Shown piece by piece: positions 1 through 64,000 of a stretch of DNA of 64,000 nucleotides. The stretch spans positions 1 to 64,000 of the forward strand of contig CAMBMS010000005.1 of NCBI GenBank assembly GCA_945868845.1. Direction: 5' to 3'. Under the pieces are notes generated by a model. It was not told where the DNA came from, made no database searches, and worked only from the letters and a program-made list of their open reading frames with translations. Position 1 is the stretch's first letter, and each line of letters starts with the position of its first letter. This DNA is from Asaia bogorensis (GTDB taxonomy: Bacteria > Pseudomonadota > Alphaproteobacteria > Acetobacterales > Acetobacteraceae). The translations under genes and the position numbers were made by a program.

Positions 1-1
1 A

Positions 2-240
2 GGAGAATGGTCCGATACACACCACAAGCTACCCGCGGCCGCGCCGGCGGCACGTGCCCAGTGGCGCACCGCCGAGTGGTTGCCAAAGTATGCGCCATAA
101 CTGAACAACATCGAACGAGACAACGTCAAACGGGTCTGGCACGACCTCAGGCCACATCATCTTGCGCATCAGACGTTCGCCGATCTCAATGTTCTCAAAA
201 CGGCAATCCACTACGCCGTCCATGCACGCAATCAGCAGAG
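2..240 (+). pseudogene. IS630-family transposase remnant (C-terminal DDE part)
   Basis: Frame 2 from the left edge reads a typical IS630/DDE_3 transposase C-terminus: WRTAEWLPKYAP, then a TAA stop at 98-100, then LNNIE and WHDLRPHHLAHQTFADL in the same frame. In live relatives the block reads WLPKYAPELNDIE, so the stop replaces one catalytic-domain residue. The upstream part lies outside the window. The 3' end runs into a short tandem repeat with no recognisable stop or terminal inverted repeat. It is almost certainly inactive. It lies downstream of the rpsA stop and in convergent orientation to it. Confidence 0.8.
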
Positions 241-270
241 CGGAGCAGAGCGGAGCAGAGCGGAGCAGAG
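231..270. repeat. 10-bp tandem repeat, 3 exact units plus one degenerate unit
   Basis: The unit cggagcagag occurs three times exactly at 241-270, preceded by a related unit (atcagcagag) at 231-240. It sits at the 3' end of the transposase relic, 27 bp from the end of rpsA. Such a short array can expand or contract by slippage. No function is evident. Confidence 0.85.
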
Positions 271-296
271 ACGTTGGTCAAAATACGAAGCTCCGC

Positions 297-2015
297 TTAG
301 TTCTCCGTGCCGGCCTGGTTGCGGCGACGGATCGCCGCGCCCAGGATATCGCCCAACGAGGCGCCCGAGTCCGAGGAACCAAATTCGGCCATGGCCTGCT
401 TCTCTTCCTCGACTTCCTTGCCCTTGATAGTGAGCGAGAGCTTGCGAGCGGCGCGATCGACGGCGGTGATTTTCGCATCGACCTTTTCGCCGATGGCGAA
501 GCGGTCCGGGCGCTGATCATCCTTATCGCGCGCCAGCTCGGCACGGCGGATGAAGCCGGTGAGGGCATCGCCCACCTTCACCTCGATGCCGTTCGCCTGC
601 ACAGCGGTAACGATGCAGGTGACAATATCGCCCTTACGCGCTGATTCCAGCGCACCGGCGGCAGGGTCTTCCGCCATCTGCTTGATGCCGAGCGAGATGC
701 GTTCCTTCTCCACGTCAACATCCAGCACCTTCGCCTTGATGACGTCACCCTTGTTGTATTTGGTCATCGCCAGCTCGCCGGGTTGGTCCCAGGAGATGTC
801 GGACATGTGCACCATGCCGTCGATATCGGCGGAGATGCCGATGAACAGGCCAAATTCCGTAATGTTGCGGATCTCGCCTTCGAGCACGGAGCCGATCGGA
901 TGCGCCTCGACGAATTCTTCCCACGGATTATGCTGCACCTGCTTTAGGCCGAGCGAGATCCGGCGCTTGGAGCTGTCCACATCCAGCACCATGACATCCA
1001 CCTCCTGGCTGGTAGCGACGATCTTGCCGGGATGGGCGTTCTTCTTGGTCCAGGACATTTCGGAGACATGCACCAGGCCTTCCACACCTGGCTCCAGTTC
1101 CACGAAGGCGCCGTAGTCGGTGATGTTGGTGACGCGGCCAGTGTATTTGGCGCCTGGCGGGTATTTCACTGCGACGCCTTCCCACGGATCGGCCTCCAGC
1201 TGCTTCATGCCAAGGCTGATGCGCTGCGTGTCGGCATTGAAGCGGATCACCTGTACCTTGACGGGTTGACCGATCGTCAGAGCTTCCGACGGATGATTGA
1301 TGCGGCGCCACGCAATGTCCGTGACATGCAACAACCCATCCACGCCGCCGAGGTCAACGAAGGCTCCATAATCGGTAATATTCTTCACCACGCCATCGAG
1401 GATCATGCCTTCCTTCAGACCCTGGATCAGTTCGCTGCGCTGTTCGGCGCGGGTCTCTTCCAAAACGGCGCGGCGCGACACCACGATGTTGCCGCGCGTG
1501 CGGTCCATCTTCAGGATCTGGAATGGTAAGGGAGAACCCATCAGCGGGCCGACATCGCGCACCGGCCGGATATCGACCTGGCTGCCGGGTAGGAATGCCA
1601 CCGCGCCGCCGAGATCAACGGTGAAGCCGCCCTTGACCCGGCCATAGATGGTGCCGTTGACCCGCTGCTGTGCCTCGAACGCTTTTTCCAGGTTGGTCCA
1701 GGCTTCCTCGCGGCGCGCCTTTTCGCGCGACAGCACGATGGAACCGTCACGGTCCTCATAGCGTTCGACAAACAATTCGATCACATCGCCGGGCTTGACT
1801 TCGGGCTTAGCTCCCGGGGGAGCGAATTCCTTCAGGGCGACGCGGCCCTCGGATTTCAGGCCGACATCGACGATGGCGTATTCGTCGGTAAGGCGGATGA
1901 CGGTGCCGGTGACGACCGAGCCGTCAAACGAGGCATTCTTGCCGAGGACTTCATCCAAGAGGTCGGCGAAATTTTCGCCCTTGAAATGGTCTTGCGCGAG
2001 AGCTTGAGAGGCCAT
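297..2015 (-). CDS. rpsA: 30S ribosomal protein S1
   Basis: This is ribosomal protein S1 (572 aa from the chosen start), which binds mRNA at the small subunit during initiation. Six S1/OB repeats are visible in order, including GTVIRLTDEYAIVDVGLKSE, GRVKGGFTVDLGG, KNITDYGAFVDLGG, TNITDYGAFVELEPG and RNITEFGLFIGI, followed by a more divergent last repeat and an acidic tail. I chose the ATG of MASQALAQDHF because it gives the usual alphaproteobacterial length. An in-frame ATG at 2033 (MEHPHN) is possible. The reading frame stays open further upstream, but that part does not look coding. The gene is the last of aroA-cmk-rpsA and is separated from cmk by a leader of about 207 bp. Confidence 0.95.
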   Translation of the reverse strand: MASQALAQDHFKGENFADLLDEVLGKNASFDGSVVTGTVIRLTDEYAIVDVGLKSEGRVALKEFAPPGAKPEVKPGDVIELFVERYEDRDGSIVLSREKARREEAWTNLEKAFEAQQRVNGTIYGRVKGGFTVDLGGAVAFLPGSQVDIRPVRDVGPLMGSPLPFQILKMDRTRGNIVVSRRAVLEETRAEQRSELIQGLKEGMILDGVVKNITDYGAFVDLGGVDGLLHVTDIAWRRINHPSEALTIGQPVKVQVIRFNADTQRISLGMKQLEADPWEGVAVKYPPGAKYTGRVTNITDYGAFVELEPGVEGLVHVSEMSWTKKNAHPGKIVATSQEVDVMVLDVDSSKRRISLGLKQVQHNPWEEFVEAHPIGSVLEGEIRNITEFGLFIGISADIDGMVHMSDISWDQPGELAMTKYNKGDVIKAKVLDVDVEKERISLGIKQMAEDPAAGALESARKGDIVTCIVTAVQANGIEVKVGDALTGFIRRAELARDKDDQRPDRFAIGEKVDAKITAVDRAARKLSLTIKGKEVEEEKQAMAEFGSSDSGASLGDILGAAIRRRNQAGTEN

Positions 2016-2152
2016 GTTGTGTGGGTGTTCCATGTGCGGGGTCCGGTCCGATGCCGGAGGGTCCGTCGGGATTGCGCGAACCGCTGGCACGATGGCCGGG
2101 CGGCATACGGCTTGCCCGCGCGGATGGCGGGCCGGGTTTCTGGTGGGGCGGA

Positions 2153-2180
2153 GAGATACGCCGATCCTGCGGCGAGTCAA
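2153..2180 (-). promoter_or_regulatory. Candidate rpsA promoter
   Basis: Read on the minus strand, TTGACT (2180-2175) and TATCTC (2158-2153) are separated by 16 bp, in the leader between cmk and rpsA. This resembles a sigma-70 promoter and would give rpsA expression independent of aroA-cmk. It rests on sequence match only. Confidence 0.35.
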
Positions 2181-2222
2181 GGAACGGGTTGAAAAACCAG
2201 CGGGAAACAGGCCGGATTTGGC

Positions 2223-2879
2223 TTAATTCCTCGAAGCCAGCCGCGCATGGGCGAGAGCTAGGACCTCGGCGAACACGGCGTCGGCGTCGAGGGTGGTCGT
2301 GTCCAGGATCACCGCGTCATCAGCCGGTTTCAGGGGGGCGGCGGCGCGGGCGGCATCCTGTGAGTCGCGGGCGCGCATATCAGCCTCCACCTGGTCGTAC
2401 GGCGCCGGGGTGCCCTTGGCTTGCCGTTCCAGAAAGCGACGGCGGGCACGCTCCGCCAAGCTGGCGGTGACGAAGATTTTCAGCCGCGCTTCAGGAAAGA
2501 TGACAGTGCCGATATCGCGGCCATCCAGCACCGCGCCACCGGAGCGACCGAAACCACGCTGGAAATCCAGCAGGGCAGCGCGCACTCCGGGAATGGCGGC
2601 GACGGCGGCCGCGGCGGCGTCGGCTTGTGGGCCGCGTAGGTCGGGGCGTTGCAGATCCGCCGGGGTGAGCGCGCTGGCCGCCGCGGTGGCGGTGGCCGGA
2701 TCGGCGGGATCGCCGCCTGCATCCAGCACAAGCCGCCCGGTGGCACGATATAGCAGGCCGGTGTCGAGATAGGGCAGGCCCAGCGTCGCGGCGAGCCGAC
2801 GCGCCAGGGTGCCCTTGCCGGCGGCGGCGGGGCCGTCGATAGCGATAGTAAAGGGCCCGATGGTAATAGGCGTGCTCAC
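2223..2879 (-). CDS. cmk: Cytidylate kinase
   Basis: The product (218 aa) phosphorylates CMP and dCMP with ATP in pyrimidine nucleotide metabolism. The P-loop GPAAAGKGT lies at residues 16-24, and the CMP-kinase motif [13 protein letters not shown] is at mid-protein, followed by the [11 protein letters not shown] region of the lid. Length is normal for the family. The start overlaps the aroA stop by 4 bp (ATGA type), so the two are translationally coupled. The aroA-cmk-rpsA order is widespread in Alphaproteobacteria. Confidence 0.95.
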
Positions 2880-4216
2880 AATGCGAGGTTGGCGCCGAGG
2901 CCGTTCATCAACGTCAGGAAACCCGGAAAGCTGGTGTCGATGAAGGCGACGTCGTCCACCCGCGCCGGGCTGGCCGCGACGAGACCAAGGACGACAGCGC
3001 TCATCGCTAGGCGATGGTCCATATGGGTTTCGGCTAACCCGCCGCCCGGCAGCGGCGCGCCGGTGCCGTGCACGAGCAGATCGTCGCCCTCGATTTCGAC
3101 CCGTGCGCCGTTGCCGGCGAGCAGGGCGGCGGTGGCGGACAGGCGATCGCTTTCCTTCACCCGCAACTCCTTCAGCCCGCGCATGCGCGTGGTGCCCTGG
3201 GCGCTAGCGGCGGCGACGGCGAGGATGGGAAATTCGTCGATCATGCTGGGCGCGCGCTCGGCCGGCACATCAATGCCGCGCAGTACACCATGGCGGACAA
3301 GGAGATCGCCCACGGGTTCACCGCCTTCCAGGCGACGGTTCTCTACCGTGATGGCGGCGCCCATTTCCTCTAGACATTTCAGCAGGCCGGCGCGTAGCGG
3401 ATTGAGGCCTACGCCCGTGATTTTTACGTCTGAGCCAGGCACCAGCAAGGCGGCAACCAGCGGGAAAGCGGCTGAGGAAATATCGCCGGGGACCAAAATA
3501 TTGGCGGCACGCAGCTCTGGCTGACCGGTAAGGTGGATGATCCGCCCACCACCGACAATTTCCACCTCAACCGTGGCGCCAAAATGGCGTAGCATGTTTT
3601 CGCTGTGATCGCGGGTTGCTTCCGGCTCCTCTATCCGGGTGATGCCCGGCGCGTTCAGGCCGGCCAGCAGCAGTGCCGACTTCACCTGCGCCGACGGTAC
3701 AGGGACACGGTATTCCAGCGGCAGTGCCTCGCGTGCACCCTCGATCGCCAGCGGCAGGCGGCCGCCTTCACGCGATGCGAATCGGGCGCCGGTGGCGGCG
3801 AGCGGATCCATCACCCGACGCATCGGGCGGCCGCGTAGGCTGCCATCTCCGGTCATCACAGCGAAGAGTGGATGGCTGGCCAGGATGCCGCACAGCAGGC
3901 GCGCGGCGGTGCCAGAGTTGCCCATGTCCAGCACATCGGCGGGTTCCGTTAGCCCGCCGATGCCACGCCCGGCGACCCGCCAGGCACCCGGCCCGTCCTG
4001 CGTCACCTCAGCCCCCAGGGCGCGCATGGCGGCGGCGGTGCGCAGCACGTCCTCGCCTTCCAGAAGGCCGGAGATGCGAGTTTCCCCCACCGCGAGCGCG
4101 CCGAACATCAGGGCGCGGTGGCTGATGGATTTATCACCAGGCACGCGCAGACTGCCTTTCAGCGCCCCAACCGGGCGGTTGGCCGTGAGCGGTCGGGGTG
4201 CGAGAGCATCGGTCAT
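2876..4216 (-). CDS. aroA: 3-phosphoshikimate 1-carboxyvinyltransferase (EPSP synthase)
   Basis: This enzyme (446 aa) joins shikimate-3-phosphate and PEP in the shikimate pathway. Visible motifs are [20 protein letters not shown] (residues 23-42), [10 protein letters not shown] (98-107), SAQVK (175-179), TRDHSENML (201-209) and KESDRL. The RDHSE and SAQVK blocks resemble class II EPSP synthases, whose best-known member is CP4. The glycine of GNSGTA (G102) matches the glycine of sensitive class I enzymes, and the class II NPTR block reads NPLR. The gene is divergent from the TIGR02300 gene and coupled to cmk. Confidence 0.95.
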
Positions 4217-4340
4217 GCGGGACGTTCCCAGGGGGCTAGCGAGCGGTGCGGCCGCTTAGCATGCGGGGGAAATATTTGACAGCCGGGCATGGGAATGGCA
4301 TGGCGCCGGGCTCCTGTTTCTCCCTTGACGAGGCTAGACG

Positions 4341-4673
4341 ATGGCGAAGCCCAAACTCGGCACCAAGCGCATCTGCAATACCTGCAATGCCCGTTTCTAT
4401 GATTTGGAAAAAACGCCCGCTGTCTGCCCTAAATGTGGGGCCGAGCAGCCTATCGAAGTACCACGCCCGCGCCGCGCCGGCGGCAATGTGGCCGAAGATA
4501 AGCGTCCGAAGAAGCCCATCCCTGCCCCGAGTGCGGAGGACGCGGAGATCGAGGTGGAGGGCGTGGAAGACGTGGAGGAGGATGTGATGGAAGACACCTC
4601 CGACCTCGAGGACGATGCCGACGCCATCGGGCCAGAGATTGAAGTCGCGCCGGATGTCGACGAGGAGCGGTAG
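4341..4673 (+). CDS. TIGR02300 family protein (zinc-ribbon N-terminus, acidic tail)
   Basis: This is a 110-aa protein of the alphaproteobacterial TIGR02300 family, with unknown function. The N-terminus carries two CxxC pairs (CNTC at residues 14-17, then CPKC) around the FYDL segment, as in a small zinc ribbon. The C-terminal half is very acidic, with runs of E, D and V, and probably disordered. Its place directly divergent from aroA is typical of the family. The stop is followed 5 bp later by a perfect inverted repeat. Confidence 0.85.
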   Translation: MAKPKLGTKRICNTCNARFYDLEKTPAVCPKCGAEQPIEVPRPRRAGGNVAEDKRPKKPIPAPSAEDAEIEVEGVEDVEEDVMEDTSDLEDDADAIGPEIEVAPDVDEER

Positions 4674-4678
4674 GGCAC

Positions 4679-4708
4679 GTTTTCGAGTCCGGTACAGGAC
4701 TCGAAAAC
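4679..4708 (+). terminator. Perfect 12-bp hairpin after the TIGR02300 gene
   Basis: The arms gttttcgagtcc and ggactcgaaaac are exact reverse complements with a 6-base loop (ggtaca). It starts 5 bp after the stop codon, where a terminator is expected. There is no clear T-run after it (tgcctctt), so it may work as a 3'-end stabiliser or a factor-assisted terminator. Confidence 0.6.
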
Positions 4709-5129
4709 TGCCTCTTACGCCGGAAGTACTAGCAACAGCTGGTTCACCGGGTGCAACGTTCTGCTTTTTCCCGCGCTGCGTGACCGTTGCCAAAATGTCG
4801 CCAACCGTGCGCTAATCACACATCAGACGCAGCAGCGCCGTGGCGATGGGCCGCAGGGCAACCACCGCGCACAGGCCATCAAACCTATAAGAGCCGGTGC
4901 CGCCCCGGCCGATCTGTTTGGCGATTTCTTCGCCAGGCAGTTCACACGTGATCGAAGTAGCTTACCGGTTCCCGGAGTCCGCCGCCGCGCACGGTTCGCT
5001 AGAGCGGCGGCATTAGACGACACGGGCGCTGAAATTGCCGGTCAGCGCCTCGGCCAGGATCGCGGAGGATGGTATGACGAGTTGGCAAGGTTGCTCGTGT
5101 TCAGCTTGTCCCACCGCTCGGGGCGCCGT
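4709..5129. other. 421-bp intergenic region with a possible minus-strand coding relic
   Basis: No intact gene is supported here. On the minus strand, 4957-4812 reads a protein-like segment ending ELPGEEIAKQIGRGGTGSYR, then FDGLCAVVALRPIATALLRL and a TAG stop. It is closed upstream by a stop after about 48 codons and has no usable start. It could be the last part of a decayed gene. I do not recognise the family, and chance is not excluded. Confidence 0.25.
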
Positions 5130-5681
5130 ATGAGTGGCGCCATGCGTGTATCGATTCTGATTTGCCTGGGCCTGCTGATGATCCAACCGGCAGCAGCCCA
5201 GACCCGAACCCCCGCACCGCGCAGCGGGCCGGAGGCACTCGGCACCTTCGAGGACTGGACCGCCGCGCGCCATCAGGAAGATGGCCGCACGGTGTGCTAC
5301 GCCTTCACCAAGCCCACCAAATCCGCGCCCCCCGTGCAAGGACGCGGCGAAGTGGTGCTGACGGTGACGCAACGCCCGACTGGACGCGACGCGGTGGCCA
5401 TCACCGCCGGCTTCATCTTTCCGCCGAATGCCGATGTGAGCGTGAATATCGATTTGACCGCGCTGAGCTTCTATACCAACCAGCGCTTTCCGAATCACGC
5501 TGGTTCTTCCGCAGCGTTCGCCAAGGATGGGCCGGCCGTCGTGGCCGCGTTGCAACGCGGCCTGCTGGCAATTTCGCGCGCACCAGGGCCCCGCAATATT
5601 CCGGTGGAAGATACGTTTAGTCTGCGCGGCTTCCGCCAGGCCTACGCGGCCATCGTCAAGGCCTGTCCGGCGGCGCGGTGA
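5130..5681 (+). CDS. Invasion-associated locus B (IalB)-like exported protein
   Basis: The protein (183 aa) has a signal peptide ([19 protein letters not shown], cleavage before QTRTP) and an IalB-like domain with [21 protein letters not shown] and a late Cys (VKACPAAR) that may pair with it. It is expected in the periplasm. IalB relatives are common in Alphaproteobacteria, and their biochemical role is poorly known. The start may be the ATG at 5130 or at 5142, which begins the signal peptide directly. The stop overlaps the rlmN start by 1 bp, implying cotranscription. Confidence 0.75.
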
Positions 5682-6844
5682 TGGCAGATACCATTCTCGA
5701 CCTGAGTGCAAGCGAGCGGGAACGCATCCTCGCCAAATCGGCGTTGTTCGATCCACCCGGTGTGGCGCTGGCGGATGGGCGTCGCGACCTAGTCGGGCTG
5801 ACGCGCGAGGAGATGGCGGCGGAGATGGCGGCGATCGGCGAGAAACCATTTCGCGCCAAGCAGATTTGGCATTGGATCTACCATCAGGGCGCGACCGATT
5901 TTTCGCGCATGAGCTCGATCGCGCGGCCCTTGCAGGAACGGCTGGCGGAACGCTTTGTCGTCGGGCGGCCCGAGGTAGCGGCGCAGCAGACCAGCTCGGA
6001 TGATGCTCGCAAATTTCTGTTCCGGTTCCGTGACGGACAGGAAGTGGAGACGGTTTATATTCCCGATCGCGTCGCAGACCGTGGCGCGGTCTGTATTTCA
6101 TCACAGGTCGGTTGCACGCTTTCGTGCCGGTTCTGCCACACGGGGACGCAGAAACTCGCGAGAAATCTAGGGACCGCCGAGATCGTCGGGCAATTCATGG
6201 CGGCGCGGGATGCCTATGGCGAATGGCCGAGCCCGAAGGGAGATACGCCTCGCCTGCTTTCCACCATCGTGCTGATGGGGATGGGGGAGCCGCTGTATAA
6301 CTACGCCAACGTGGCGAAGGCGATGCGGATCGTGATGGATGGCGAGGGCATCGCGCTGTCGCGGCGGCGGATCACGCTATCCACATCGGGCGTGGTGCCA
6401 ATGATGGATCGGGCGGGGGATGAGCTGGGGGTGAACCTGGCGGTGTCCTTGCACGCGGTGCGCGACGACCTGCGCGACGAGCTGGTACCGTTGAATCGTA
6501 AATATCCAATCAAGGAATTGATGGCGGCGTGCCGGCGCTATCCGGCGGCTTCCAACGCGCGGCGGATCACGTTCGAGTATGTGATGCTGAAGGATGTGAA
6601 TGACAGCGAGGCGGATGCGCGTGAGCTGGTGCGGCTGATCGCGGGGATACCGGCGAAGGTGAATTTAATTCCATTCAATCCCTGGCCGGGTTCGCAATAC
6701 GAGACCAGCCCGCGCGCGGCGATCGAGCGGTTCGCGTGGATTGTGAATGATGCCGGTTTTTCTTCCCCGGTGCGCAATCCGCGCGGTCGAGATATTCTGG
6801 CAGCGTGCGGGCAATTGCGCACGGAATCCCAGCGCTTGCGTTAA
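5681..6844 (+). CDS. rlmN: 23S rRNA (adenine2503-C2)/tRNA methyltransferase RlmN
   Basis: This radical-SAM enzyme (387 aa) methylates C2 of A2503 in 23S rRNA and A37 of some tRNAs. The 4Fe-4S ligands are C145, C149 and C152 in [11 protein letters not shown]. The SAM-binding GMGEPLYNY and the [15 protein letters not shown] block follow, and the catalytic cysteine is in ILAACGQL near the C-terminus. I chose the ATG at 5681, which overlaps the upstream stop by one base. A GTG one codon earlier is also open. It ends convergently against the EamA gene with a 4-bp overlap. Confidence 0.95.
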
Positions 6845-7731
6845 GCCGCCTTGCGTGTTTGCGACCAGCCAACATAGAGGCCGGCGCACACGATCACCAG
6901 CGAGCCGAGCCAGGTGAAAGCATCGGGAAAATCGCCGAACCAGACATAGCCGACCCCCACCGAGCCGATCAGCTGGAAATACTGGAACGGGGAGACCACG
7001 TTCGCCGGTGCATAGGCCAGGGCGTGCACGATCATATAATGCCCGATGGCACCGATCACGCCGAGGCCGCAGAACAAGAACAAATGCCAGAAGGTGTGCG
7101 GCATTTTCCAAATGAAGGGCAGCACCAGCAGCATGCCGAAGGCGCCGAACAGGGAGCTGTAGATCGTGGTGGTCTCCGGCGGATCGATATTGGCGACCAT
7201 GCGGGTGACGACCTGATAAAGCGCATAACAGACGGCGCTGACCAGCAGCAGCAGGGCCGACCAGTGAAACACCGCACCGCCGGGGCGGATGACGATGAGC
7301 ACGCCGACGAATCCCACCAATACCGCGATGGCGCGACCAGGTGTGGTACGCTCGCCCAACATCGGCCAGGCGAGCAGGGTGACGATCAGCGGCCCCATCA
7401 TGCCGATGGCAGCGGCGTCCGCGATGGGCTGGTAAAAAATCGCCGTAGTGAAGGCGAGGTTGGAGACGAACTGGATCGCCGAACGGGCCAGTTGCAACTT
7501 CGGCCGGCGCGTGCAGAAAAGTCGCCAGCCGCGGCGGGGCAGGAACAGCAGCAGCAGAAAAGCGACATGGCCGAAGAAGCGCGCCCAGGAGATTTGTAAC
7601 GGGCTGTAATGCCCGCCAAGTTGCTTAGAGAAGGCGTTCATCACCGGAAACATCGCCCCCGCCAGGCAGACCAGCAGAATGCCCAGCAGGATGCGCTGTT
7701 CCGGCGAGCCCGAAGCTGTCGGGCGCAGCAT
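6841..7731 (-). CDS. EamA/DMT-family transporter
   Basis: This is an inner-membrane protein of 296 aa with about ten hydrophobic segments and two EamA repeats. The first begins at [20 protein letters not shown] and the second near [19 protein letters not shown]. The substrate cannot be read from sequence. Metabolite export is usual for the family. The start overlaps the end of the old yellow enzyme gene by 1 bp, so the two form a minus-strand pair. Two related transporter loci occur at 54000-55632. Confidence 0.85.
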
Positions 7732-8900
7732 CAGACGGTTTCACGCAGCCCCATGCGATAGGTGGAAGGCTGCACGGTCTTCGCTGATGTGCCGCGCTTG
7801 GATAGCCACGAACCGACCGCCGGTGGCACGATATTGTAGCGCGGGTCGCAATCCAGTTTCTGCGCAGCATCCATCGCCCAGTTGGGATTGTACATCAGTT
7901 CCCGTGCCAACGCGATCAGATCGGCTTTTTGCTCGCGCAGGATTTCTTCCGCGTGGTCGGCGTGGATAATCAGACCGACGGCCATGGTCTTGATATCGGC
8001 CTCACGGCGGATCGCGTCCGCGTAGGGGACCTGATATCCGTAGCCGGTGGAGGGACTGGCGGACGCGACCGGTCGGCCCATCATGCCGCCGGAAGAACAG
8101 TCGATCACATCGACACCCTTGGCCTTCACCTGCTTCGCCAGTTCGATGCTTTGGCGGAGATCCCAGCCCGCGTCGTCCACCACCGAGAAGCGCATGAACA
8201 GCGGCTTGTGGTGGGGCCAATTGGCACGGACGCACTCGGCGATTTCGATGGCGAAGCGCATACGGTTGAGATCGGAGCCGCCGTAATCGTCGTTGCGCTT
8301 GTTGGAGAATGGCGAGAGGAACTGGTGCAATAGATAGCCATGCGCGGCGTGGATTTCCAGAACATCATAACCCGCGGCATCGGCGCGGGCGGCGGCCTTG
8401 CCCCAGTTTTCGACCACGCCGGAGATTTCATCGCGTGACAGGGAGCGTGGCAGTGGCTCGCCCTCGCCGCCATCGGTGACGGCGGAGGCGGAGACGAGTT
8501 CCCATTCATCAAAGCTGGGGATACCAGGGCCGGGCTTCAGCGGCGCGCCGCCTTCCCAGGGGCGGAAGCGGCGCGCTTTGCGGCCGGAATGCCCGATCTG
8601 GATACCCGGGGTTGCGCCCTGGGCGCGGATGAAATCGGCGAGGCGACAGTGGCCGCCCACATGGTCGTCATGCCACAGGCCGAGATCGCCCACGGTGCCG
8701 CAGCCGCGGCGTTCCACCTTGGTGGATTCCACCATCACCAGGCCGCAGCCCCCGACGGCGAATTTACCGACGTTCACCAGATGCCAGTCGGTCGCGTAGC
8801 CGTTGATCGCGGCGTACTGGTGCATCGGCGCCACAACGACGCGATTCTTCAGTGTGATGTCGCGCAACCGCAGTGGCGTGAACAAGAGCGGCGTGGCCAT
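7731..8900 (-). CDS. NADH:flavin oxidoreductase of the old yellow enzyme family
   Basis: The protein (389 aa) is an FMN-dependent ene-reductase of the YqjM/xenobiotic reductase class. The N-terminus LFTPLRLRDITLKNRVVVAP is the FMN-binding start of the TIM barrel. The catalytic block HAAHGYLLHQFLSP is followed by NKRNDDYGGS, and late ALARELMYNPNW closes the barrel. It is expected to reduce alpha,beta-unsaturated carbonyls or related compounds with NAD(P)H. It heads a two-gene minus-strand unit with the EamA transporter and is divergent from the fatty-acid-oxidation-like gene at 9016. Confidence 0.9.
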   Translation of the reverse strand: MATPLLFTPLRLRDITLKNRVVVAPMHQYAAINGYATDWHLVNVGKFAVGGCGLVMVESTKVERRGCGTVGDLGLWHDDHVGGHCRLADFIRAQGATPGIQIGHSGRKARRFRPWEGGAPLKPGPGIPSFDEWELVSASAVTDGGEGEPLPRSLSRDEISGVVENWGKAAARADAAGYDVLEIHAAHGYLLHQFLSPFSNKRNDDYGGSDLNRMRFAIEIAECVRANWPHHKPLFMRFSVVDDAGWDLRQSIELAKQVKAKGVDVIDCSSGGMMGRPVASASPSTGYGYQVPYADAIRREADIKTMAVGLIIHADHAEEILREQKADLIALARELMYNPNWAMDAAQKLDCDPRYNIVPPAVGSWLSKRGTSAKTVQPSTYRMGLRETV

Positions 8901-9015
8901 GATCGTATCTTCCTCTCCTTTGCGCCAGGTACCCGGCGGCGGACTACCATAGACGCCAAGTGGACGAGGCGCGAGAGGCCGACTAGCCTGCCAGCCAACA
9001 AACGGAGGGCCATTT

Positions 9016-11142
9016 ATGGTCGAGACTCAACTGGTGCGTTACGAAACCGACGGCGATATCGGCATCATTACGGTCGATAATCCGCCGGTGAACGCACTGA
9101 GCCCCGGCGTGGATGACGGCATCCTGGCGGGCCTCGCCCAGGCGAATGCCGATCCCGCGGTGAAGGCGGTGGTGCTGATCGGTGCCGGGCGCAGCTTCAT
9201 CGCCGGGGCCGATATTCGGCAGTTCGGCAAGCGGCCACCGCGCCCGCCCGCGGAGGAGCGGGCGCATGTGATCATCGAGCGCAGCGCCAAGCCGATTGTC
9301 GCAGCCATTCATGGCTACGCGCTGGGCGGGGGACTAGAGCGGGCCATGAGTTGTCACTATCGCATCGCTGTCCCCAGCGCGAAAGTGGGGCTGCCGGAGG
9401 TGCTGATCGGGATTTTACCAGGCAGTGGCGGGACACAGCGGCTGCCTCGGCTAGCCGGGCCGAAGCGAGCATTGGAGATGATAACCTCTGGCCGGCACGT
9501 ATCGGCGGCGGAGGCGAAGGATTACGGCATTCTGGACGAAGTGCTGGCAAACGGGGCGGATTTGCGGGCGGAGGCGGCGGCCTTTGCGCGCAAGATGGTC
9601 GGCAAACCGTTCCGTCGCGTGAGTGAATATAATGACCGGTTGCAGGAAGCGCGCGATGACCCGCGCATGTTCGATGCCATGCGAAAAGCCATCGCGCGGC
9701 GAGCGCGGAACCAGAAAGCACCGTATAATTGCATTCTGGCAGTGGAGGCGGCGTGTTCCCTACCCTTCATGCAGGGGATTGCGCGCGAGCATGAATTGTT
9801 CGCCGAATTAGAGAATACGACTGAGGCGAAGGCACTACGCTATGCGTTCTTTGCCGAGCGGGAATGCGCCAAGATCCCCGATTTGCCACCGGGGGTGAAG
9901 CCGCGCGAAATCAATACGGCGGCAGTAATCGGCGCCGGGACGATGGGTGGTGGTATTGCGATGTCGTTCGCCGATTACGGCGTGCCGGTAAAGGTGCTGG
10001 AGGTTTCGCAGGAAGCACTGGATCGCGGCATGGCGCAGATCAAACATAATTATAGGGTCTCCGTGCAGCGCGGGTCGCTAGCACAGGAGGAGATGGAGCG
10101 GCGACTGGAGCGTATCACGCCAGTGCTCGAATACGAGGACATCAAGAATGCCGATGTGGTAATCGAGGTGGTATTCGAGGATTTGGCGGTGAAACAGCCG
10201 GTATTCGAGAGGCTGGGCAAGGTGATGAAGCCGGGCGCGTTGCTGCTTTCCAACACGTCCGCCATCGATATCGATGCAATCAGTGAACCGGCGCATCGGT
10301 CGGGTGAGGTTGCGGGGGCGCATTTCTTCAGTCCGGCCAATGTGATGAAGCTGCTGGAGGTGGTGAAGGGCGGACCGGAGACGACCTCGCCCGAAGCGCT
10401 GGTGACCACCATGGCGCTGGGGCGGAAAATTGGAAAGATTTCGGTCGTGGCGGGCAATACGGATGGGTTTGTCGCCAACCGTTCGCGGGCGCCGTTCAAT
10501 TCCGAAATGGTGATCCTGCTGGAGGATGGCTGCCTGCCGGCGCAGGTCGACGAGGTGATGATCGATTTCGGCTACCCGATGGGGCCGTTCGCGGTGGGAG
10601 ACCTGGCGGGACTGGATATTTCGGCGGCGGGACGGCGGCGGCGGCTGGCGGCGAATTCAAATTATCGCACGCTTCCCATCGCCGATAAGTTGGTTGAGCT
10701 GGGCCGGTATGGGCAGAAGACCGGCGCCGGCTGGTACCGGTATGAGCAGGGCGACCGCACGCCGCATGTCGATCCGCTCGTGACGGAGCTAATCGAGACG
10801 ATGTCGGCGACCATGGGCAAGGCGCGGCGGGAGTTTTCCAATGAGGAGATCTTGCGCCGGTTACTGTTTAGTTCCGTGAACGAGGCGTGCAAAATTTTGG
10901 AAGAAGGTAAGGCCTATCGGGCATCCGACATCGATGTGATGTGGCTGCATGGTTTCGGATTTCCGCGATATCGCGGAGGGCTAATGTTCTGGGCCGATGG
11001 GATCGGGGTGCGGGATGTTTATAACCAGATCGCGTCCTGGCATCAGCAATATGGCGAGCGTTGGGCGCCCAGCGCATTGCTACGCGAGTTGGCGGAGACG
11101 AATATGCCGCTGCGTGAAGCTAAGCCGAAATTTTATCCGTAA
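9016..11142 (+). CDS. Fused enoyl-CoA hydratase / 3-hydroxyacyl-CoA dehydrogenase
   Basis: This 708-aa multifunctional beta-oxidation enzyme has an N-terminal crotonase domain (residues 1 to about 190) with GRSFIAGADIRQF, HGYALGGGLE and the catalytic segment LPEVLIGILPGSGGTQRLPR. The NAD-binding dehydrogenase domain follows from AAVIGAGTMGGGIAMSFADY, with SNTSAIDIDAI and catalytic HFFSPANVMKLLEVV. Two C-terminal helical domains end in GFGFPRYRGGLMFWAD. It is FadB/FadJ-like and cytoplasmic. It begins a plus-strand run of CoA-related genes, with good RBS spacing from ggagg at 9004-9008. Confidence 0.9.
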   Translation: MVETQLVRYETDGDIGIITVDNPPVNALSPGVDDGILAGLAQANADPAVKAVVLIGAGRSFIAGADIRQFGKRPPRPPAEERAHVIIERSAKPIVAAIHGYALGGGLERAMSCHYRIAVPSAKVGLPEVLIGILPGSGGTQRLPRLAGPKRALEMITSGRHVSAAEAKDYGILDEVLANGADLRAEAAAFARKMVGKPFRRVSEYNDRLQEARDDPRMFDAMRKAIARRARNQKAPYNCILAVEAACSLPFMQGIAREHELFAELENTTEAKALRYAFFAERECAKIPDLPPGVKPREINTAAVIGAGTMGGGIAMSFADYGVPVKVLEVSQEALDRGMAQIKHNYRVSVQRGSLAQEEMERRLERITPVLEYEDIKNADVVIEVVFEDLAVKQPVFERLGKVMKPGALLLSNTSAIDIDAISEPAHRSGEVAGAHFFSPANVMKLLEVVKGGPETTSPEALVTTMALGRKIGKISVVAGNTDGFVANRSRAPFNSEMVILLEDGCLPAQVDEVMIDFGYPMGPFAVGDLAGLDISAAGRRRRLAANSNYRTLPIADKLVELGRYGQKTGAGWYRYEQGDRTPHVDPLVTELIETMSATMGKARREFSNEEILRRLLFSSVNEACKILEEGKAYRASDIDVMWLHGFGFPRYRGGLMFWADGIGVRDVYNQIASWHQQYGERWAPSALLRELAETNMPLREAKPKFYP

Positions 11143-11151
11143 CGGCAGCAC

Positions 11152-11850
11152 ATGATCGATAAGTTTGTCCGCTCCATGGCGGAAGCCATGGATGGGATCA
11201 GGGACGGATCGACCGTTTTGATCGCAGGGTTTGGCGACGTGGGTACTCCGAATGCGCTGATCGACGGGTTAATCGAGCAGGGCGTAACGGGGCTGACGAT
11301 AGTCGCCAATGCCGGCGGGCGGGCGCGCAGTCCGAACGTGCCGGCGCGTGGGCTCACGAGGTTGATCGAGTTGGGGCGGGTGAGGAAGCTGATCTGTTCG
11401 TTCGTGCGCGCCGCCAGCATCGCGGGCGAGGCGATGCGTGAGGGACGGATGGAGGTGGAGGTGGTGCCGCAAGGCACCTTAGCCGAGCGCATCCGGGCCG
11501 CGGGGGCGGGGATTCCAGCGTTCTTTACGCCGACCGGGGCCAGCGCGTTGATCGCAAAAGGCAAGGAAGTTCGGCAATACAGGGGACGCCCGTGCATTTT
11601 GGAAACGGCGATCGAGGGCGATGTGGCGCTAGTGGAGGCGTGGATGGCAGATCGCTGGGGGAATCTGGTCTATCGAGACAGCGGCCGGAATTTTAACCCG
11701 GTGATGGCGACGGCGGCGAAGCTGACGATCGTGCAGACGCATCATGTGTGCGATCTGGGGCAATTACCGGCGAATGAAATCGTAACGCCGGGAATTTTCG
11801 TACATCGCGTGCTGCATGTCGCGGCAGGCGATCCACAATTGCCGGCTTAA
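11152..11850 (+). CDS. 3-oxoacid CoA-transferase, subunit A
   Basis: This is the alpha subunit (232 aa) of a two-component family I CoA-transferase, which moves CoA from a donor such as succinyl-CoA to an acid. The N-terminus IRDGSTVLIAGFGDVGTPNALI and the FFTPTGASALIAKGKEVRQY block are characteristic. The partner is the next gene, 12 bp downstream. The exact acid (3-oxoadipate, acetoacetate or another) cannot be fixed from sequence. The context of a fused beta-oxidation enzyme suggests a catabolic intermediate. Confidence 0.88.
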   Translation: MIDKFVRSMAEAMDGIRDGSTVLIAGFGDVGTPNALIDGLIEQGVTGLTIVANAGGRARSPNVPARGLTRLIELGRVRKLICSFVRAASIAGEAMREGRMEVEVVPQGTLAERIRAAGAGIPAFFTPTGASALIAKGKEVRQYRGRPCILETAIEGDVALVEAWMADRWGNLVYRDSGRNFNPVMATAAKLTIVQTHHVCDLGQLPANEIVTPGIFVHRVLHVAAGDPQLPA

Positions 11851-11862
11851 GGAAGCAGCGGT

Positions 11863-12513
11863 ATGAGCATGCAAAACAAACATTGGGACCGGGTTAGCAT
11901 GGCCGCCCGCGCCGCGCAGGACATACCCGAAGGCTGGTATGTCAATCTAGGGATCGGCATTCCAACCCTGATCGCGGATCATGTGCCGGCGGATCGGGAA
12001 GTGGTGTTCCATTCGGAAAACGGCATCCTCGGAATGGGACCCGCGCCGGAGAAGCACAAGGAAAACCCCTGGCTGATCAATGCTAGTACACAACGTATTT
12101 CGTTGCGTGCTGGCGGGAGTTATATGCACCACGCCGATAGTTTTGGTATCGTGCGAGGTGGACATCTCGATCTGTGCGTATTGGGTGGGTTTCAGGTGGC
12201 GGAGAATGGAGATCTAGCGAACTGGGCGCAGTCGGCCAATGAGTCGGGGGGCCAGATCGGCGGGGCGATGGACCTGGCAGTGGGCGCTAAACGTGTTTGG
12301 GTGGTGATGGAACACACCACTAAGGACGGCCATGCGCGTATCCTAAAGCGTTGTTCCTATCCGCTGACAGCGGAAAGCTGCGTCAGCCGGGTTTATACCA
12401 ATCTCGCGGTAATGGATTTAACGCCGAAAGGCTTCGTGGTGATCGACATGGCGCCGAATTTAAATTTCGATGAGTTGCAGGCACAGTCTGACGTTACCCT
12501 ACATCGATCTTGA
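11863..12513 (+). CDS. 3-oxoacid CoA-transferase, subunit B
   Basis: This beta subunit (216 aa) carries the catalytic glutamate in FHSENGILGMGP (E52), which forms the glutamyl-CoA thioester in this family. YVNLGIGIPTLIADH and the AMDLAVGAKRVWVVMEHT block are also typical. It forms a heteromer with the preceding subunit A. The start is the ATG at 11863. A second ATG two codons later would also work. Both subunits are complete. Confidence 0.9.
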   Translation: MSMQNKHWDRVSMAARAAQDIPEGWYVNLGIGIPTLIADHVPADREVVFHSENGILGMGPAPEKHKENPWLINASTQRISLRAGGSYMHHADSFGIVRGGHLDLCVLGGFQVAENGDLANWAQSANESGGQIGGAMDLAVGAKRVWVVMEHTTKDGHARILKRCSYPLTAESCVSRVYTNLAVMDLTPKGFVVIDMAPNLNFDELQAQSDVTLHRS

Positions 12514-12528
12514 ATAGGAGACGACCAA

Positions 12529-13734
12529 ATGCGTATTACCAAGATCGAGGATTTACATTGCGATGCCGGCTGGCGGCATTTTTCTTTTTTGAAGATCACC
12601 ACCGACATGGGGATCGTTGGCTGGTCGGAATACATGGAGCGGTTCGGCACGTCGGGGCTGACGCACGTAATTCATGGATTGGGGGCAAAGCTGATCGGGC
12701 AGGACCCGCGGCCGGTGGAAAAGCATACGGCATATCTGCACGGCGTCGTGCGGCAGGTGCAGGGAGGCATCGCGCAACAGGCGATCGCGGCAATCGAGAA
12801 TGCGTTGGTCGATATCAAGGCGAAGGCGCTCGGCATTCCGGTTTATGAATTACTAGGCGGACCGATCCGCGACCGGCTGGACCTTTACTGGTCTCATTGC
12901 GGCTATGTGCGGGTGCGGTGGTCCGACCAAGTGACGGCTTGGACGGGCAAGGAGCCGATCCGCAACCTCACTGACGTGAAGGAACATGCGAAGGAAGTGG
13001 CGGGGCTAGGCTTCAAGGGGTTAAAGACCAACCCGATGCTGTTCGATTCCGACCCACCGGTGGTGCATATGCCAGGCTTCAATGGATCGTCCGGGCATCC
13101 AGCATTGAATATCGACAAACGGGTGGTAAATGCGATTGTCGACCAAATGGCGGCGTTCCGTGATGGAGCAGGAGCAGAAATGAATCTGCATCTCGATTTA
13201 AATTTCAATTACAAGACTGAAGGCTATATCCGCATCGCGCAGGCGATGGAGCAGTTCGATCTGTCCTGGTTGGAAATGGATATGTACGACCCTGCGGCGT
13301 TGGCATCGATCCGCCGGTCGTCGAAGACGCGGATTGCTTCGTGCGAATCCTTATTCCACCGACGGCAATACCGGCCGTTCTTTGAGCAGCAGGCCGTAGA
13401 TGTGGCGATCATCGACGTGCCCTGGAATGGTATTTTGGAAAGCGCGAAGATCGCAGCGCTGGCGGATGCGTATGAGATCAATATCGCACCGCATAATTTT
13501 AATGGCCATCTGGGCTCACTGATGAGCGCTCATCTCTGTGCGGCGGTGCCGAATTTTCGGGTGATGGAGATCGATATCGAGGATGTTCCGTGGAAGGACT
13601 CGTTGGTAACCAATCTGCCGGTGGTAGATAATGGGCAGTTGCTCATCCCGACCGGAATCGGATGGGGCGCGGAGGTAAATGAGAATGCAGTACGTGCTCA
13701 TCCGCCTAAGAGCGGCGGCGCCGGCGCGCAGTAA
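12529..13734 (+). CDS. Enolase-superfamily enzyme (mandelate racemase/muconate lactonizing type)
   Basis: This 401-aa protein has the capping domain (GIVGWSEY) and the (beta/alpha)7-beta barrel of the MR/MLE group. The three metal ligands fit D in LHLDLNFNY, E in SWLEMDMYD and E in ASCESLF. A lysine in GFKGLKTN and a histidine in APHNFNGH are candidate acid/base residues. Such enzymes abstract a proton next to a carboxylate, usually in acid-sugar dehydration or racemisation. The substrate is not predictable. It sits in the CoA-transferase run, with an SDR and a TIM-barrel isomerase after it. Confidence 0.85.
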   Translation: MRITKIEDLHCDAGWRHFSFLKITTDMGIVGWSEYMERFGTSGLTHVIHGLGAKLIGQDPRPVEKHTAYLHGVVRQVQGGIAQQAIAAIENALVDIKAKALGIPVYELLGGPIRDRLDLYWSHCGYVRVRWSDQVTAWTGKEPIRNLTDVKEHAKEVAGLGFKGLKTNPMLFDSDPPVVHMPGFNGSSGHPALNIDKRVVNAIVDQMAAFRDGAGAEMNLHLDLNFNYKTEGYIRIAQAMEQFDLSWLEMDMYDPAALASIRRSSKTRIASCESLFHRRQYRPFFEQQAVDVAIIDVPWNGILESAKIAALADAYEINIAPHNFNGHLGSLMSAHLCAAVPNFRVMEIDIEDVPWKDSLVTNLPVVDNGQLLIPTGIGWGAEVNENAVRAHPPKSGGAGAQ

Positions 13735-13749
13735 AAGGGGGGAGTGATA

Positions 13750-14496
13750 ATGTCCGATCGTATGCGAGGACGGCGCGTGTTGATTACCGGTGGGGCCTCC
13801 GGCATTGGGCGCGCCACAGCGTTGATGCTGCATAAGGCGGGGGCCACGGTGGCGGTGCTGGATCGAAGCGCCGACGCGGCGACGGAAGTGGCGGCGGCGT
13901 GCAACGGGCACGCCATAGTGGCTGATGTGTCCAACGAGGCGAGCGTGCGCCAGGCAGTTGACGCGGCGGCCACGAAGCTCGACGGGTTGGATGGCGTGGT
14001 GAATGCCGCTGGCATCTTCGATCCGGCAATGATGATGGAGACCGACCTTGCGCTGTGGCAGCGTACGTTCGCGGTGAACATGACAGGGGTGTTTCTCGTG
14101 TGTAAGGCCGCCGTGCCGCATCTGCGGCGTGCGGGCAAGGGAAGTATTGTGAATATAGCCTCTGGTGTTGGCTTGCAGCCGACCGGGGCGGGTGGGGCGG
14201 CCTATGCGGCATCCAAGGCGGGGGTAATCGGGTTGACGCGCTCCATTGCCGCCGAACTGGCCCCCGCAATCAGGGTGAATGCGGTGTGCCCCGGGGCGGT
14301 GGAAACACCAATGACAGCAGGGTTTTTGCGCAATGCGGATGGGATTGTCGATCCAGCTATCGCCAGTCGCTATGCAATGCGCCGACCGGCGCAGCCGGAG
14401 GAAATTGCCGAAGGCATTTTGTTCCTGCTGGGCCATGAGGCTTCGTTCGTGACCGGTGTGGCGCTGGCGGTGGATGGCGGGCGGACGTTCCACTGA
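13750..14496 (+). CDS. Short-chain dehydrogenase/reductase
   Basis: This classical SDR (248 aa) has the nucleotide-binding TGGASGIGRAT, the NAAG motif, an active-site YAASK and a C-terminal TGVALAVDGG. It is an NAD(P)-dependent alcohol or 3-oxoacyl oxidoreductase. I chose the ATG at 13750 because a purine-rich site (ggggggag, 13737-13744) lies just upstream. A GTG two codons earlier is possible. The TGA stop overlaps the ATG of the next gene, so the two are coupled. Confidence 0.88.
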   Translation: MSDRMRGRRVLITGGASGIGRATALMLHKAGATVAVLDRSADAATEVAAACNGHAIVADVSNEASVRQAVDAAATKLDGLDGVVNAAGIFDPAMMMETDLALWQRTFAVNMTGVFLVCKAAVPHLRRAGKGSIVNIASGVGLQPTGAGGAAYAASKAGVIGLTRSIAAELAPAIRVNAVCPGAVETPMTAGFLRNADGIVDPAIASRYAMRRPAQPEEIAEGILFLLGHEASFVTGVALAVDGGRTFH

Positions 14497-15257
14497 TGCA
14501 TGTAGCGCCATCCGATCCGATCGGTGTCGATCTCAGCCGGCCCGCGCGACTGGAGGGCGGGATTGTGTGGGCTACGGCGCACGGCGTGCAGTATATCGAT
14601 ATCCAGTTGGATACCGAGGAGAGCGCATTTACCCAATTTGACGACGCACGCACAACCAGGGTACGCGCGGCGCCTGAACCGGACGGCATGCATCTGGGGT
14701 TTCATACGCTGTCGGCAGAGAGTGTGACGGACTATTCGCGCCTGGGGTCGGAATGGGCGGTGCTGCATGTCGGGTATCTTTTCACTTCGGTTGTAAAGCC
14801 GCGCATGCAGGCAGGGTTGGATCGGTTGCAGAGAATTGCGAATTACGCAGCGAAGCGTGGGGTGCACATCCTGCTGGAAAATTTGAACAAGGAGCCGACA
14901 CTAGCGGAGGCACATTACCACGCCCACATAGTGGAAGAGTCACTATTTTATTATGAACGAGTCGGAACGCAGACATTTTGGCCTTCGTTTACCGCTAATC
15001 ATGCGCCTCTGGGGCCGCAAGAAGTGGCGGGGTTTGTCTACGCGCTGCCCTGGGAGAGCGTGACGCAGGTGCGGTTGGCGAATTGTTTTCGCAACGGTCA
15101 TAATCAATATCTGCCGCCGAACCAGGAAAAATTAGATTTTCCCAACACGTTCCACGGCACCGAAGCCACAGGCATCATCAGCCATTACATGAATGCGTTT
15201 GGCCCACTGGCGAATATGCCGGCGGCGCGTGATACGCTGGCCACAATGGCCGAATAG
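14496..15257 (+). CDS. Sugar phosphate isomerase/epimerase-like TIM-barrel protein
   Basis: The protein (253 aa) fits the xylose-isomerase-like TIM barrel family (AP endonuclease 2 fold). Features are LGSEWAVLHVGYLF, a central ILLENLNKEPTLAEAHYHAH with acidic and His metal-ligand candidates, and TFWPSFTANHAPLG. It overlaps the SDR stop by one base. Together with the enolase-superfamily enzyme and SDR it suggests processing of a hydroxylated acid. No specific substrate is visible, and family assignment is moderate. Confidence 0.65.
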   Translation: MHVAPSDPIGVDLSRPARLEGGIVWATAHGVQYIDIQLDTEESAFTQFDDARTTRVRAAPEPDGMHLGFHTLSAESVTDYSRLGSEWAVLHVGYLFTSVVKPRMQAGLDRLQRIANYAAKRGVHILLENLNKEPTLAEAHYHAHIVEESLFYYERVGTQTFWPSFTANHAPLGPQEVAGFVYALPWESVTQVRLANCFRNGHNQYLPPNQEKLDFPNTFHGTEATGIISHYMNAFGPLANMPAARDTLATMAE

Positions 15258-15276
15258 AAAACCGAGGAGAAAGAAG

Positions 15277-15669
15277 ATGCCTGATGTCGCTGGCACCTGG
15301 CGTTATATTACCTGCACCGCACATGATGGGAAGGGCAACAAACTGCCCGATCCGTATAGCCCGCTGACCGAAGGGCGGCTGTATCTTTCCGCCGATGGTC
15401 GGATGATGTCAGTACTGTGTGATCACGCGCAAGATTTCGCGCCGGGGCAGGCGCGATTTTATTCGTCTTATTGCGGACGCTATAGTAGCGATGGCGGCAC
15501 GCTGATTACGAAGGTGTACGCGGCATCCGATCCTTCCCGAGTGGGTGGGGAACAAGTGCGGGGCGTCCGGTTCGAAGGAGAGCGCATGGTGCTCTCACCA
15601 CCGCCAGCAAAAATGGGCGATGTAATGCAGCATCGCGAGATTTACTGGGAACGACTTTCCTCCATCTGA
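15277..15669 (+). CDS. Lipocalin-like domain protein
   Basis: This 130-aa protein has the single lipocalin-like domain pattern: GTWRYITC at the start, GRLYLSADGRMMSVLCDH in the middle, an YCGRYSSDGGTLITKV strand pair and a C-terminal EIYWER. It has no signal peptide and is expected in the cytoplasm. It may bind a small hydrophobic ligand, but the role is unproven. The start is the ATG at 15277 behind a clear gaggaga site. It lies between the TIM-barrel gene and cinA, both close by. Confidence 0.75.
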   Translation: MPDVAGTWRYITCTAHDGKGNKLPDPYSPLTEGRLYLSADGRMMSVLCDHAQDFAPGQARFYSSYCGRYSSDGGTLITKVYAASDPSRVGGEQVRGVRFEGERMVLSPPPAKMGDVMQHREIYWERLSSI

Positions 15670-15682
15670 CGGAATTGCAGCA

Positions 15683-16951
15683 ATGCGCATCGAAATCATC
15701 TGTACGGGCGACGAAGTCCTGACCGGCAAGATCGTCAATTCCAATTTTTCCTACATGAGCCAGAAGCTGGAGGATGTAGGGCTGTCGGTGATCTGGGGCA
15801 CCACGGTCGGGGATGACCGGACGGCGTTGCTGGAGGCGTTCCAGCTGGCATCCGCGCGGGCGGACGCGGTGATCGTCAATGGTGGGCTGGGGCCGACGGT
15901 GGATGATCTTTCGCAGGAGATTGCCGCCCGGGCAGCTGGTGTTGAACTCGTCTTGAACGAGGAGTGGCTGGTGAAGATGGAAAATTTCTTTACCAAGCGG
16001 GCGCGCATAATGCCGCCCAACAATCGCAAGCAGGCGATGCTACCCGCCACAGCAGAGATGATCGATAATCCGATCGGTACCGCGTGCGGCTTTGCCGTCG
16101 ATATCGGCAAAGCACGATTTTATTTTACCCCTGGTGTGCCACGCGAATTGCGGGGGATGCTGGAAGAACAGATCTTGCCACGTCTATTGGCCAAGGCCGG
16201 TGCGCCCGGTGTGATTACCCTGAAGCGGTTCCATTCCTACGGTATTGGGGAATCGCATGCCGATAGCCTGCTGGCCGGGGTAGAGGAGATGGTGGCGGAT
16301 GGCTCCGTCAAACTTGGCTTCCGGGCGCATTATCCGCAACTGGAAACCAAACTGACGATTCGAGGCGTCGATGATGCCGATATCGCACGGAAACTGGCGC
16401 CGGTGCAGGCGGAAGTACGCAAGCGGCTCGGAAATTTTATTTTGGCCGAAGACGATAAGACCTTGGAAGGCGTGATCCTGGCCGAGTTACTGGCCCGGCA
16501 AGGGCGGCTGGCGATGGTAGAGACATTTACTTCCGGGCAGATTGCCGCGCGGTTCGGCCCCTTGATGGACGCTGAAAAAATATTTGCGCGCGGGATCGTG
16601 GCGCGTGATCGCAGTGATTTGAATGCAGCGCTGGGACTGATCGATGCATCAGTGGGTGAGTTTACCGAGGAAGCGGCCGGGGCCATCGCACGAGCAATGC
16701 TCGCGGATTCCAGGGTAACGCATGTGCTGGTATCCCTGATCGACCTGGATGAGGGACCGGACCGGATCGATTTCGGCGGCACGTTGTGGACGGCGATCGC
16801 GTCCGGCCACGAAGTGATTGTCCGCCGCTCGCGCATCCTGGGCGGGCGGGAATGGGTACGTTTGGGGGCGGTGGAAATGGGACTGGATTGCCTGCGGCGC
16901 TATTTGCAGGGCTTGCCCGTGATCGAACGGATCGATTTCGAGAAGACCTGA
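15683..16951 (+). CDS. cinA: CinA-family protein with degenerate amidase motif
   Basis: The protein (422 aa) has the two-domain CinA layout. The N-terminal MoCF-like domain has CTGDEVLTGKIVNSN, VIVNGGLGPTVDDLSQE and FYFTPGVPRELRGM, as in the ADP-ribose/NAD-type pyrophosphatase. The C-terminal domain should carry the AESCTGG motif of nicotinamide-nucleotide amidase, but reads VETFTSG (near residue 277), so the signature serine and cysteine are replaced. The amidase half is probably inactive or changed. The gene lies 13 bp after the lipocalin-like gene, in a catabolic run, which is unusual. Confidence 0.85.
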   Translation: MRIEIICTGDEVLTGKIVNSNFSYMSQKLEDVGLSVIWGTTVGDDRTALLEAFQLASARADAVIVNGGLGPTVDDLSQEIAARAAGVELVLNEEWLVKMENFFTKRARIMPPNNRKQAMLPATAEMIDNPIGTACGFAVDIGKARFYFTPGVPRELRGMLEEQILPRLLAKAGAPGVITLKRFHSYGIGESHADSLLAGVEEMVADGSVKLGFRAHYPQLETKLTIRGVDDADIARKLAPVQAEVRKRLGNFILAEDDKTLEGVILAELLARQGRLAMVETFTSGQIAARFGPLMDAEKIFARGIVARDRSDLNAALGLIDASVGEFTEEAAGAIARAMLADSRVTHVLVSLIDLDEGPDRIDFGGTLWTAIASGHEVIVRRSRILGGREWVRLGAVEMGLDCLRRYLQGLPVIERIDFEKT

Positions 16952-16958
16952 GGCACCA

Positions 16959-17132
16959 CTATGGGTTTTTTTTGCCGTCCAGCACGGCTTGGCGGAGCAC
17001 CTCAGCGCGGACATCGTTCGCTTTCTGCGCCGCGGTGCGGGCATGGCGGATACGGTTTTCTCGCGCAGTCTGGTTTTCTTCGGCCCGCGTGCGTTGCTTC
17101 TTCGCCCGGCGGAGGTTGACGATTTCTCCCAT
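16959..17132 (-). CDS. DUF4169 family small protein
   Basis: This 57-aa minus-strand reading frame begins MGEIVNLRRAKKQRTRAEEE and continues through NRIRHARTAAQK to LDGKKNP and a TAG stop. The MGEIVNLRRAKK start, the N-R-x-R-H-x-R-T block and the C-terminal LDG are the signature of the alphaproteobacterial DUF4169 family. It is very basic and mostly helical, with unknown function. It sits between cinA (convergent, 7 bp apart) and the dienelactone hydrolase (divergent, 64 bp). The GTTTTTTTT run near its stop encodes the KKN lysines. Confidence 0.85.
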   Translation of the reverse strand: MGEIVNLRRAKKQRTRAEENQTARENRIRHARTAAQKANDVRAEVLRQAVLDGKKNP

Positions 17133-17196
17133 CTGGTCATCCTGCCGGGCGCGGTCTATTCACGCAACGGGCAATCCATGTAACGGGAGGTTTTAA

Positions 17197-17862
17197 GTGA
17201 GCGGTTTTATCGAATTGACTGCATCCGACGGGTTCAAATTGGCGGCCTATAGCGCCGGTCCGACGGCTGCGAAGGCGGGGATTGTCGTCATCCAGGAAAT
17301 TTTCGGAGTCAACAACCATATCCGTAACATGTGCGAACGCTTTTCCGCGCATGGCTACGCGGTGGTAGCACCGGCTGTTTATGATCGCGTGCAGCGCGGT
17401 TTCGAGGTGGGCTACACGGCGGACGATATCGCCACGGGCCGCGATGTGCGCATGAAATTGAACGATACGCAGCTGATGCTGGATGTGGAAGCGGCGGCAA
17501 AATTCCTGGCGCCACGCAAGCTGGGCATCGTCGGTTATTGCTTCGGCGGCACGGTGGCCTGGTGGGGCACCACGCGGTCTACGAGCTTCTCAGCCGCGGC
17601 GTCCTGGTATGGTGGCGGCGTGGCAGGGACGAAGGATGAGAAGCCGAATTGTCCAGTGCAATTTCATCTCGGCGAAAAAGATGCCTCCATTCCGCAAGCC
17701 GATATCGATGCCATTCGTGCCGCGCAGCCGAAGGCGGAGACATTTGTCTATTCCGGGGCTCAGCATGGCTTCGGCTGTGACGAACGGGGTAGCTACACCG
17801 AGGCCGATTACGAAGTGGCGCAAAAGCGGACCTTGGATTTTTTTGCCAAAAATCTGCGTTGA
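17197..17862 (+). CDS. Dienelactone hydrolase family protein
   Basis: This alpha/beta hydrolase (221 aa) has the dienelactone hydrolase pattern. The nucleophile is Cys in GYCFGGTVAWWG, an acid is in the LGEKDASIP segment, and the catalytic His is in GAQHGFGCDERG. The family opens muconate-derived lactones, though many members have other esters as substrates. The start is GTG at 17197, with acgggagg 7 bp upstream. It is followed, 127 bp later, by an acyl-CoA dehydrogenase gene. Confidence 0.9.
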   Translation: MSGFIELTASDGFKLAAYSAGPTAAKAGIVVIQEIFGVNNHIRNMCERFSAHGYAVVAPAVYDRVQRGFEVGYTADDIATGRDVRMKLNDTQLMLDVEAAAKFLAPRKLGIVGYCFGGTVAWWGTTRSTSFSAAASWYGGGVAGTKDEKPNCPVQFHLGEKDASIPQADIDAIRAAQPKAETFVYSGAQHGFGCDERGSYTEADYEVAQKRTLDFFAKNLR

Positions 17863-17989
17863 ATTTGGTCTGGTGAACGACCGCATGGTGGAGCAATGCT
17901 CCCCACGCCGTTATCATATTTTCCGCGCCTGTGTTTGATAGGCGGCGGATTTTGCGTTAAACAAGGTCGATGCGACGGGAGCGATAGAG

Positions 17990-19156
17990 ATGAACTTTGC
18001 CTTATCGGATGCCCAGGAACAGGTCCGTGAATCGGTACTGAAGATATGCGCCAGTTTCGATGCCGATTACTGGTTGAGAAAAGATCGTGAAGGCACGTTT
18101 CCGGAGGATTTCTATCGCGCGGCTGCAACAGCAGGCTGGCTGGGCATCGCCATGCCCGAGGAATTTGGCGGCGCGGGTCTGGGTATCACGGAGGCCGCGG
18201 TGCTGATGCAGGCGGTGGCGGAATCAGGCGCCTGCATGTCTGGCGCATCGTCGATCCATATGAATATTTTTGGCCTCAACCCCGTGGTGGTGTTCGGAAC
18301 GCAAGAGCAGAAGGCCCGCATGCTGCCTCCGCTGATCCAGGGCCAGGAAAAATCCTGCTTTGCGGTGACCGAACCGAATGCCGGATTGAACACCACGCAG
18401 ATCACCACGCGCGCAGAGCGCAAGAATGACCGTTATGTCGTGCATGGACAGAAAATCTGGACTTCCACCGCGCAGGTGGCGAACAAGATTCTGTTGCTGA
18501 CGCGCACCACACCATTGGATCAGGTACGCAAAAAATCTGACGGCCTCACCTTGTTCTATACCGATCTCGATCGGTCAAAGGTGGAAGTGCGGTTGATCGA
18601 AAAGATGGGACGGCATGCGGTGGATTCCAACATGCTGTTTATCGATGGGCTGGAAATTCCGGTGGAGGATCGAATTGGCGAGGAGGGAGCCGGATTCCGA
18701 TCCATCCTGCATGGGATGAATCCGGAGCGGATTCTGCTCGCCGCCGAGGCTGTGGGGATCGGGCGCGCGGCGCTGGCCCGCGCCAGCCAGTATGCGCGAG
18801 AAAGAATTGTGTTCAATCGGCCGATCGGACAGAACCAGGGTATCCAGCATCCGCTGGCGAAATGCTGGGCCGAGCTGGAAGCCGCCAACCTGATGACAAT
18901 GAAGGCAGCCGCGCTTTATGATTCCGGGAAGGAATGTGGGGCGGAATCCAATGCGGCAAAATACTTAGCTGCGGAGGCGGCGTTTCATGCCTGTGAAACC
19001 GCGGTCATGACGCATGGCGGCATGGGCTATGCGCAGGAATTCCATGTGGAGCGTTATTTGCGCGAAAGTTTGATCGTGCGCATCGCTCCGATCAGTCCGC
19101 AACTTATTCTGTCCTTTATCGCCGAACGTGTGCTTGGCCTGCCAAAATCCTACTGA
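17990..19156 (+). CDS. Acyl-CoA dehydrogenase
   Basis: This flavoprotein (388 aa) oxidises acyl-CoA to enoyl-CoA and passes electrons to ETF. The N-terminal helical domain contains GWLGIAMPEEFGGAGLGI. The FAD block CFAVTEPNAGLNTTQITTRA is followed by GQKIWTSTAQVANKILLLTR, and the C-terminal helices contain THGGMGYAQEFHVERYLRES. Length is standard. It would act just before the fused hydratase/dehydrogenase at 9016. A VOC gene relic follows 21 bp downstream. Confidence 0.93.
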   Translation: MNFALSDAQEQVRESVLKICASFDADYWLRKDREGTFPEDFYRAAATAGWLGIAMPEEFGGAGLGITEAAVLMQAVAESGACMSGASSIHMNIFGLNPVVVFGTQEQKARMLPPLIQGQEKSCFAVTEPNAGLNTTQITTRAERKNDRYVVHGQKIWTSTAQVANKILLLTRTTPLDQVRKKSDGLTLFYTDLDRSKVEVRLIEKMGRHAVDSNMLFIDGLEIPVEDRIGEEGAGFRSILHGMNPERILLAAEAVGIGRAALARASQYARERIVFNRPIGQNQGIQHPLAKCWAELEAANLMTMKAAALYDSGKECGAESNAAKYLAAEAAFHACETAVMTHGGMGYAQEFHVERYLRESLIVRIAPISPQLILSFIAERVLGLPKSY

Positions 19157-19177
19157 CCCCACACAGAAGGAGGCCGC

Positions 19178-19590
19178 ATGCTGCAGAAACTTCATCACGT
19201 CGCTTATCGCTGCGCGGATGCGGGAAAAACAGAGGCGTGCTGTACTAGAGCTTCTAGGCCTGTGGTTTGCCCATGCCATCATGCAGGATCGCGTGCCGTC
19301 CACCCAGGCCTATAATCCGCATGCATATATTTTTGAAATGGTAGCTGGTAGCTATATCGCCTTTTTCGAACTCACCGCGGCGGCGGCAGCCAAAGAGAAT
19401 CCAAATATGCCGGACAGGGTGCATGGTCTGGCGTAGCAGGTGAAGGACGAGGCGGGCTGTTAGCCGGTAAGCGCCACCTGGAAGCGGCCGACTGGATGTG
19501 GTCGGCTCGACCACTCATAGTTGCTGCACGTCGATCTATTTCTTCGATCCGTCCGGCTATCGGCTGAAGCCAACCTCGCAGACGGACTAG
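19178..19590 (+). pseudogene. VOC/glyoxalase-family gene broken by several frameshifts
   Basis: The ATG at 19178 starts MLQKLHHVAYRCADAGKTEA, a VOC N-terminus. The continuation lies in another frame (LGLWFAHAIMQDRVPSTQAY, then PHAYIFEMVAGSYIAFFEL, followed by a TAG). The C-terminus is in a further frame, with VGSTTHSCCTSIYFFDPSGY and RLKP. All parts are in order, so this is one VOC gene with at least two frameshifts and a stop. A substrate cannot be assigned. It directly follows the acyl-CoA dehydrogenase gene. Confidence 0.75.
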
Positions 19591-19728
19591 CCGGAGTAGC
19601 GCGACGCCTTCGCGGCGGAGACTCAAACGACGCTCTCCGCCTGGCGCGTGCGCAAAACACGGCCGGGTTTGTAAGCGGCATCACGCCAGCGGTTGACCCG
19701 GGCCGCGCCTGCCTCTCTATTCCCGCCC

Positions 19729-20889
19729 ATGATCCGCCCCGTCCTCGCCCTGCTGCTGCTGTCAGTCCCGCCGGCCTTCGCGCAAGCTCCCAACAGCCCA
19801 CCACCCGTGGTAGGCTTAGCGCACGTCGAGCTACGCCCGGTGACCGAGAGCGCCGACTATGTCGGGCGCATCCAGGCGAAGGACCGCGTTGATATCACCG
19901 CGCGCATCAGCGCCTATCTGGAGACCCGCCTGTTCATCGAGGGCGCAGAGGTTGTCCCCGGGGCGCCACTTTATCGCCTGGAGCGCGCGCCCTTCGAGGC
20001 CGCGTTGGACCAGCAGAACGCCGCCGTGGCGCAGGCCCAGGCGCGGGCTGACCAGGCGGAGGTCGCATTCGCCCGCGTGGAAGCCCTGCAAGGCACCGCG
20101 GCGGCCTTGCGCTCGGCCTTTGATGACAACCGCGCTAACCGGCTGGCGGCGCTAGCCGCGCTGAAGGCCGCGCGCGCGCAGGCACGCCTCGCGCAGATCA
20201 ACCTGGATTATACAGAGATCGGCGCACCCATCGGCGGGAAGATCGGCCGCGCCACGGTATCCGCCGGAAACGTCGTTGGTCCCGCCAGCGGGCCGCTCAC
20301 CGCCATCTTCAGCCAGGATCCGATGCAGGTGGTCTTCCCGATCCCGGTGCGCGCGCTTCTGACACTGGAGCAGCGCCACTCCGCCACCGGCATTTTTGGT
20401 GCCGTGCAAATCCGCATCCGCCTGCCAGATGGCCGGCTTTACGAACATCCTGGTCGTATCGACTACAAGGATCCTTCCGTTGCCGCCAATACGGACACGA
20501 TCGTGCTGCGCGCCACCATTCCCAACCCGCCACTCCGCATTGCCGCACCGAATGAACCGATGGAACGCGCCCTGATCGATGGGGCCTTTGTCCGGGTCAG
20601 CATCGAGGGACTCACGCCGGTGGTGATGACCACGGTTCCACGCCAGGCCATCCTGACCGATGTGCAGGGAAATTATGTCTGGGTCATCAACGCGGAGAAC
20701 AAAGCCGAGCGACGTCCCGTCCAGCTAGGCCAGTCCACCGCGCAACTCGCCGTCATCGCCAGCGGTTTGACCGAAGGTGAAACGGTTGTGGTCGATGGGT
20801 TGCAGCGCGTGCGTCCCGGCATCGTGGTTAACCCGGCGTCCATCACGCCCCCGCTTGTCGTCACCCCCGCCACCACGACCGGACGGTAA
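19729..20889 (+). CDS. RND efflux periplasmic adaptor (membrane fusion protein)
   Basis: The protein (386 aa) has a signal peptide (MIRPVLALLLLSVPPAFA, cleaved before QAPNS). An HlyD-like barrel and lipoyl half follow (VGRIQAKDRVDITARISAYL), then a coiled-coil hairpin rich in Ala and Gln (about residues 90-160), and the second lipoyl/barrel part with GAPIGGKIGRATVSAGNVV. It links the inner-membrane pump to an outer-membrane channel. I chose the ATG at 19729 because it starts the signal peptide. The permease gene follows after 6 bp. No outer-membrane channel gene is adjacent. Confidence 0.92.
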   Translation: MIRPVLALLLLSVPPAFAQAPNSPPPVVGLAHVELRPVTESADYVGRIQAKDRVDITARISAYLETRLFIEGAEVVPGAPLYRLERAPFEAALDQQNAAVAQAQARADQAEVAFARVEALQGTAAALRSAFDDNRANRLAALAALKAARAQARLAQINLDYTEIGAPIGGKIGRATVSAGNVVGPASGPLTAIFSQDPMQVVFPIPVRALLTLEQRHSATGIFGAVQIRIRLPDGRLYEHPGRIDYKDPSVAANTDTIVLRATIPNPPLRIAAPNEPMERALIDGAFVRVSIEGLTPVVMTTVPRQAILTDVQGNYVWVINAENKAERRPVQLGQSTAQLAVIASGLTEGETVVVDGLQRVRPGIVVNPASITPPLVVTPATTTGR

Positions 20890-20895
20890 ACGCGT

Positions 20896-23800
20896 ATGTT
20901 CTCCGCGTTGTTCGCCGACCGCCCGCGTTTGGCCGTTGTTATCGCCATTCTGACGACCTTGGCCGGCGTGCTGGCGCTGACGCGTATTCCCGTGGCGCAA
21001 TTCCCTTCCATCGTGCCGCCGGCGGTGCAGGTTACCACCACCTATAGCGGTGCCTCGGCGGCAGTCGTGGAAACCGCAGTGGCGCAGCCGCTAGAATCGC
21101 AGATCGTTGGCGTCGATCGCATGATCTATATGCGTTCTAACAGCGCCAACGATGGCAGCTATAACCTACAAATCAGTTTTGAACTCGGCACCGACCCCGA
21201 CATCGCCACTGTCAATGTGAATAATCGGGTGCAGACTGCGCTTTCGAAGCTTCCGCCCGAGGTGCAGCGTGGCGGTGTCACCGTCATCAAGCGCTCCTCA
21301 GCGATTTTAAATTTCGTGCAATTTTATTCTGAACATGGCGCGCAGAATCCGCTGTTCATCAGCAACTATATCACGGTGAACGTGCTGGATCGGCTCTCGC
21401 GCGTGCCCGGCGTCGGGCAGGCGCTGATCTTTGGCCGGCGCGATTATTCCATGCGCGTATGGTTCGAGGTCGAGCGGCTGACCGCGCTTGGGCTGACGCC
21501 GAATGACCTGATTACCGCCATCAACCAGCAGAATACCCAGGCCGCCACCGGGCGTATTGGATCGCGCCCGACCTATGACGCGCAGCAGTTCCAGATCAAC
21601 GTGCAGACGCTCGGCCGGTTGACCACGCCGGAGCAATTCTCCGCCATCGTCATCCGCGCCAATCCGGACGGTTCGATCCTGCGCCTCGGCGATGTCGCGC
21701 GGGTGGCGCTCGGCTCGGCGAATGAGGATTCGGAAAGCCGGCTGGATGGCAATCCCGCCGTTTCCATGGCCATCTACCTGGCGCCCAGCGCCAATGCGGT
21801 GGACACCGCCGCCGCCGTGCGCGCGGCGCTGAACGAGCTTTCAGGGCGCTTTCCGGAGGGGATGAAATATCGCGTCTTCTATGACAGTTCCCTATTCATC
21901 TCGGAGACCATACAGGGCGTGATCAAGACGCTGACGGAAGCCTTCATCCTTGTCGTGCTGGTGGTGTTCCTGTTTCTCGGCAATTGGCGCGCCACCCTGA
22001 TTCCGGCCATTGCCGTTCCGGTCAGCCTGGTCGGCACGTTCGCGGTGCTGCTGGCGATGGGGTATTCAGCGAACACCGTTTCGCTGCTCGCGCTCGTGCT
22101 CGCCATCGGCATCGTGGTGGACGATGCGATCGTGGTGGTGGAAAACGTCGAGCGCGTGATGGCCGAGGAACCGGAGCTTTCGCCCGTGGATGCCACGAAG
22201 AAGGCGATGCGCCAGATCACCGGTCCGGTCATTGCCATTACGCTTGTGCTGCTCTCAGTGTTCGTGCCGGTGGCTTTTATTCCGGGGGTTTCCGGCACGT
22301 TATTTCGCCAGTTCGCGGTGACGATCAGCGTGGCGATGCTGATTTCCGCTATTAACGCGCTGACCTTGGCGCCAGCATTGTGCGCCGTGTTCCTGCGCAA
22401 TCATAGCCGCCCGCGCGGGCCGATCGGCTGGGTGCTGCGCGGTATCGACGCGGTGCGCGACGGCTATGCCGCCATTGTCCGTCGGTTGCTGCGTGTCGCT
22501 ATACTGGGCCTGGTCCTGATCGCCGCCTCGCTCGCGGGTGTCTTTTATCTCGCGCGGACAACTCCTACCGGATTTTTGCCGGAGGAGGACCAGGGGGTGT
22601 TCTTCGTCAATGTGCAATTGCCCGACGGCGCCTCAGTCGCCCGCTCACGCGAAGTCGCCGCGCGGGTGGAGCAGCTGGTCCGGCCGATGCCGCAAGTTGC
22701 AGGCGTACTCTCCATCGTCGGGTTTTCGCTGCTTGACGGCGGTAACCAGCCGAATGCGGCGTTCATCGTGGTACGGTTGAAACCCTTCGCCGATCGCGTG
22801 GCGGTGGCGGATCGCGCGCAAACTGTTATTCGCAATGTTTTTGGCGCCGTGCAGCAGATCCGATCGGCGAATATCTTTGCCTTCAACCTGCCGCCGATCA
22901 TCGGCCTTTCGACCTCCGGCGGGTTCGAGTATCAGCTTCAGAACCTAGAGGGCCGCGAATATGTGGATATGGCCACGGTGATGCAGGGCCTCACCGTGGC
23001 CGCGAACCAGGATCCGCGGCTATCGCGAGTGTTTGCGACATTTACCGCGACCAATCCGTCTTTTTGGCTGGATATCGATCGGCAGAAGGCGCAGGCACTG
23101 GGGCTTTCCGTACAGGACGTGTTCACCGCGTTACAAGCCACCTTGGGTGGATTCTATGTTAACGATTTTAATATGCTAGGCCGCACCTGGCAGGTGAATA
23201 TTCAGGGTGAGGTGGCGGATCGCGCGGATACCGATGCCATCGGAAAAATCCACATCCGCAACCGCCAGGGTAGCATGGTCCCAATGAGCGCGATTGCCGA
23301 AATCCGTATTGTACAAGGTCCGCAGACGATCAGCCGTTATAACAACTACCGCTCTATCACCTTGCGGGGTAGTGCCAGCCAGGGCACGTCCTCGGGCACC
23401 GCCATTGCCGCGATGGAGGAAATTTCCGACCGGACCCTGCCGCCCGGCTATGCCTATGAATGGACCGGCATTGCGTTTCAGGAAAAGGCCACGGCGGGGC
23501 AGACCGGTATTATCCTCAGCCTGGCCGTACTGTTCGCCTATCTATTTCTGGTGGCATTGTACGAAAGCTGGACCATTCCGATCCCCGTCCTGCTCTCCGT
23601 CGCCATCGGCGTGCTGGGTGCCTTTGGCGGCATTCATCTGGCGGGCAGCTATGGCGATGTTCCCATGGTGCTGGATCTCTATGCGCAGATCGGCATGGTG
23701 GTGCTGATTGCCCTCGCCGCCAAGAATGGCATCCTGATCGTGGGGTTCGCCAAGGAACGGCGCGAGGCGGGCGAGAGCATCCGAGATGCCGCCATGCTGG

Positions 23801-24039
23801 GTGCGCGGTTGCGTTTCCGGGCGGTGATGATGACCTCAATCGCCTTCATCCTGGGCCTGATCCCGCTGGTGACGGCCACGGGCGCGGCCATGATTTCCCG
23901 TCGCGCCGTCGGAACGGCCGTGTTCGCGGGCATGATCGCTGCCAGCACCCTCGGAATTTTCCTTATTCCGATGCTGTACGTGACCTTTCAGTCGCTGCGC
24001 GAGCAGATCAAGGCCTGGTTCACCAGCAAATCTCACTAA
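20896..24039 (+). CDS. RND multidrug efflux permease (HAE1/AcrB family)
   Basis: This proton-driven pump (1047 aa) sits in the inner membrane. It has the family's first helix ([21 protein letters not shown]), the TM4 aspartate pair in [17 protein letters not shown], the TM10 lysine in [18 protein letters not shown] and a second half starting after [13 protein letters not shown]-like sequence ([16 protein letters not shown]). Length is normal. Substrates are not predictable. Solvents or aromatic compounds would suit the catabolic surroundings, but that is an inference. The adaptor gene precedes it. Confidence 0.95.
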
Positions 24040-24081
24040 CACCTTGCCATTCCCCGACCAGCCCTGATATACGCCTCGCTC

Positions 24082-24183
24082 ATGATCCGCGGCACGCACC
24101 GTTCCGGCCTGATCGCGCACACTCCCGCGCAACGCTGCGCGTGCCTGAACCTTCTCCTCCTCCTTCGACTTAGCCGCCCCTGA
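24082..24183 (+). CDS. Leucine-rich leader peptide upstream of leuA
   Basis: This 33-codon reading frame starts at ATG 24082 and stops with TGA 24181-24183. It reads MIRGTHRSGLIAHTPAQRCA, then CLNLLLLLRLSRP. Seven of the nine codons from residue 22 to 30 are leucine, mostly CTC and CTT. A short peptide with a cluster of the pathway's end-product codons 109 bp before leuA is the hallmark of leucine attenuation. The peptide itself need not have a function. No other gene occupies this stretch. Confidence 0.8.
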   Translation: MIRGTHRSGLIAHTPAQRCACLNLLLLLRLSRP

Positions 24184-24291
24184 GCGTGGCGCCGTGCGTG
24201 CAACCGCCGGCATCGTTCAGGGGAGACCATGAGACCGACGCTCGCGCGCGCCGTCCCTGGCTAAGATCGCAACATCCCGAGGTTCCATCCC
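24184..24291 (+). promoter_or_regulatory. Probable leuA attenuator/leader RNA
   Basis: This is the stretch between the leader-peptide stop and the leuA start. It is GC-rich and contains segments able to pair (for example gcgcgcgccgtcccc-like and gggga tracts). I see no stem followed by a T-run, so a classic intrinsic terminator is not evident. Control may instead act on leuA translation. The regulatory role is inferred from the leader peptide. I did not fold the RNA. Confidence 0.45.
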
Positions 24292-25875
24292 ATGGCCATC
24301 AACCATCCCAGTTTCGGCAAACTGGACGACAACCGTATCATCATCTTCGACACTACGTTGCGCGACGGCGAGCAGTCGCCTGGTTTTTCGATGAATCTGG
24401 ACGAGAAAATCCGCATGGCCGAGGCGCTGACGGATCTCGGTGTCGATGTGCTGGAAGCGGGTTTTGCCATTGCCTCGCCCGGCGATTTCGAATCCGTGAA
24501 GACCATATCGGAAACGATTGGCCAGCGCGCCAATACCCCCGTGCTCGCCAGCCTGTCGCGCGCCGGACAGATGGATGTGCTGCGTTCGGCTGAGGCGCTG
24601 AAATCGGCGAAACGGAAACGCATCCACATCGTCATCGCCACCTCCGATCTGCACATGAAATACAAATTGCGGATCAGCCCGGAGGAGGTGATCCAGGCGA
24701 CGATCGATTCCATCACCTTGGCCCGCCAGCATGCCGATGATGTGGAATGGTCGGCTGAAGATGCCACGCGGTCCGACCCGGATTTCCTGTGCCGGGTCGT
24801 GGAGGCGGCGATCGGCGCCGGGGCGACCACCATTAACCTGCCCGACACGGTTGGCTATGCGCTGCCAGAAGATATGGCGGCGATGTATTCCAACATCCTC
24901 AACCGGGTGCCCGGCATCGAGAAAGTGGTGCTGTCGACGCATAACCATAACGATCTCGGGCTGGCGGTGGCCAATACCATCGCCTCCTTCCGTGCCGGGG
25001 CGCGGCAAGTGGAATGCACCATCAATGGCATCGGCGAACGCGCGGGCAATGCCTCGCTGGAGGAGATCGTCATGGCCATTCGCACCCGCAAGGATGCGAT
25101 GCCGTATGACAATAACATCGTCACGACGAACATCCTGCGGACGTCAAAGCTGCTATCGACCATCACCAGCTTCGATGTGCAGCCAAACAAGGCAATCGTA
25201 GGGCGCAATGCCTTTGCGCATGAGGCGGGCATTCATCAGGATGGCGTGCTGAAGATGGCGGCGACCTATGAAATCATGACGCCGGAAAGCATCGGCTGGG
25301 CGAGAAATTCGCTCGTGCTCGGCAAGCATTCCGGGAGGGCGGCGTTCCGCGACCGGCTGACTACCTTGGGCTACAAGATCGGCGACAACCAGTTGAACGA
25401 CGCCTTCCGTCGTTTCAAGGATTTGGCCGATCGCAAGAAGGTCGTATTCGACGAGGATATTGTTGCTCTCGTGGACGACGAAGTGGTGCGCGATCATGAG
25501 CGAATCAAATTTCTGTCCCTCGATCTTCATGCCGGCTCGAAGGGTCCGGCGAAGGCGGAGTTGGAACTTAACATCGATGGCGTGACGAAAGCCGCATCAG
25601 CAACCGGCGACGGTCCCATAGATGCGACCTTCAAGGCAATCCAGCAGATTTTTCCGCACAATGCTGTCTTACAGCTTTTCAAGGTGGACGCGGTGACCGA
25701 GGGCACCGACGCGCAGGCGCGCACCACTGTACGGCTGGAGGAAAATGGCAAACTGGTCGATGGCCAGGGTGCCGATACCGACACCATCGTCGCCTCCGCC
25801 CGCGCCTATGTGCATGCGCTGAACAAGCTGCTGGTCAAGCGCGAACGGACGGAGCCCAAGTCATTTGTTGCCTGA
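24292..25875 (+). CDS. leuA: 2-isopropylmalate synthase
   Basis: This enzyme (527 aa) condenses acetyl-CoA and 2-oxoisovalerate in the first step of leucine synthesis. The catalytic barrel shows DTTLRDGEQSPGFSMN, the metal-binding HNHNDLGLAVAN and NGIGERAGNASLEEIVMAI. The C-terminal regulatory domain (from about residue 400) binds leucine and includes DGVTKAASATGDGPIDATFKA. Length matches the LeuA1 type. Control is likely both by leucine feedback and through the leader region upstream. Confidence 0.97.
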   Translation: MAINHPSFGKLDDNRIIIFDTTLRDGEQSPGFSMNLDEKIRMAEALTDLGVDVLEAGFAIASPGDFESVKTISETIGQRANTPVLASLSRAGQMDVLRSAEALKSAKRKRIHIVIATSDLHMKYKLRISPEEVIQATIDSITLARQHADDVEWSAEDATRSDPDFLCRVVEAAIGAGATTINLPDTVGYALPEDMAAMYSNILNRVPGIEKVVLSTHNHNDLGLAVANTIASFRAGARQVECTINGIGERAGNASLEEIVMAIRTRKDAMPYDNNIVTTNILRTSKLLSTITSFDVQPNKAIVGRNAFAHEAGIHQDGVLKMAATYEIMTPESIGWARNSLVLGKHSGRAAFRDRLTTLGYKIGDNQLNDAFRRFKDLADRKKVVFDEDIVALVDDEVVRDHERIKFLSLDLHAGSKGPAKAELELNIDGVTKAASATGDGPIDATFKAIQQIFPHNAVLQLFKVDAVTEGTDAQARTTVRLEENGKLVDGQGADTDTIVASARAYVHALNKLLVKRERTEPKSFVA

Positions 25876-26146
25876 AATAGCGGTTTTTTTGGAGGGGTAT
25901 TCCTCTTCCCCGGCCGTCCAGAGAGGGGGCCTTATGGCCTAAAGCTGACCAACCCCGCGTCCGATGTCTCCTCCTGCTGCATTGGGTAGTTAAGCTGACA
26001 AAGCCAGCTTTTGGGCACCATTCTTCCTGCGCCCCCCGGCATTTGCCTCGGCCGCCAAAACGGTGCAAGTGTGGTGTTCGATAGTCCGTGCTCGGGCAAC
26101 CCTAGCTGGCATAACGCTGGTTGGAGAAACGCGGAATCAGGTATCG

Positions 26147-27202
26147 ATGAAACTGCTCTTGACTGGTGGATGCGGATTCATCGGCTCGGCGGTGGTACGA
26201 CATCTGCTGCGCACCACGGACGATACCATTGTCAACATCGATAAAATAACCTACGCGGCCTCGGAAGACGCGCTTGAAGAGGGTCGCACCCATCCGCGCC
26301 ACCACCTGATCCGCGCCGATATCTGCGATCACGCGGCGATGACCCAAATTTTCGCCACCCATACGCCGGACGCGGTGATGCATCTAGCGGCCGAGTCGCA
26401 TGTGGACCGTTCCATCGATGGGCCGGGGGCCTTCGTGCAGACCAATGTCGTGGGTACCTACACGCTGCTGGATGTTGCGCGCGCCTATTGGGCTGGGCTG
26501 CCAGCGGCGCGGCGGGATATGTTTCGATTTCATCATATTTCGACGGACGAGGTGTTCGGCGCGCTTAGGCCGGGCGATCCACCATTTACCGAGGCCACAC
26601 CCTATGACCCGCGCAGCCCCTATTCGGCGTCAAAGGCGGCGTCAGACCATCTGGCGCGGGCGTGGCGGCATACCTATGGTCTGCCGGTGATCGTATCCAA
26701 TACCGCCAATAATTACGGGCCGTGGCAGTTTCCGGAAAAACTCATCCCGCTGATGATCCTGAATGCGCTGGAGGGAAAACCGCTGCCCGTCTATGGCGAT
26801 GGTTCCAATCAGCGGGACTGGATTTTTGTCGCTGACCACGCCGCGGCCCTGGAGCTTGTGTTAAAGCGGGGGCAACCCGGCGCGACCTATGCCATCGGGG
26901 CGCGCCAACCGCGCAGCAATCTGGCGGTCGTGCGCGCGATCTGCGCCGCGCTTGATGTGCGCCTGCCCGACCCCGCCGGACCACGGACCAGGCTGATTAC
27001 CTTCGTGGCCGACCGGCCGGGGCATGATTTCCGCTATGAGATCGATCCGTCGCACGCGGAGGCCACGCTCGGCTGGACAGCCACGCATGATTTGGATGTC
27101 GGGCTGGCGCGCACCATAGACTGGTACCTGGCCAAGCATGCGTGGTGGGAAGGCATTCGGGCACAGCGCTATACCGGTCAACGGCTGGGCGCGGCGAGAT
27201 GA
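26147..27202 (+). CDS. rfbB: dTDP-glucose 4,6-dehydratase
   Basis: This NAD-dependent extended SDR (351 aa) converts dTDP-glucose to dTDP-4-keto-6-deoxyglucose, the second step of dTDP-rhamnose synthesis. Visible motifs are [18 protein letters not shown] at the start, [15 protein letters not shown], the STDEVFG active-site block and [15 protein letters not shown]. The start is the ATG at 26147. The open frame further upstream lacks family sequence. It is followed 7 bp later by rfbA. The 271-bp region before it, after leuA, holds no gene that I can see. Confidence 0.95.
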
Positions 27203-27209
27203 GGAAGGC

Positions 27210-28085
27210 ATGAAGGGAATCGTTCTTGCCGGTGGGTCTGGCACCCGGCTGCATCCGATGACCCTGGTGGCATCGAAACAGCTGTTGCCCGTGTATGACA
27301 AGCCGATGGTGTATTATCCGCTCAGCACGCTGATGCTGGCGGGGATTCGTGACATTCTGCTGATTTCCACCCCGGCCGACCTGCCGCAATTTGACCGGTT
27401 GCTAGGCGATGGGACGCGGTTGGGGATCAAGATCAGCTATGCCGAGCAGCCAAGCCCGGATGGTATCGCGCAGGCCTTCCTGATTGGGCGGGAGTGGATC
27501 GGCGGCGAGCCTTGCGCACTGATCCTGGGCGATAATCTGATCCATGCCGAACAGCTTTCCACGTTGCTGCGCGAGGCGGGGCGACGTACGCAGGGGGCGA
27601 CGGTGTTCGCCTATCAGGTACGCGACCCCGAACGCTATGGCGTTGTCAGTTTCGATGACAGCGGGCGGGTGTCGGAGATCGTGGAAAAGCCGACCGCACC
27701 GCAATCCAACTGGGCAGTGATCGGGCTTTATTTTTATGATGCGCGGGTGAGCGAATTGGCGGCGTCACTGCGCCCCTCGCCTCGCGGGGAGTTGGAGATC
27801 ACCGATCTCAACCGGCTTTATCTGGAGGACGGCAGCCTGACGGTAGAACGTCTCTCGCGCGGCTGCGCCTGGCTGGATGCCGGCACACCGAATAGTCTGT
27901 TGCAGGCGGCAAGCTTTGTGCAGACCATCCAGGCTCGCACCGGCATGCTGGTAGGCTGCCCGGAGGAGGTGGCGTTCCGCGTGGGCGCGATCGATGCCGC
28001 GGGGCTGCGGCGCGAGGCGGCAAAACTGGGCAAGACCGAGCTGGGCCGGGTATTGATGGAACTGGCGGAGGGACGGTTGGCGTGA
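27210..28085 (+). CDS. rfbA: Glucose-1-phosphate thymidylyltransferase
   Basis: The product (291 aa) makes dTDP-glucose from glucose-1-phosphate and dTTP. The nucleotide-binding N-terminus is [18 protein letters not shown], followed by [18 protein letters not shown], the LGDN block and the [20 protein letters not shown] segment. The start is the ATG at 27210 with gaggaagg upstream. Its stop overlaps the rfbC start, so translation is probably coupled. Confidence 0.95.
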
Positions 28086-28645
28086 GCGGTTTTACCGAAC
28101 CCCTTGCCATTCCCGAGGTGAAGCTGATCAGGCCGCCGCGCTTTGGCGACGCGCGGGGGTTTTTCTCCGAGGTTTTTCATGCGCAGCGTTTTGCCGAGGC
28201 CGGGGTCGCGGGTCCGTTCATACAGGACAACCATTCGCTGTCCGCCGCCGTCGGCACGGTGCGCGGACTGCATTTGCAGATCGCGCCGAGCGCGCAGGGC
28301 AAGCTTGTGCGAGTGACGAGGGGCGCCATCTGGGATGTGGCGGTGGATGTCCGGCATGGGTCGCCGACATTCGGGCACTATGTCGGCAGGGAATTGAGCG
28401 CGACAAACTGGTTGCAGATGTGGATCCCGGTGGGGTTTCTGCATGGGTTCTGCACCTTGGAGCCGGATACCGAGGTGCTATACAAGGTGACCGCCAAATA
28501 TGACCGCGAGGCCGAACGTGGGGTTGCGTGGGACGATCCCGCGCTGGCCATTCCCTGGCCGGCGGCGGCTGGCAGGGCGGTTCTGTCGGACAAGGACCGG
28601 GTGTTACCAGCGCTGGCGGACTGCCCGGTCTGGTTCCGCGCGTGA
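28082..28645 (+). CDS. rfbC: dTDP-4-dehydrorhamnose 3,5-epimerase
   Basis: This cupin-fold epimerase (187 aa) acts third in dTDP-rhamnose synthesis. [35 protein letters not shown] (with the catalytic His), [16 protein letters not shown] and [22 protein letters not shown] are all typical. It starts with GTG at 28082 inside the rfbA stop (4-bp overlap), and its own stop overlaps the rfbD GTG in the same way. Confidence 0.95.
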
Positions 28646-29517
28646 GTTTGCTGGTCACCGGCGGGTCCGGGCAGGTGGCGCGCGCGCTGGCGGCGCGAGG
28701 GGCGCGCGTGGTGGGGCGGCCGGCGTTCGATTTCGACCGGATGGAGACGGTTGAAGCCATCTTCAAGGCCGCACCGCCGTCTTTGGTGGTAAATGCGGCG
28801 GCCTATACCGGGGTGGATGCAGCGGAGGGAGATGAAGCGACTGCGCTGCGGGCCAATCGCGACGGGCCGGCGGCATTGGCCCGGTTATGCGCGGAGGCGG
28901 GGATTCCGCTGGTCCATCTGTCCACGGATTATGTGTTCGATGGATCCAAGGGCGCGCCCTATGTGGAAAGCGATCCGGTGGCGCCGCTGGGGGCGTATGG
29001 GCGCAGCAAGTTGGCGGGCGAGCAGGCAGTGCTGGAGGCATGCCCGCGGGCGATCGTGCTACGCACATCATGGATTTATGCGGCGACGGGCAGAAACTTC
29101 GTTCGCACCATGTTGGGGTCGGCGGCGAACACCCGCCGGGTCCGCGTGGTGGCAGACCAGCAGGGTAATCCGACGGCGGCGGATGATCTAGCGGATGTTA
29201 TTCTCGCTATCGTCGGCCGCATCGAGCGCGACGGCTGGCGTGGCGAATTTGCCGGCATCTTCCATTCCGCCGGCAATGGTGCCGTGACATGGCACGGGTT
29301 TGCGTTGGCTGTTTTCGCGGAAGCGGCGCGGCATGAGCTGGCGTCGCCGGCGGTGGAGGCTATCACTACCGAAGACTGGCCGACGCCGGTGCGCCGGCCG
29401 CCGGATTCGCGGCTGGATTGTACGAAGTTAAACGCCGTGTTCGGACTACGCCTGCCACCCTGGAAGGAAAGTCTGGCCAGGGTGGTGGACGCGATCTTCG
29501 CTACGCGCGAAAAGTAA
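28642..29517 (+). CDS. rfbD: dTDP-4-dehydrorhamnose reductase
   Basis: This SDR-type reductase (291 aa) completes dTDP-rhamnose. The N-terminus LLVTGGSGQVARALAARGA binds NADPH. VNAAAYTGVDAAEGD, LSTDYVFDGSKGAPYVESD and the YGRSKLAGEQAV active site follow, with RTSWIYAATGRNFVRTML later. I chose GTG at 28642, which overlaps the rfbC stop, because an earlier ATG would add non-family residues. The gene overlaps the convergent hydrolase by 17 bp at its 3' end. Confidence 0.95.
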   Translation: MSLLVTGGSGQVARALAARGARVVGRPAFDFDRMETVEAIFKAAPPSLVVNAAAYTGVDAAEGDEATALRANRDGPAALARLCAEAGIPLVHLSTDYVFDGSKGAPYVESDPVAPLGAYGRSKLAGEQAVLEACPRAIVLRTSWIYAATGRNFVRTMLGSAANTRRVRVVADQQGNPTAADDLADVILAIVGRIERDGWRGEFAGIFHSAGNGAVTWHGFALAVFAEAARHELASPAVEAITTEDWPTPVRRPPDSRLDCTKLNAVFGLRLPPWKESLARVVDAIFATREK

Positions 29518-30412
29518 ACGGCGCCCCGTTTACCATGGCGGACTTGGCGAAGGCGCCGCCTTGCGCGAGCGCCTGCCGGCCGGCCGCCAGGATCGGGTGG
29601 AAGATATGCCAGATATGCGGCATGTCCGGCCAGACATCGAGGCGCACTGGCACACCAGCGACGGCGGCGCGGCCGGCGAGACGGATGGAATCGTCGAGTA
29701 GGGTTTCGATGGAGCCGACCTGGATCAGTAGCGGGGCGATACCTTTCAGATCCGCATAAAGCGGCGCGGCGAGCGGGCTACGCGGGCTGGCACCGCCCAG
29801 GTAGAGCCTGGCCATTTCCAGGATGGTTTCCTTCTGAACCGTGGGATCTCTGCCGGCGTTAGAGGCCATTGTGCCGCCCAGCGCCTCCATGTCGATCCAG
29901 GGCGAGATCGTCCAACCCAGGGCGGGTTGTGGCAGGCCGGCCTCGCGGATGGCGACCAGGGCGGCGACCACCAGGCCGCCGCCGGCGCTGTCGCCCGCGA
30001 TGGTGATTTTTCCGGGCGCGATACCTTGCGCGAGCAATGCACGATAAGAGGCGATTGTGTCGTCGACCGGTGCAGGGAATTTATGCTCGGGCGCCAGGCG
30101 GTAGTCGAGCGCATAGGTGGGCACGCCGGCGGCGCGGCCGGCTTCCGTCACCATGTGACGGTGACTATCGAGCGAGCCGATTACATAGCCCCCGCCATGG
30201 ACGTAGAGAATGGCACCAGATGCATCGTCATCCTTGGTGCGGCTTTTTTCCGCTTTGACGCCGTTAAGATTTAGTTTTTCTACCGTTACGTCGACGGCGG
30301 GGGGGAAGGCCTTAGCGAAGGCATCGATCGCCGCGCGGCGCTCCGCCACCTCAGTAATTTTCGGACGCGCACGCAGTGTTTCGATCAGTTTTTGCAGCTC
30401 GAAATAGCTCAT
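29501..30412 (-). CDS. Alpha/beta hydrolase (HSL-type esterase)
   Basis: This 303-aa esterase belongs to the hormone-sensitive-lipase/alpha-beta hydrolase 3 group. The oxyanion-hole motif is ILYVHGGGYVIGS, the nucleophile elbow GDSAGGGLV, the acid lies near VGSIETLLDDS, and the His is in MPHIWHIFHP. The start is ATG 30412 (MSYFELQKLIETL). The frame stays open 113 codons upstream, but that sequence is the antisense of the next gene. It ends the minus-strand catabolic run. Its substrate is unknown, and ester or lactone cleavage is expected. Confidence 0.88.
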   Translation of the reverse strand: MSYFELQKLIETLRARPKITEVAERRAAIDAFAKAFPPAVDVTVEKLNLNGVKAEKSRTKDDDASGAILYVHGGGYVIGSLDSHRHMVTEAGRAAGVPTYALDYRLAPEHKFPAPVDDTIASYRALLAQGIAPGKITIAGDSAGGGLVVAALVAIREAGLPQPALGWTISPWIDMEALGGTMASNAGRDPTVQKETILEMARLYLGGASPRSPLAAPLYADLKGIAPLLIQVGSIETLLDDSIRLAGRAAVAGVPVRLDVWPDMPHIWHIFHPILAAGRQALAQGGAFAKSAMVNGAPFTFRA

Positions 30413-30431
30413 CGCAACAGTTCCTATTCTC

Positions 30432-31280
30432 TTATGGCCAACCAGCGCCAGGGATATCGACATGGGTGAATTCGATCCGCCCCGTGCGGGCCGTGGCGGA
30501 GTCCGGGCCGCGCGTGGCGCTGGTGCACAGTAGCAATGTACGCCGGTCAGCCCCGCCCAGCATACAGGCATAGACATGCCTCCCCTCGGCAGTATGGACG
30601 ATAGTGTCAATTTTGCCGCCGTCCAGCACCCGCAGGCATTGCGGCGCGCGCGCGTGGCCGACCCACACGGCGCCCTCGGCATCGAGGCAGATGCCATCGG
30701 GCACGACACCAGGCAGGTCAGCGAAAAGGCGGCGATTAGAGAGACTGCCATCGGCGGCGATGTCGAAGCGGGTGAGGCGGTTCGCGTAGCTTTCGGCGAC
30801 GATCAGCGCCTTGCCATCCGGTGTAATGACGCACCCATTGGGAAACTCCAACGCATCGGCGGCGATGCTGGCACTGCCGTCTGGTTCTACCTTGATGATG
30901 GAGGCGGACGCGCGCGGCGCCCCACCCCACATATCGAAGCCGAAATTTCCCACATAGGCGCGACCCGCCGGGGTCACGACCATATCGTTGCAAGGGCCGT
31001 TGGCGAGTGACGAGAGGTCGCTATGGGTGACAAATCCGGTTGCTTCCCGGCGCAGCAGGCGGTGGTTGTTCATCGACACCACTAACAATTTTTCGTCCGC
31101 CGTCCAGCCGAGGCCGGAGGGGGATTCAGCAACGCTACCAATTTTTTCCACCCGTCCGCCGAGGTCGGTGGCGATGATGTCCAATCCGTGGATGTCGGAG
31201 AACCACAATCTTCCGTCATGCCAGCGCGGGCCTTCGGGGAAGGCGAGGCCGGGGACGAGGGTTTGGATCACGTGTGTCAT
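30432..31280 (-). CDS. SMP-30/gluconolactonase/LRE family protein
   Basis: This six-bladed propeller enzyme (282 aa) is of the SMP-30 family, which hydrolyses lactones with a divalent metal. The first-blade motif LAFPEGPRWHDGRLWFSD holds the Glu ligand, FPNGCVITPDGKALIVAES the Asn ligand and GVVPDGICLDAEGAVWVGH the Asp ligand. Its place between an esterase and a cupin gene, all on the minus strand, suggests lactone opening in a catabolic route. The cupin gene upstream stops 3 bp before its start. Confidence 0.88.
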   Translation of the reverse strand: MTHVIQTLVPGLAFPEGPRWHDGRLWFSDIHGLDIIATDLGGRVEKIGSVAESPSGLGWTADEKLLVVSMNNHRLLRREATGFVTHSDLSSLANGPCNDMVVTPAGRAYVGNFGFDMWGGAPRASASIIKVEPDGSASIAADALEFPNGCVITPDGKALIVAESYANRLTRFDIAADGSLSNRRLFADLPGVVPDGICLDAEGAVWVGHARAPQCLRVLDGGKIDTIVHTAEGRHVYACMLGGADRRTLLLCTSATRGPDSATARTGRIEFTHVDIPGAGWP

Positions 31281-31283
31281 CGC

Positions 31284-31634
31284 TTACTCGATAGGAATGA
31301 AAATGGAATGGCGCATCTTGCCGCCGATGGATTGCGAGAGATGGCCCTTTCCGGTGGTGTCCTCCACCAGGATGACTTCGCCAGCCTTGATCTCCCGCGC
31401 CTCCCCGTCGCTGGCGGTGATTTTGACGCCGCCATCGAGATTAACGATGTATTGCCGGCGGGGTGCGGGATGCCAGGAGAGGTCGTAATCGCCAGATGTT
31501 TCCCGGAAGATTACACCGGTGGCCGGCAAGCGCGCTGAAAGTTTGGAGAAATTACGTTCCTCCATCCAGTTGATTTCGATGTCGCGGAAATGCGATTCAC
31601 CATTAGCATCGGTGTATAGATTATGGATACGCAT
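31284..31634 (-). CDS. Cupin-fold protein
   Basis: This 116-aa protein fits a small cupin. RRQYIVNLDGGVKITASDG is the first motif region, in which the usual HxH is largely replaced. IKAGEVILVEDTTGKGHLSQ is the second, with one retained His. Weak metal-ligand conservation means catalysis is doubtful. A binding or regulatory role is possible. I chose the ATG at 31634 (MRIHNLYTDANG), which leaves 13 bp after the upstream isomerase stop. It lies in the same minus-strand run as the SMP-30 gene. Confidence 0.75.
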   Translation of the reverse strand: MRIHNLYTDANGESHFRDIEINWMEERNFSKLSARLPATGVIFRETSGDYDLSWHPAPRRQYIVNLDGGVKITASDGEAREIKAGEVILVEDTTGKGHLSQSIGGKMRHSIFIPIE

Positions 31635-31647
31635 GTTATTTTTCCTA

Positions 31648-32253
31648 TCATCCGCTCGTGAGACGGCGTGCCACAAAATCTAACCGGTCCTGGCCCCAGA
31701 AGATTTCATTATCGATCACGTAACTGGGCACGCCGAAGACGCCGCGGTCCAGGGCGACTTGGGTGTCCGCGTTGCGCCGTTCGGCCCATTTTGGATCGGC
31801 GGCCAGAGCCAGCACTGCCCTGGGATCAAGATCACAAACACGGATCAGGCGGCCGAGCACTTCGGGGTCGGCAGGGTTAAGTTCTTCCTCCCACACCGCT
31901 TTCAGTACGCGATGAGCTACTTCGACGGCGATGTTGTCGCCGGCGGTTTCGCGCAGCGCGATGACGCAACTGGAGGAGAGGGCTTCACTGGAGGGAAAGT
32001 GCTTGGGTTCGAGATTGATCGGGATGTCGAGGGCGTCCCGCCAGCGCCGCAATTCCATCATCCGGTAGGCGCGGCGTTGCGGTGAGCGTTGCGGCAAAAG
32101 AAAGCCGCCTGAGGCCGGAAAAATGGTGCCTACATCCACCGGATAAATACGCAGAGATGCGCCGCATCTGGCGGCATAATCCTCGATACGTTGCGCGCCG
32201 AGATGGGTCCAGGGGGAGTTGAGCGAAGCGTAGTAGTCGATGTGCAAGGGCAT
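31648..32253 (-). CDS. 2-hydroxychromene-2-carboxylate isomerase-like (DsbA/GST-kappa fold)
   Basis: This 201-aa thioredoxin-fold protein is of the HCCA-isomerase group. It starts IDYYASLNSPWTHLGAQRIE, where the serine of SPW replaces the DsbA cysteine, and ends with GVFGVPSYVIDNEIFWGQDR, typical of glutathione-dependent isomerases such as naphthalene-pathway NahD. It would isomerise a ring-cleavage product with glutathione. The surrounding SDR, lactonase-like and esterase genes fit catabolism, but the actual substrate is unknown. Confidence 0.85.
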   Translation of the reverse strand: MPLHIDYYASLNSPWTHLGAQRIEDYAARCGASLRIYPVDVGTIFPASGGFLLPQRSPQRRAYRMMELRRWRDALDIPINLEPKHFPSSEALSSSCVIALRETAGDNIAVEVAHRVLKAVWEEELNPADPEVLGRLIRVCDLDPRAVLALAADPKWAERRNADTQVALDRGVFGVPSYVIDNEIFWGQDRLDFVARRLTSG

Positions 32254-32281
32254 CAGTTGGCAGTCCCTCTTATTGCGTCAC

Positions 32282-32299
32282 GGTCCGCGTAGGCGGACC
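32282..32299. repeat. 7-bp perfect hairpin between SDR and isomerase genes
   Basis: The arms ggtccgc and gcggacc flank a 4-base loop in the 123-bp gap between the SDR stop (32377) and the isomerase start (32253). No T-run follows on the minus strand. It may reduce read-through or stabilise RNA within the presumed operon. Confidence 0.4.
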
Positions 32300-32376
32300 T
32301 TCCATGCCTTTTCTTAGTAGCCAAAGGACAAGGCGTGGATGGCCGGCGTGTGTCGGCCATGACGTATGGTGGAAGA

Positions 32377-33288
32377 TTAACGAATCCGGCCCATGGCGCG
32401 CAGGTTGCGTTCCACGTCGCCCATCAGACCAGTGTAAGGCTTAACGGTGGAGAGATCGCGAATTTGGCCGATGGATTCGTGCACCATCTCCGGCGTAACA
32501 GGTTCGGCGGGGTCGAATTGCACGCCCTCGGTGATGAAATATTGCACGCGGGCATAGCCGCCGGCGGTAGCGGCGATGATTTCGCCGTTGGCGTCGCATT
32601 CCTCGCTGCACATCCAGGCGACGGCGGAGGAGACCAGTTCGGGCTTCATCCATTGCGCCATATCCGGCGGCAGCAGGGGTTCGGTCATGCGCGTTAAGGC
32701 CGACGGGGAAATCGCGTTGCAGAGGATATTGTATTTCGCCCCCTCAAAGCGCAGGCAGTTGATTAGGCCGACGACGCCGGTTTTTGCCGCACCGTAATTG
32801 GACTGGCCGAAATTGCCTACCGTGCCAGAACCGGAGGTGGTGACGACGATGCGACCGTATTTCTGTTCGCGCATGATCGCCCAGGCAGCCTTGATGGGAT
32901 AGACTGTGCCCATCAGATGCACGTCCACCACGGCGCGAAAATCGTCCATCGACATGTTGCTGAACGCCTTGTCGCGCAGGATGCCGGCGTTACAGACCAA
33001 TATGTCCACGCTGCCCCAGGTTTTCATTGCAAGGTCGATGGTGCCGGCGGCCGCGGCCTCGTCAGAAACCGAGCCATAGGCGGCAATTGCCTGGCCACCG
33101 GCTGCCTTGATTTCCGCGACCACCTGGTCCGCCGCCGCATGGGTGCCACCAGTGCCGTTCAACGATCCGCCGGGATCGTTTACCACCAGTTTTGCCCCGC
33201 GCGAGGCGAGCAGCAGAGCGTGCTGGCGGCCCAGCCCAGCACCGGCGCCAGTGACGATGGCGACGCGATTGTCGTAGCGGATGGTCAT
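32377..33288 (-). CDS. SDR family dehydrogenase (peroxisomal-MFE-like hydroxyacyl type)
   Basis: This 303-aa SDR has TGAGAGLGRQHALLLASRGA and VVNDPGGSLNGTGGTHAAADQ, which recall the (3R)-hydroxyacyl-CoA dehydrogenase domain of multifunctional enzyme 2. NAGILRDKAFSNMSMDDF, the catalytic YGAAKTGVVGL and a tail longer than in classical SDRs follow. Acyl-CoA beta-oxidation is a plausible role. I chose ATG 33288 (MTIRYDNRVAIVTG). The frame stays open 183 codons upstream, antisense to hldE, and that part is rejected. It heads the minus-strand run 31648-29501. Confidence 0.88.
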   Translation of the reverse strand: MTIRYDNRVAIVTGAGAGLGRQHALLLASRGAKLVVNDPGGSLNGTGGTHAAADQVVAEIKAAGGQAIAAYGSVSDEAAAAGTIDLAMKTWGSVDILVCNAGILRDKAFSNMSMDDFRAVVDVHLMGTVYPIKAAWAIMREQKYGRIVVTTSGSGTVGNFGQSNYGAAKTGVVGLINCLRFEGAKYNILCNAISPSALTRMTEPLLPPDMAQWMKPELVSSAVAWMCSEECDANGEIIAATAGGYARVQYFITEGVQFDPAEPVTPEMVHESIGQIRDLSTVKPYTGLMGDVERNLRAMGRIR

Positions 33289-33396
33289 GGAAGCTTTCCT
33301 CCAGCGGCTTTTCTCAGGCCAGTTTAGAGCGGGTACCGGCACAGCGAAAGCTATCACCGCTTGCAACCGACGGTTCGGAGCGTTAGGCCCTCCGCC

Positions 33397-34890
33397 ATGG
33401 ACAGAAGCCCACCGCATGACGAGACCCCCAACCCGGCTGCCGCCGAAGATCTGACGGCGGCAGTGCATCGCCTGGGCCAGGCCCCCGTTCTGGTGATCGG
33501 CGATGTGATGCTGGATCGCTATGCCTATGGCTCGGTCCGGCGGATCAGCCCGGAGGCGCCGATCCCGATCCTGTCGGTGGACCGTGACGTGGCCGTGCCC
33601 GGTGGAGCGGGCAATGTAGTGCGCAATCTGACGGCGCTCGGCGCCGCGGTGGCGTTCGTGGCGGTGGTGGGGGATGACCAGCCGGGATCGGAACTGACCG
33701 GGTTGATCGGTGCGGAACCGGGGGTCGAGCCCTGGCTGCTGGTGGAAAGTGGGCGCACCACCACCGTGAAAACTCGCTATATCGCCAATGCCCAGCAGAT
33801 GCTGCGCGCGGATCGCGAGCAGACCACCCCCATTCAACCGAAGTTGGCGGAACGGCTGCTGCGGATCGCGCGCGATGCCATGGCGGCGACCTCCATCGCC
33901 GTGTTGTCCGATTACGCGAAGGGTTTGCTAGCTGGCGATGTCGCGACGCGTTTGATCTCGGCGGCGCACCAGGCAGGGCGGCGGGTGATCGTCGATCCGA
34001 AGGGCACCGATTATGCGCGTTATGCCGGTGCCGACATCATCACGCCCAACCGGGGTGAGCTGGCGCTAGCTACCGGCATGGCGGTGGAGAGCGAGGCCGA
34101 GCTGGTTGCCGCCGCGCACGTGTTGCGCGACGCGCACGGATTTGGCGCCTTGCTAGTGACGCGATCGGAAGACGGCATGACCTTGCTGGACGGCGATGGC
34201 GTGCGTCATTTTCCGGCCCAGGCGGCCGAGGTTTTAGATATTTCCGGCGCGGGTGATACGGTGGTAGCAACCCTGGCCGCCGCCCTCGCCGTGGGATTAA
34301 CGCTGCCGGTGGCGGCTCAGCTGGCCAATATCGCCGCCGGGGTGGTGGTGGGCAAGATTGGCACCGCCGTGGCGCGCAAGGCCGATCTGCTGAACGCGAT
34401 TTCGCCGGGGGGCGGGGCGTTGCGCAAGGTGATGAGCCGGGAAGCGGCGGTGGAGCAGGCGGAACGCTGGCGGCGGCGCGGCTGGCGGGTCGGCTTTACC
34501 AACGGCTGTTTCGATCTGCTACATCCGGGCCATGTGCATTTGCTGGAACAGGCCCGTGCGGGCTGCGACCGGCTGGTGGTGGGGCTGAATTCCGACCCCT
34601 CCGTCCGCCGGTTGAAAAGCGCGGGGCGGCCAATGCAGCCGGAGGCGGCGCGCGCGGCGGTACTGGCCAGCCTCGCCAGCGTCGATCTGGTAACGGTGTT
34701 CGAGGAGAACACGCCGCTGGAATTGTTGACCGCGTTACGCCCGGACGTGCTGATCAAAGGCGCCGATTACACCATCGAGAACGTGGTGGGCGCCGATCTG
34801 GTGCAGCGCTGGGGCGGCCGCGTGATGTTAGTCGAGCTACTGGACGGGTATTCGACTACGGCGACGGTGGCGCGCCTGACGAGAGGCTGA
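33397..34890 (+). CDS. hldE: Bifunctional heptose-7-phosphate kinase / heptose-1-phosphate adenylyltransferase
   Basis: This 497-aa fused enzyme makes ADP-heptose for LPS. The N-terminal PfkB-type kinase shows VLVIGDVMLDRYAYG, VPGGAGNVVRNLTALGA and the anion-hole DISGAGDTVVATLAAAL. The C-terminal nucleotidyltransferase begins VGFTNGCFDLLHPGHVHLLE and has IKGADYTIENVVGADLV. Both halves are complete. I chose the ATG at 33397. No gmhA, gmhB or hldD is adjacent. It is divergent from the SDR gene with about 108 bp between. Confidence 0.95.
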   Translation: MDRSPPHDETPNPAAAEDLTAAVHRLGQAPVLVIGDVMLDRYAYGSVRRISPEAPIPILSVDRDVAVPGGAGNVVRNLTALGAAVAFVAVVGDDQPGSELTGLIGAEPGVEPWLLVESGRTTTVKTRYIANAQQMLRADREQTTPIQPKLAERLLRIARDAMAATSIAVLSDYAKGLLAGDVATRLISAAHQAGRRVIVDPKGTDYARYAGADIITPNRGELALATGMAVESEAELVAAAHVLRDAHGFGALLVTRSEDGMTLLDGDGVRHFPAQAAEVLDISGAGDTVVATLAAALAVGLTLPVAAQLANIAAGVVVGKIGTAVARKADLLNAISPGGGALRKVMSREAAVEQAERWRRRGWRVGFTNGCFDLLHPGHVHLLEQARAGCDRLVVGLNSDPSVRRLKSAGRPMQPEAARAAVLASLASVDLVTVFEENTPLELLTALRPDVLIKGADYTIENVVGADLVQRWGGRVMLVELLDGYSTTATVARLTRG

Positions 34891-34974
34891 TTGAGGCTCT
34901 CCATTTGCCGTCCGCGGGTGGCGCGACTAGCCTTTGTGCGTAGGAACTAACATCAACTTACGGATGGGGTGGCG

Positions 34975-35766
34975 ATGGAACGTATCGATGTCAGGGGTCG
35001 GGTGGTAGAAGCCTACATGGCGGGCAACGGACCGATCCTACTTTTTCTGCATCCCGAAGATTTTTTTACCCAGCATCGGCCGTTTCTTGACCAGCTGGCG
35101 CGGCATTTCCGGGTTATCGCTCCGCGCCATCCAGGTTTCGGCCAATCGGCGCTCCCCGAGGGATTCCGTACCATCGATGATCTTGCCTATCACACGCTGG
35201 ATCTGGTCGCCGCGCTCAGGCTGAGCGATATCACCTTGGTGGGCGCATCCTTAGGTGGCTGGATCGGTATGGAGATGTGCGTGAAATCCACGCAGGATAT
35301 TGCCCGGCTGGTATTGCTCGGCGCGGTTGGGGTTAAATTCGGTGGGCGAGAGGATCGCGACTTCGCCGATCTTTATGCCCTGCCGGCGCTGGATGTGACG
35401 CGGTTGCTGTTTCATGATCCGGATAAATTTATCCCCGACTATGCGGGGGTCACTGACGACGCGGCACTGGAAATCGCGCGGGATCGGCAGTCCGCGGGAT
35501 ATTTTCTATGGAAGCCCTATATGCACAATCCCGGCTTGCGGAAATGGCTACATCGCGCGCAGGTGCCGGCCCTGGTGATCAGCGGTGCGCAGGACGGATT
35601 TGTCGTACATGGCCATGCCGAAAAGCTGGCGGACGCCCTGCCCGATGGGCGGGTGCAGATGATCGCCAATGCCGGGCATTATCCGCAAATCGAGCAGACG
35701 GAAGCGGTTGCGGCCGCCATCACCGCCTTCGCCCAACGCGGACCCAAAAGCCCGAAGGAACCGTAG
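34975..35766 (+). CDS. Alpha/beta hydrolase
   Basis: This alpha/beta-hydrolase-fold protein (263 aa) shows LLFLHPEDFFTQHRPFLDQL near the start, the nucleophile elbow VGASLGGWIGME, an acid in ISGAQDGFV and the catalytic His in NAGHYPQIEQTE. It resembles C-C bond hydrolases and esterases of catabolic operons. The first in-frame start is a GTG at 34969. I prefer the ATG at 34975, just after a ggggtgg site. It is the first gene of a tight five-gene plus-strand run, with the monooxygenase beginning 1 bp after its stop. Confidence 0.88.
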   Translation: MERIDVRGRVVEAYMAGNGPILLFLHPEDFFTQHRPFLDQLARHFRVIAPRHPGFGQSALPEGFRTIDDLAYHTLDLVAALRLSDITLVGASLGGWIGMEMCVKSTQDIARLVLLGAVGVKFGGREDRDFADLYALPALDVTRLLFHDPDKFIPDYAGVTDDAALEIARDRQSAGYFLWKPYMHNPGLRKWLHRAQVPALVISGAQDGFVVHGHAEKLADALPDGRVQMIANAGHYPQIEQTEAVAAAITAFAQRGPKSPKEP

Positions 35767-35767
35767 C

Positions 35768-36943
35768 ATGAAAGTCTGGCACTTCAGCGAACTCGCCTAT
35801 CATCCGGCCTGGGAGGAACTCGGCAATTCCCTGCGCAATGTCATTCCTAGCCGGGTGATGGATCCGAAGATCGCCGCCGACCTTTATCATCGTTACTTGG
35901 ATGAATGGGCGCTGTGCGATGATCTCGGCCTGAACATCATGATGAACGAACATCATGCGACCGCGACCTGTATCGACGCGGCGGTGACGGTGCCGATGTC
36001 AATTATGGCACGCGAGACAAAAAAAGCGCGCCTACTCTGCCTCGGCATGCCACTGGCCAATCGGCAGGACGCGGTGCGGGTGGCGGAAGAATATGCGATG
36101 ATCGATGTGATCTCTCGCGGTCGGCTGGAGATGGGCTTCGTGAAAGGTGCGCCGTTCGAGGTGTATCCAGCGAATTCCAATCCGGCCGATCTGATGGACC
36201 GTTTCTGGGAAGCGCATGACCTGATTATCAAGGCAATGACCAGCCATGATGGGCCATTTAACTTCGAGGGAAAGTATTACCAGTATCGGCAAGTTAATGT
36301 CTGGCCGCGCCCGTATCAGGCCCCGCATCCGCCGGTGTGGATCACGGTCTCCAGCCCGGAAAGTTGTGCCGCGGTGGCAGATAAAGGGTATGTGATCGCC
36401 ACTTTGAACACCGGATTTACCCGCACGCGCGGACTTTACGATGCCTATCGCAACCGCGCCGCCGCACTTGGTAAGCCGGCGCCGAATGATCGGTTTGCCT
36501 ATCTGGCGCTGATCGGCGTGGGGGGAACGAAGGAAGAAGGCTATCGCCGTGCGCATCAGATCGGTGATTACAGCCGAACCACGCCGCGCACGGCCAGCCA
36601 GTTCTGGACCCCGCCAGGTTATAACCCGCTGGCTACTGCGGCGCAGGGGATCAAAGCAGGGCCGGCCGCCGGGGCTGGATCGATCTTTACCATCTTAGGG
36701 CGCAATGGGCGGCGGATCGACGCGATGACGGCGACAGTGGACGATTTCATCGATGCCGGGCTGATGTTCGCCGGAACGCCGGATATGGTGTTCGACCAGA
36801 TCAAGGATTTCTACGACACCGTCGGCGGCTTCGGGCATCTGCTGATGATGGGCCAGGGCGGGCATATCAGCCACGCGGACACGGTGGCCAACCTGAAGCT
36901 GTTTAGCCAGGAAGTGCTCCCCAGGGTCGAGGAATTAGCATAG
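35768..36943 (+). CDS. LLM-class flavin-dependent monooxygenase
   Basis: This luciferase-like TIM-barrel oxygenase (391 aa) has WALCDDLGLNIMMNEHHATATC near the start, AEEYAMIDVISRGRLEMGFV (the flavin-phosphate region) and VNVWPRPYQAPHPPVWI. It uses reduced FMN supplied by a separate reductase, which is not found nearby. It is the second gene of the run after the hydrolase. The downstream Rieske protein could be an electron carrier for another oxygenase. It is an unlikely partner here. The substrate is unknown. Confidence 0.9.
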   Translation: MKVWHFSELAYHPAWEELGNSLRNVIPSRVMDPKIAADLYHRYLDEWALCDDLGLNIMMNEHHATATCIDAAVTVPMSIMARETKKARLLCLGMPLANRQDAVRVAEEYAMIDVISRGRLEMGFVKGAPFEVYPANSNPADLMDRFWEAHDLIIKAMTSHDGPFNFEGKYYQYRQVNVWPRPYQAPHPPVWITVSSPESCAAVADKGYVIATLNTGFTRTRGLYDAYRNRAAALGKPAPNDRFAYLALIGVGGTKEEGYRRAHQIGDYSRTTPRTASQFWTPPGYNPLATAAQGIKAGPAAGAGSIFTILGRNGRRIDAMTATVDDFIDAGLMFAGTPDMVFDQIKDFYDTVGGFGHLLMMGQGGHISHADTVANLKLFSQEVLPRVEELA

Positions 36944-36955
36944 GATTTTACAGAC

Positions 36956-38026
36956 ATGAAGTTACTGAGCCCCGGCGCCATAGATTGCGATATTCATCCG
37001 GCTCTGCCCAGCACGGCAGCGCTGCTACCTTATTTCGATGATTACTGGTGCGAGCATATCCTCCAGCGTGGGCTTGACCGGGATAATCTGGATACTGGGG
37101 CCTATCCACCGGGATCGCCTTTATCGGCACGCCCAGACTGGCGCGGAGAGGGCAAACCCGGAGCAGATTTTGGGCTTCTGCGGGAGAAATGCCTAGACGG
37201 GTTCGGATCGCGCTTTGCCATCTGCAATGTGCTACATGGCGCGCAAGTGATGTATTCGGAAGACCTATCCGCCGCGCTGTGTCGCGCAGTTAATGACTGG
37301 GTGCGGGCTGAGTTGCTGGATCGCGATCCGCGGCTGCGTGCCTCCATCGTGGTGCCGGTGCACAGCGCGGAGCTGGCCGCGGCGGAGATCGAGCGTTGCG
37401 CGACCGATCCACGGTTTGTGCAGGTTCTTCTTCTTGCAATGGCAGAGCTACCGCTAGGGCGGCGACAGAACTGGCCGATCTATGCGGCGGCAGAACGCCA
37501 TGGGCTACCGGTGGGGGTGCATGCGGGGTCCAGCTACCGGCATGCGCCGACATCGATGGGGTGGCCTTCTTATTATCTGGAAGACTATGTCGTGCAGGCA
37601 CAGGGTTGCGCGGGGGCGTTGAACAGCCTGATCTGCGAAGGCGTGTTCGTACAGTACCCGTCGCTGAAAGTGGTGCTGATAGAATCCGGAGTCACCTGGC
37701 TACCCGATTTTATCTGGCGGGCAAACAAGACCTGGCGGGCAGCGCGGATGGAAGTGCCGTGGCTAACGCGCTCGCCGGGCGAATATATCCGTGAGCATGT
37801 GCGGCTGACGGTGCAACCATTCGACGCGCCTCCATCGGTAGCAATGGCCGAGCGGATCATTGAGGAAATTGGCTCGGACGAAATCCTGCTGTTTTCAAGC
37901 GATTTTCCGCATTGGCATTTCGATGGGGACGCGGCATTGCCGGAGGGAATTTCCTCCGCTCTGGCGCGCAAGATTATGGTAGATAATCCGTTGCGGACCT
38001 ATCCGCGTTTGGCTCAACCTGTATGA
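36956..38026 (+). CDS. ACMSD-type amidohydrolase (1 of 2)
   Basis: This 356-aa amidohydrolase-2 family protein has the metal motif IDCDIHPALPS at the N-terminus, a His in VGVHAGSSYRHAP, and a C-terminal FSSDFPHWHFD with the Asp ligand. Members are metal-dependent decarboxylases or hydrolases acting on ring carboxylates or cleavage products. It lies 12 bp after the monooxygenase and 16 bp before a second, related amidohydrolase, which suggests gene duplication and either two steps or a heteromer. Confidence 0.85.
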   Translation: MKLLSPGAIDCDIHPALPSTAALLPYFDDYWCEHILQRGLDRDNLDTGAYPPGSPLSARPDWRGEGKPGADFGLLREKCLDGFGSRFAICNVLHGAQVMYSEDLSAALCRAVNDWVRAELLDRDPRLRASIVVPVHSAELAAAEIERCATDPRFVQVLLLAMAELPLGRRQNWPIYAAAERHGLPVGVHAGSSYRHAPTSMGWPSYYLEDYVVQAQGCAGALNSLICEGVFVQYPSLKVVLIESGVTWLPDFIWRANKTWRAARMEVPWLTRSPGEYIREHVRLTVQPFDAPPSVAMAERIIEEIGSDEILLFSSDFPHWHFDGDAALPEGISSALARKIMVDNPLRTYPRLAQPV

Positions 38027-38042
38027 AACCGGAGTGATGCCG

Positions 38043-39155
38043 ATGAACATCGTGGTAACCGACAGACAGCCGGAAATCTCAACCCAAAGCCTGCTGGGCT
38101 ATGTGGATTGCGATCTGCACCCTTATTTCAAGTCGCCCGCCGAGCTGGACCCCTTTTTATCCGAGCGTTGGCGAGAGCATCGGCACACGATTGGAGCGAG
38201 GTCGCGTCAGGCGCTGGCGAACATGCCGCAATATCCGCGTCTGTCGCCAGGGTTTGGCATGCGAATGGATGCATGGCCGGCAGATGGCAGCCATCCGGGG
38301 TCGGACTTGTCCTTGATGCGCGAGCAATTGATCGATGCGTTCGGCATGGCGCATGGCATCATGCTGCCGCTGCTGGGGCGTGGGGCGGATGAGCGCAATG
38401 TTGAATTCGGCGCGGCGATGTGCGCGGCGGTGAATAACTGGATGGCGCATCGGTGGTCGGACCCTGAACCTCGGTTAAAGGGCTCAGTGCAGATCACGGT
38501 CGAATATGCCGATGCGGCGATCGCGGAGATCGAAAAGTGGGCGGGCGACAAGCGTTTCGCACAAGTACAAATCCCGCCGCGCGGGTTGGAGCCTTTGGGG
38601 CGGCGGCGCTACTGGCCAATCCTAGAAGCCTGCGCGGCGAACGGATTTCCGGTAGCGCTGCATCTAGGCGGCACGGCGGGGCATCCCTCGACGGGGGGTG
38701 GATCGCCGTCTTTCTATCATGAGGAACATCATTCCTATGTGCAGAGCATGGAGGCACTGGTGACATCCTTGGTCTGCGAGGGGGTGTTCGAGCGGATTCC
38801 GAAGTTAAAGGTGGTGTTGGTGGAGGGCGGGTTTGCCTGGATTCCGGCGCTGACCTGGCGGCTCGATAAGCACTGGAAACGGTTGCGCGCGGAGGTGCCG
38901 CATCTGAAGCGACTGCCTAGCGAGTATATCCGCGATCATATCTGGGTAACGACGCAACCGGTGGAAGAGCCGGAGCGGCCGGGGGATATGTTGTCCACCC
39001 TGGAATGGATCGGCTGGGACCGGGTGATGTTTTCAACCGATTATCCGCATTGGGACCAAGACGATCCACGCCATGCCTTTAAGGTGGCAATTCCGGAACG
39101 CGAGAAGAAGATGCTGTTCCGCGACAACGCGCTGGCTTTCTACGGCCTGAAATAA
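38043..39155 (+). CDS. ACMSD-type amidohydrolase (2 of 2)
   Basis: This 370-aa protein is a paralogue of the preceding gene. Shared landmarks are VDCDLHPYFKSPAELDPFL at the start, VALHLGGTAGHPSTGGGSPS with the mid His, a LVCEGVFERIPKLKVVLVE strand pair and FSTDYPHWDQDDPRHAF. I chose ATG 38043, placed 8 bp after ggag. GTG 38034 and ATG 38037 are also open. Its TAA is followed immediately by the Rieske start. Decarboxylation or hydrolysis of a carboxylated intermediate is expected. Confidence 0.85.
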   Translation: MNIVVTDRQPEISTQSLLGYVDCDLHPYFKSPAELDPFLSERWREHRHTIGARSRQALANMPQYPRLSPGFGMRMDAWPADGSHPGSDLSLMREQLIDAFGMAHGIMLPLLGRGADERNVEFGAAMCAAVNNWMAHRWSDPEPRLKGSVQITVEYADAAIAEIEKWAGDKRFAQVQIPPRGLEPLGRRRYWPILEACAANGFPVALHLGGTAGHPSTGGGSPSFYHEEHHSYVQSMEALVTSLVCEGVFERIPKLKVVLVEGGFAWIPALTWRLDKHWKRLRAEVPHLKRLPSEYIRDHIWVTTQPVEEPERPGDMLSTLEWIGWDRVMFSTDYPHWDQDDPRHAFKVAIPEREKKMLFRDNALAFYGLK

Positions 39156-39572
39156 ATGATGACGCGCCATGTCGTTGCCACCGTGGATGAGATCGCGCCG
39201 GGGGGGTGCAAGATCATTACCGTAAGGGGGCGCGAGATCGGTTTGTTCAATATCGCATCGGAATTCTATGCCCTGATCAATCGCTGTCCGCATGAGGGGG
39301 CGGCGTTGTGCAAGGGCCGCATCACTGGGCGAATGGAAGCGGACAAGCCGGGGGAATACCGGCTGACCAAGGTGGGCGAAATGCTGCGTTGCCCCTGGCA
39401 TGGGTGGGAGTTTGATATTCGCACCGGGCAAAGCTGGTGCGATCCGGACCATATTTTTGTCCGAAGTTACAAGGTGAGCGTTGAGCCCGGCGAAAGCCTG
39501 GTCAAGGGCCCGTTTGTGGCGGAGACCGTGCCGGTGCGAGTGGAGGGCAACTACGTCGTGGTGGATATGTAA
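39156..39572 (+). CDS. Rieske [2Fe-2S] ferredoxin-like protein
   Basis: This 138-aa protein is a single Rieske domain. Cluster ligands sit in INRCPHEGAAL (C-x-H) and LRCPWHGWEFD (C-x2-H), separated by about 37 residues, which is longer than in minimal ferredoxins. It resembles the ferredoxin or N-terminal part of ring-hydroxylating systems, but no catalytic mononuclear-iron domain is present. It probably passes electrons to an oxygenase encoded elsewhere or to a partner of this run. The first codons are ATGATG, directly after the TAA of the amidohydrolase. Confidence 0.88.
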   Translation: MMTRHVVATVDEIAPGGCKIITVRGREIGLFNIASEFYALINRCPHEGAALCKGRITGRMEADKPGEYRLTKVGEMLRCPWHGWEFDIRTGQSWCDPDHIFVRSYKVSVEPGESLVKGPFVAETVPVRVEGNYVVVDM

Positions 39573-39603
39573 TGCCTTAGAGTTTGGCGGATTCGAAATA
39601 AAA

Positions 39604-39630
39604 TTGGGGGCTTTGCTCCCAATCTCCACC
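39604..39630 (+). repeat. Palindromic repeat copy A (TTGGGGGCTTTGC type)
   Basis: The sequence ttgggggctttgctcccaa, then tctccacc, forms a short stem (attggg/cccaat) and matches, in opposite orientation, the element at 42124-42152. A more diverged relative (gtcggggcgctgtccctaaccccgc) lies at 41933-41957. Palindromic intergenic elements of the form ggggg-c-ttt-gcccc are common in Alphaproteobacteria. This is likely one such family. Confidence 0.55.
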
Positions 39631-39684
39631 AAGGACATGTCGCCCCTGGATCCGGGTCCGTATGGTGATGAGGAGGAACTGGCT

Positions 39685-39705
39685 CTAAGGACATGACGTC
39701 CTTAG
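39685..39705. terminator. 8-bp perfect hairpin between Rieske and SDR genes
   Basis: The arms ctaaggac and gtccttag flank the loop atgac in the 172-bp gap between the convergent Rieske and SDR genes. There is no T-run. It is a candidate factor-assisted or bidirectional 3'-end element. Confidence 0.4.
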
Positions 39706-39744
39706 CGGGATTCGGGGCAGCGCTCAGACCTTGCTTTCATTCGG

Positions 39745-40542
39745 TCATACTTTCTGCGGCGCCACCGCGCCGCCGCCACCGGCGCGGCCGCCATCAACCA
39801 CGACATGACCGCCCGTCATGTGCCCAGAAAGATCGGAACTTAAAAATAGCACCGCGTTGGCGATTTCCTCGGGTAGGGCGTAGCGCCCATCGGGAGTCGC
39901 GGCGGAGGCCATGCTGTGGGCAACTTCCGGTGCAGTGGGGCTGCGCATTGCCTCAATGGAACGCATCATGCGGGTCTCCACCGGGCCGGGGCAGACGGCG
40001 TTGATGCGGATGCCCTGGCGCGCGACGTCGATGGCTACGGATTTCGTCATGCCGAGCACGGCGTGCTTCGACCCTATATAGGCGATCATGCCCGGTGAGC
40101 CAAACAGGGCGGCGGTGGAGGCGGTATTGACGATGCTGCCGCTACCTTGTTTGAGCATGACCGGCAGCACGTATTTCATGCCGAGGAAGACGCCTTTGAC
40201 GTTCACGGCTATCACCTGGTCGAACACAGCTTCGTCGTAATCGGGCATCGGCGTGAGTTTGCCTTCGATGCCGGCATTGTTGAAGAAGCAGTCGATGCTG
40301 CCATAGGCATCCAAGCAAGCCTGCACATAGGCGCGCGCGTCGGCGCTGCTGGTGACATCGGCACGGCGGAAGGTCGCGTCGCCGCCATTCTGGCGCACAA
40401 TGCCGGCGGTGGCCTCGCCAGCCGCCGCATCGACATCGACCAGGAAGACTTTGGCGCCGCGTTCAGCAAAGCCGATAGCCGTGGCGCGGCCGATGCCACC
40501 GCCGCCGCCGGTGATCAGAGCTACTTTACCATCGAATTTCAT
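39745..40542 (-). CDS. Short-chain dehydrogenase/reductase
   Basis: This classical SDR (265 aa) has the nucleotide motif TGGGGGIGRATAIGFAERGA, NNAGIEGKLTPMPDYDE, the catalytic serine region IVNTASTAALFGSPG, YIGSKHAVLG (YxxxK) and GHMTGGHVVVDGGRAGGGG at the C-terminus. It oxidises or reduces a hydroxy/keto group with NAD(P). It is convergent to the Rieske gene and followed on the same strand, upstream, by a small membrane protein gene. Its substrate is unknown. Confidence 0.88.
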   Translation of the reverse strand: MKFDGKVALITGGGGGIGRATAIGFAERGAKVFLVDVDAAAGEATAGIVRQNGGDATFRRADVTSSADARAYVQACLDAYGSIDCFFNNAGIEGKLTPMPDYDEAVFDQVIAVNVKGVFLGMKYVLPVMLKQGSGSIVNTASTAALFGSPGMIAYIGSKHAVLGMTKSVAIDVARQGIRINAVCPGPVETRMMRSIEAMRSPTAPEVAHSMASAATPDGRYALPEEIANAVLFLSSDLSGHMTGGHVVVDGGRAGGGGAVAPQKV

Positions 40543-40691
40543 AGATTTTCCCCTAGGTTTCCCATAGGCCTCGCCGGACGGAAGCCAACGTTAAGCCTCG
40601 CAAGTATGAGGGTCGGCACTATCCCCCACGCGGCCACCTACAGCACACTATCGTTGGGTGGCCAAGTAGGGTGAGAGTGCCGATCTTAAAT

Positions 40692-40913
40692 TCAACGCGG
40701 CATTAAGGTTTCGGTAATGATGTGGATCAGCTCGACATAACTGCGCACCAGGACGTACACCACCGCGCCGGCGACGGTTCCGATGGGCAGGGCAGGCCAG
40801 GATGCGCCCGTCAGGAAAAGCAGCAGGGCGCCGAGTGGCACGCAAAGCGCCAACACGGCGGCTAGGATTTTGCCGTGGCGGTGCAGCAGGTTGATGATCG
40901 GGTAGTTTTCCAT
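40692..40913 (-). CDS. Small membrane protein, function unknown
   Basis: This 73-aa protein has two predicted membrane helices, ILAAVLALCVPLGALLLFL and IGTVAGAVVYVLVRSYVELI, after a short basic N-terminus (MENYPIINLLHRHGK). I do not recognise a family. Coding status is supported by the clear helix pattern, Met start and stop. It is divergent from the lyase gene at 41030 and 149 bp upstream of the SDR on the same strand, so the two may be cotranscribed. Confidence 0.6.
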   Translation of the reverse strand: MENYPIINLLHRHGKILAAVLALCVPLGALLLFLTGASWPALPIGTVAGAVVYVLVRSYVELIHIITETLMPR

Positions 40914-41029
40914 TTTCTCCCTCGCGCGGCACGATGCGGAGCACGCGGTATGGCATTGCCGCGCGTGCTTGTCGCCCTGGTGGGGGCCGCCTATCTTCCG
41001 TGCCGAAAATTAATCCGAAGGAAACCGTT

Positions 41030-41893
41030 ATGAATGCCCCCGATCGTCTGCGTGCCCTGCTAGCGCAACCCGGCTTTGTCACCATGCCGGCAGTGTGGGA
41101 TGGTCTGACCGCCAAGCTGGCCGCGGCCGCCGGGTTCAGGACGGCGTTTCTGTCGGGTTCCTGCGTCGCGGCCAGCCGGCTGGGGGGACCGGATCTCGAT
41201 CTGATTTCGTTCGCGGAAATGTTTGATAGCTTCAACATGGTGCATGGCGCGGCGCCGGAAACCTTGGTGCTGGCTGACGGCGATCATGGTTATGGCAATC
41301 CGATGAATGTGCAGCGCACGGTGCGTGCCTATGGGCGCGCTGGCGCGGCTGCCATCCTGATCGAAGACAAGATTACGCCGCGCGCGCTGACTGCCGCGGG
41401 CAAGCCGTGCATTCCGCGCGAGGAAGCACGGATGAAGATGCGCGCGGCAGTGCAGGCGGCGCACGAGTCTGGCATTCTGATCCTGGCACGCACCGATTGC
41501 CGTCCCACTGCCGGCATCGACGAGGCTGTGGCGCGGATCGAGATGTATGCGGAGGAAGGGGCGGATATCCTGTTCCTTGATTCCCCGGAAAACGACGATG
41601 AAATCCGTCGTGCCGTGCTGGCCGCAAAAGGCAAGCCGTCGTTTGCCGTGTTGTCCCCCGGGGCACCACGCGCGACGCCATCGAAGACACAGGCGGAGGC
41701 GTTGGGCTTCAAGATCGGCACCTATCCGACCGGCATGCTGTCGCCGGCGGCGGCAGGGATGAAGGCGGGCCTGGCGGCCCTGGTGGCCGGCGAAGCGACA
41801 GCGGCGAGCGCGTTGCCGCCAGCAGAACTGCGCGCGATCCTCGGTTACGCAGACTACGACGCACAGGCAAAGCCGTTCATAATTGGCGGCTAA
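41030..41893 (+). CDS. Isocitrate lyase/PEP mutase superfamily enzyme
   Basis: This 287-aa TIM-barrel lyase has VWDGLTAKLAAAAGFRTAFL, SRLGGPDLDLISFAEM, the metal-binding LADGDHGYGNPMNVQRTVRA, EDKITPR and ILARTDCRPTAGIDEAVAR. The family includes oxaloacetate decarboxylases, methylisocitrate lyases and carboxyphosphonoenolpyruvate mutases. The absence of the KKCGH motif argues against a true isocitrate lyase. I chose ATG 41030 with aaggaaa upstream. The C-terminal IIGG and stop are followed by a gene-poor stretch. Confidence 0.85.
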   Translation: MNAPDRLRALLAQPGFVTMPAVWDGLTAKLAAAAGFRTAFLSGSCVAASRLGGPDLDLISFAEMFDSFNMVHGAAPETLVLADGDHGYGNPMNVQRTVRAYGRAGAAAILIEDKITPRALTAAGKPCIPREEARMKMRAAVQAAHESGILILARTDCRPTAGIDEAVARIEMYAEEGADILFLDSPENDDEIRRAVLAAKGKPSFAVLSPGAPRATPSKTQAEALGFKIGTYPTGMLSPAAAGMKAGLAALVAGEATAASALPPAELRAILGYADYDAQAKPFIIGG

Positions 41894-42009
41894 TGCCAGG
41901 TCTGGGGGAGCATGACCTTTCGGAAGCAAGGTCGGGGCGCTGTCCCTAACCCCGCTAAGAGGCGATGCTACTTAAAACCCATTCATTTGGTGATGATGAA
42001 GAGGGAGGC

Positions 42010-42123
42010 TGCGAACCGCCCTGGGTTTGTCCGAGATTCCAACTTCTGAGAAGGTGGAGCGATGACAAGCAAGACGACGAACAAGTATTCCCCCAAGGTT
42101 CGTTCCCGCGCGCTGCAGCTGGT
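42010..42123 (+). mobile_element. IS3-family left-end remnant with OrfA N-terminus
   Basis: The segment starts tgcgaaccgccctgggttt, close to the left terminal repeat of a common IS3-type element (tgaaccgcc...gggttt). The expected spacer and ggtggagcg site lead to ATG 42062, which reads [17 protein letters not shown], the typical OrfA start. Homology stops within about 20 codons, where the sequence turns into the palindromic repeat. No right end, OrfB or DDE catalytic domain is present. The rest of 41894-42186 shows no gene. Confidence 0.7.
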
Positions 42124-42152
42124 GGGAGTTTGGGTGCAAAGCCCCCAAACTT
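42124..42152 (-). repeat. Palindromic repeat copy B, opposite orientation to copy A
   Basis: Read on the minus strand the sequence is gtttgggggctttgcaccc, then aaactccc, matching copy A at 39604 at most positions around the ggggg-cttttgc-ccca core. It abuts the truncated end of the IS3 remnant. The two copies flank the SDR, membrane-protein and lyase genes. Confidence 0.55.
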
Positions 42153-42186
42153 ACTTCCGGTAGGTCGCACTCATCGAGACTTAGTA

Positions 42187-43434
42187 TTAGCCGCTATTGG
42201 CCGGCAGTGTGCGTGGCCATAGTTGCGCGCGCCAGTGCCAGCCGATGGCGAGTGTCGCCAACAGGCCGATGCCGCAATAGAGGATGGCGGTTTCCCTGAA
42301 GCCCAGGCGCGGAATGAGGACGCCGGAGAGCAACAGGCCGACCGGCAGGCCATAGATCGCCAGCATACGTACCCCCATCACCCGGCCGCGGAAGCGTGGT
42401 CCGGCGATATGCAGCAGCATGACCGCCATCGGCACCATCGACAGGCTTTGTGACATGCCGGCTGCCACCAGCATCGCGTTCGCACCCAACATGGTGGGCA
42501 TATGCACGAACACCAGCAGCATCGCATGCCAGGCGAGGGCGAAGACCAGCATGAAGCGGGCCGGCAGAATGCGCCGCCCGAGTAGGCTGACGATCAGCGA
42601 GCCAAGCAACGACCCGACGGCGAAGCTCGCGGCCAAGGTACCGAGGCCTGCCTGGCCGACGTGGAGTACATTACGTGCGACATAGGGTAGCAGGCCCAGG
42701 GTCCAGGGCCAGGCGGTTAGGTTGACGAGGAAGGCAAGCCACATACCCGCCAGCAAGACGGGGGTTTGCCAGACATGGACGACGCCCTCGCGCAGATCGC
42801 CCCAGGGCGAGGCGCTTGTAACGATGGTTTTGCGCGCGGGCGGCGCGCCGATGCTAAACGTTAACAAGCAGCCGGCGCTGTAGAACAGCGCGAACACCAT
42901 GCAGGCAGGGCCCATGCCGATGGCGGCGTAGACCGCCGCGCCGGCTAGAGCGCCGGCGACGCGCGCGGAATCGGAGGTGATACGTGACAGCGCCACGCCG
43001 GCCATTAGCCGGTCCGGCGGCAGAATTTCCGCCGACAGCGCATTGCGCACGCCGGTATCGGAGGCGCGGATCAGGCCGGACAGGGCGGCGAGGAGAAAAA
43101 CATAGAGCGGATGCAGGGCACCGGCAAAGGCGAGGCTCATCAGGCAAAGCGCCACCAGCGCATATACCGCGCGCATGGCGGTGAGCACGTTGCGATGGCC
43201 CAGTCGATCGCTCGCCATGCCCATGCCGGGCGCGATCAGGGTGCCGAGATATTGAAGCGCCCCGTAGAGCGTGAGCAGCAGAACGGAATCCGTTTCGACT
43301 AGAATGTACCAGCCGAGGACGATTACTTCCATCTCCGTGCCCCAGGAGGTGGCCAGATCGGCGGGAAACTGGAAGCGGAAAGCGCGGACCTGAAAGGGCG
43401 ACAGGAAGCCGGGCCGACGTTGCGAAACCTCCAT
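42187..43434 (-). CDS. MFS transporter
   Basis: This 12-helix major facilitator (415 aa) begins with [20 protein letters not shown]. It has the loop motif [18 protein letters not shown] between TM2 and TM3 and matching second-half sequence [18 protein letters not shown]. It resembles the enterobactin-exporter-like MFS group, but the substrate is unknown. It follows the PLP-enzyme gene after 17 bp on the same strand, so transport of that enzyme's amino acid or product is plausible. Confidence 0.88.
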
Positions 43435-43451
43435 TCAGCGCATCGTGCCCA

Positions 43452-44576
43452 TCATGTCATCGCTCCCCGGGCGGTCACCGGCCACAGGCATTCGACGCGG
43501 CCGTTGCGGACGCCGACATACCAGTCGTAGCGATCGACCGTCGGATCGCAATGGCCGGGCACGAGGCGCAGTTTTTCACCCAGTTTCGGCATGGTGGCCT
43601 CCGATGCCACATCCAGCTTACCGTGCTCGTCGGAGGCGCTGACATAGTTTATGTCGGGACGTTGCCAGATGAGCGGAAAGCCGGAATCGGTGGAGACGGC
43701 CTTGTGGCCGGCATCGAGGACGGCGAGGCCCTGGCGCGGCGCGCTCATCACCGTGGCGAGCACGAACAAGGCATGCCGGAAGGTGGAGATGGGCTGGCCC
43801 GCCGCATCCATGTTGCGCGCGTAATCGGCGTCCATGAAGGCGTAGCTGCCGGCTTGGATTTCAGTATAGACGCCGGAATGCGATTCCAGCTCGAAAGTGC
43901 CAGTTCCGGCGCCGCCGACGATCGGGCAATCGAGGCCCTGCTGGCGGAGTTGTTCCACCGTGCGGCGGGAACCCTCGGTGGCGAAGTCGATCATGGCTTT
44001 GCGCTCGCTGATGCTGCGCTTGTGCTGGGCGCTGCCGTGATAGGCTTGCAGGCCGCCAAAGATCAGGTGTTTCGAGGCGGCGATTTTCTTCGCTAGCTCC
44101 ACCGCGTCCGGCCCTGGCTGGACGCCGCAGCGGGCGGCGCCGACATCGATTTCCACCAAGACGGACATTCGTACACCCGCATCAGCGGCGGCGGTCTCGA
44201 TCGCGGCCACCTGGATGGCGTCGTCGACGCAGACCGCGACCTTGGCGATACGTTGCAACGCCGCCAGACGTGCCAGCTTGGAGGCGCCCACGACCTCATT
44301 GCTGACTAGGATATCCTGCACGCCGCCCCAGGCGAGGGCTTCCGCCTCGCCGGTTTTCTGCACGCATTGCCCGACGGCGCCGCGGGCGATTTGTCGCATC
44401 GCCACGACGGCCGATTTATGCGTGTTTGCGTGCGCGCGCAGTTTCGTGCGCGTGGGAGCGAGCAGAGCTGCCATGCGGTCGAGGTTGAATTCGAACGCGT
44501 CGAGGTCAAGCACCAGGGCCGGAGTGTCAATTTCATCCTCACGCATGCCCGGGTGGGCGGGTGGCGATTGTTGCAT
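43452..44576 (-). CDS. DSD1/D-threonine aldolase-like PLP enzyme
   Basis: This 374-aa fold-type III PLP protein has the N-terminal TPALVLDLDAFEFNLDRMA and the PLP lysine in LRAHANTHKSAVV (K54). VLVEIDVGAARCGVQPGPDA and QAGSYAFMDADYARNMDAAG follow. The C-terminal metal-site histidine and cysteine are in LVPGHCDPTVDRYD. Relatives are D-serine dehydratases, D-threonine aldolases and 3-hydroxy-D-aspartate aldolases. The start is ATG 44576 behind ggggagag. It is probably in an operon with the MFS transporter downstream. Confidence 0.88.
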   Translation of the reverse strand: MQQSPPAHPGMREDEIDTPALVLDLDAFEFNLDRMAALLAPTRTKLRAHANTHKSAVVAMRQIARGAVGQCVQKTGEAEALAWGGVQDILVSNEVVGASKLARLAALQRIAKVAVCVDDAIQVAAIETAAADAGVRMSVLVEIDVGAARCGVQPGPDAVELAKKIAASKHLIFGGLQAYHGSAQHKRSISERKAMIDFATEGSRRTVEQLRQQGLDCPIVGGAGTGTFELESHSGVYTEIQAGSYAFMDADYARNMDAAGQPISTFRHALFVLATVMSAPRQGLAVLDAGHKAVSTDSGFPLIWQRPDINYVSASDEHGKLDVASEATMPKLGEKLRLVPGHCDPTVDRYDWYVGVRNGRVECLWPVTARGAMT

Positions 44577-44867
44577 TGTCTCTCTCCCCAGGCTTTTCGG
44601 GTTGCCCCGGCGGTCCGCCGGTAAGGCGGCGAAGCTATAGCTACCTATCCGCAGGAAGCCGAATTCCACGCTGCTGTGCAGCCGTTTCGTCCGTGACCCA
44701 TCCCCGGCGGCGCCGAGAGCAACGAAGACGGGCCGGGCTATCGCGCAGAACCGTCATCGGTGACCCATGGCCGATAAACTAGCTCGGCAACATGCCAGTC
44801 TCTCCCATCAGGAGGCATAGTCACGCCACCACCATTCCTTAGACCGTCAATCCAAAGGGGACAAGAC

Positions 44868-45110
44868 ATGTCCCATACCCGGGCTCAACTGACACACGCG
44901 GGTACGTATCCACATGATGTCGTGCGCATGGAACAATTTTATACCAGGGTCCGAGGCCTGAGCGTCACCGATTCCGGGTGGTCGCAGCGGAACAATTCGC
45001 GCCTGACCTTTCTCAGCGCCGATCCAAGGACGCATCACCAGGTGGTGCTACTGACCGGAGGCCGGAGGAGGCGAAGAGAACTCAGTTGCCATTTGACAAA
45101 GAAATTATAT
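44868..45110 (+). pseudogene. VOC dioxygenase gene, N-terminal fragment (left of insertion)
   Basis: From ATG 44868 the frame reads MSHTRAQLTHAGTYPHDVVR, then MEQFYTRVRGLSVTDSGW and LTFLSADPRTHHQVVLLTG, a typical VOC N-terminal half. A one-base shift then gives RRPEEAKRTQLPFDKEII before a TAG at about 45110. Family homology ends there, and foreign DNA begins. The missing C-terminal half lies at 48467-48758. The frame continues by chance into the transporter gene, but the fusion is not a real protein. The 291 bp before it, after the PLP gene, hold no gene that I see. Confidence 0.75.
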
Positions 45111-45245
45111 AGTTTCTACTTTACCACGATTTGCTGTGTCGGTCGCGTGCAAAGATCGCTCCATTTCAGGCGCTTCTCCTTGGTGGCCGCGCTCATCGTT
45201 CGCCGGCATGGTTGTCTGGCAAATTCAAAAAACGGAGGAAACAAC

Positions 45246-46238
45246 ATGAAACGCAGAACCATCGTCACGAGTCTTGCCGCCGCCGCAGTCGCGGCACCGT
45301 TCGTCAAGGCGAACGCCCAGGCACCGCTCACGCTGAACGGTGCCGTTCAGTTCAACGACGACCACGCATTCAACAAGGCGCTGCTCAAGTTCGAGGAGCT
45401 GGTGAAGAAGTACTACGGCAAGCCGATCAACTTCGTGCTGCACCGCAATTCCTCGCTCGGACTCGAGAAGCAGTATTTCGAGTACATGGCGCAAGGCAAG
45501 GCGGTCGACTACAGCATCGTCTCGCCGGCGCACATGTCGACCTTCTCAAAGGCGGCACCCTTCATCGACGCGCCCTTCCTGTTCCGCGACCTCGCGCACT
45601 GGAACAAGGTGCTCGACGCCGACTTGCTGAAGCCCGTTGCCGACGAGATCGCGCAGAAGGCCGACGTCATGCTGATCGGCTACGCCGGCGGCGGCACGCG
45701 CAACATCTTCGCCAACAAGCCGGTGACCAACCTCACCGAGATCAAGGGTCTCAAGGTGCGCGTGCAGGGCGCGCCGATCTGGTCGAAGACCTTCAGCGCC
45801 GCCGGCATGGCCCCGACCGTCATCGCCTACAACGAGGTCTACAACGCCATCCAGAACAACGTTATCGCCGCCGGCGAGAACGAGGCGGCGGGTGTCGAGA
45901 CCATGAAGTTCTACGAAGTGGCGCCGCACCTTGCGATGACCGAGCACGCCATCACGATCCGGCCGATCTGTTTCTCGGGCAAGACCTTCAAGACCCTGCC
46001 CAAGGACCTGCAGGACGCCGTCATCAAGGCCGGCAAGGAGGCCGGCGCCTACGGCCGCCAGATCGAAAGCTCGGAGGACGAGCAGAAGCTCGTGGCGATG
46101 GAAAAGTCTGGCAAGCTAAAGCGTGTGCCGTTCAAGGACCGTGCGGCGATGAAGAAGCTCGTGGATCCAGTGATGGAAGCCTACGCCAAAGAGATCGGCG
46201 CCGACGCCATCTTCTCCAAGATCGTGGCTCTGAACTGA
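45246..46238 (+). CDS. TRAP transporter substrate-binding protein (DctP family)
   Basis: This periplasmic protein (330 aa) has a signal peptide (MKRRTIVTSLAAAAVAAPFV, then KANAQ). It also has a DctP-like body with GAVQFNDDHAFNKALLKFEE, GAPIWSKTFSAAGMAPTVI and YNEVYNAIQNNVIAAGENE, the substrate-contact region. It captures an organic acid or similar ligand and delivers it to the membrane part encoded next. The start is ATG 45246 with cggaggaa 6 bp upstream, a strong RBS. The ligand cannot be told from sequence. Confidence 0.9.
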   Translation: MKRRTIVTSLAAAAVAAPFVKANAQAPLTLNGAVQFNDDHAFNKALLKFEELVKKYYGKPINFVLHRNSSLGLEKQYFEYMAQGKAVDYSIVSPAHMSTFSKAAPFIDAPFLFRDLAHWNKVLDADLLKPVADEIAQKADVMLIGYAGGGTRNIFANKPVTNLTEIKGLKVRVQGAPIWSKTFSAAGMAPTVIAYNEVYNAIQNNVIAAGENEAAGVETMKFYEVAPHLAMTEHAITIRPICFSGKTFKTLPKDLQDAVIKAGKEAGAYGRQIESSEDEQKLVAMEKSGKLKRVPFKDRAAMKKLVDPVMEAYAKEIGADAIFSKIVALN

Positions 46239-46247
46239 CGTCGCGAC

Positions 46248-46279
46248 GCGCAGCGGGCACCCGGCCCGCTGCGCTTTTC
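46248..46279 (+). terminator. Intrinsic terminator/attenuator between binding protein and DctQ genes
   Basis: The arms gcgcagcggg and cccgctgcgc are perfectly complementary (10 bp) around a 7-base loop and are followed by ttttct. It lies 10 bp after the binding-protein stop and 27 bp before dctQ. In TRAP operons such elements let the binding protein be made in excess over the membrane subunits. Confidence 0.75.
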
Positions 46280-46305
46280 TCCAGCGTCGCCGGAAGGTTT
46301 TCTGA

Positions 46306-46833
46306 ATGTTGCTTTCCACTACTCCCCCGCTCGGTACTCTCGAGTCGGGATGGCGCCGGTTCACGGCTGCCTATGCACGCCTGCTGACGTTCCTGCTGGT
46401 GTGCTCGGTGGCGCTGCTCATCGTCCCGGTCACGCTGCAGATCATCTCGCGCTACACCGCGCTGATCCCGTCCTACATCTGGACCGAGGAGATGGCGCGT
46501 TTCATGTTCATCTGGCTGGTCCTGATTGGCGCCATGGTCGGCGTGCGCGAGAGCAGCCATTTCGAGGTCGATGTCTGGCCGACCCTGTCGCGCCGCAGCG
46601 AAGCTGCCGTGCGCATCGTGGCGCGGCTCGGCACGCTCGCACTGGCCGTGGTCTTCGTGTGGGCCGGTACCGAGTTCACTCGCTTTGCCTGGTATCGCAC
46701 GTCCGAGCTGGCCGACCTGCCGCTCTGGATGATCCACATCGCCTGGCCGGTGGCCGGCGTCACCTGGATCGTCTTTCTCGGTGAGCAATTTGTCGACGAG
46801 GCGCGAATCCTTTTCGGCAGGAGCACACCATGA
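46306..46833 (+). CDS. TRAP transporter small permease (DctQ family)
   Basis: This 175-aa membrane protein has four predicted helices, starting LLTFLLVCSVALLIVPVTLQ. It carries the DctQ landmark WTEEMARFMFIWLVLIGAM, then RESSHFEVD and a final helix ending in WIVFLGEQFVDEA. It pairs with DctM in the inner membrane. Its stop overlaps the dctM start by 4 bp, showing coupled translation. Confidence 0.9.
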   Translation: MLLSTTPPLGTLESGWRRFTAAYARLLTFLLVCSVALLIVPVTLQIISRYTALIPSYIWTEEMARFMFIWLVLIGAMVGVRESSHFEVDVWPTLSRRSEAAVRIVARLGTLALAVVFVWAGTEFTRFAWYRTSELADLPLWMIHIAWPVAGVTWIVFLGEQFVDEARILFGRSTP

Positions 46834-48149
46834 CCGGCTCCCTGTTCAGCGCCGGCGAGGCCGCCGCCATCCTGTTCGGTGGGTTCTTCTTGCTGCTGGT
46901 GTTGCGCGTTCCAGTCGCGATCGCACTCGGCCTGTCATGCCTGCCGCTGGCGTTCCTCGAGCCGCGACTCGGCACCATGATGATCGTCCAGGAGACGTTC
47001 AACGCCTACAACACCTTCATCCTGCTCGCGGTGCCGTTCTTCCTGCTGACGGCCAACCTGATGAGCGTGGGCGGCATCACCGACCGCCTGGTGGCGCTAT
47101 CGCGCGCCATGGTGGGAAGCTGGCCGGGCTCGCTCGCGCAGATCAACGTCGTGCTGTCGGTATTCTTCGCCGGCATCTCCGGCTCCTCGACCGCCGACGC
47201 CGCCAGCCAAAGCAAGATCTTCATCGACGCCCAAACCAGGGAGGGCTACGACCTCTCCTTCTCGATCGCCATCACCGCCGTATCGGCGGTGCTGGCAGTA
47301 ATCATTCCGCCCTCGATCCTGATGATCGTCTGGGGCGGTCTGATCTCGACTTCGATCGGCGCGCTTTATCTCGCGGGCGTCGTGCCGGGCCTGCTGATCG
47401 CCGGCGCCCAGATGGCGACGGTCCATATCTATGCTGTGCGCCGCGGCTATCCGACCTACAAGCGCGAAACGTTCCGCCAGCTGCTCTGCTCGATCTGGGT
47501 GTCGATCCCCGCGCTAATGACTCCGGTGATCATCGTCGGCGGCATCCTGGCCGGCTGGTTCACCGCCACCGAATCGGCCTGCGTCGCGGTACTGTACTCG
47601 GCTGTGCTGTCGATCGGCTTCTATCGCGCCATGGGCATGAAGGAGCTCTACAACGCGCTCCTAGACACCGGCCGGCTGGCGGCGGTGGCGCTGTTCTGCG
47701 TCGGCACGGCCTCGGCCTTCGGCTGGCTGCTGGCCTATTACAAGATCCCGCAGGGGCTGCTGGCCAACGTCACGGCCTGGGGCATGGGACCGATCGCCGT
47801 CGGCTTCTTCATCGCCTTCGTCTTCCTGGTGGTCGGCGGCTTCCTCGACGCCATTCCGGCGATCGTCATCGTCGGCACGGTGCTGGAGCCGCTCGCCAAG
47901 TCGGTCGACATGAACCCGGTGCACTTCGCCATCGTGTCGATCGTCTCGCTGGCGTTCGGCCTGGTGACGCCGCCCTACGGGCTATGTCTCATGATCTCCT
48001 GTGCCGTGGCAGGGGTGCGGCTGCGCTATGCGCTCAAGGACACGCTAATCATGCTGGTGCCGATGATGCTGGTGCTGGCGGCGATGATCATCTGGCCCGA
48101 CATCGCGCTGTTCCTGCCGCGTCTGATCGCGCCGCATCTGTTGAAGTAG
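46830..48149 (+). CDS. TRAP transporter large permease (DctM family)
   Basis: This 439-aa, 12-helix ion-coupled permease belongs to the TRAP group. Key parts are VPFFLLTANLMSVGGITDRL, FFAGISGSSTADAASQSKIF, IIPPSILMIVWGGLISTSIG and a second half with FVFLVVGGFLDAIPAIVIV and GLVTPPYGLCLMISC. It uses a sodium gradient in known members. It is the last intact gene of the foreign segment. A long overlapping frame on the same strand is only its shadow. Confidence 0.92.
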   Translation: MTGSLFSAGEAAAILFGGFFLLLVLRVPVAIALGLSCLPLAFLEPRLGTMMIVQETFNAYNTFILLAVPFFLLTANLMSVGGITDRLVALSRAMVGSWPGSLAQINVVLSVFFAGISGSSTADAASQSKIFIDAQTREGYDLSFSIAITAVSAVLAVIIPPSILMIVWGGLISTSIGALYLAGVVPGLLIAGAQMATVHIYAVRRGYPTYKRETFRQLLCSIWVSIPALMTPVIIVGGILAGWFTATESACVAVLYSAVLSIGFYRAMGMKELYNALLDTGRLAAVALFCVGTASAFGWLLAYYKIPQGLLANVTAWGMGPIAVGFFIAFVFLVVGGFLDAIPAIVIVGTVLEPLAKSVDMNPVHFAIVSIVSLAFGLVTPPYGLCLMISCAVAGVRLRYALKDTLIMLVPMMLVLAAMIIWPDIALFLPRLIAPHLLK

Positions 48150-48158
48150 AGGATTCCG

Positions 48159-48466
48159 CTAGAAGGCTCCCGCCACCGACCGCTCGCCCTGCTGGCGACG
48201 GATGGCGTGGAAGCCATCGACGGTGCGGCTCATGATCTCGGCCACGGGCAGCACCTCGTGGATCAGGCCGACGGTCTGGCCGGCGAGCGCCAGCGAGGCC
48301 TCCATGTCGCCGCCGAAATAGACGTCCTTCACGCTCTTGAAGATCGCGCGGTCGAAGCTGCCCTCGCGGTCGGTCGCCCTCGAGCGCTCAGTCTTGAGCG
48401 CCCGCACACAAGGGCTCGACTTGCGGTTCAGCATCACCGCGTCGGTGTCGTCGGCGTCGACGATCG
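48159..48466 (-). pseudogene. Nitronate monooxygenase, C-terminal fragment
   Basis: On the minus strand, IVDADDTDAVMLNRKSSPCV through SRATDREGSFDRAIFKSVKD, then GGDMEASLALAGQTVGLIHE to the stop is the C-terminal third (about 100 aa) of a nitronate monooxygenase/2-nitropropane dioxygenase. The flavin-binding barrel is missing. The sequence upstream turns at once into the antisense of the VOC gene. The gene was therefore cut when the segment joined. It is convergent to dctM, 9 bp away. Confidence 0.75.
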
Positions 48467-48758
48467 CTGGAAGAACTGCGCCAGGTGCGGGACGGGACGC
48501 TGGCTGAGGGGACATCGGGCATACGGATCACCACGCATGGCAATGCCTGATCGATCTATTTCTCCGACCCCAAGGGCAATACGGTAGAAGCCTATCTGGC
48601 TGCGCCTTTCCATATGCCGCAGCCCTTTGGCGAGCCATTCGATCTGGTTGCGTCGGACGCGGAGATCCCACGGGCGACGGAGGTGCGCTACCGCCAGAAC
48701 CCCGGCTTTACGCCGCGCGCCACGCGGGAAGAAGGACAAATGGGGAAGTTGAGCGGGT
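48467..48758 (+). pseudogene. VOC dioxygenase gene, C-terminal fragment (right of insertion)
   Basis: From about 48467 the plus strand reads LEELRQVRDGTLAEGTSGIR, ITTHGNA, a TGA stop (where relatives have Trp), SIYFSDPKGNTVEAYLAAPF, HMPQPFGEPFDL and a tail ending GQMGKLSG with TAA. This is the C-terminal half of the gene begun at 44868: the SIYF-DP-GN-E block includes the metal-binding Glu (E in VEAY). It has lost its start and contains an extra stop. Confidence 0.75.
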
Positions 48759-48792
48759 AAACCGCGCGCGAGGCCTGTGCTATAGGGGGCCG

Positions 48793-50148
48793 ATGCCAGC
48801 GCGCGCGACCCCTGACCCCGATACCGACCTGTTCTCCCTCCCGGGATCGGAGGGCGAACCGGCGACTGAGGCGCCACGTGGGCCGCGCCCGCTGGCGGAC
48901 CGGCTGCGGCCGGTGTCGCTGGAGAGCGTGGTCGGGCAGGACCATTTGCTGGGGCCGGAGGGCGCGTTGACGGGGATGCTGGCACGCAGCTCGATGGCGT
49001 CGCTGATCCTGTGGGGGCCGCCGGGGGTGGGCAAGACGACCATAGCCCGGCTGCTAGCCGCGCGCGCCGGCCTGGCCTTCGTGCAGCTCTCTGCGGTGTT
49101 TTCTGGTGTCGCGGATTTGAAGCGTGCGTTCGAGGATGCGACACGCCGACGTCGAACAGCTCAAGGAACCTTGCTCTTCGTCGATGAAATCCATCGTTTC
49201 AACCGCGCGCAGCAGGATGGGTTCCTGCCCGTCGTGGAGGACGGCACGATCACGCTGGTGGGGGCAACGACCGAGAACCCGTCCTTTGCGTTGAACGGAG
49301 CGCTGCTCTCGCGCTGCCAGGTTTTCGTCCTCCGCCGGCTGGATAACGCGGCGCTGGAGGAGGTGCTCTCACGCGCCGAGGCCGAAATGCGCCGCGCCGC
49401 GCCGCTGACCCGGGAAGCTCGCGCCGCGCTGCTCGCCATGGCAGATGGGGATGGGCGCTATCTGCTAAATTTGTGCGAGCAAATTTTCGCCCTGCCCGCG
49501 AGGACCAAGAACCTGGATGCCACGGCGCTGGCGGAATTGCTGGCGCGGCGGGCGGCGCTGTACGACAAGGATCGCGAGGAGCACTACAACCTCATTTCGG
49601 CACTGCATAAATCCTTGCGTGGGTCGGATCCAGACGCGGCGTTGTACTGGTTCGCGCGCATGCTAGCGGGCGGCGAGGACCCGCGTTATATCGCGCGCCG
49701 GCTGACCAGATTTGCCGTGGAAGATATCGGCATGGCGGATCCGCAGGCCCTGGTGCAGGCGCTGGCGGCGTGGGAAGCCTATGAACGGCTGGGCAGCCCG
49801 GAGGGTGAACTCGCCATCGTGCAGACGATCATTTATCTTGGCACGGCGCCGAAATCGAACGCGCAATACACCGCCTATGGCGCGGCGCGGGGGGCGGCGA
49901 AAGCGCATGGCAGCCTGATGCCGCCGGCGCATATTCTGAACGCACCGACAAAATTGATGCAGGAGCTGGGCTACGGCGCCGGTTACGCATATGACCACGA
50001 GGCGGAGGACACGTTCTCTGGCCAGAATTACTTTCCCGATGGGATGGATCGGGTCCAGTTTTATCAGCCGCGCGAGCGCGGATTTGAGCGTGAAATCACC
50101 AAGCGTCTTTCTTATTGGGCAAAATTGCGTACGGAACGTGGCGCATGA
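48793..50148 (+). CDS. rarA: Replication-associated recombination protein A (MgsA/RarA ATPase)
   Basis: This 451-aa AAA+ ATPase acts at stalled replication forks. After a short N-terminal tail, PLADRLRPVSLESVVGQDHL leads to Walker A GPPGVGKTTIARLLA, Walker B LLFVDEIHRFNRAQQDGFLP and sensor I VGATTENPSFALNGALLSRC. The C-terminal tetramerisation part contains YNLISALHKSLRGSDPDAAL and YPDG-type NYFPDGMDRVQFYQPRERGF. It overlaps the next gene by 4 bp. Its start is the ATG at 48793, 34 bp after the VOC relic. Confidence 0.95.
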   Translation: MPARATPDPDTDLFSLPGSEGEPATEAPRGPRPLADRLRPVSLESVVGQDHLLGPEGALTGMLARSSMASLILWGPPGVGKTTIARLLAARAGLAFVQLSAVFSGVADLKRAFEDATRRRRTAQGTLLFVDEIHRFNRAQQDGFLPVVEDGTITLVGATTENPSFALNGALLSRCQVFVLRRLDNAALEEVLSRAEAEMRRAAPLTREARAALLAMADGDGRYLLNLCEQIFALPARTKNLDATALAELLARRAALYDKDREEHYNLISALHKSLRGSDPDAALYWFARMLAGGEDPRYIARRLTRFAVEDIGMADPQALVQALAAWEAYERLGSPEGELAIVQTIIYLGTAPKSNAQYTAYGAARGAAKAHGSLMPPAHILNAPTKLMQELGYGAGYAYDHEAEDTFSGQNYFPDGMDRVQFYQPRERGFEREITKRLSYWAKLRTERGA

Positions 50149-51164
50149 GCACGCAGCAACGCGTTGTGACCGATGACGAGGCGGATATCCGCCTGGATCG
50201 CTGGCTGCGCCGGCATTTTCCGGGGCTGACGCAAGCCGCCATCCAGAAATTCTGCCGTACCGGACAGGTGCGCGTAGATGGCAAGCGGGCCGACGCAGCG
50301 ACGCGCCTGGCGCCCGGGCAGGAATTGCGCATCCCGCCGATCCAGGCCAGCGCCGAACCGGTGAACGACGCACCGCGCGCCGTGCCAGTGGATGCGCGCA
50401 CGCGCGCGGAGCTAGAACGCGCGGTGATTTATCGCGATGAGCAGATCATCGTCCTGAACAAACCGCATGGCTTGCCGGTACAGGGCGGGCCGGGGATCAC
50501 ACGGCATTTGGACGGCATGCTGGATGCGTTGCATTTCGGCTCGCCGCATCGCCCGCGCCTAGTGCATCGACTGGATCGCGATACTTCGGGCGTGCTGGTG
50601 CTGGCGCGCACCCCTGGTGTGGCGGCGAAGCTGGCCGCGGCGTTTCGCACGCGCGCCGTGACGAAAACCTATTGGGCCGTCGTCGCCGGGCGGCCAGTGC
50701 CGGTGGAAGGGCGCATCGACCTACCTTTGATTCGCATTGGTGGCGGCCCACGCGGGGAGCGCAGCGCGCCGGGCAATCGCAAGGACAAGGACGCTGTGCA
50801 CGCCATCACCGATTATCGCACATTGGACAATGCAGGCCAAAAACTCGCCTGGCTAGAATTGCAGCCACTCACCGGACGGATGCATCAATTGCGCGTGCAT
50901 TGTCTGGCGATCGGGGCGCCGATTTTGGGCGATGTGAAGTATCATGAGCCCGATCAGAACAATGCCGGCTCGGCAATTGTGGAAGGCTTACCGCCCGAAT
51001 TGCATTTGCATGCGCGCGCCATCGCATTGCCCCATCCGGCTGGCGGAACTTTGATCATCGAAGCGGACCTATCTCCCCATATGAAGGAAAGTTTTCACCT
51101 GCTCGGCTTCGTCGCGCCGCCAGCACGCGCGGCGCGACGCGGGAACGAGGACGGTCGGAGTTAG
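50145..51164 (+). CDS. RluA-family 23S rRNA pseudouridine synthase
   Basis: This 339-aa enzyme has an N-terminal S4 RNA-binding domain (DIRLDRWLRRHFPGLTQAAI). A RluA catalytic domain follows, with IIVLNKPHGLPVQGG, the catalytic Asp in VHRLDRDTSGVLVLARTPGV, and PLTGRMHQLRVHCLAIGAPI. It isomerises uridines in 23S rRNA. RluC-like architecture is likely, but RluA and RluD paralogues cannot be separated here. The start ATG 50145 overlaps the rarA stop. Confidence 0.9.
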   Translation: MSTQQRVVTDDEADIRLDRWLRRHFPGLTQAAIQKFCRTGQVRVDGKRADAATRLAPGQELRIPPIQASAEPVNDAPRAVPVDARTRAELERAVIYRDEQIIVLNKPHGLPVQGGPGITRHLDGMLDALHFGSPHRPRLVHRLDRDTSGVLVLARTPGVAAKLAAAFRTRAVTKTYWAVVAGRPVPVEGRIDLPLIRIGGGPRGERSAPGNRKDKDAVHAITDYRTLDNAGQKLAWLELQPLTGRMHQLRVHCLAIGAPILGDVKYHEPDQNNAGSAIVEGLPPELHLHARAIALPHPAGGTLIIEADLSPHMKESFHLLGFVAPPARAARRGNEDGRS

Positions 51165-51170
51165 CCACGC

Positions 51171-51879
51171 ATGGCTTTGATGATCGCGCCGGAGAATGAA
51201 CGACGCGGCGGTAACTGGCGGCGAATCCTGCTGGCCGCGGTGCTGGCACTGCCGGTCCTCGTGATCGGCCTCGTAGCCATGCTGTTCGATCCGGAGGACT
51301 ATAAGCCGCAAATCATCGCGGCGGTGAAGCAGGCGACGGGGCGCGAGCGGGCGTCCGACGGCAAGCTGCGTCTGACATTCGTATTGCGCCCGACCATCGC
51401 GGCGGATCGCGTGCGCTTTGCCAACGCGCCGGAGGGATCCCGCTCCGAGATGCTGCGCCTGGAGCGGATCGAGGCGCGGATCGCGCTGCTACCCTTGTTG
51501 CAGAACCAGCAGCCTGGCCTTGCGCCTGCGCGTACAGCCACGGCTGCTAGGCCTGGGGGTAGCCATTCCGTTGCGGGTTGGCGGCAGCTTCGCCGCGCCG
51601 CGCGTGACGCCGGATCTGGGGGCGGCGGCGGGGGCGGTGGGGCAAACCGCGCAAAGCACGGTGGAGACGGCGATAGGCACAGTGGGATCGGGGCTGGGCG
51701 CGGTCGGTGGCGCCATCGGGCTGGACGGGGCGGGCCTTGACGCCGCCGGATGCCTGCGCGGCGCAGATGTCAATCGCGCGCTGCGGGCGGGCCGAGACAG
51801 CCGCACCGGCAGCGCCTCTGCGGCCACGGTCCAATCCACTACAACAATTATTACCACGTTGAACAAGGACGATGCGTGA
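51171..51879 (+). pseudogene. AsmA-family gene with large internal deletion and frameshift
   Basis: From ATG 51171, a membrane anchor (WRRILLAAVLALPVLVIGLV) and AsmA N-terminus (DPEDYKPQIIAAVKQATGRE, RIEARIALLPLL) run in one frame to about 51505. From about 51515 another frame reads LRLRVQPRLLGLGVAIPLRV and GGSFAAPRVTPDLG, then a Gly/Ala-rich tail ending NKDDA. The latter is an AsmA C-terminus. Intact AsmA proteins have about 600-700 residues, so some 400 residues between are lost. The final TGA overlaps the Atp12 start. Confidence 0.75.
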
Positions 51880-52583
51880 AACGGTTCTGGGACACGGCCA
51901 GCTGCACGAAGACCGAGAACAGCTATGCCATTCTGCTCGACAACCGCCCAATCCGCGTGCCCGGGGGAGCAGTGCTGAACGTTGCCTCAGCCCCGCTGGC
52001 GGCGGCGATCGCGGCGGAGTGGCAGGCGGCGGGCGGAGCGAAGGGCGGCGAGATGAGTTTCGCCGATACGCCGCTAACCCGCCTCGCCGGCACCGCGCAG
52101 GAGCGGATCGACAGTAACCGCGCGACCAATATCACGGCCCTGGCAGGATACGCAGAGACCGATCTGCTGTGCTACCGCGCGGAAAGCCCGGAGCCGCTGG
52201 TCCGGCTGCAGGCGCGGGAATGGCAGCCCTGGCTCGACTGGGCGGCGCTGACCTATGGCGCACCGCTAAAAGTGACTGCCGGTATTCGCTATGTGGCGCA
52301 GGATCGCCAGGCGCTGGCGGCGTTGCGCGCGGCGGTCGCGGCGCAGAATACGCTGGTGCTAGCGGGCTTGGGAATCCTGGTGGCCTCACTGGGCAGCCTC
52401 GTGCTGGGCCTCGCGGTGACGGCGGGGGCGCTGGAAGCCAATGCGGCGCATCGCCTGGGCTGCCTGGATGAATTATTCCAGGAGGAATTCTGGGGTCCCG
52501 ATGAGGAGGCGCTGGCGCGGCGGCTGAACGTAGCGACAGATGTGGAGATGGCGGCCCGATTTATTTCACTGGCACGCACATAA
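51876..52583 (+). CDS. ATP12 family F1-ATPase assembly chaperone
   Basis: This 235-aa protein belongs to the ATP12 family, conserved in Alphaproteobacteria and mitochondria, which helps assemble F1 alpha subunits. It starts VKRFWDTASCTKTENSYAIL and has the LDNRPIRVPGGAVLNVASAP block, GEMSFADTPLTRLAGTAQER, ETDLLCYRAESPEPLV and AWQ-type REWQPWLDWA. GTG 51876, overlapping the relic AsmA stop, gives the family start. The upstream open frame does not belong to it. Its own TAA replaced what was probably an ATGA overlap. Confidence 0.85.
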   Translation: MKRFWDTASCTKTENSYAILLDNRPIRVPGGAVLNVASAPLAAAIAAEWQAAGGAKGGEMSFADTPLTRLAGTAQERIDSNRATNITALAGYAETDLLCYRAESPEPLVRLQAREWQPWLDWAALTYGAPLKVTAGIRYVAQDRQALAALRAAVAAQNTLVLAGLGILVASLGSLVLGLAVTAGALEANAAHRLGCLDELFQEEFWGPDEEALARRLNVATDVEMAARFISLART

Positions 52584-52747
52584 CCGCAAAATACCTGCTC
52601 ATCACTAGCCGCGTGCAGGGCGTTGGCTATCGCGACTGGATGGTGGTGACTGGTAGCGGGGGACACGCCCGCCGTCGAGGAAATGTTGCGCCGCTGCCGC
52701 CGCGGAGCACGCGCGGCAATGGTGACGAGCATTACCGAGACCTGGTG
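52580..52747 (+). pseudogene. Acylphosphatase gene, decayed
   Basis: The sequence ataaccgcaaaatac at 52580 reads TAKYLLITSRVQGVGYRDWM after an ATA where ATG is expected. VQGVGYRDW is the acylphosphatase signature with its catalytic Arg. A central stretch is missing, and another frame then gives DTPAVEEMLRRCRRGARAAM, VTSITET, the acylphosphatase C-terminus. The whole is under 60 codons versus about 90 in active enzymes. It sits between the Atp12 and lipB genes. Confidence 0.7.
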
Positions 52748-53446
52748 TTATCCCTCCCGGCAGGCGGCGCCATTTGGTTCGGTGCCGAACACGTCTTCCC
52801 AGGCTGCGCGCAGGGCGCTGTCGACTTCCACCATCGTGACCGGAATACCCAGCGCCGCGAGGCTGGTGACGCCGTGATCGCGCACGCCGCAGGGTACAAT
52901 GCCGGTGAAATGCGCCAGATCGGGGTCCACGTTCAGCGCCACGCCGTGCCAACTGATCCAGCGGCTGACGCGCACGCCAATGGCGGCAATTTTTGCCTCC
53001 GCCCCCGTTGTCGGGTCGACGACCCAGAGGCCGACGCGGCCCGCGCGGCGTTCGCCGCGGATGTTGAAATGAGCGAGGGCGCGGATCAGCCATTCCTCTA
53101 ACCCGTGCACATAGCAACGGACGTCTTTGGCCGGCACCCTGCCATGCGGGCGATTGAGGTCGAGCATCAAATAGGCCACGCGCTGGCCGGGGCCGTGATA
53201 GGTCCATTGCCCACCACGCCCGGCCGCGAAAGTCGGGAAGCGGAATGGGTCGGTCAACTCCTCGGATTTGGCCGAGCTGCCTGCAGTGTAGAGCGGGGGA
53301 TGTTCTACCAACCAGATTTTTTCGCGCGCAGTGCGGGCCGCGATAGCGGCCACCCGGGCGCGCATCGCATCCAGCGCATTGGGGTAAGGGGTTAGGCCGT
53401 CGCTGACCTGCCATTCGATATCGTGGCATGCCGCCTGTTGGGTCAT
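52748..53446 (-). CDS. lipB: Octanoyl-[ACP]:protein N-octanoyltransferase
   Basis: This 232-aa enzyme transfers octanoate from acyl carrier protein to lipoyl domains in lipoate synthesis. The family motifs [40 protein letters not shown] (with the catalytic Lys) and [19 protein letters not shown] (with the catalytic Cys) are all present. I chose ATG 53446, preceded by an excellent acggagg site. An ATG six codons earlier is also open. It is convergent to the Atp12/acylphosphatase pair and divergent from the tRNA-Leu gene. Confidence 0.95.
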
Positions 53447-53512
53447 TGAACCTCCGTTGGTCATCCGCTATATCCCGCCGCCTGCCGGCAGCCTATGCCG
53501 GGTCGGCACGGT

Positions 53513-53598
53513 GCGGTCGTGGCGGAATGGTAGACGCGCAAGCTTGAGGTGCTTGTGGGGGAAACCTCGTGGAAGTTCGAGTCTTCTCGACCGCACCA
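53513..53598 (+). tRNA. tRNA-Leu (anticodon GAG)
   Basis: The acceptor arm gcggtcg (53513-53519) pairs with cgaccgc (53588-53594). The anticodon stem caagc/gcttg encloses ttgaggt, giving anticodon GAG for CTC and CTT codons. A long variable arm and the ttcgag T-loop mark a class II tRNA. Discriminator A and CCA are encoded (53595-53598). The total is 86 nt. It is divergent from lipB. Confidence 0.95.
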
Positions 53599-53617
53599 AT
53601 GGCGGATCGTCGGTTAG

Positions 53618-53658
53618 TTAGAGTATCCGTTTTGGTCAAGCCAAGACAGATACTCTAA
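53618..53658 (+). terminator. Hairpin after tRNA-Leu
   Basis: The arms ttagagtatc and gatactctaa are perfectly complementary, and the inner parts cgttttgg and ccaagaca pair with two mismatches, giving a stem of about 16 bp over a 5-base loop. It starts 20 bp after the tRNA. No T-run follows, so it may be processed or act with factor help. Confidence 0.55.
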
Positions 53659-53758
53659 ACGCCAAATAGTAAAGGATTGGCGCATCAGATGCCGGCCAGC
53701 GAATAGGAGCGGTCGCGAAGGGCAGCCCATCCGCCCTTGCTGACGTAATCACACCGCG

Positions 53759-54066
53759 TTATGGCCTCTCGAAGCTATTGGCCGCCAAGGCGTGCTTGAC
53801 TGTTGACGAGGTCAAGAACGCGACCAGCGCCTTCGCAGCGTCGACTTACCAACTAGCGGAGCCGACCTCGGCCACATATACAGAATAACTTTGGGCTCCC
53901 GCTGGCAGCGAAATGCAGTCCAAGCTTGGCACGAGCGGTACATCGCTCGCCACCTCAATGCCGATTTCAGCCTCACCTTTGGCCACCGCCACGGCGACCT
54001 CACTGCCGGACCGCACCAGTGTCGTCTTTGCCTTTACGTCCGTCGCAATCCTCAGGCGTTGCATCA
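53759..54066 (-). pseudogene. Periplasmic solute-binding protein relic (ModA-like C-terminus)
   Basis: On the minus strand, RLRIATDVKAKTTLVRSGSE and VAVAVAKGEAEIGIEV lead to GAQSYSVYVAEVGSASW, a TAA stop (near 53849), then VDAAKALVAFLTSSTVKHAL and AANSFERP with TAA. This matches the C-terminal lobe of molybdate-type (ModA-like) binding proteins. The N-terminal lobe is missing, and the 5' edge merges with the 3' end of the transporter gene. It is non-functional. Confidence 0.7.
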
Positions 54067-54962
54067 GACGAGCCGTCCAAGGCGCGAACCCGTTCGCGGT
54101 GCGCCGTATAGACGCCACTAGCGATGATGATCGCGGCACCCAGCCAGGTCCAGCGATCCGGCAGGACGGAAAACACTAGAAAGCCTGCAATGGTGGACCA
54201 GAGGAGCTGGGTGTACGAAAACGCCGCCAGGATCGAGGCCGGCGTGTAGCGTAGCGACTGGATGACCAGCCATTGCCCGGCCGATGACAGCACGCTTTGC
54301 GCCAGCGCCAGCCAGAGTTCGCGCGGGCTGGGCATGACGATGCTGAACGGAATTGCCGCGCTCAGCACGATCAGGCCGGTCAGCGCGGACCAAAACATCG
54401 TAGTTTCAGCCCGGTCCGTGCCGGCCATTTTGCGCGTCAGGATCAAGCCGATGGCCCAGAACATCGCCGAGCCGACGCGGTACAGGCCTTCCGGCTGGAA
54501 CGTACCGGTGCCGGGACGCAGCACAATCAGCACGCCCAGCATGCCGGCCGCGACTGCAGCCCAGCGACGGAGGCCCACCACCTCTCCCAGCAGTGGGATT
54601 GACAGCACGGTGACCATAATGGGGCCAAGAAAGCCGATGGTCGCGGCCTCCGCCAGGCCGATATCGCGGATGCCGAGGATGAACAGGATGGAAGAAGCAG
54701 CGAGGCACAGGCCGCGCGCCAGTTGCAGGCGCGGGCTGTGCACGTGAAAGGCCGGGCCGGAGCGGCGCCAGGTCATCATCAGGGCAAAACCCGTGAAGAC
54801 GATGTAGCGCATCCAAGTGATCTGTACCGCGGGCAGACAGCAAGTCAGCGTTTTCGCGATCGTGTCGGCGACGGTGAAGATGATCGTCGCCATTATATAA
54901 AAAGTGATGCCACGCAGCGGTTCGTCTTTGATCATCTCCATTTTTCCCGCGCACGCACCCAT
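54000..54962 (-). CDS. EamA/DMT-family transporter
   Basis: This 320-aa transporter has ten hydrophobic segments in two EamA repeats: GITFYIMATIIFTVADTIAK, AEAATIGFLGPIMVTVLSIP and, in the second, FSYTQLLWSTIAGFLVFSVL. Export of a metabolite is likely. A start at 54941 (MEMIKDEPL) is also plausible. The last 20 or so residues (EDCDGRKGKDDTGAVRQ) are read from the out-of-frame remnant of another gene, so the original C-terminus was replaced by a rearrangement. Activity is probable but not certain. Confidence 0.82.
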   Translation of the reverse strand: MGACAGKMEMIKDEPLRGITFYIMATIIFTVADTIAKTLTCCLPAVQITWMRYIVFTGFALMMTWRRSGPAFHVHSPRLQLARGLCLAASSILFILGIRDIGLAEAATIGFLGPIMVTVLSIPLLGEVVGLRRWAAVAAGMLGVLIVLRPGTGTFQPEGLYRVGSAMFWAIGLILTRKMAGTDRAETTMFWSALTGLIVLSAAIPFSIVMPSPRELWLALAQSVLSSAGQWLVIQSLRYTPASILAAFSYTQLLWSTIAGFLVFSVLPDRWTWLGAAIIIASGVYTAHRERVRALDGSSDATPEDCDGRKGKDDTGAVRQ

Positions 54963-54976
54963 TCCCGGTGCGCCGT

Positions 54977-55632
54977 TTACAGCCCGCTGACGAAGATGAT
55001 TACCATGCCGAAGACCGTCCAGAGATCCTGCAGGGCGGCCAAAACCAGATCATCGCCGAAGGTGGACCACAGCAATTGTGTATAAAAGAGCGGCGCCAGG
55101 GTGGAAGCTGAGATGTGGCGATGCGCCAGGATCACCAGCCACTGGCCGAGCGAGCCCGGCACGCCTTGCACCACAGAGCCGCCTGCTGAAAGGCTCCGAA
55201 GCCGGGGCGCCTGATGATCAGCACACCGGTCAACCCCGCCACCACCGCCGCCCAGCAGCGCAGACGCACCACTTCGCCAAGCAGCAGGATCGACAGCACG
55301 GCGGCGATCACCGGAGCGACGAAGCCGACCGAAGCGGCCTCGGCCAGCGGCACGTTGTTGATGAAGAAGACGAACAATAGCGAGGCGGCAGTCACACAAA
55401 GGCCGTGCACGAACTATATCCCAGGATGAAGCGCGCGGAACGTTTAGTCCGAGCTCCGCGCACTGATCGCCAGCGTTATGATCGTGAAGATCAGGTAGCG
55501 CATCCAGTTGATCTGCACCGCGGAGAGATCGGTGGTGAGGAATTTCGCGATCGTGTTGGCGATGCTGAAGATCGTTGTAGCGGCAACGGCGAGCATGAAG
55601 CCGTGCAGGGGATCGCCCGGTGAGTAGGCCAT
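54977..55632 (-). pseudogene. Second EamA/DMT transporter, decayed tandem paralogue
   Basis: From ATG 55632 the frame gives GDPLHGFMLAVAATTIFSIA and NTIAKFLTTDLSAVQINWMRY, very similar to the start of the neighbouring transporter. A stop follows at about 55444. Then FVHGLCVTAASLLFVFFINN with AEAASVGFVAPVIAAVLSIL reads in a second frame. A third frame covers LVILAHRHISASTLAPLFYTQ and LLWSTFGDD to the stop at 54977. The order of parts fits one DMT gene broken by frameshifts and a loss of part of the second repeat. It is 15 bp upstream of the intact copy. Confidence 0.75.
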
Positions 55633-55744
55633 GGAGTTCTTTGCGCGCCGCGCCGCCGCGCGCAAGAGGCTTGCGCCCGCGCCGTGGCCATGCCTGAAAT
55701 ACGTCGCGACGTGGCGCTGCATCACTGCATGAAGGGAAAAGACC

Positions 55745-56080
55745 ATGGCTAAGCATGTGTTCGTCGTCTTCACCAACCCGGTGGCGGGTAAGGATAGCAC
55801 CTATAATGACTGGTACACCAACCAGCATCTGCCCGATGTGCTGAATGTGCCGGGGTTCGTGTCGGCACAGCGGTTTAAATTGAGCGATACTCAGCGCGCC
55901 GCGGGGCCATTTCCATGGCAGTACATGGCGTTGTATCAGATTGAGACGGACGATCTAAAGAAGACGCTGGCAACCTTGGGAGAGCGATCCGGGACGTCCG
56001 CGATGGTAATGAGCGACGCGCTGGCCGCCGAGCGGCTGGCCTGGGTGTACGATCCGATCACGCCGTCGGTGAGGGCTTAG
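55745..56080 (+). CDS. EthD-like dimeric alpha/beta barrel protein
   Basis: This 111-aa protein has the pattern FTNPVAGKDSTYNDWYTNQH, LPDVLNVPGFVSAQRFKL and PWQYMALYQIETDD. The W-Y-x-N-Q-H-L-P-D segment and the two-half ferredoxin-like layout match EthD-type and related stress-responsive dimeric barrel proteins. Its function is unknown. Relatives often occur beside catabolic genes. It is convergent to the suf operon end, with a perfect inverted repeat between. Confidence 0.7.
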   Translation: MAKHVFVVFTNPVAGKDSTYNDWYTNQHLPDVLNVPGFVSAQRFKLSDTQRAAGPFPWQYMALYQIETDDLKKTLATLGERSGTSAMVMSDALAAERLAWVYDPITPSVRA

Positions 56081-56110
56081 ATCGCAACGGGTGTCGGTTT
56101 CGATCTAAGC
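56075..56110. terminator. Perfect 10-bp inverted repeat between convergent genes
   Basis: The arms gcttagatcg (56075-56084) and cgatctaagc (56101-56110) are exact reverse complements over a 16-base loop. The left arm includes the TAG stop of the EthD-like gene and the right arm ends 8 bp before the sufA stop. It could end transcription in both directions. The loop is long and no T-run follows. Confidence 0.55.
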
Positions 56111-56118
56111 GCAACAAA

Positions 56119-56487
56119 CTAAACGTGAAAGCTTTCGCCGCAGCCGCAGCGGCCTTTTTCGTTCGGGTTGGTAAAAGTAAATCCGGAAGTAAGCGATTTT
56201 ACTTCGTAATCCATGATCGTGCCGATGAGAAAGAGCGAGGCCTTGCGGTCCACTAGGACGGTGAGGCCCCGATCCTTGACGATCTCATCGCCAGGGCTGG
56301 GCGCGTCGGTCCAGCTCATGTCGTAGGAGAGCCCGGAACAGCCTTTCGTTTTCACACCGATACGCAACAGCTTGCCTTGCTCACCTTTTTCGTAAAGGGA
56401 ATGCAGGCGTTCGGCGGCGGCATCCGTGAGAGCCATCAGCGGCGGGAGTTCACGGAGCGGCCGGCGAGTTGTTGTATTGGTGTCCAT
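56119..56487 (-). CDS. sufA: Iron-sulfur cluster assembly accessory protein (A-type carrier)
   Basis: This 122-aa A-type carrier passes Fe-S clusters to target proteins. The three conserved cysteines are in KTKGCSGLSYDMSW and at GRCGCGESFHV. LTDAAAERLHSLY and DYEVKSLTSGFTFTNPNEK are also typical. It is the last gene of the suf run, 17 bp after sufT. A SufA role is inferred from the operon. ErpA or IscA cannot be excluded by sequence alone. Confidence 0.9.
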   Translation of the reverse strand: MDTNTTTRRPLRELPPLMALTDAAAERLHSLYEKGEQGKLLRIGVKTKGCSGLSYDMSWTDAPSPGDEIVKDRGLTVLVDRKASLFLIGTIMDYEVKSLTSGFTFTNPNEKGRCGCGESFHV

Positions 56488-56504
56488 GGCGCGTGGCTTC
56501 CAGG

Positions 56505-56867
56505 TCAGAACATGTTCAGTTGTAGGCGGGCTTCCTCACTCATGCGCGATTGATCCCAGGGCGGATCCCAGACGGTTTCCACCTCGCAGCCGGACACGCC
56601 GGCGACGGCGAGGACAGCTTCGCGCACCTGTTGCGGGAGTTCCTGCGCCGCAGGACAGCCCGGGGCTGTGAGAGTCATTTCGACTTTCACGGTGCCGGTA
56701 TCGGCAATCTCGATGGCGTAGATCAGGCCGAGCTCGTAAATATTTACCGGTATTTCCGGATCAAACACGGTGGCGCAGGCGGCAATGATGGACTCTTCCG
56801 TGATCTTCGGCACGGTTTCGCCGTCCGGGGTCCAGGCGCCGTACGCGGCTGGGATGGGGTTATTCAC
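56505..56867 (-). CDS. sufT: SUF system assembly protein with DUF59/MIP18 domain
   Basis: This 120-aa protein has a MIP18 (DUF59) domain: TEESIIAACATVFDPEIPVN, IYELGLIYAIEI, MTLTAPGCPAAQELP with the conserved Cys, and VWDPPWDQSRMSEEAR. It helps mature Fe-S proteins and sits in many alphaproteobacterial suf operons. I chose GTG 56867, which overlaps the sufU stop. An ATG upstream (56927) would lie inside sufU. Confidence 0.88.
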   Translation of the reverse strand: MNNPIPAAYGAWTPDGETVPKITEESIIAACATVFDPEIPVNIYELGLIYAIEIADTGTVKVEMTLTAPGCPAAQELPQQVREAVLAVAGVSGCEVETVWDPPWDQSRMSEEARLQLNMF

Positions 56868-57327
56868 TACTAGCCTCCCGCACGCCTTCCAGCGCGGCTT
56901 CCAATGCATGCCAGGGAAGGGTAGCACATTTCACGCGCGAGGGGTATTCATACACGCTCGATAATGGTTTCAATTTTTCCAGCGGCTCGGCGAGGCTGGC
57001 CGAGCAGTCGGGGCAAATACCGGTGCTTACCATGTCTCGGAAGGCACCGAACAGCGCCTTGGTGTCGGCGGGGCTGCGTCCGCGAACAATTTCAGCCATC
57101 AGATCTGCCGAGGCGACGGAGATGGCGCAGCCGCGTGCCTCGAAGCCAATATCGTCGATAGTGTTATCGGGGGCGTATTTCAGCCAGAGCTGCACGCGAT
57201 CGCCGCACATCGGATTGTCGCCCTTTGCAGTGGCATCGAAGGCAGCAAGGCGCGTGCCATGGCGCGGACGCCGGCCGTGATCGAGGATGACGTCCTGATA
57301 CAGATCGCGGAGATCATCAAAGTTCAT
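56860..57327 (-). CDS. sufU: SufU-type Fe-S scaffold/sulfur transfer protein
   Basis: This 155-aa protein has the NifU-like N-terminal fold with LYQDVILDHGRRPRHGTRL, NPMCGDRVQLWLKYA (first Cys), FEARGCAISVASADLMAEIV (second) and VKCATLPWHALEAAL (third). Extra cysteines lie in ICPDCSA. In SufU-type systems it accepts sulfur from SufS with a zinc site, and the extra CPDC is a variation. It overlaps sufS by 4 bp and sufT by 8 bp. Confidence 0.9.
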   Translation of the reverse strand: MNFDDLRDLYQDVILDHGRRPRHGTRLAAFDATAKGDNPMCGDRVQLWLKYAPDNTIDDIGFEARGCAISVASADLMAEIVRGRSPADTKALFGAFRDMVSTGICPDCSASLAEPLEKLKPLSSVYEYPSRVKCATLPWHALEAALEGVREASSE

Positions 57328-58577
57328 TTGAAGAACTCTCGAATTTTAATCAGGGCTGCCGCGAGCATGTCGATTTCGTCGTGCGTGGTATAGAGGCCGA
57401 AGGTGGCACGCGCGGTGCTGTCGAGGCCGAGGCGATGCATCAGCGGTTCGGCGCAGTGATGGCCGGCCCGCACGGCGATACCCTGACGATCCAGCAAAGT
57501 GGCGACATCGTGCGCGTGGGCGCGATCGAGGGTGAAGGAAATCACTCCACCGCGATCCTGCGCGCGGCCGATGATATGCACGCCCGCGATATCGGAGAGG
57601 CGGGCGATGGCATGTTCCGTAAGCGCACGTTCATGGGCGGAAATCGCCGCGTAGCCGATGGCACGAAAATAATCGATGGCAGCTTTCAGGCCGATTCCTT
57701 CAAGGATCGCCGGAGTGCCGGCCTCGAATTTATGCGGCACGGCGGCCCAAGTGGACTTTTCGTACGCGACCGAGGAGATCATGTCGCCGCCACCCATGAA
57801 AGGCGGCATGGATTCCAGGATTTCGCGCCGCGCCCAGAGCGCGCCGATACCGGTGGGGCCGTAGAGCTTATGGCCGGTGAAGGCGTAGAAATCGCAGCCG
57901 AGCGCCTGCACATCCACTTGCCTATGCACGATCGCTTGCGCGCCATCGAACAGAACTTTCGCGCCAGCGGCATGGGCCATGCTGACGATGCGCTCGGCCG
58001 GAGTGTAGGTGCCGAGTACGTTGGACATATGGGTGATCGAGACTAGGCCAACTTTCCCATCGGCGAGTAGAAGTTCGAACGCGGCCATGTCCAGCTCTCC
58101 CGCGTCAGTGATCGGGCAGACACGCAGTTCGATACCATGCGCGTCGCGCAACATCTGCCAGGGAACGATGTTGGAGTGATGCTCCATGCCCGAAATCAGC
58201 ACCGCCTGGCCAGGTTTCAGGACGCCTCGGCCGTAGGAATGAGCGATGAGGTTGAGCGCGGCGGTAATCGAACTGGTGATGACGATTTCATCGCGCGAAG
58301 GCGCATTAAGGAGCAAGGCAATCGCGTCTCGGACAGATTCGTAAGACTCGGTAGTGCGCTCGCTCATCCAGTGGAGACCGCGATGGACATTGGCGTATTG
58401 GGTTTCCATCGCAGTCTTCATTGCGTCGATCACCGCACGCGGCTTTTGTGCAGACGCACCACTGTCGAGGAAGACGAAGGGCTTACCGCGGATGGTCTGC
58501 GACAGAATGGGAAAATCCTGGCGGATACGATGGACGTCGAATTTCGGTTGGCTTGTCACACGGGATTCCTTTGCCAC
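57324..58577 (-). CDS. sufS: SufS cysteine desulfurase
   Basis: This 417-aa PLP enzyme removes sulfur from cysteine for cluster assembly. The PLP lysine is in AFTGHKLYGPTGIGALWA, the catalytic Cys loop in IAVRAGHHCAEPLMHRLGL, and FVFLDSGASAQKPRAVIDAM is at the start. LISGMEHHSNIVPWQ is also characteristic. Its 5' end overlaps sufD by 22 bp. A later internal start would shorten the overlap. Confidence 0.95.
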   Translation of the reverse strand: MAKESRVTSQPKFDVHRIRQDFPILSQTIRGKPFVFLDSGASAQKPRAVIDAMKTAMETQYANVHRGLHWMSERTTESYESVRDAIALLLNAPSRDEIVITSSITAALNLIAHSYGRGVLKPGQAVLISGMEHHSNIVPWQMLRDAHGIELRVCPITDAGELDMAAFELLLADGKVGLVSITHMSNVLGTYTPAERIVSMAHAAGAKVLFDGAQAIVHRQVDVQALGCDFYAFTGHKLYGPTGIGALWARREILESMPPFMGGGDMISSVAYEKSTWAAVPHKFEAGTPAILEGIGLKAAIDYFRAIGYAAISAHERALTEHAIARLSDIAGVHIIGRAQDRGGVISFTLDRAHAHDVATLLDRQGIAVRAGHHCAEPLMHRLGLDSTARATFGLYTTHDEIDMLAAALIKIREFFK

Positions 58578-59806
58578 CAGCTTTCCACCGCGTTTTCCAG
58601 CACGGCGCGAAACGCTTCATTGGTGACCATGTCGATCGACCCGGCGAGGAAGGCTCGGACCAGCATCGCGCGGGCTTGGATTTCGGGCACGCCGCGGCTG
58701 CGCAGGTAAAAAAATTGGTCGGCATCTAGCTCACCCACGGTGGCGCCATGGCTGCATTTCACGTCATCGGCATAGATTTCCAGTTGCGGCTTGCTATCGA
58801 TCTCCGCCTCAGGGGACAGCAACAGCGCCTGGTTCATCTGATAGCCATCAGTTTTTTGCGCACCGCGCCCGACATAAATTTTTCCCTGAAACACGCCGCG
58901 CGAACGCCCGGCCAGAACGTTCTTGACCGTTTGGCGCGAGGCACCGTGCGGGGCGTCGTGCGAGACGATGGTGGTAAAATCTGCGTGCTGCACGCCGGCG
59001 AGGAGTTGCGCCGCGTTCAACTGCGCGGTCGCGTGCGTGCCAGCGATGTTGACATGCAACTCGGTGCGGGAGAGGCGGGCGCCGATATTGAGGGAGAAGC
59101 TGTCATAGATACCACGCGCGGCAATGCGCGCATAAATGGTGGCAAGATGGAAGGCGGCGACCGATTCATCCTGCAGGCGCGCGTGGGCCAGGTGGGCGTT
59201 ATCGGCGATGTCGATCTCGGTAACAGGATTATGCAGATAGGCGCCGTCGCCGAGGTAAATTTCCAGTAGGCTGGCGCGCGCGCCTGATTCCAAAATAATC
59301 GTATGGCGGGGATGGAACGCGTGCGCAGCGGTGGCGACATGGGCGATTACGATCAGGCCGGCATCAATATTGGCCGGGATGGTGAGCGACAGTCCATCCT
59401 CGGCGAGCATGGTGTTCAGCGCGACCATGGGCTCGCGGGCCGGGTTGGCGAGGGCGCTGAACTGCGGCGCAGCGGCGAAAGTGGATATTTTCGCGTGCGC
59501 AGGCACGATCGAAAGATCGGCACGATAATGCCCGTCGACCAGCACGAGGCGCGGCGCATCCTGTTGCGGCAGGCGGGCTAACACTGCCGAGGGATTGGCG
59601 GCAGCAACGGAGGTATGAAAATCAGCCTGCGCAACGGGGCGAAGATTGGTATATTTCCAGGCCTCGTCACGAATGCTCGGCAGGCCTTGCGCGCGCAGGA
59701 TCGCCGCCGCGGCGTCACGCGCGGCGACATCGCCTGATAATTGCGGACGTAAGGCCGCGAAGCGCGCTAGGAAGCCATCAAGGCCAGAGTAAGTCAGCGC
59801 GTTCAT
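58556..59806 (-). CDS. sufD: SufD, Fe-S assembly complex subunit
   Basis: This 416-aa protein forms SufBC2D with SufB and SufC. It has AILRAQGLPSIRDEAWKYTN at the N-terminus and the beta-helix part with the SufB/D signature RGVFQGKIYVGRGAQKTDGY. ALLLSPEAEIDSKPQLEIYA and DDVKCSHGATVGELDADQFF then precede the C-terminal helices with MLVRAFLAG. Length is usual. The start overlaps the sufC stop by 4 bp. Confidence 0.95.
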   Translation of the reverse strand: MNALTYSGLDGFLARFAALRPQLSGDVAARDAAAAILRAQGLPSIRDEAWKYTNLRPVAQADFHTSVAAANPSAVLARLPQQDAPRLVLVDGHYRADLSIVPAHAKISTFAAAPQFSALANPAREPMVALNTMLAEDGLSLTIPANIDAGLIVIAHVATAAHAFHPRHTIILESGARASLLEIYLGDGAYLHNPVTEIDIADNAHLAHARLQDESVAAFHLATIYARIAARGIYDSFSLNIGARLSRTELHVNIAGTHATAQLNAAQLLAGVQHADFTTIVSHDAPHGASRQTVKNVLAGRSRGVFQGKIYVGRGAQKTDGYQMNQALLLSPEAEIDSKPQLEIYADDVKCSHGATVGELDADQFFYLRSRGVPEIQARAMLVRAFLAGSIDMVTNEAFRAVLENAVESWWQRNPV

Positions 59807-60552
59807 ACGGCGTCTGTAATCATGCCGGCATAGCCGTTGGCTTCCACCTCATGCGCGAGTTCGGGGCCACCGGAACGGACGATGCGGCCGCCGGCGAGCA
59901 CATGCACGCGATCTGGCACGATGTGATCGAGCAGGCGTTGATAATGGGTTATGACGAGGGCCGAGAAATCGGGACCACGCAAAGCATTCACGCCATCGGC
60001 GACAATTTTCAGGGCGTCGATATCGAGGCCGCTATCGGTTTCATCCAGCAGGGCAAATTTCGGGCGCAGGATGGCCATTTGCAGCACTTCATTGCGCTTC
60101 TTCTCACCACCCGAAAATCCGACATTCACGTTGCGACGCAACATGTCTTCAGCCATCGAGAGTTTTTTTAACTCGGTACGCGCGAGTTTAAGAAATTGCA
60201 CGGCATCCAATTCGGGCTCGCCGCGCAGACGGCGTTGCGCGTTCAACGCGGTGCGCAGGAAATTAGCGTTGCCGACGCCGGGCAATTCCACGGGATACTG
60301 GAAGGCGAGGAACAGACCAGCAGCGGCACGCGCCTCCGGTTCCATCGCCGACAGGTCTTGACCGTTGAATGTCGCCGTTCCGCCCGTGACCGTATAACCA
60401 TCGCGGCCAGACAGCACATAGGACAACGTGGATTTTCCCGATCCGTTCGGGCCCATGATGGCATGCACTTCGCCGCTGGGGACGGCGAGCGAGATACCGT
60501 TCAGGATGGGCTTGCCATCGATCTCGGCGGCTAGATTTTCGATATGCAGCAT
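59803..60552 (-). CDS. sufC: SufC, Fe-S assembly ATPase
   Basis: This ABC-type ATPase (249 aa) drives the SufBC2D complex. The Walker A motif is IMGPNGSGKSTLSYVLSG, the signature VGFSGGEKKRNEVLQMAIL, and the Walker B region ALLDETDSGLDIDALKIVAD. The start ATG 60552 (MLHIENLAAEIDG) follows the sufB stop by 10 bp. The frame extends further but encodes sufB in another phase. Confidence 0.96.
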   Translation of the reverse strand: MLHIENLAAEIDGKPILNGISLAVPSGEVHAIMGPNGSGKSTLSYVLSGRDGYTVTGGTATFNGQDLSAMEPEARAAAGLFLAFQYPVELPGVGNANFLRTALNAQRRLRGEPELDAVQFLKLARTELKKLSMAEDMLRRNVNVGFSGGEKKRNEVLQMAILRPKFALLDETDSGLDIDALKIVADGVNALRGPDFSALVITHYQRLLDHIVPDRVHVLAGGRIVRSGGPELAHEVEANGYAGMITDAV

Positions 60553-60562
60553 GTTCGCGATC

Positions 60563-62056
60563 CTAACCGACCGAGCCTTCGAGGCTGACGGCGAGCAGTT
60601 TCTGCGCCTCGACGGCAAATTCCATCGGCAATTCCTTCAGAACGTCCTTGCAGAAGCCGTTGACGATCAGGCCGACCGCATCTTCCTGCGACAGGCCGCG
60701 CTGACGACAGTAGAAAAGTTGGTCCTCGGCAATTTTCGAGGTGGTGGCTTCGTGTTCCACCTTCGCGGTCGGGTTGCGGCTTTCGATGTAAGGTACAGTG
60801 TGGGCGCCGCAATATTCGCCAATCAGCAAACTGTCGCATTGCGTGTGATTGCGCGCGCCCTTGGCACGCTGCGTGATGCGCACCAGGCCGCGATAGGTAT
60901 TGTTGGAGTGACCGGCGCTGATGCCCTTGGAGACGATGGTGCTGGTGGTGTTGGCGCCGACATGGATCATTTTGGTGCCAGTATCGGCCTGCTGGCGGTT
61001 ATTGGTGACCGCGACGGAGTAGAATTCGCCGATGCTGCCCTCACCTTCCAGCACGCAGGACGGGTATTTCCAGGTGATAGCGGAGCCGGTTTCCACCTGC
61101 GTCCAGGAAATTTTCGCGCGAGCGCCGCGGCAGGCGCCGCGCTTGGTGACGAAATTATAGATTCCCCCACGCCCTTCCGCGTCGCCGGGATACCAGTTCT
61201 GCACCGTGGAGTATTTTATCTGCGCATCATCCATGGCGATGAGTTCGACCACAGCGGCGTGCAGCTGGTTTTCATCACGCTGCGGTGCGGTACAACCTTC
61301 GAGATAAGAAACATAGGCGCCGGCCTCAGCGATGATCAAAGTGCGCTCGAACTGGCCGGTGTTACGGGCGTTAATACGAAAGTAAGTGGAAAGCTCCATC
61401 GGGCAGCGCACACCCTTGGGGATATAGACGAAGCTGCCATCGGTGAAGACGGCGCAATTGAGCGCGGCGAAGTAATTATCGCCCTGCGGCACCACGCTTC
61501 CGAGATATTGCCGCACCAGATCGGGATGTTCGCGCACTGCCTCACTGATCGGGCAGAAGATGACACCGGATTTCGCCAGGGTTTCGCGAAAAGTGGTGGC
61601 GACGGAGACGCTGTCGAACACCGCGTCCACCGCGATCTGGTGGGGCTCCCCCGCGCCTTCGACGCCAGCGAGAATGGCGCGTTCCTTCAGCGGAATGCCC
61701 AGCTTTTCGTAGGTGCGCAGCAATTCTGGATCGACCTCATCGAGAGATTTTGGGCCGGATTTCTTCACCGGTGCGGCGTAGTAATGAATCCCCTGATAAT
61801 CGATCGGCGCGTAGCCGAGATGCGCCCAACACGGTTCCGTCATGGTTTGCCAAAGCGCAAACGCTTTCAGGCGCCAGTCCAGCATCCACTGCGGTTCGTT
61901 CTTACGCGCAGAGATCAAGCGGACAATGTCCTCGTTCAGCCCAAGCGGGGCGAGGTCCATCTCAATATCGGTGGCAAAGCCGTACTTGTAGCCGGACTGG
62001 GTCAGGGCCTCGACGGTGCCAAGGGTTTGCTCGCTGATTTCATTCGGGGGGCACAT
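60563..62056 (-). CDS. sufB: SufB, Fe-S assembly scaffold
   Basis: This 497-aa subunit builds nascent clusters with SufC and Suf[21 protein letters not shown] is at the start, followed by WLKAFALWQ-type [31 protein letters not shown] and the beta-helix with [40 protein letters not shown] and [17 protein letters not shown] lie near the C-terminus. Start ATG 62056 is 2 bp after the Rrf2 gene, so the two are cotranscribed. Confidence 0.96.
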
Positions 62057-62058
62057 GG

Positions 62059-62529
62059 TTATTCGGCCGCGGCGATAGGTTGCGTGGGGTGTGGCAGGCG
62101 GAAGGCGCGTGGGATGGCCGATTGCTGCATATCCGCCAGGGTGATAGCGCCCAGCGCCGATTGAATAGCTTCGTTCACCGGATCCCAACGGCCGGCGACG
62201 GGGCAGAGGCTGGAAGTTTCGCAAGCGGTGGCCGCGCCGTCGACGCAGGCGGTGAGCGCGATCGGGCCGTCGATGGCGGCAATCACGTCGGAAACCGGAA
62301 TCGCAGCGAGCGGGCGCATCAACCGGTAGCCGCCACGCGCGCCGCGCTGCGAGGCGACGAAACCGGCGCCGGCCAGGGCCTTCAGCACCTTCGCTACAGT
62401 GGGCTCGGGAATGCCGATGGCGGCGGCGACGCCGGGGGAGGTCTGCACGGCCTTCCCGCTCGCGTTTGCATGGGAGAGGCGGACCAGCACCACCACGGCG
62501 TAATCCGTCAGTTTGGACAGCCTGAGCAT
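62059..62529 (-). CDS. Rrf2-family regulator of the suf operon
   Basis: This 156-aa transcription factor has the Rrf2 winged helix: [20 protein letters not shown], then [20 protein letters not shown] and [20 protein letters not shown]. Three cysteines ([20 protein letters not shown]) could bind an Fe-S cluster, as in the SUF-regulator subfamily of Rrf2 proteins. It leads the suf operon and probably represses it when clusters are abundant. An inverted repeat just upstream is its likely target. Start ATG 62529. Confidence 0.9.
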
Positions 62530-62534
62530 GAGGG

Positions 62535-62573
62535 ACCCCGAAATATCGGACCTGGATGGTCCTATTTCAGGGA
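62535..62573. promoter_or_regulatory. Candidate suf operator (interrupted palindrome)
   Basis: The arms ccccgaaatatcggacc and ggtcctatttcaggg flank the 5-base centre tggat. They are complementary over about 15 positions, with one mismatch and a two-base bulge around the perfect core ggacc/ggtcc. It lies 6-44 bp upstream of the Rrf2 start. Rrf2 proteins bind such dyads, so autoregulation of suf is likely. A hairpin in the 5' RNA is another reading. Confidence 0.55.
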
Positions 62574-62624
62574 AATGGCGTGTCCCGCCTGCCTCGTCAA
62601 GGGGTTGGCGTCGGGGGATTGATG

Positions 62625-63000
62625 TTAGCGGATGGCCCCGTAGGAGGAGGCGCCGAGGCCGGGGCAGGCGCAGCCGGAACCGACCCGGCAGGCGGCGGGC
62701 AACTGGCAGGTATAATTTCCCGAATAGCACATATAGCGCTAGGGCACCGCGCCACGCAGCATCGGCACGCCGAGGGGGCCGTCGCGCGTGGGATCGTAGG
62801 CGCGGTTGAGGTCGCGGTCCTTTGGCTGACGGTCAGCCACGAGGGCGAGGGCGTGGTAGCCGGGCGGTGGCTGCGGCGTGGTGGCAGCACCGGCCACCAC
62901 GCCGCGCCCACCGCCGGCCAAGGTCATAGGGATTGGTGCAAGCCATCAGGCCAGAGGCGAAGGTAACCAGCACCGCGCCGACCATGAATGAACGCTTCAT
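62625..63000 (-). pseudogene. Cys-rich lipoprotein gene broken by a frameshift and a stop
   Basis: ATG 63000, behind a good aggagag site, gives MKRSFMVGAVLVTFASGLMA with CTNPYD (lipobox-like LMAC). A frameshift near 62925 moves the frame to GGGRGVVAGAATTPQPPPGY, HALALVADRQPKDRDLNRAY and LGVPMLRGAVP, ending in TAG at about 62737. The same frame then continues with RYMCYSGNYTCQLPAACRVG, SGCACPGLGASSYG and TAA. The CYSGNYTCQLP and CACPGLGA blocks occur in a small lipoprotein family of Acetobacteraceae-like bacteria. The role is unknown. Confidence 0.7.
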
Positions 63001-63201
63001 CGTGCATCTCTCCTGTTTCCTGCGCGGTCGCCCCGCCTCGCCAGGGGGCACGGGGGAAAACAATAGATGTGAGCTGATACGTCCTAAGCGCAGAGTGCGG
63101 AAAAATGAGGAAAGACATGAAACAAAATGTCTCAACCTCGGATGAGCGTGACCGCGCGGTCGTTCACCCTTATGTTAGCGCGGAAAGGGGGAGGCTCCGC
63201 C

Positions 63202-64000
63202 ATGTCCATCCAGGCTCTCGGCTACATCGCCATCGGCTCCGACCGGCTGGCCGACTGGTCCGACTACGCCACCGGCTTCCTCGGCATGCAGCAGGTGGAG
63301 CGCGGCAATGCGGCCGTGGCGTTCCGCATGGACGACCGCCAGCAGCGCCTGCTGGTGGATCGCGCGCTGGGCGAGGGCGCGCATGTGTTCGGCTGGGAAG
63401 TGGCGGACGCTGCGGCGCTGGACGCGCTGGCCGCGCGCCTGGAGGCCGCCGGCACAAAGGTCACGCGCGGAGATGCCGCACTATCCGGGCAACGCTGCGC
63501 TCGAGAAATAATCCGCTTCGCCGACCCGCTCGGCAACGCGCTGGAAGCGTTCTGGGGTGGTGCCGTCGATGACCGCCCCTTCACGCCAGGACGCACCATC
63601 TCCGGCTTTCGCACCGGCGCGCTGGGCATGGGCCACGCCGTCCTGATGGTGGAACGTCTGGACGGCGCCCTGCCCTTCTACCGCGACACGCTCGGCTTTC
63701 GGGTCAGCGACTACCTGACCCAACCCTTCCGCGGCTATTTCTTCCACGTCAACGCCCGCCACCATAGCTTCGCCATGCTGGAGACCGGCCGCAACGCCAT
63801 GCACCACATGATGGTGGAGCTCTACTCGCTCGACGATGTCGGCCAGGGCTACGATCTGGCACTCGGCCAGGAAGGCCGCGTCATGACCACGCTCGGCCGC
63901 CACCCGAACGATCTCGTCACCTCGTTCTACGCCAAGTCCCCCTCAGGCTTCATGGTCGAATATGGCTGGGGCGGACGAGAGGTGGACGACGCAACCTGGC
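63202..64000 (+). CDS. Extradiol ring-cleavage dioxygenase (BphC type), 3' end beyond window
   Basis: From ATG 63202, behind gggggagg, the frame is open to the window edge for 266 codons. It resembles two-domain type I extradiol dioxygenases such as 2,3-dihydroxybiphenyl 1,2-dioxygenase. The C-terminal metal ligands fit H145 (GMGHAVLMVE), H202 (MHHMMVELYS) and E253 (GFMVEYGWGG). H188, H234 and Y243 (TSFYAKSP) match the active-site set. About 25-35 residues are missing beyond the window. Cleavage of a catechol-type ring is expected. Confidence 0.9.
   Translation, partial: MSIQALGYIAIGSDRLADWSDYATGFLGMQQVERGNAAVAFRMDDRQQRLLVDRALGEGAHVFGWEVADAAALDALAARLEAAGTKVTRGDAALSGQRCAREIIRFADPLGNALEAFWGGAVDDRPFTPGRTISGFRTGALGMGHAVLMVERLDGALPFYRDTLGFRVSDYLTQPFRGYFFHVNARHHSFAMLETGRNAMHHMMVELYSLDDVGQGYDLALGQEGRVMTTLGRHPNDLVTSFYAKSPSGFMVEYGWGGREVDDATW

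Follow-up and report, generated by a model that had tools for sequence, protein, structure and literature searches.

A Reyranella-like fragment of about 3.4 kb with an intact TRAP transporter operon interrupts a VOC gene in Asaia bogorensis and was probably captured by illegitimate joining

The window analysed here, a stretch of 64,000 nucleotides from Asaia bogorensis, contains a gene of the VOC superfamily that is split into an N-terminal and a C-terminal piece by a foreign segment of ~3.4 kb, which consists of a donor promoter block, the genes dctP, dctQ and dctM, and the tail of a nitronate monooxygenase (NMO) gene (Table 1). DctP, DctQ and DctM are encoded all together and all are intact; they are the same three genes as in other DctP-DctQ-DctM TRAP transporters, with none of them unusual, and only their location is odd. 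An earlier note on this DNA had described the segment as a full TRAP operon; the operon is indeed intact, but the segment also carries the 3′ end of the NMO gene at 48162-48467. This NMO piece alone had no match in Pfam and was named through its full-length relatives, such as the complete NMO gene of locus L047 (Pfam PF03060, 1e-57).

Table 1. Features in and around the interrupted VOC gene, with positions in the window.
Feature	Position	Strand	Remarks
Remnant of another broken gene, ~35 codons	44625..44729	-	77% identical to L118:2683-2991
VOC N-terminal piece	44868..45058	+	Traceable to ...HHQVVLLTG; corresponds to ~residues 1-64 of intact homologues (tblastn)
Open frame	44868-46235		Not counted as an outside gene for GC3
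Left joint zone, possibly with the first codons of a divergent donor SulP permease gene	45059..45092	-	ATG at 45092-45090; short, weak homology
Donor promoter block CATTTGAC...	45090..45120	+	Similar block 5′ of TRAP in many Reyranella-type loci
dctP, TRAP substrate-binding protein, intact	45246..46238	+	Pfam PF03480, 2.6e-54; at most 93% identical to Reyranella-type loci
dctQ, TRAP small permease, intact	46306..46833	+	Pfam PF04290, 1.4e-26
dctM, TRAP large permease, intact	46830..48149	+	Pfam PF06808, 6.4e-89
Convergent NMO gene, last 102 codons and stop	48159..48467	-	Cut at 48467; 86% identical to L042 and 79% to the L047 protein
VOC C-terminal piece	48468..48760	+	Stop codon at 48758-48760; in-frame TGA at 48548-48550; complements the N-terminal piece on the same homologues

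The two VOC pieces align by tblastn to complementary parts, not to the same part, of the same intact proteins (L024-L030), with identities of 47-58% to L024, L025, L026 and L027. Together with the open dctP, dctQ and dctM frames, this agrees with the earlier proposal that two halves of one VOC protein flank a complete TRAP operon. In a joint alignment, the window's protein lacks the stretch from the Arg of the GRP motif to just before an xLxxL motif. The loss, previously put at 10-15 residues, is larger: 18 residues (~54 bp) are absent by comparison with 17 of the 19 homologues supplied, the other two being unreadable by the pattern used. Neither half alone matched any Pfam family, and the superfamily assignment was made via the intact homologues, which have the glyoxalase fold (PF00903; 4.4e-14 for L024 and 9.8e-14 for L026). 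The VOC gene is broken because its C-terminal half contains an in-frame TGA. Strong decay of the two halves was also considered and found unsupported, as 4 of 40 invariant columns are altered, much as in intact homologues. With five references the altered invariant columns of the window's VOC pieces number 4-8 of 41-51. Intact homologues have 1-13 of 44-56; since the window's counts lie within this range, only the TGA and the break mark the gene as dead.

The segment stands out from its surroundings in base composition. The fraction of G or C at third codon positions (GC3) is 0.90 for dctP, 0.84 for dctQ, 0.90 for dctM and 0.93 for the NMO piece, compared with 0.67 and 0.73 for the two VOC pieces; dctP of Reyranella massiliensis has a GC3 of 0.89. 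Outside the region, 43 mechanical gene calls gave a mean GC3 of 0.723 (sd 0.049, range 0.616-0.814). These were left from 46 outside calls after three had been removed by a codon-position filter, and the unfiltered set has a mean of 0.711 with the maximum still at 0.814. A jump in composition across the segment is therefore real (0.84-0.93 inside, at most 0.814 outside), as anticipated from its excess of C-ending codons, but GC3 rather than C3 is the clearest marker; C3 alone is less decisive, since other genes of the window reach 0.52.

A scan of genome contigs for TRAP loci gave at least 593 pattern matches; 572 of them passed confirmation, and the 80 best were retained. The closest loci among these 80 are mostly Reyranella or Reyranella-like records, with DctP identities of 85-93%. 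The best listed DctP match among 100 genomes, the own genome excluded, is 76% identical. In a DctP+DctM tree (74 of the 85 loci supplied plus the window; a quick method without bootstrap), the window groups with L050 and L058 with an SH-aLRT support of 99 (three rows) and lies inside a set of 19 rows, all named Reyranella or something broader, with a support of 96. The TRAP genes are thus of Reyranella type. The protein RarA, encoded just downstream of the segment, behaves differently: it is 71-72% identical to its counterparts in two Reyranella genomes in which DctP reaches 88-89% and DctM 87-91%. For RarA, Stella gives 74% identity, four members of the family give 71-78%, and the genus mate G001 gives 89%. 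The true donor is unsampled, because L050 and L058, the nearest rows in the tree, have no NMO gene right after dctM, and because the best partners of DctP (L039, 93%) and DctM (L050, 94.5%) differ; the donor may be a mosaic. Some records among the best 80 loci are oddly labelled Asaia, and one Hyphomicrobiaceae record is 89% identical to part of DctP. A literature search combining Reyranella, horizontal transfer and TRAP found nothing.

Comparison with the donor-type loci places the right joint to the base, at 48467/48468, so that the edge at 48466 given earlier was one base off. Among the best 45 matches, donor DNA similarity (blastn) begins at ~45233; its last position is 48467 in 18 loci and 48468 in a further one. 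Other close loci lose it near 48150, where dctM finishes, and L052 loses it at the end of the contig. Mean identity to the 19 loci, which were picked because their match reached this point, falls from 0.90 to 0.24 across 48467/48468. In 20-bp steps it reads 0.83, 0.76, 0.86 and 0.90 up to 48466, and then 0.24, 0.37 and 0.34. Three of these 19 loci with NMO (L051, L043 and L061) have other DNA between dctM and the NMO gene. As the donor NMO gene extends beyond 48467, the right end of the segment cuts this gene and keeps only its last 102 codons. Microhomology at the joint could amount to 0 to 4 bp (TCGC), a value inferred from the codons of the homologues since the native joint sequence is lost.

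The left joint is less exact. The earlier note had put this edge at 45110; the promoter block already starts at 45090 and the VOC protein can be followed only to 45058, which moves the joint to between 45058 and ~45090. In donor loci, the block upstream of TRAP reads CATTTGACTAAA or similar, with an AT-rich continuation, and 13 of 14 chosen loci carry its CATTT anchor and could be aligned on it. Among 28 loci inspected, the block was not seen in some, for example L061. By eye, a divergent SulP-like frame starts at the block in 16 of 18 donor loci, the remaining two (L040 and L060) having a different gene at this position. The one such frame that was run against Pfam, that of L058, matches PF00916 (8.2e-84). 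Beyond the ATG the window's codons bear no more than a loose resemblance to the start of SulP, a stretch that is poorly conserved between the donors as well, which is why the joint is not placed to the base. The left end of the segment probably lies just inside the start of a donor SulP gene and includes its first few codons.

In the host, the VOC locus lies between a BhcC-like gene and rarA. The single other genome of the genus that we examined, G001 (85% complete), has both flanks of this locus, with DNA identities of 84% and 80%. No TRAP segment lies between them, and of the VOC gene the tail alone remains. The remnant upstream of the window's VOC gene corresponds to the last 35 codons of a gene that is kept longer in G001, beside the VOC tail; it had no match in Pfam or NCBIfam, and we take it to be an extradiol dioxygenase of the LigB/DODA kind. 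The VOC interval was decaying in both species, and G001 is therefore not a clean empty site. In the family as a whole, the VOC query is matched with an E-value of 1e-15 or better in 34 of 397 genomes, the own one among them. Identities of the listed matches from other genomes do not exceed 51%, so that none of these is a close allele, and neither an intact VOC allele nor an empty site at this locus was found in the 397 genomes or in the two genomes of the genus.

No hallmark of a mobile element was seen. Open frames of at least 80 residues in the segment matched TRAP families or nothing in Pfam, with no transposase, integrase or other mobility gene; no exact repeat longer than 6 bp is common to the two joint regions, the longest shared word being 6 bp; and no terminal repeats or target duplication were found at the segment ends. 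One inexact inverted pair (I7) touches the right joint and has its partner inside dctM. There is no tRNA gene at the segment ends, the only one in the window being at 53513. A transposon, an integron or an integrative element was rejected on these grounds, there being no such gene, joint repeat or tRNA at the ends. A cargo-only insertion had been proposed earlier; the lack of a mobility gene and of joint repeats agrees with it, but the segment is not a defined cargo unit, as it ends inside a donor gene. Its right end cuts a donor gene and its left end probably does so too, and it is better described as a random-ended piece of chromosome.

Taken together, these data indicate that a 3.4-kb Reyranella-like fragment was, in all likelihood, captured through illegitimate joining of both its ends, the target losing a short stretch. 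The insertion itself is near certain. A chromosome fragment of this size would have entered the bacterium and joined into the VOC gene, probably in a single event, at places without extended homology and with loss of ~54 bp of the target; its donor end would lie inside the NMO gene on the right and probably just inside the SulP start on the left. The capture would have broken the VOC gene and brought in the tail alone of the NMO gene, with the TRAP operon arriving whole and probably with its own promoter. Both joints are non-homologous, the right one sharply and the left one within the interval given above.

A random-ended fragment joined at both ends, with the loss of ~54 bp of target, is the expected product of double illegitimate recombination. 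Such recombination was reportedly observed by Hulter and Wackernagel in 2008 when Acinetobacter baylyi was transformed with foreign DNA, which, as here, was joined at both ends without extended homology. Unlike the A. baylyi case, the present one arose naturally between two lineages of bacteria and involves kilobases of DNA; its right joint is established by donor comparison, and ComEC and DprA were not found in the genome. In homology-facilitated illegitimate recombination, said to have been described by de Vries and Wackernagel in 2002 and to need a homologous anchor on one side, a foreign segment likewise replaces a short stretch of the target, but here no anchor is visible on either side: donor identity is at background past the right joint and no VOC match lies near the donor TRAP genes, the true donor being unsampled. 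A paper that cites the A. baylyi work states that, during transformation, transposition occurred more often than illegitimate recombination involving entirely foreign DNA (PMC8116780 / PMC13344027). The insertion has the look of a well-preserved relic of an event whose type is known but seldom caught, and it can be read as random-ended capture because one donor boundary is fixed inside a gene to the base and the other within ~30 bp.

The machinery for entry and joining that was searched for does not explain the event, as no match for Ku, ComEC or DprA was obtained in the host genome, an assembly of 49 contigs rated 100% complete. For ComEC (PF03772) and DprA (PF02481) the control searches were positive in 10 and 11 of 14 genomes, whereas for Ku (PF02735) the control is thin, with one positive of 14 (Bacillus subtilis). 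ComEC was found in 26 of the 30 genomes searched, the four without a match being the host, its genus mate, G010 and G067. Gene transfer agents carry fragments of ~4 kb, and delivery by such an agent was considered for the size of the fragment; the absence of ComEC and DprA from the searches weakens it. For one such agent, RcGTA, receipt needs ComEC, ComF and DprA, according to the part of the source consulted (PMC10883770). Either the event predates the loss of Ku, ComEC and DprA, or another entry route and other joining enzymes were used; joining without Ku could have proceeded by alternative end joining or a similar process.

It is unlikely that the fragment travelled on a mobile element (plasmid, prophage, integrative element or transposon) which subsequently disappeared by loss or deletion. 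The empty searches for ComEC and DprA, which would serve to take up naked DNA, favour such a carrier, and related TRAP genes do occur on plasmids, but the top-ranked hit has 68% identity over 54% of the query. The segment shows neither a mobility gene nor terminal repeats, a target duplication or a tRNA next to it, and joints ~54 bp apart in one gene suit one insertion better than an insertion followed by two trimming deletions. It is also rather improbable that the joint first formed in another strain or species and then spread by homologous recombination through the flanks. This would need general recombination only, a point in its favour in a genome that gave no match for the competence and Ku genes; it only shifts the illegitimate step elsewhere, and no other similarly split VOC gene is listed among the 397 family and two genus genomes.

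We consider a misjoining of contaminating Reyranella DNA into the contig very unlikely. An assembly of 49 contigs leaves room for error, but this would require a pair of false joins within a single gene, ~54 bp from each other. Contamination is also judged unlikely because the other donor neighbours were not found in the assembly, in which the next NMO match is 33% identical and no SulP match was obtained (a search without positive control); the stated contamination is 0.6%. The view that nothing was inserted and that the TRAP operon is native, with a separate VOC gene on each side, is extremely unlikely and is contradicted by the complementary alignment. A VOC homologue does follow a dctM in G021, but that dctM is unrelated; none of the best 80 of the 572 confirmed TRAP loci, many of them short or cut by a contig end, has a VOC match (tblastn, E 0.01), a comparison with relatives that had been suggested earlier. 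The halves are complementary, the C-terminal one is broken by a stop codon, and the point at which the VOC sequence resumes is precisely that at which donor homology breaks off within a donor gene.

When genes pass from one bacterium to a distant one, mobile elements or homologous recombination are usually held responsible. Capture of the present fragment by illegitimate joining suggests that a whole transport operon can also arrive as a random-ended piece, at the cost of one host gene. Since the host apparently lacks ComEC, DprA and Ku, how the fragment entered and was joined can be tested directly. As a doubtful conjecture, a lineage without Ku, ComEC and DprA might take up and splice in kilobase-sized random-ended foreign pieces by an unrecognised joining route, such 'naked' insertions being an overlooked source of whole transport operons. 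A literature search on the structure 4OVP found nothing; 4nx1/4ovp, whose ligand we take to be a uronate, is the closest solved structure to the window's DctP (E 1.7e-101). Having arrived whole, probably with its own donor-like promoter block, and being still open, the TRAP operon may work in its new host.

Across the left joint, the N-terminal half of the VOC gene runs in frame into dctP, leaving a single open frame of 456 residues. It is an accidental fusion frame; dctP has an ATG of its own, with GGAGGA upstream.

The same locus holds remnants of another broken gene, both in the window and in the genus mate (locus L118), and the interval from the BhcC-like gene to rarA seems to be decaying in each of the two species.

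Features at the host locus and in compared genomes
Feature	Location	Strand
Remnant of another broken gene, window	44625-44729	-
Remnant of another broken gene, genus mate	L118:2683-2991	
VOC N-half/dctP open frame	44868-46238	
GGAGGA	45234-45239	
ATG of dctP	45246	
dctM and VOC homologue, relative G021	L125:6056-7695	

ComEC was matched in 26 of the 30 genomes searched; the misses comprised both genomes of the genus, namely the window's own and that of the genus mate (only 85% complete), together with G010 and G067. The genome search gave no match to DprA or Ku in the window's own genome either. Competence may have been lost in the genus.

In the relative G021, an unrelated dctM (26% identity) is directly followed by a VOC homologue, so genuine adjacency of a VOC gene to TRAP genes does occur.
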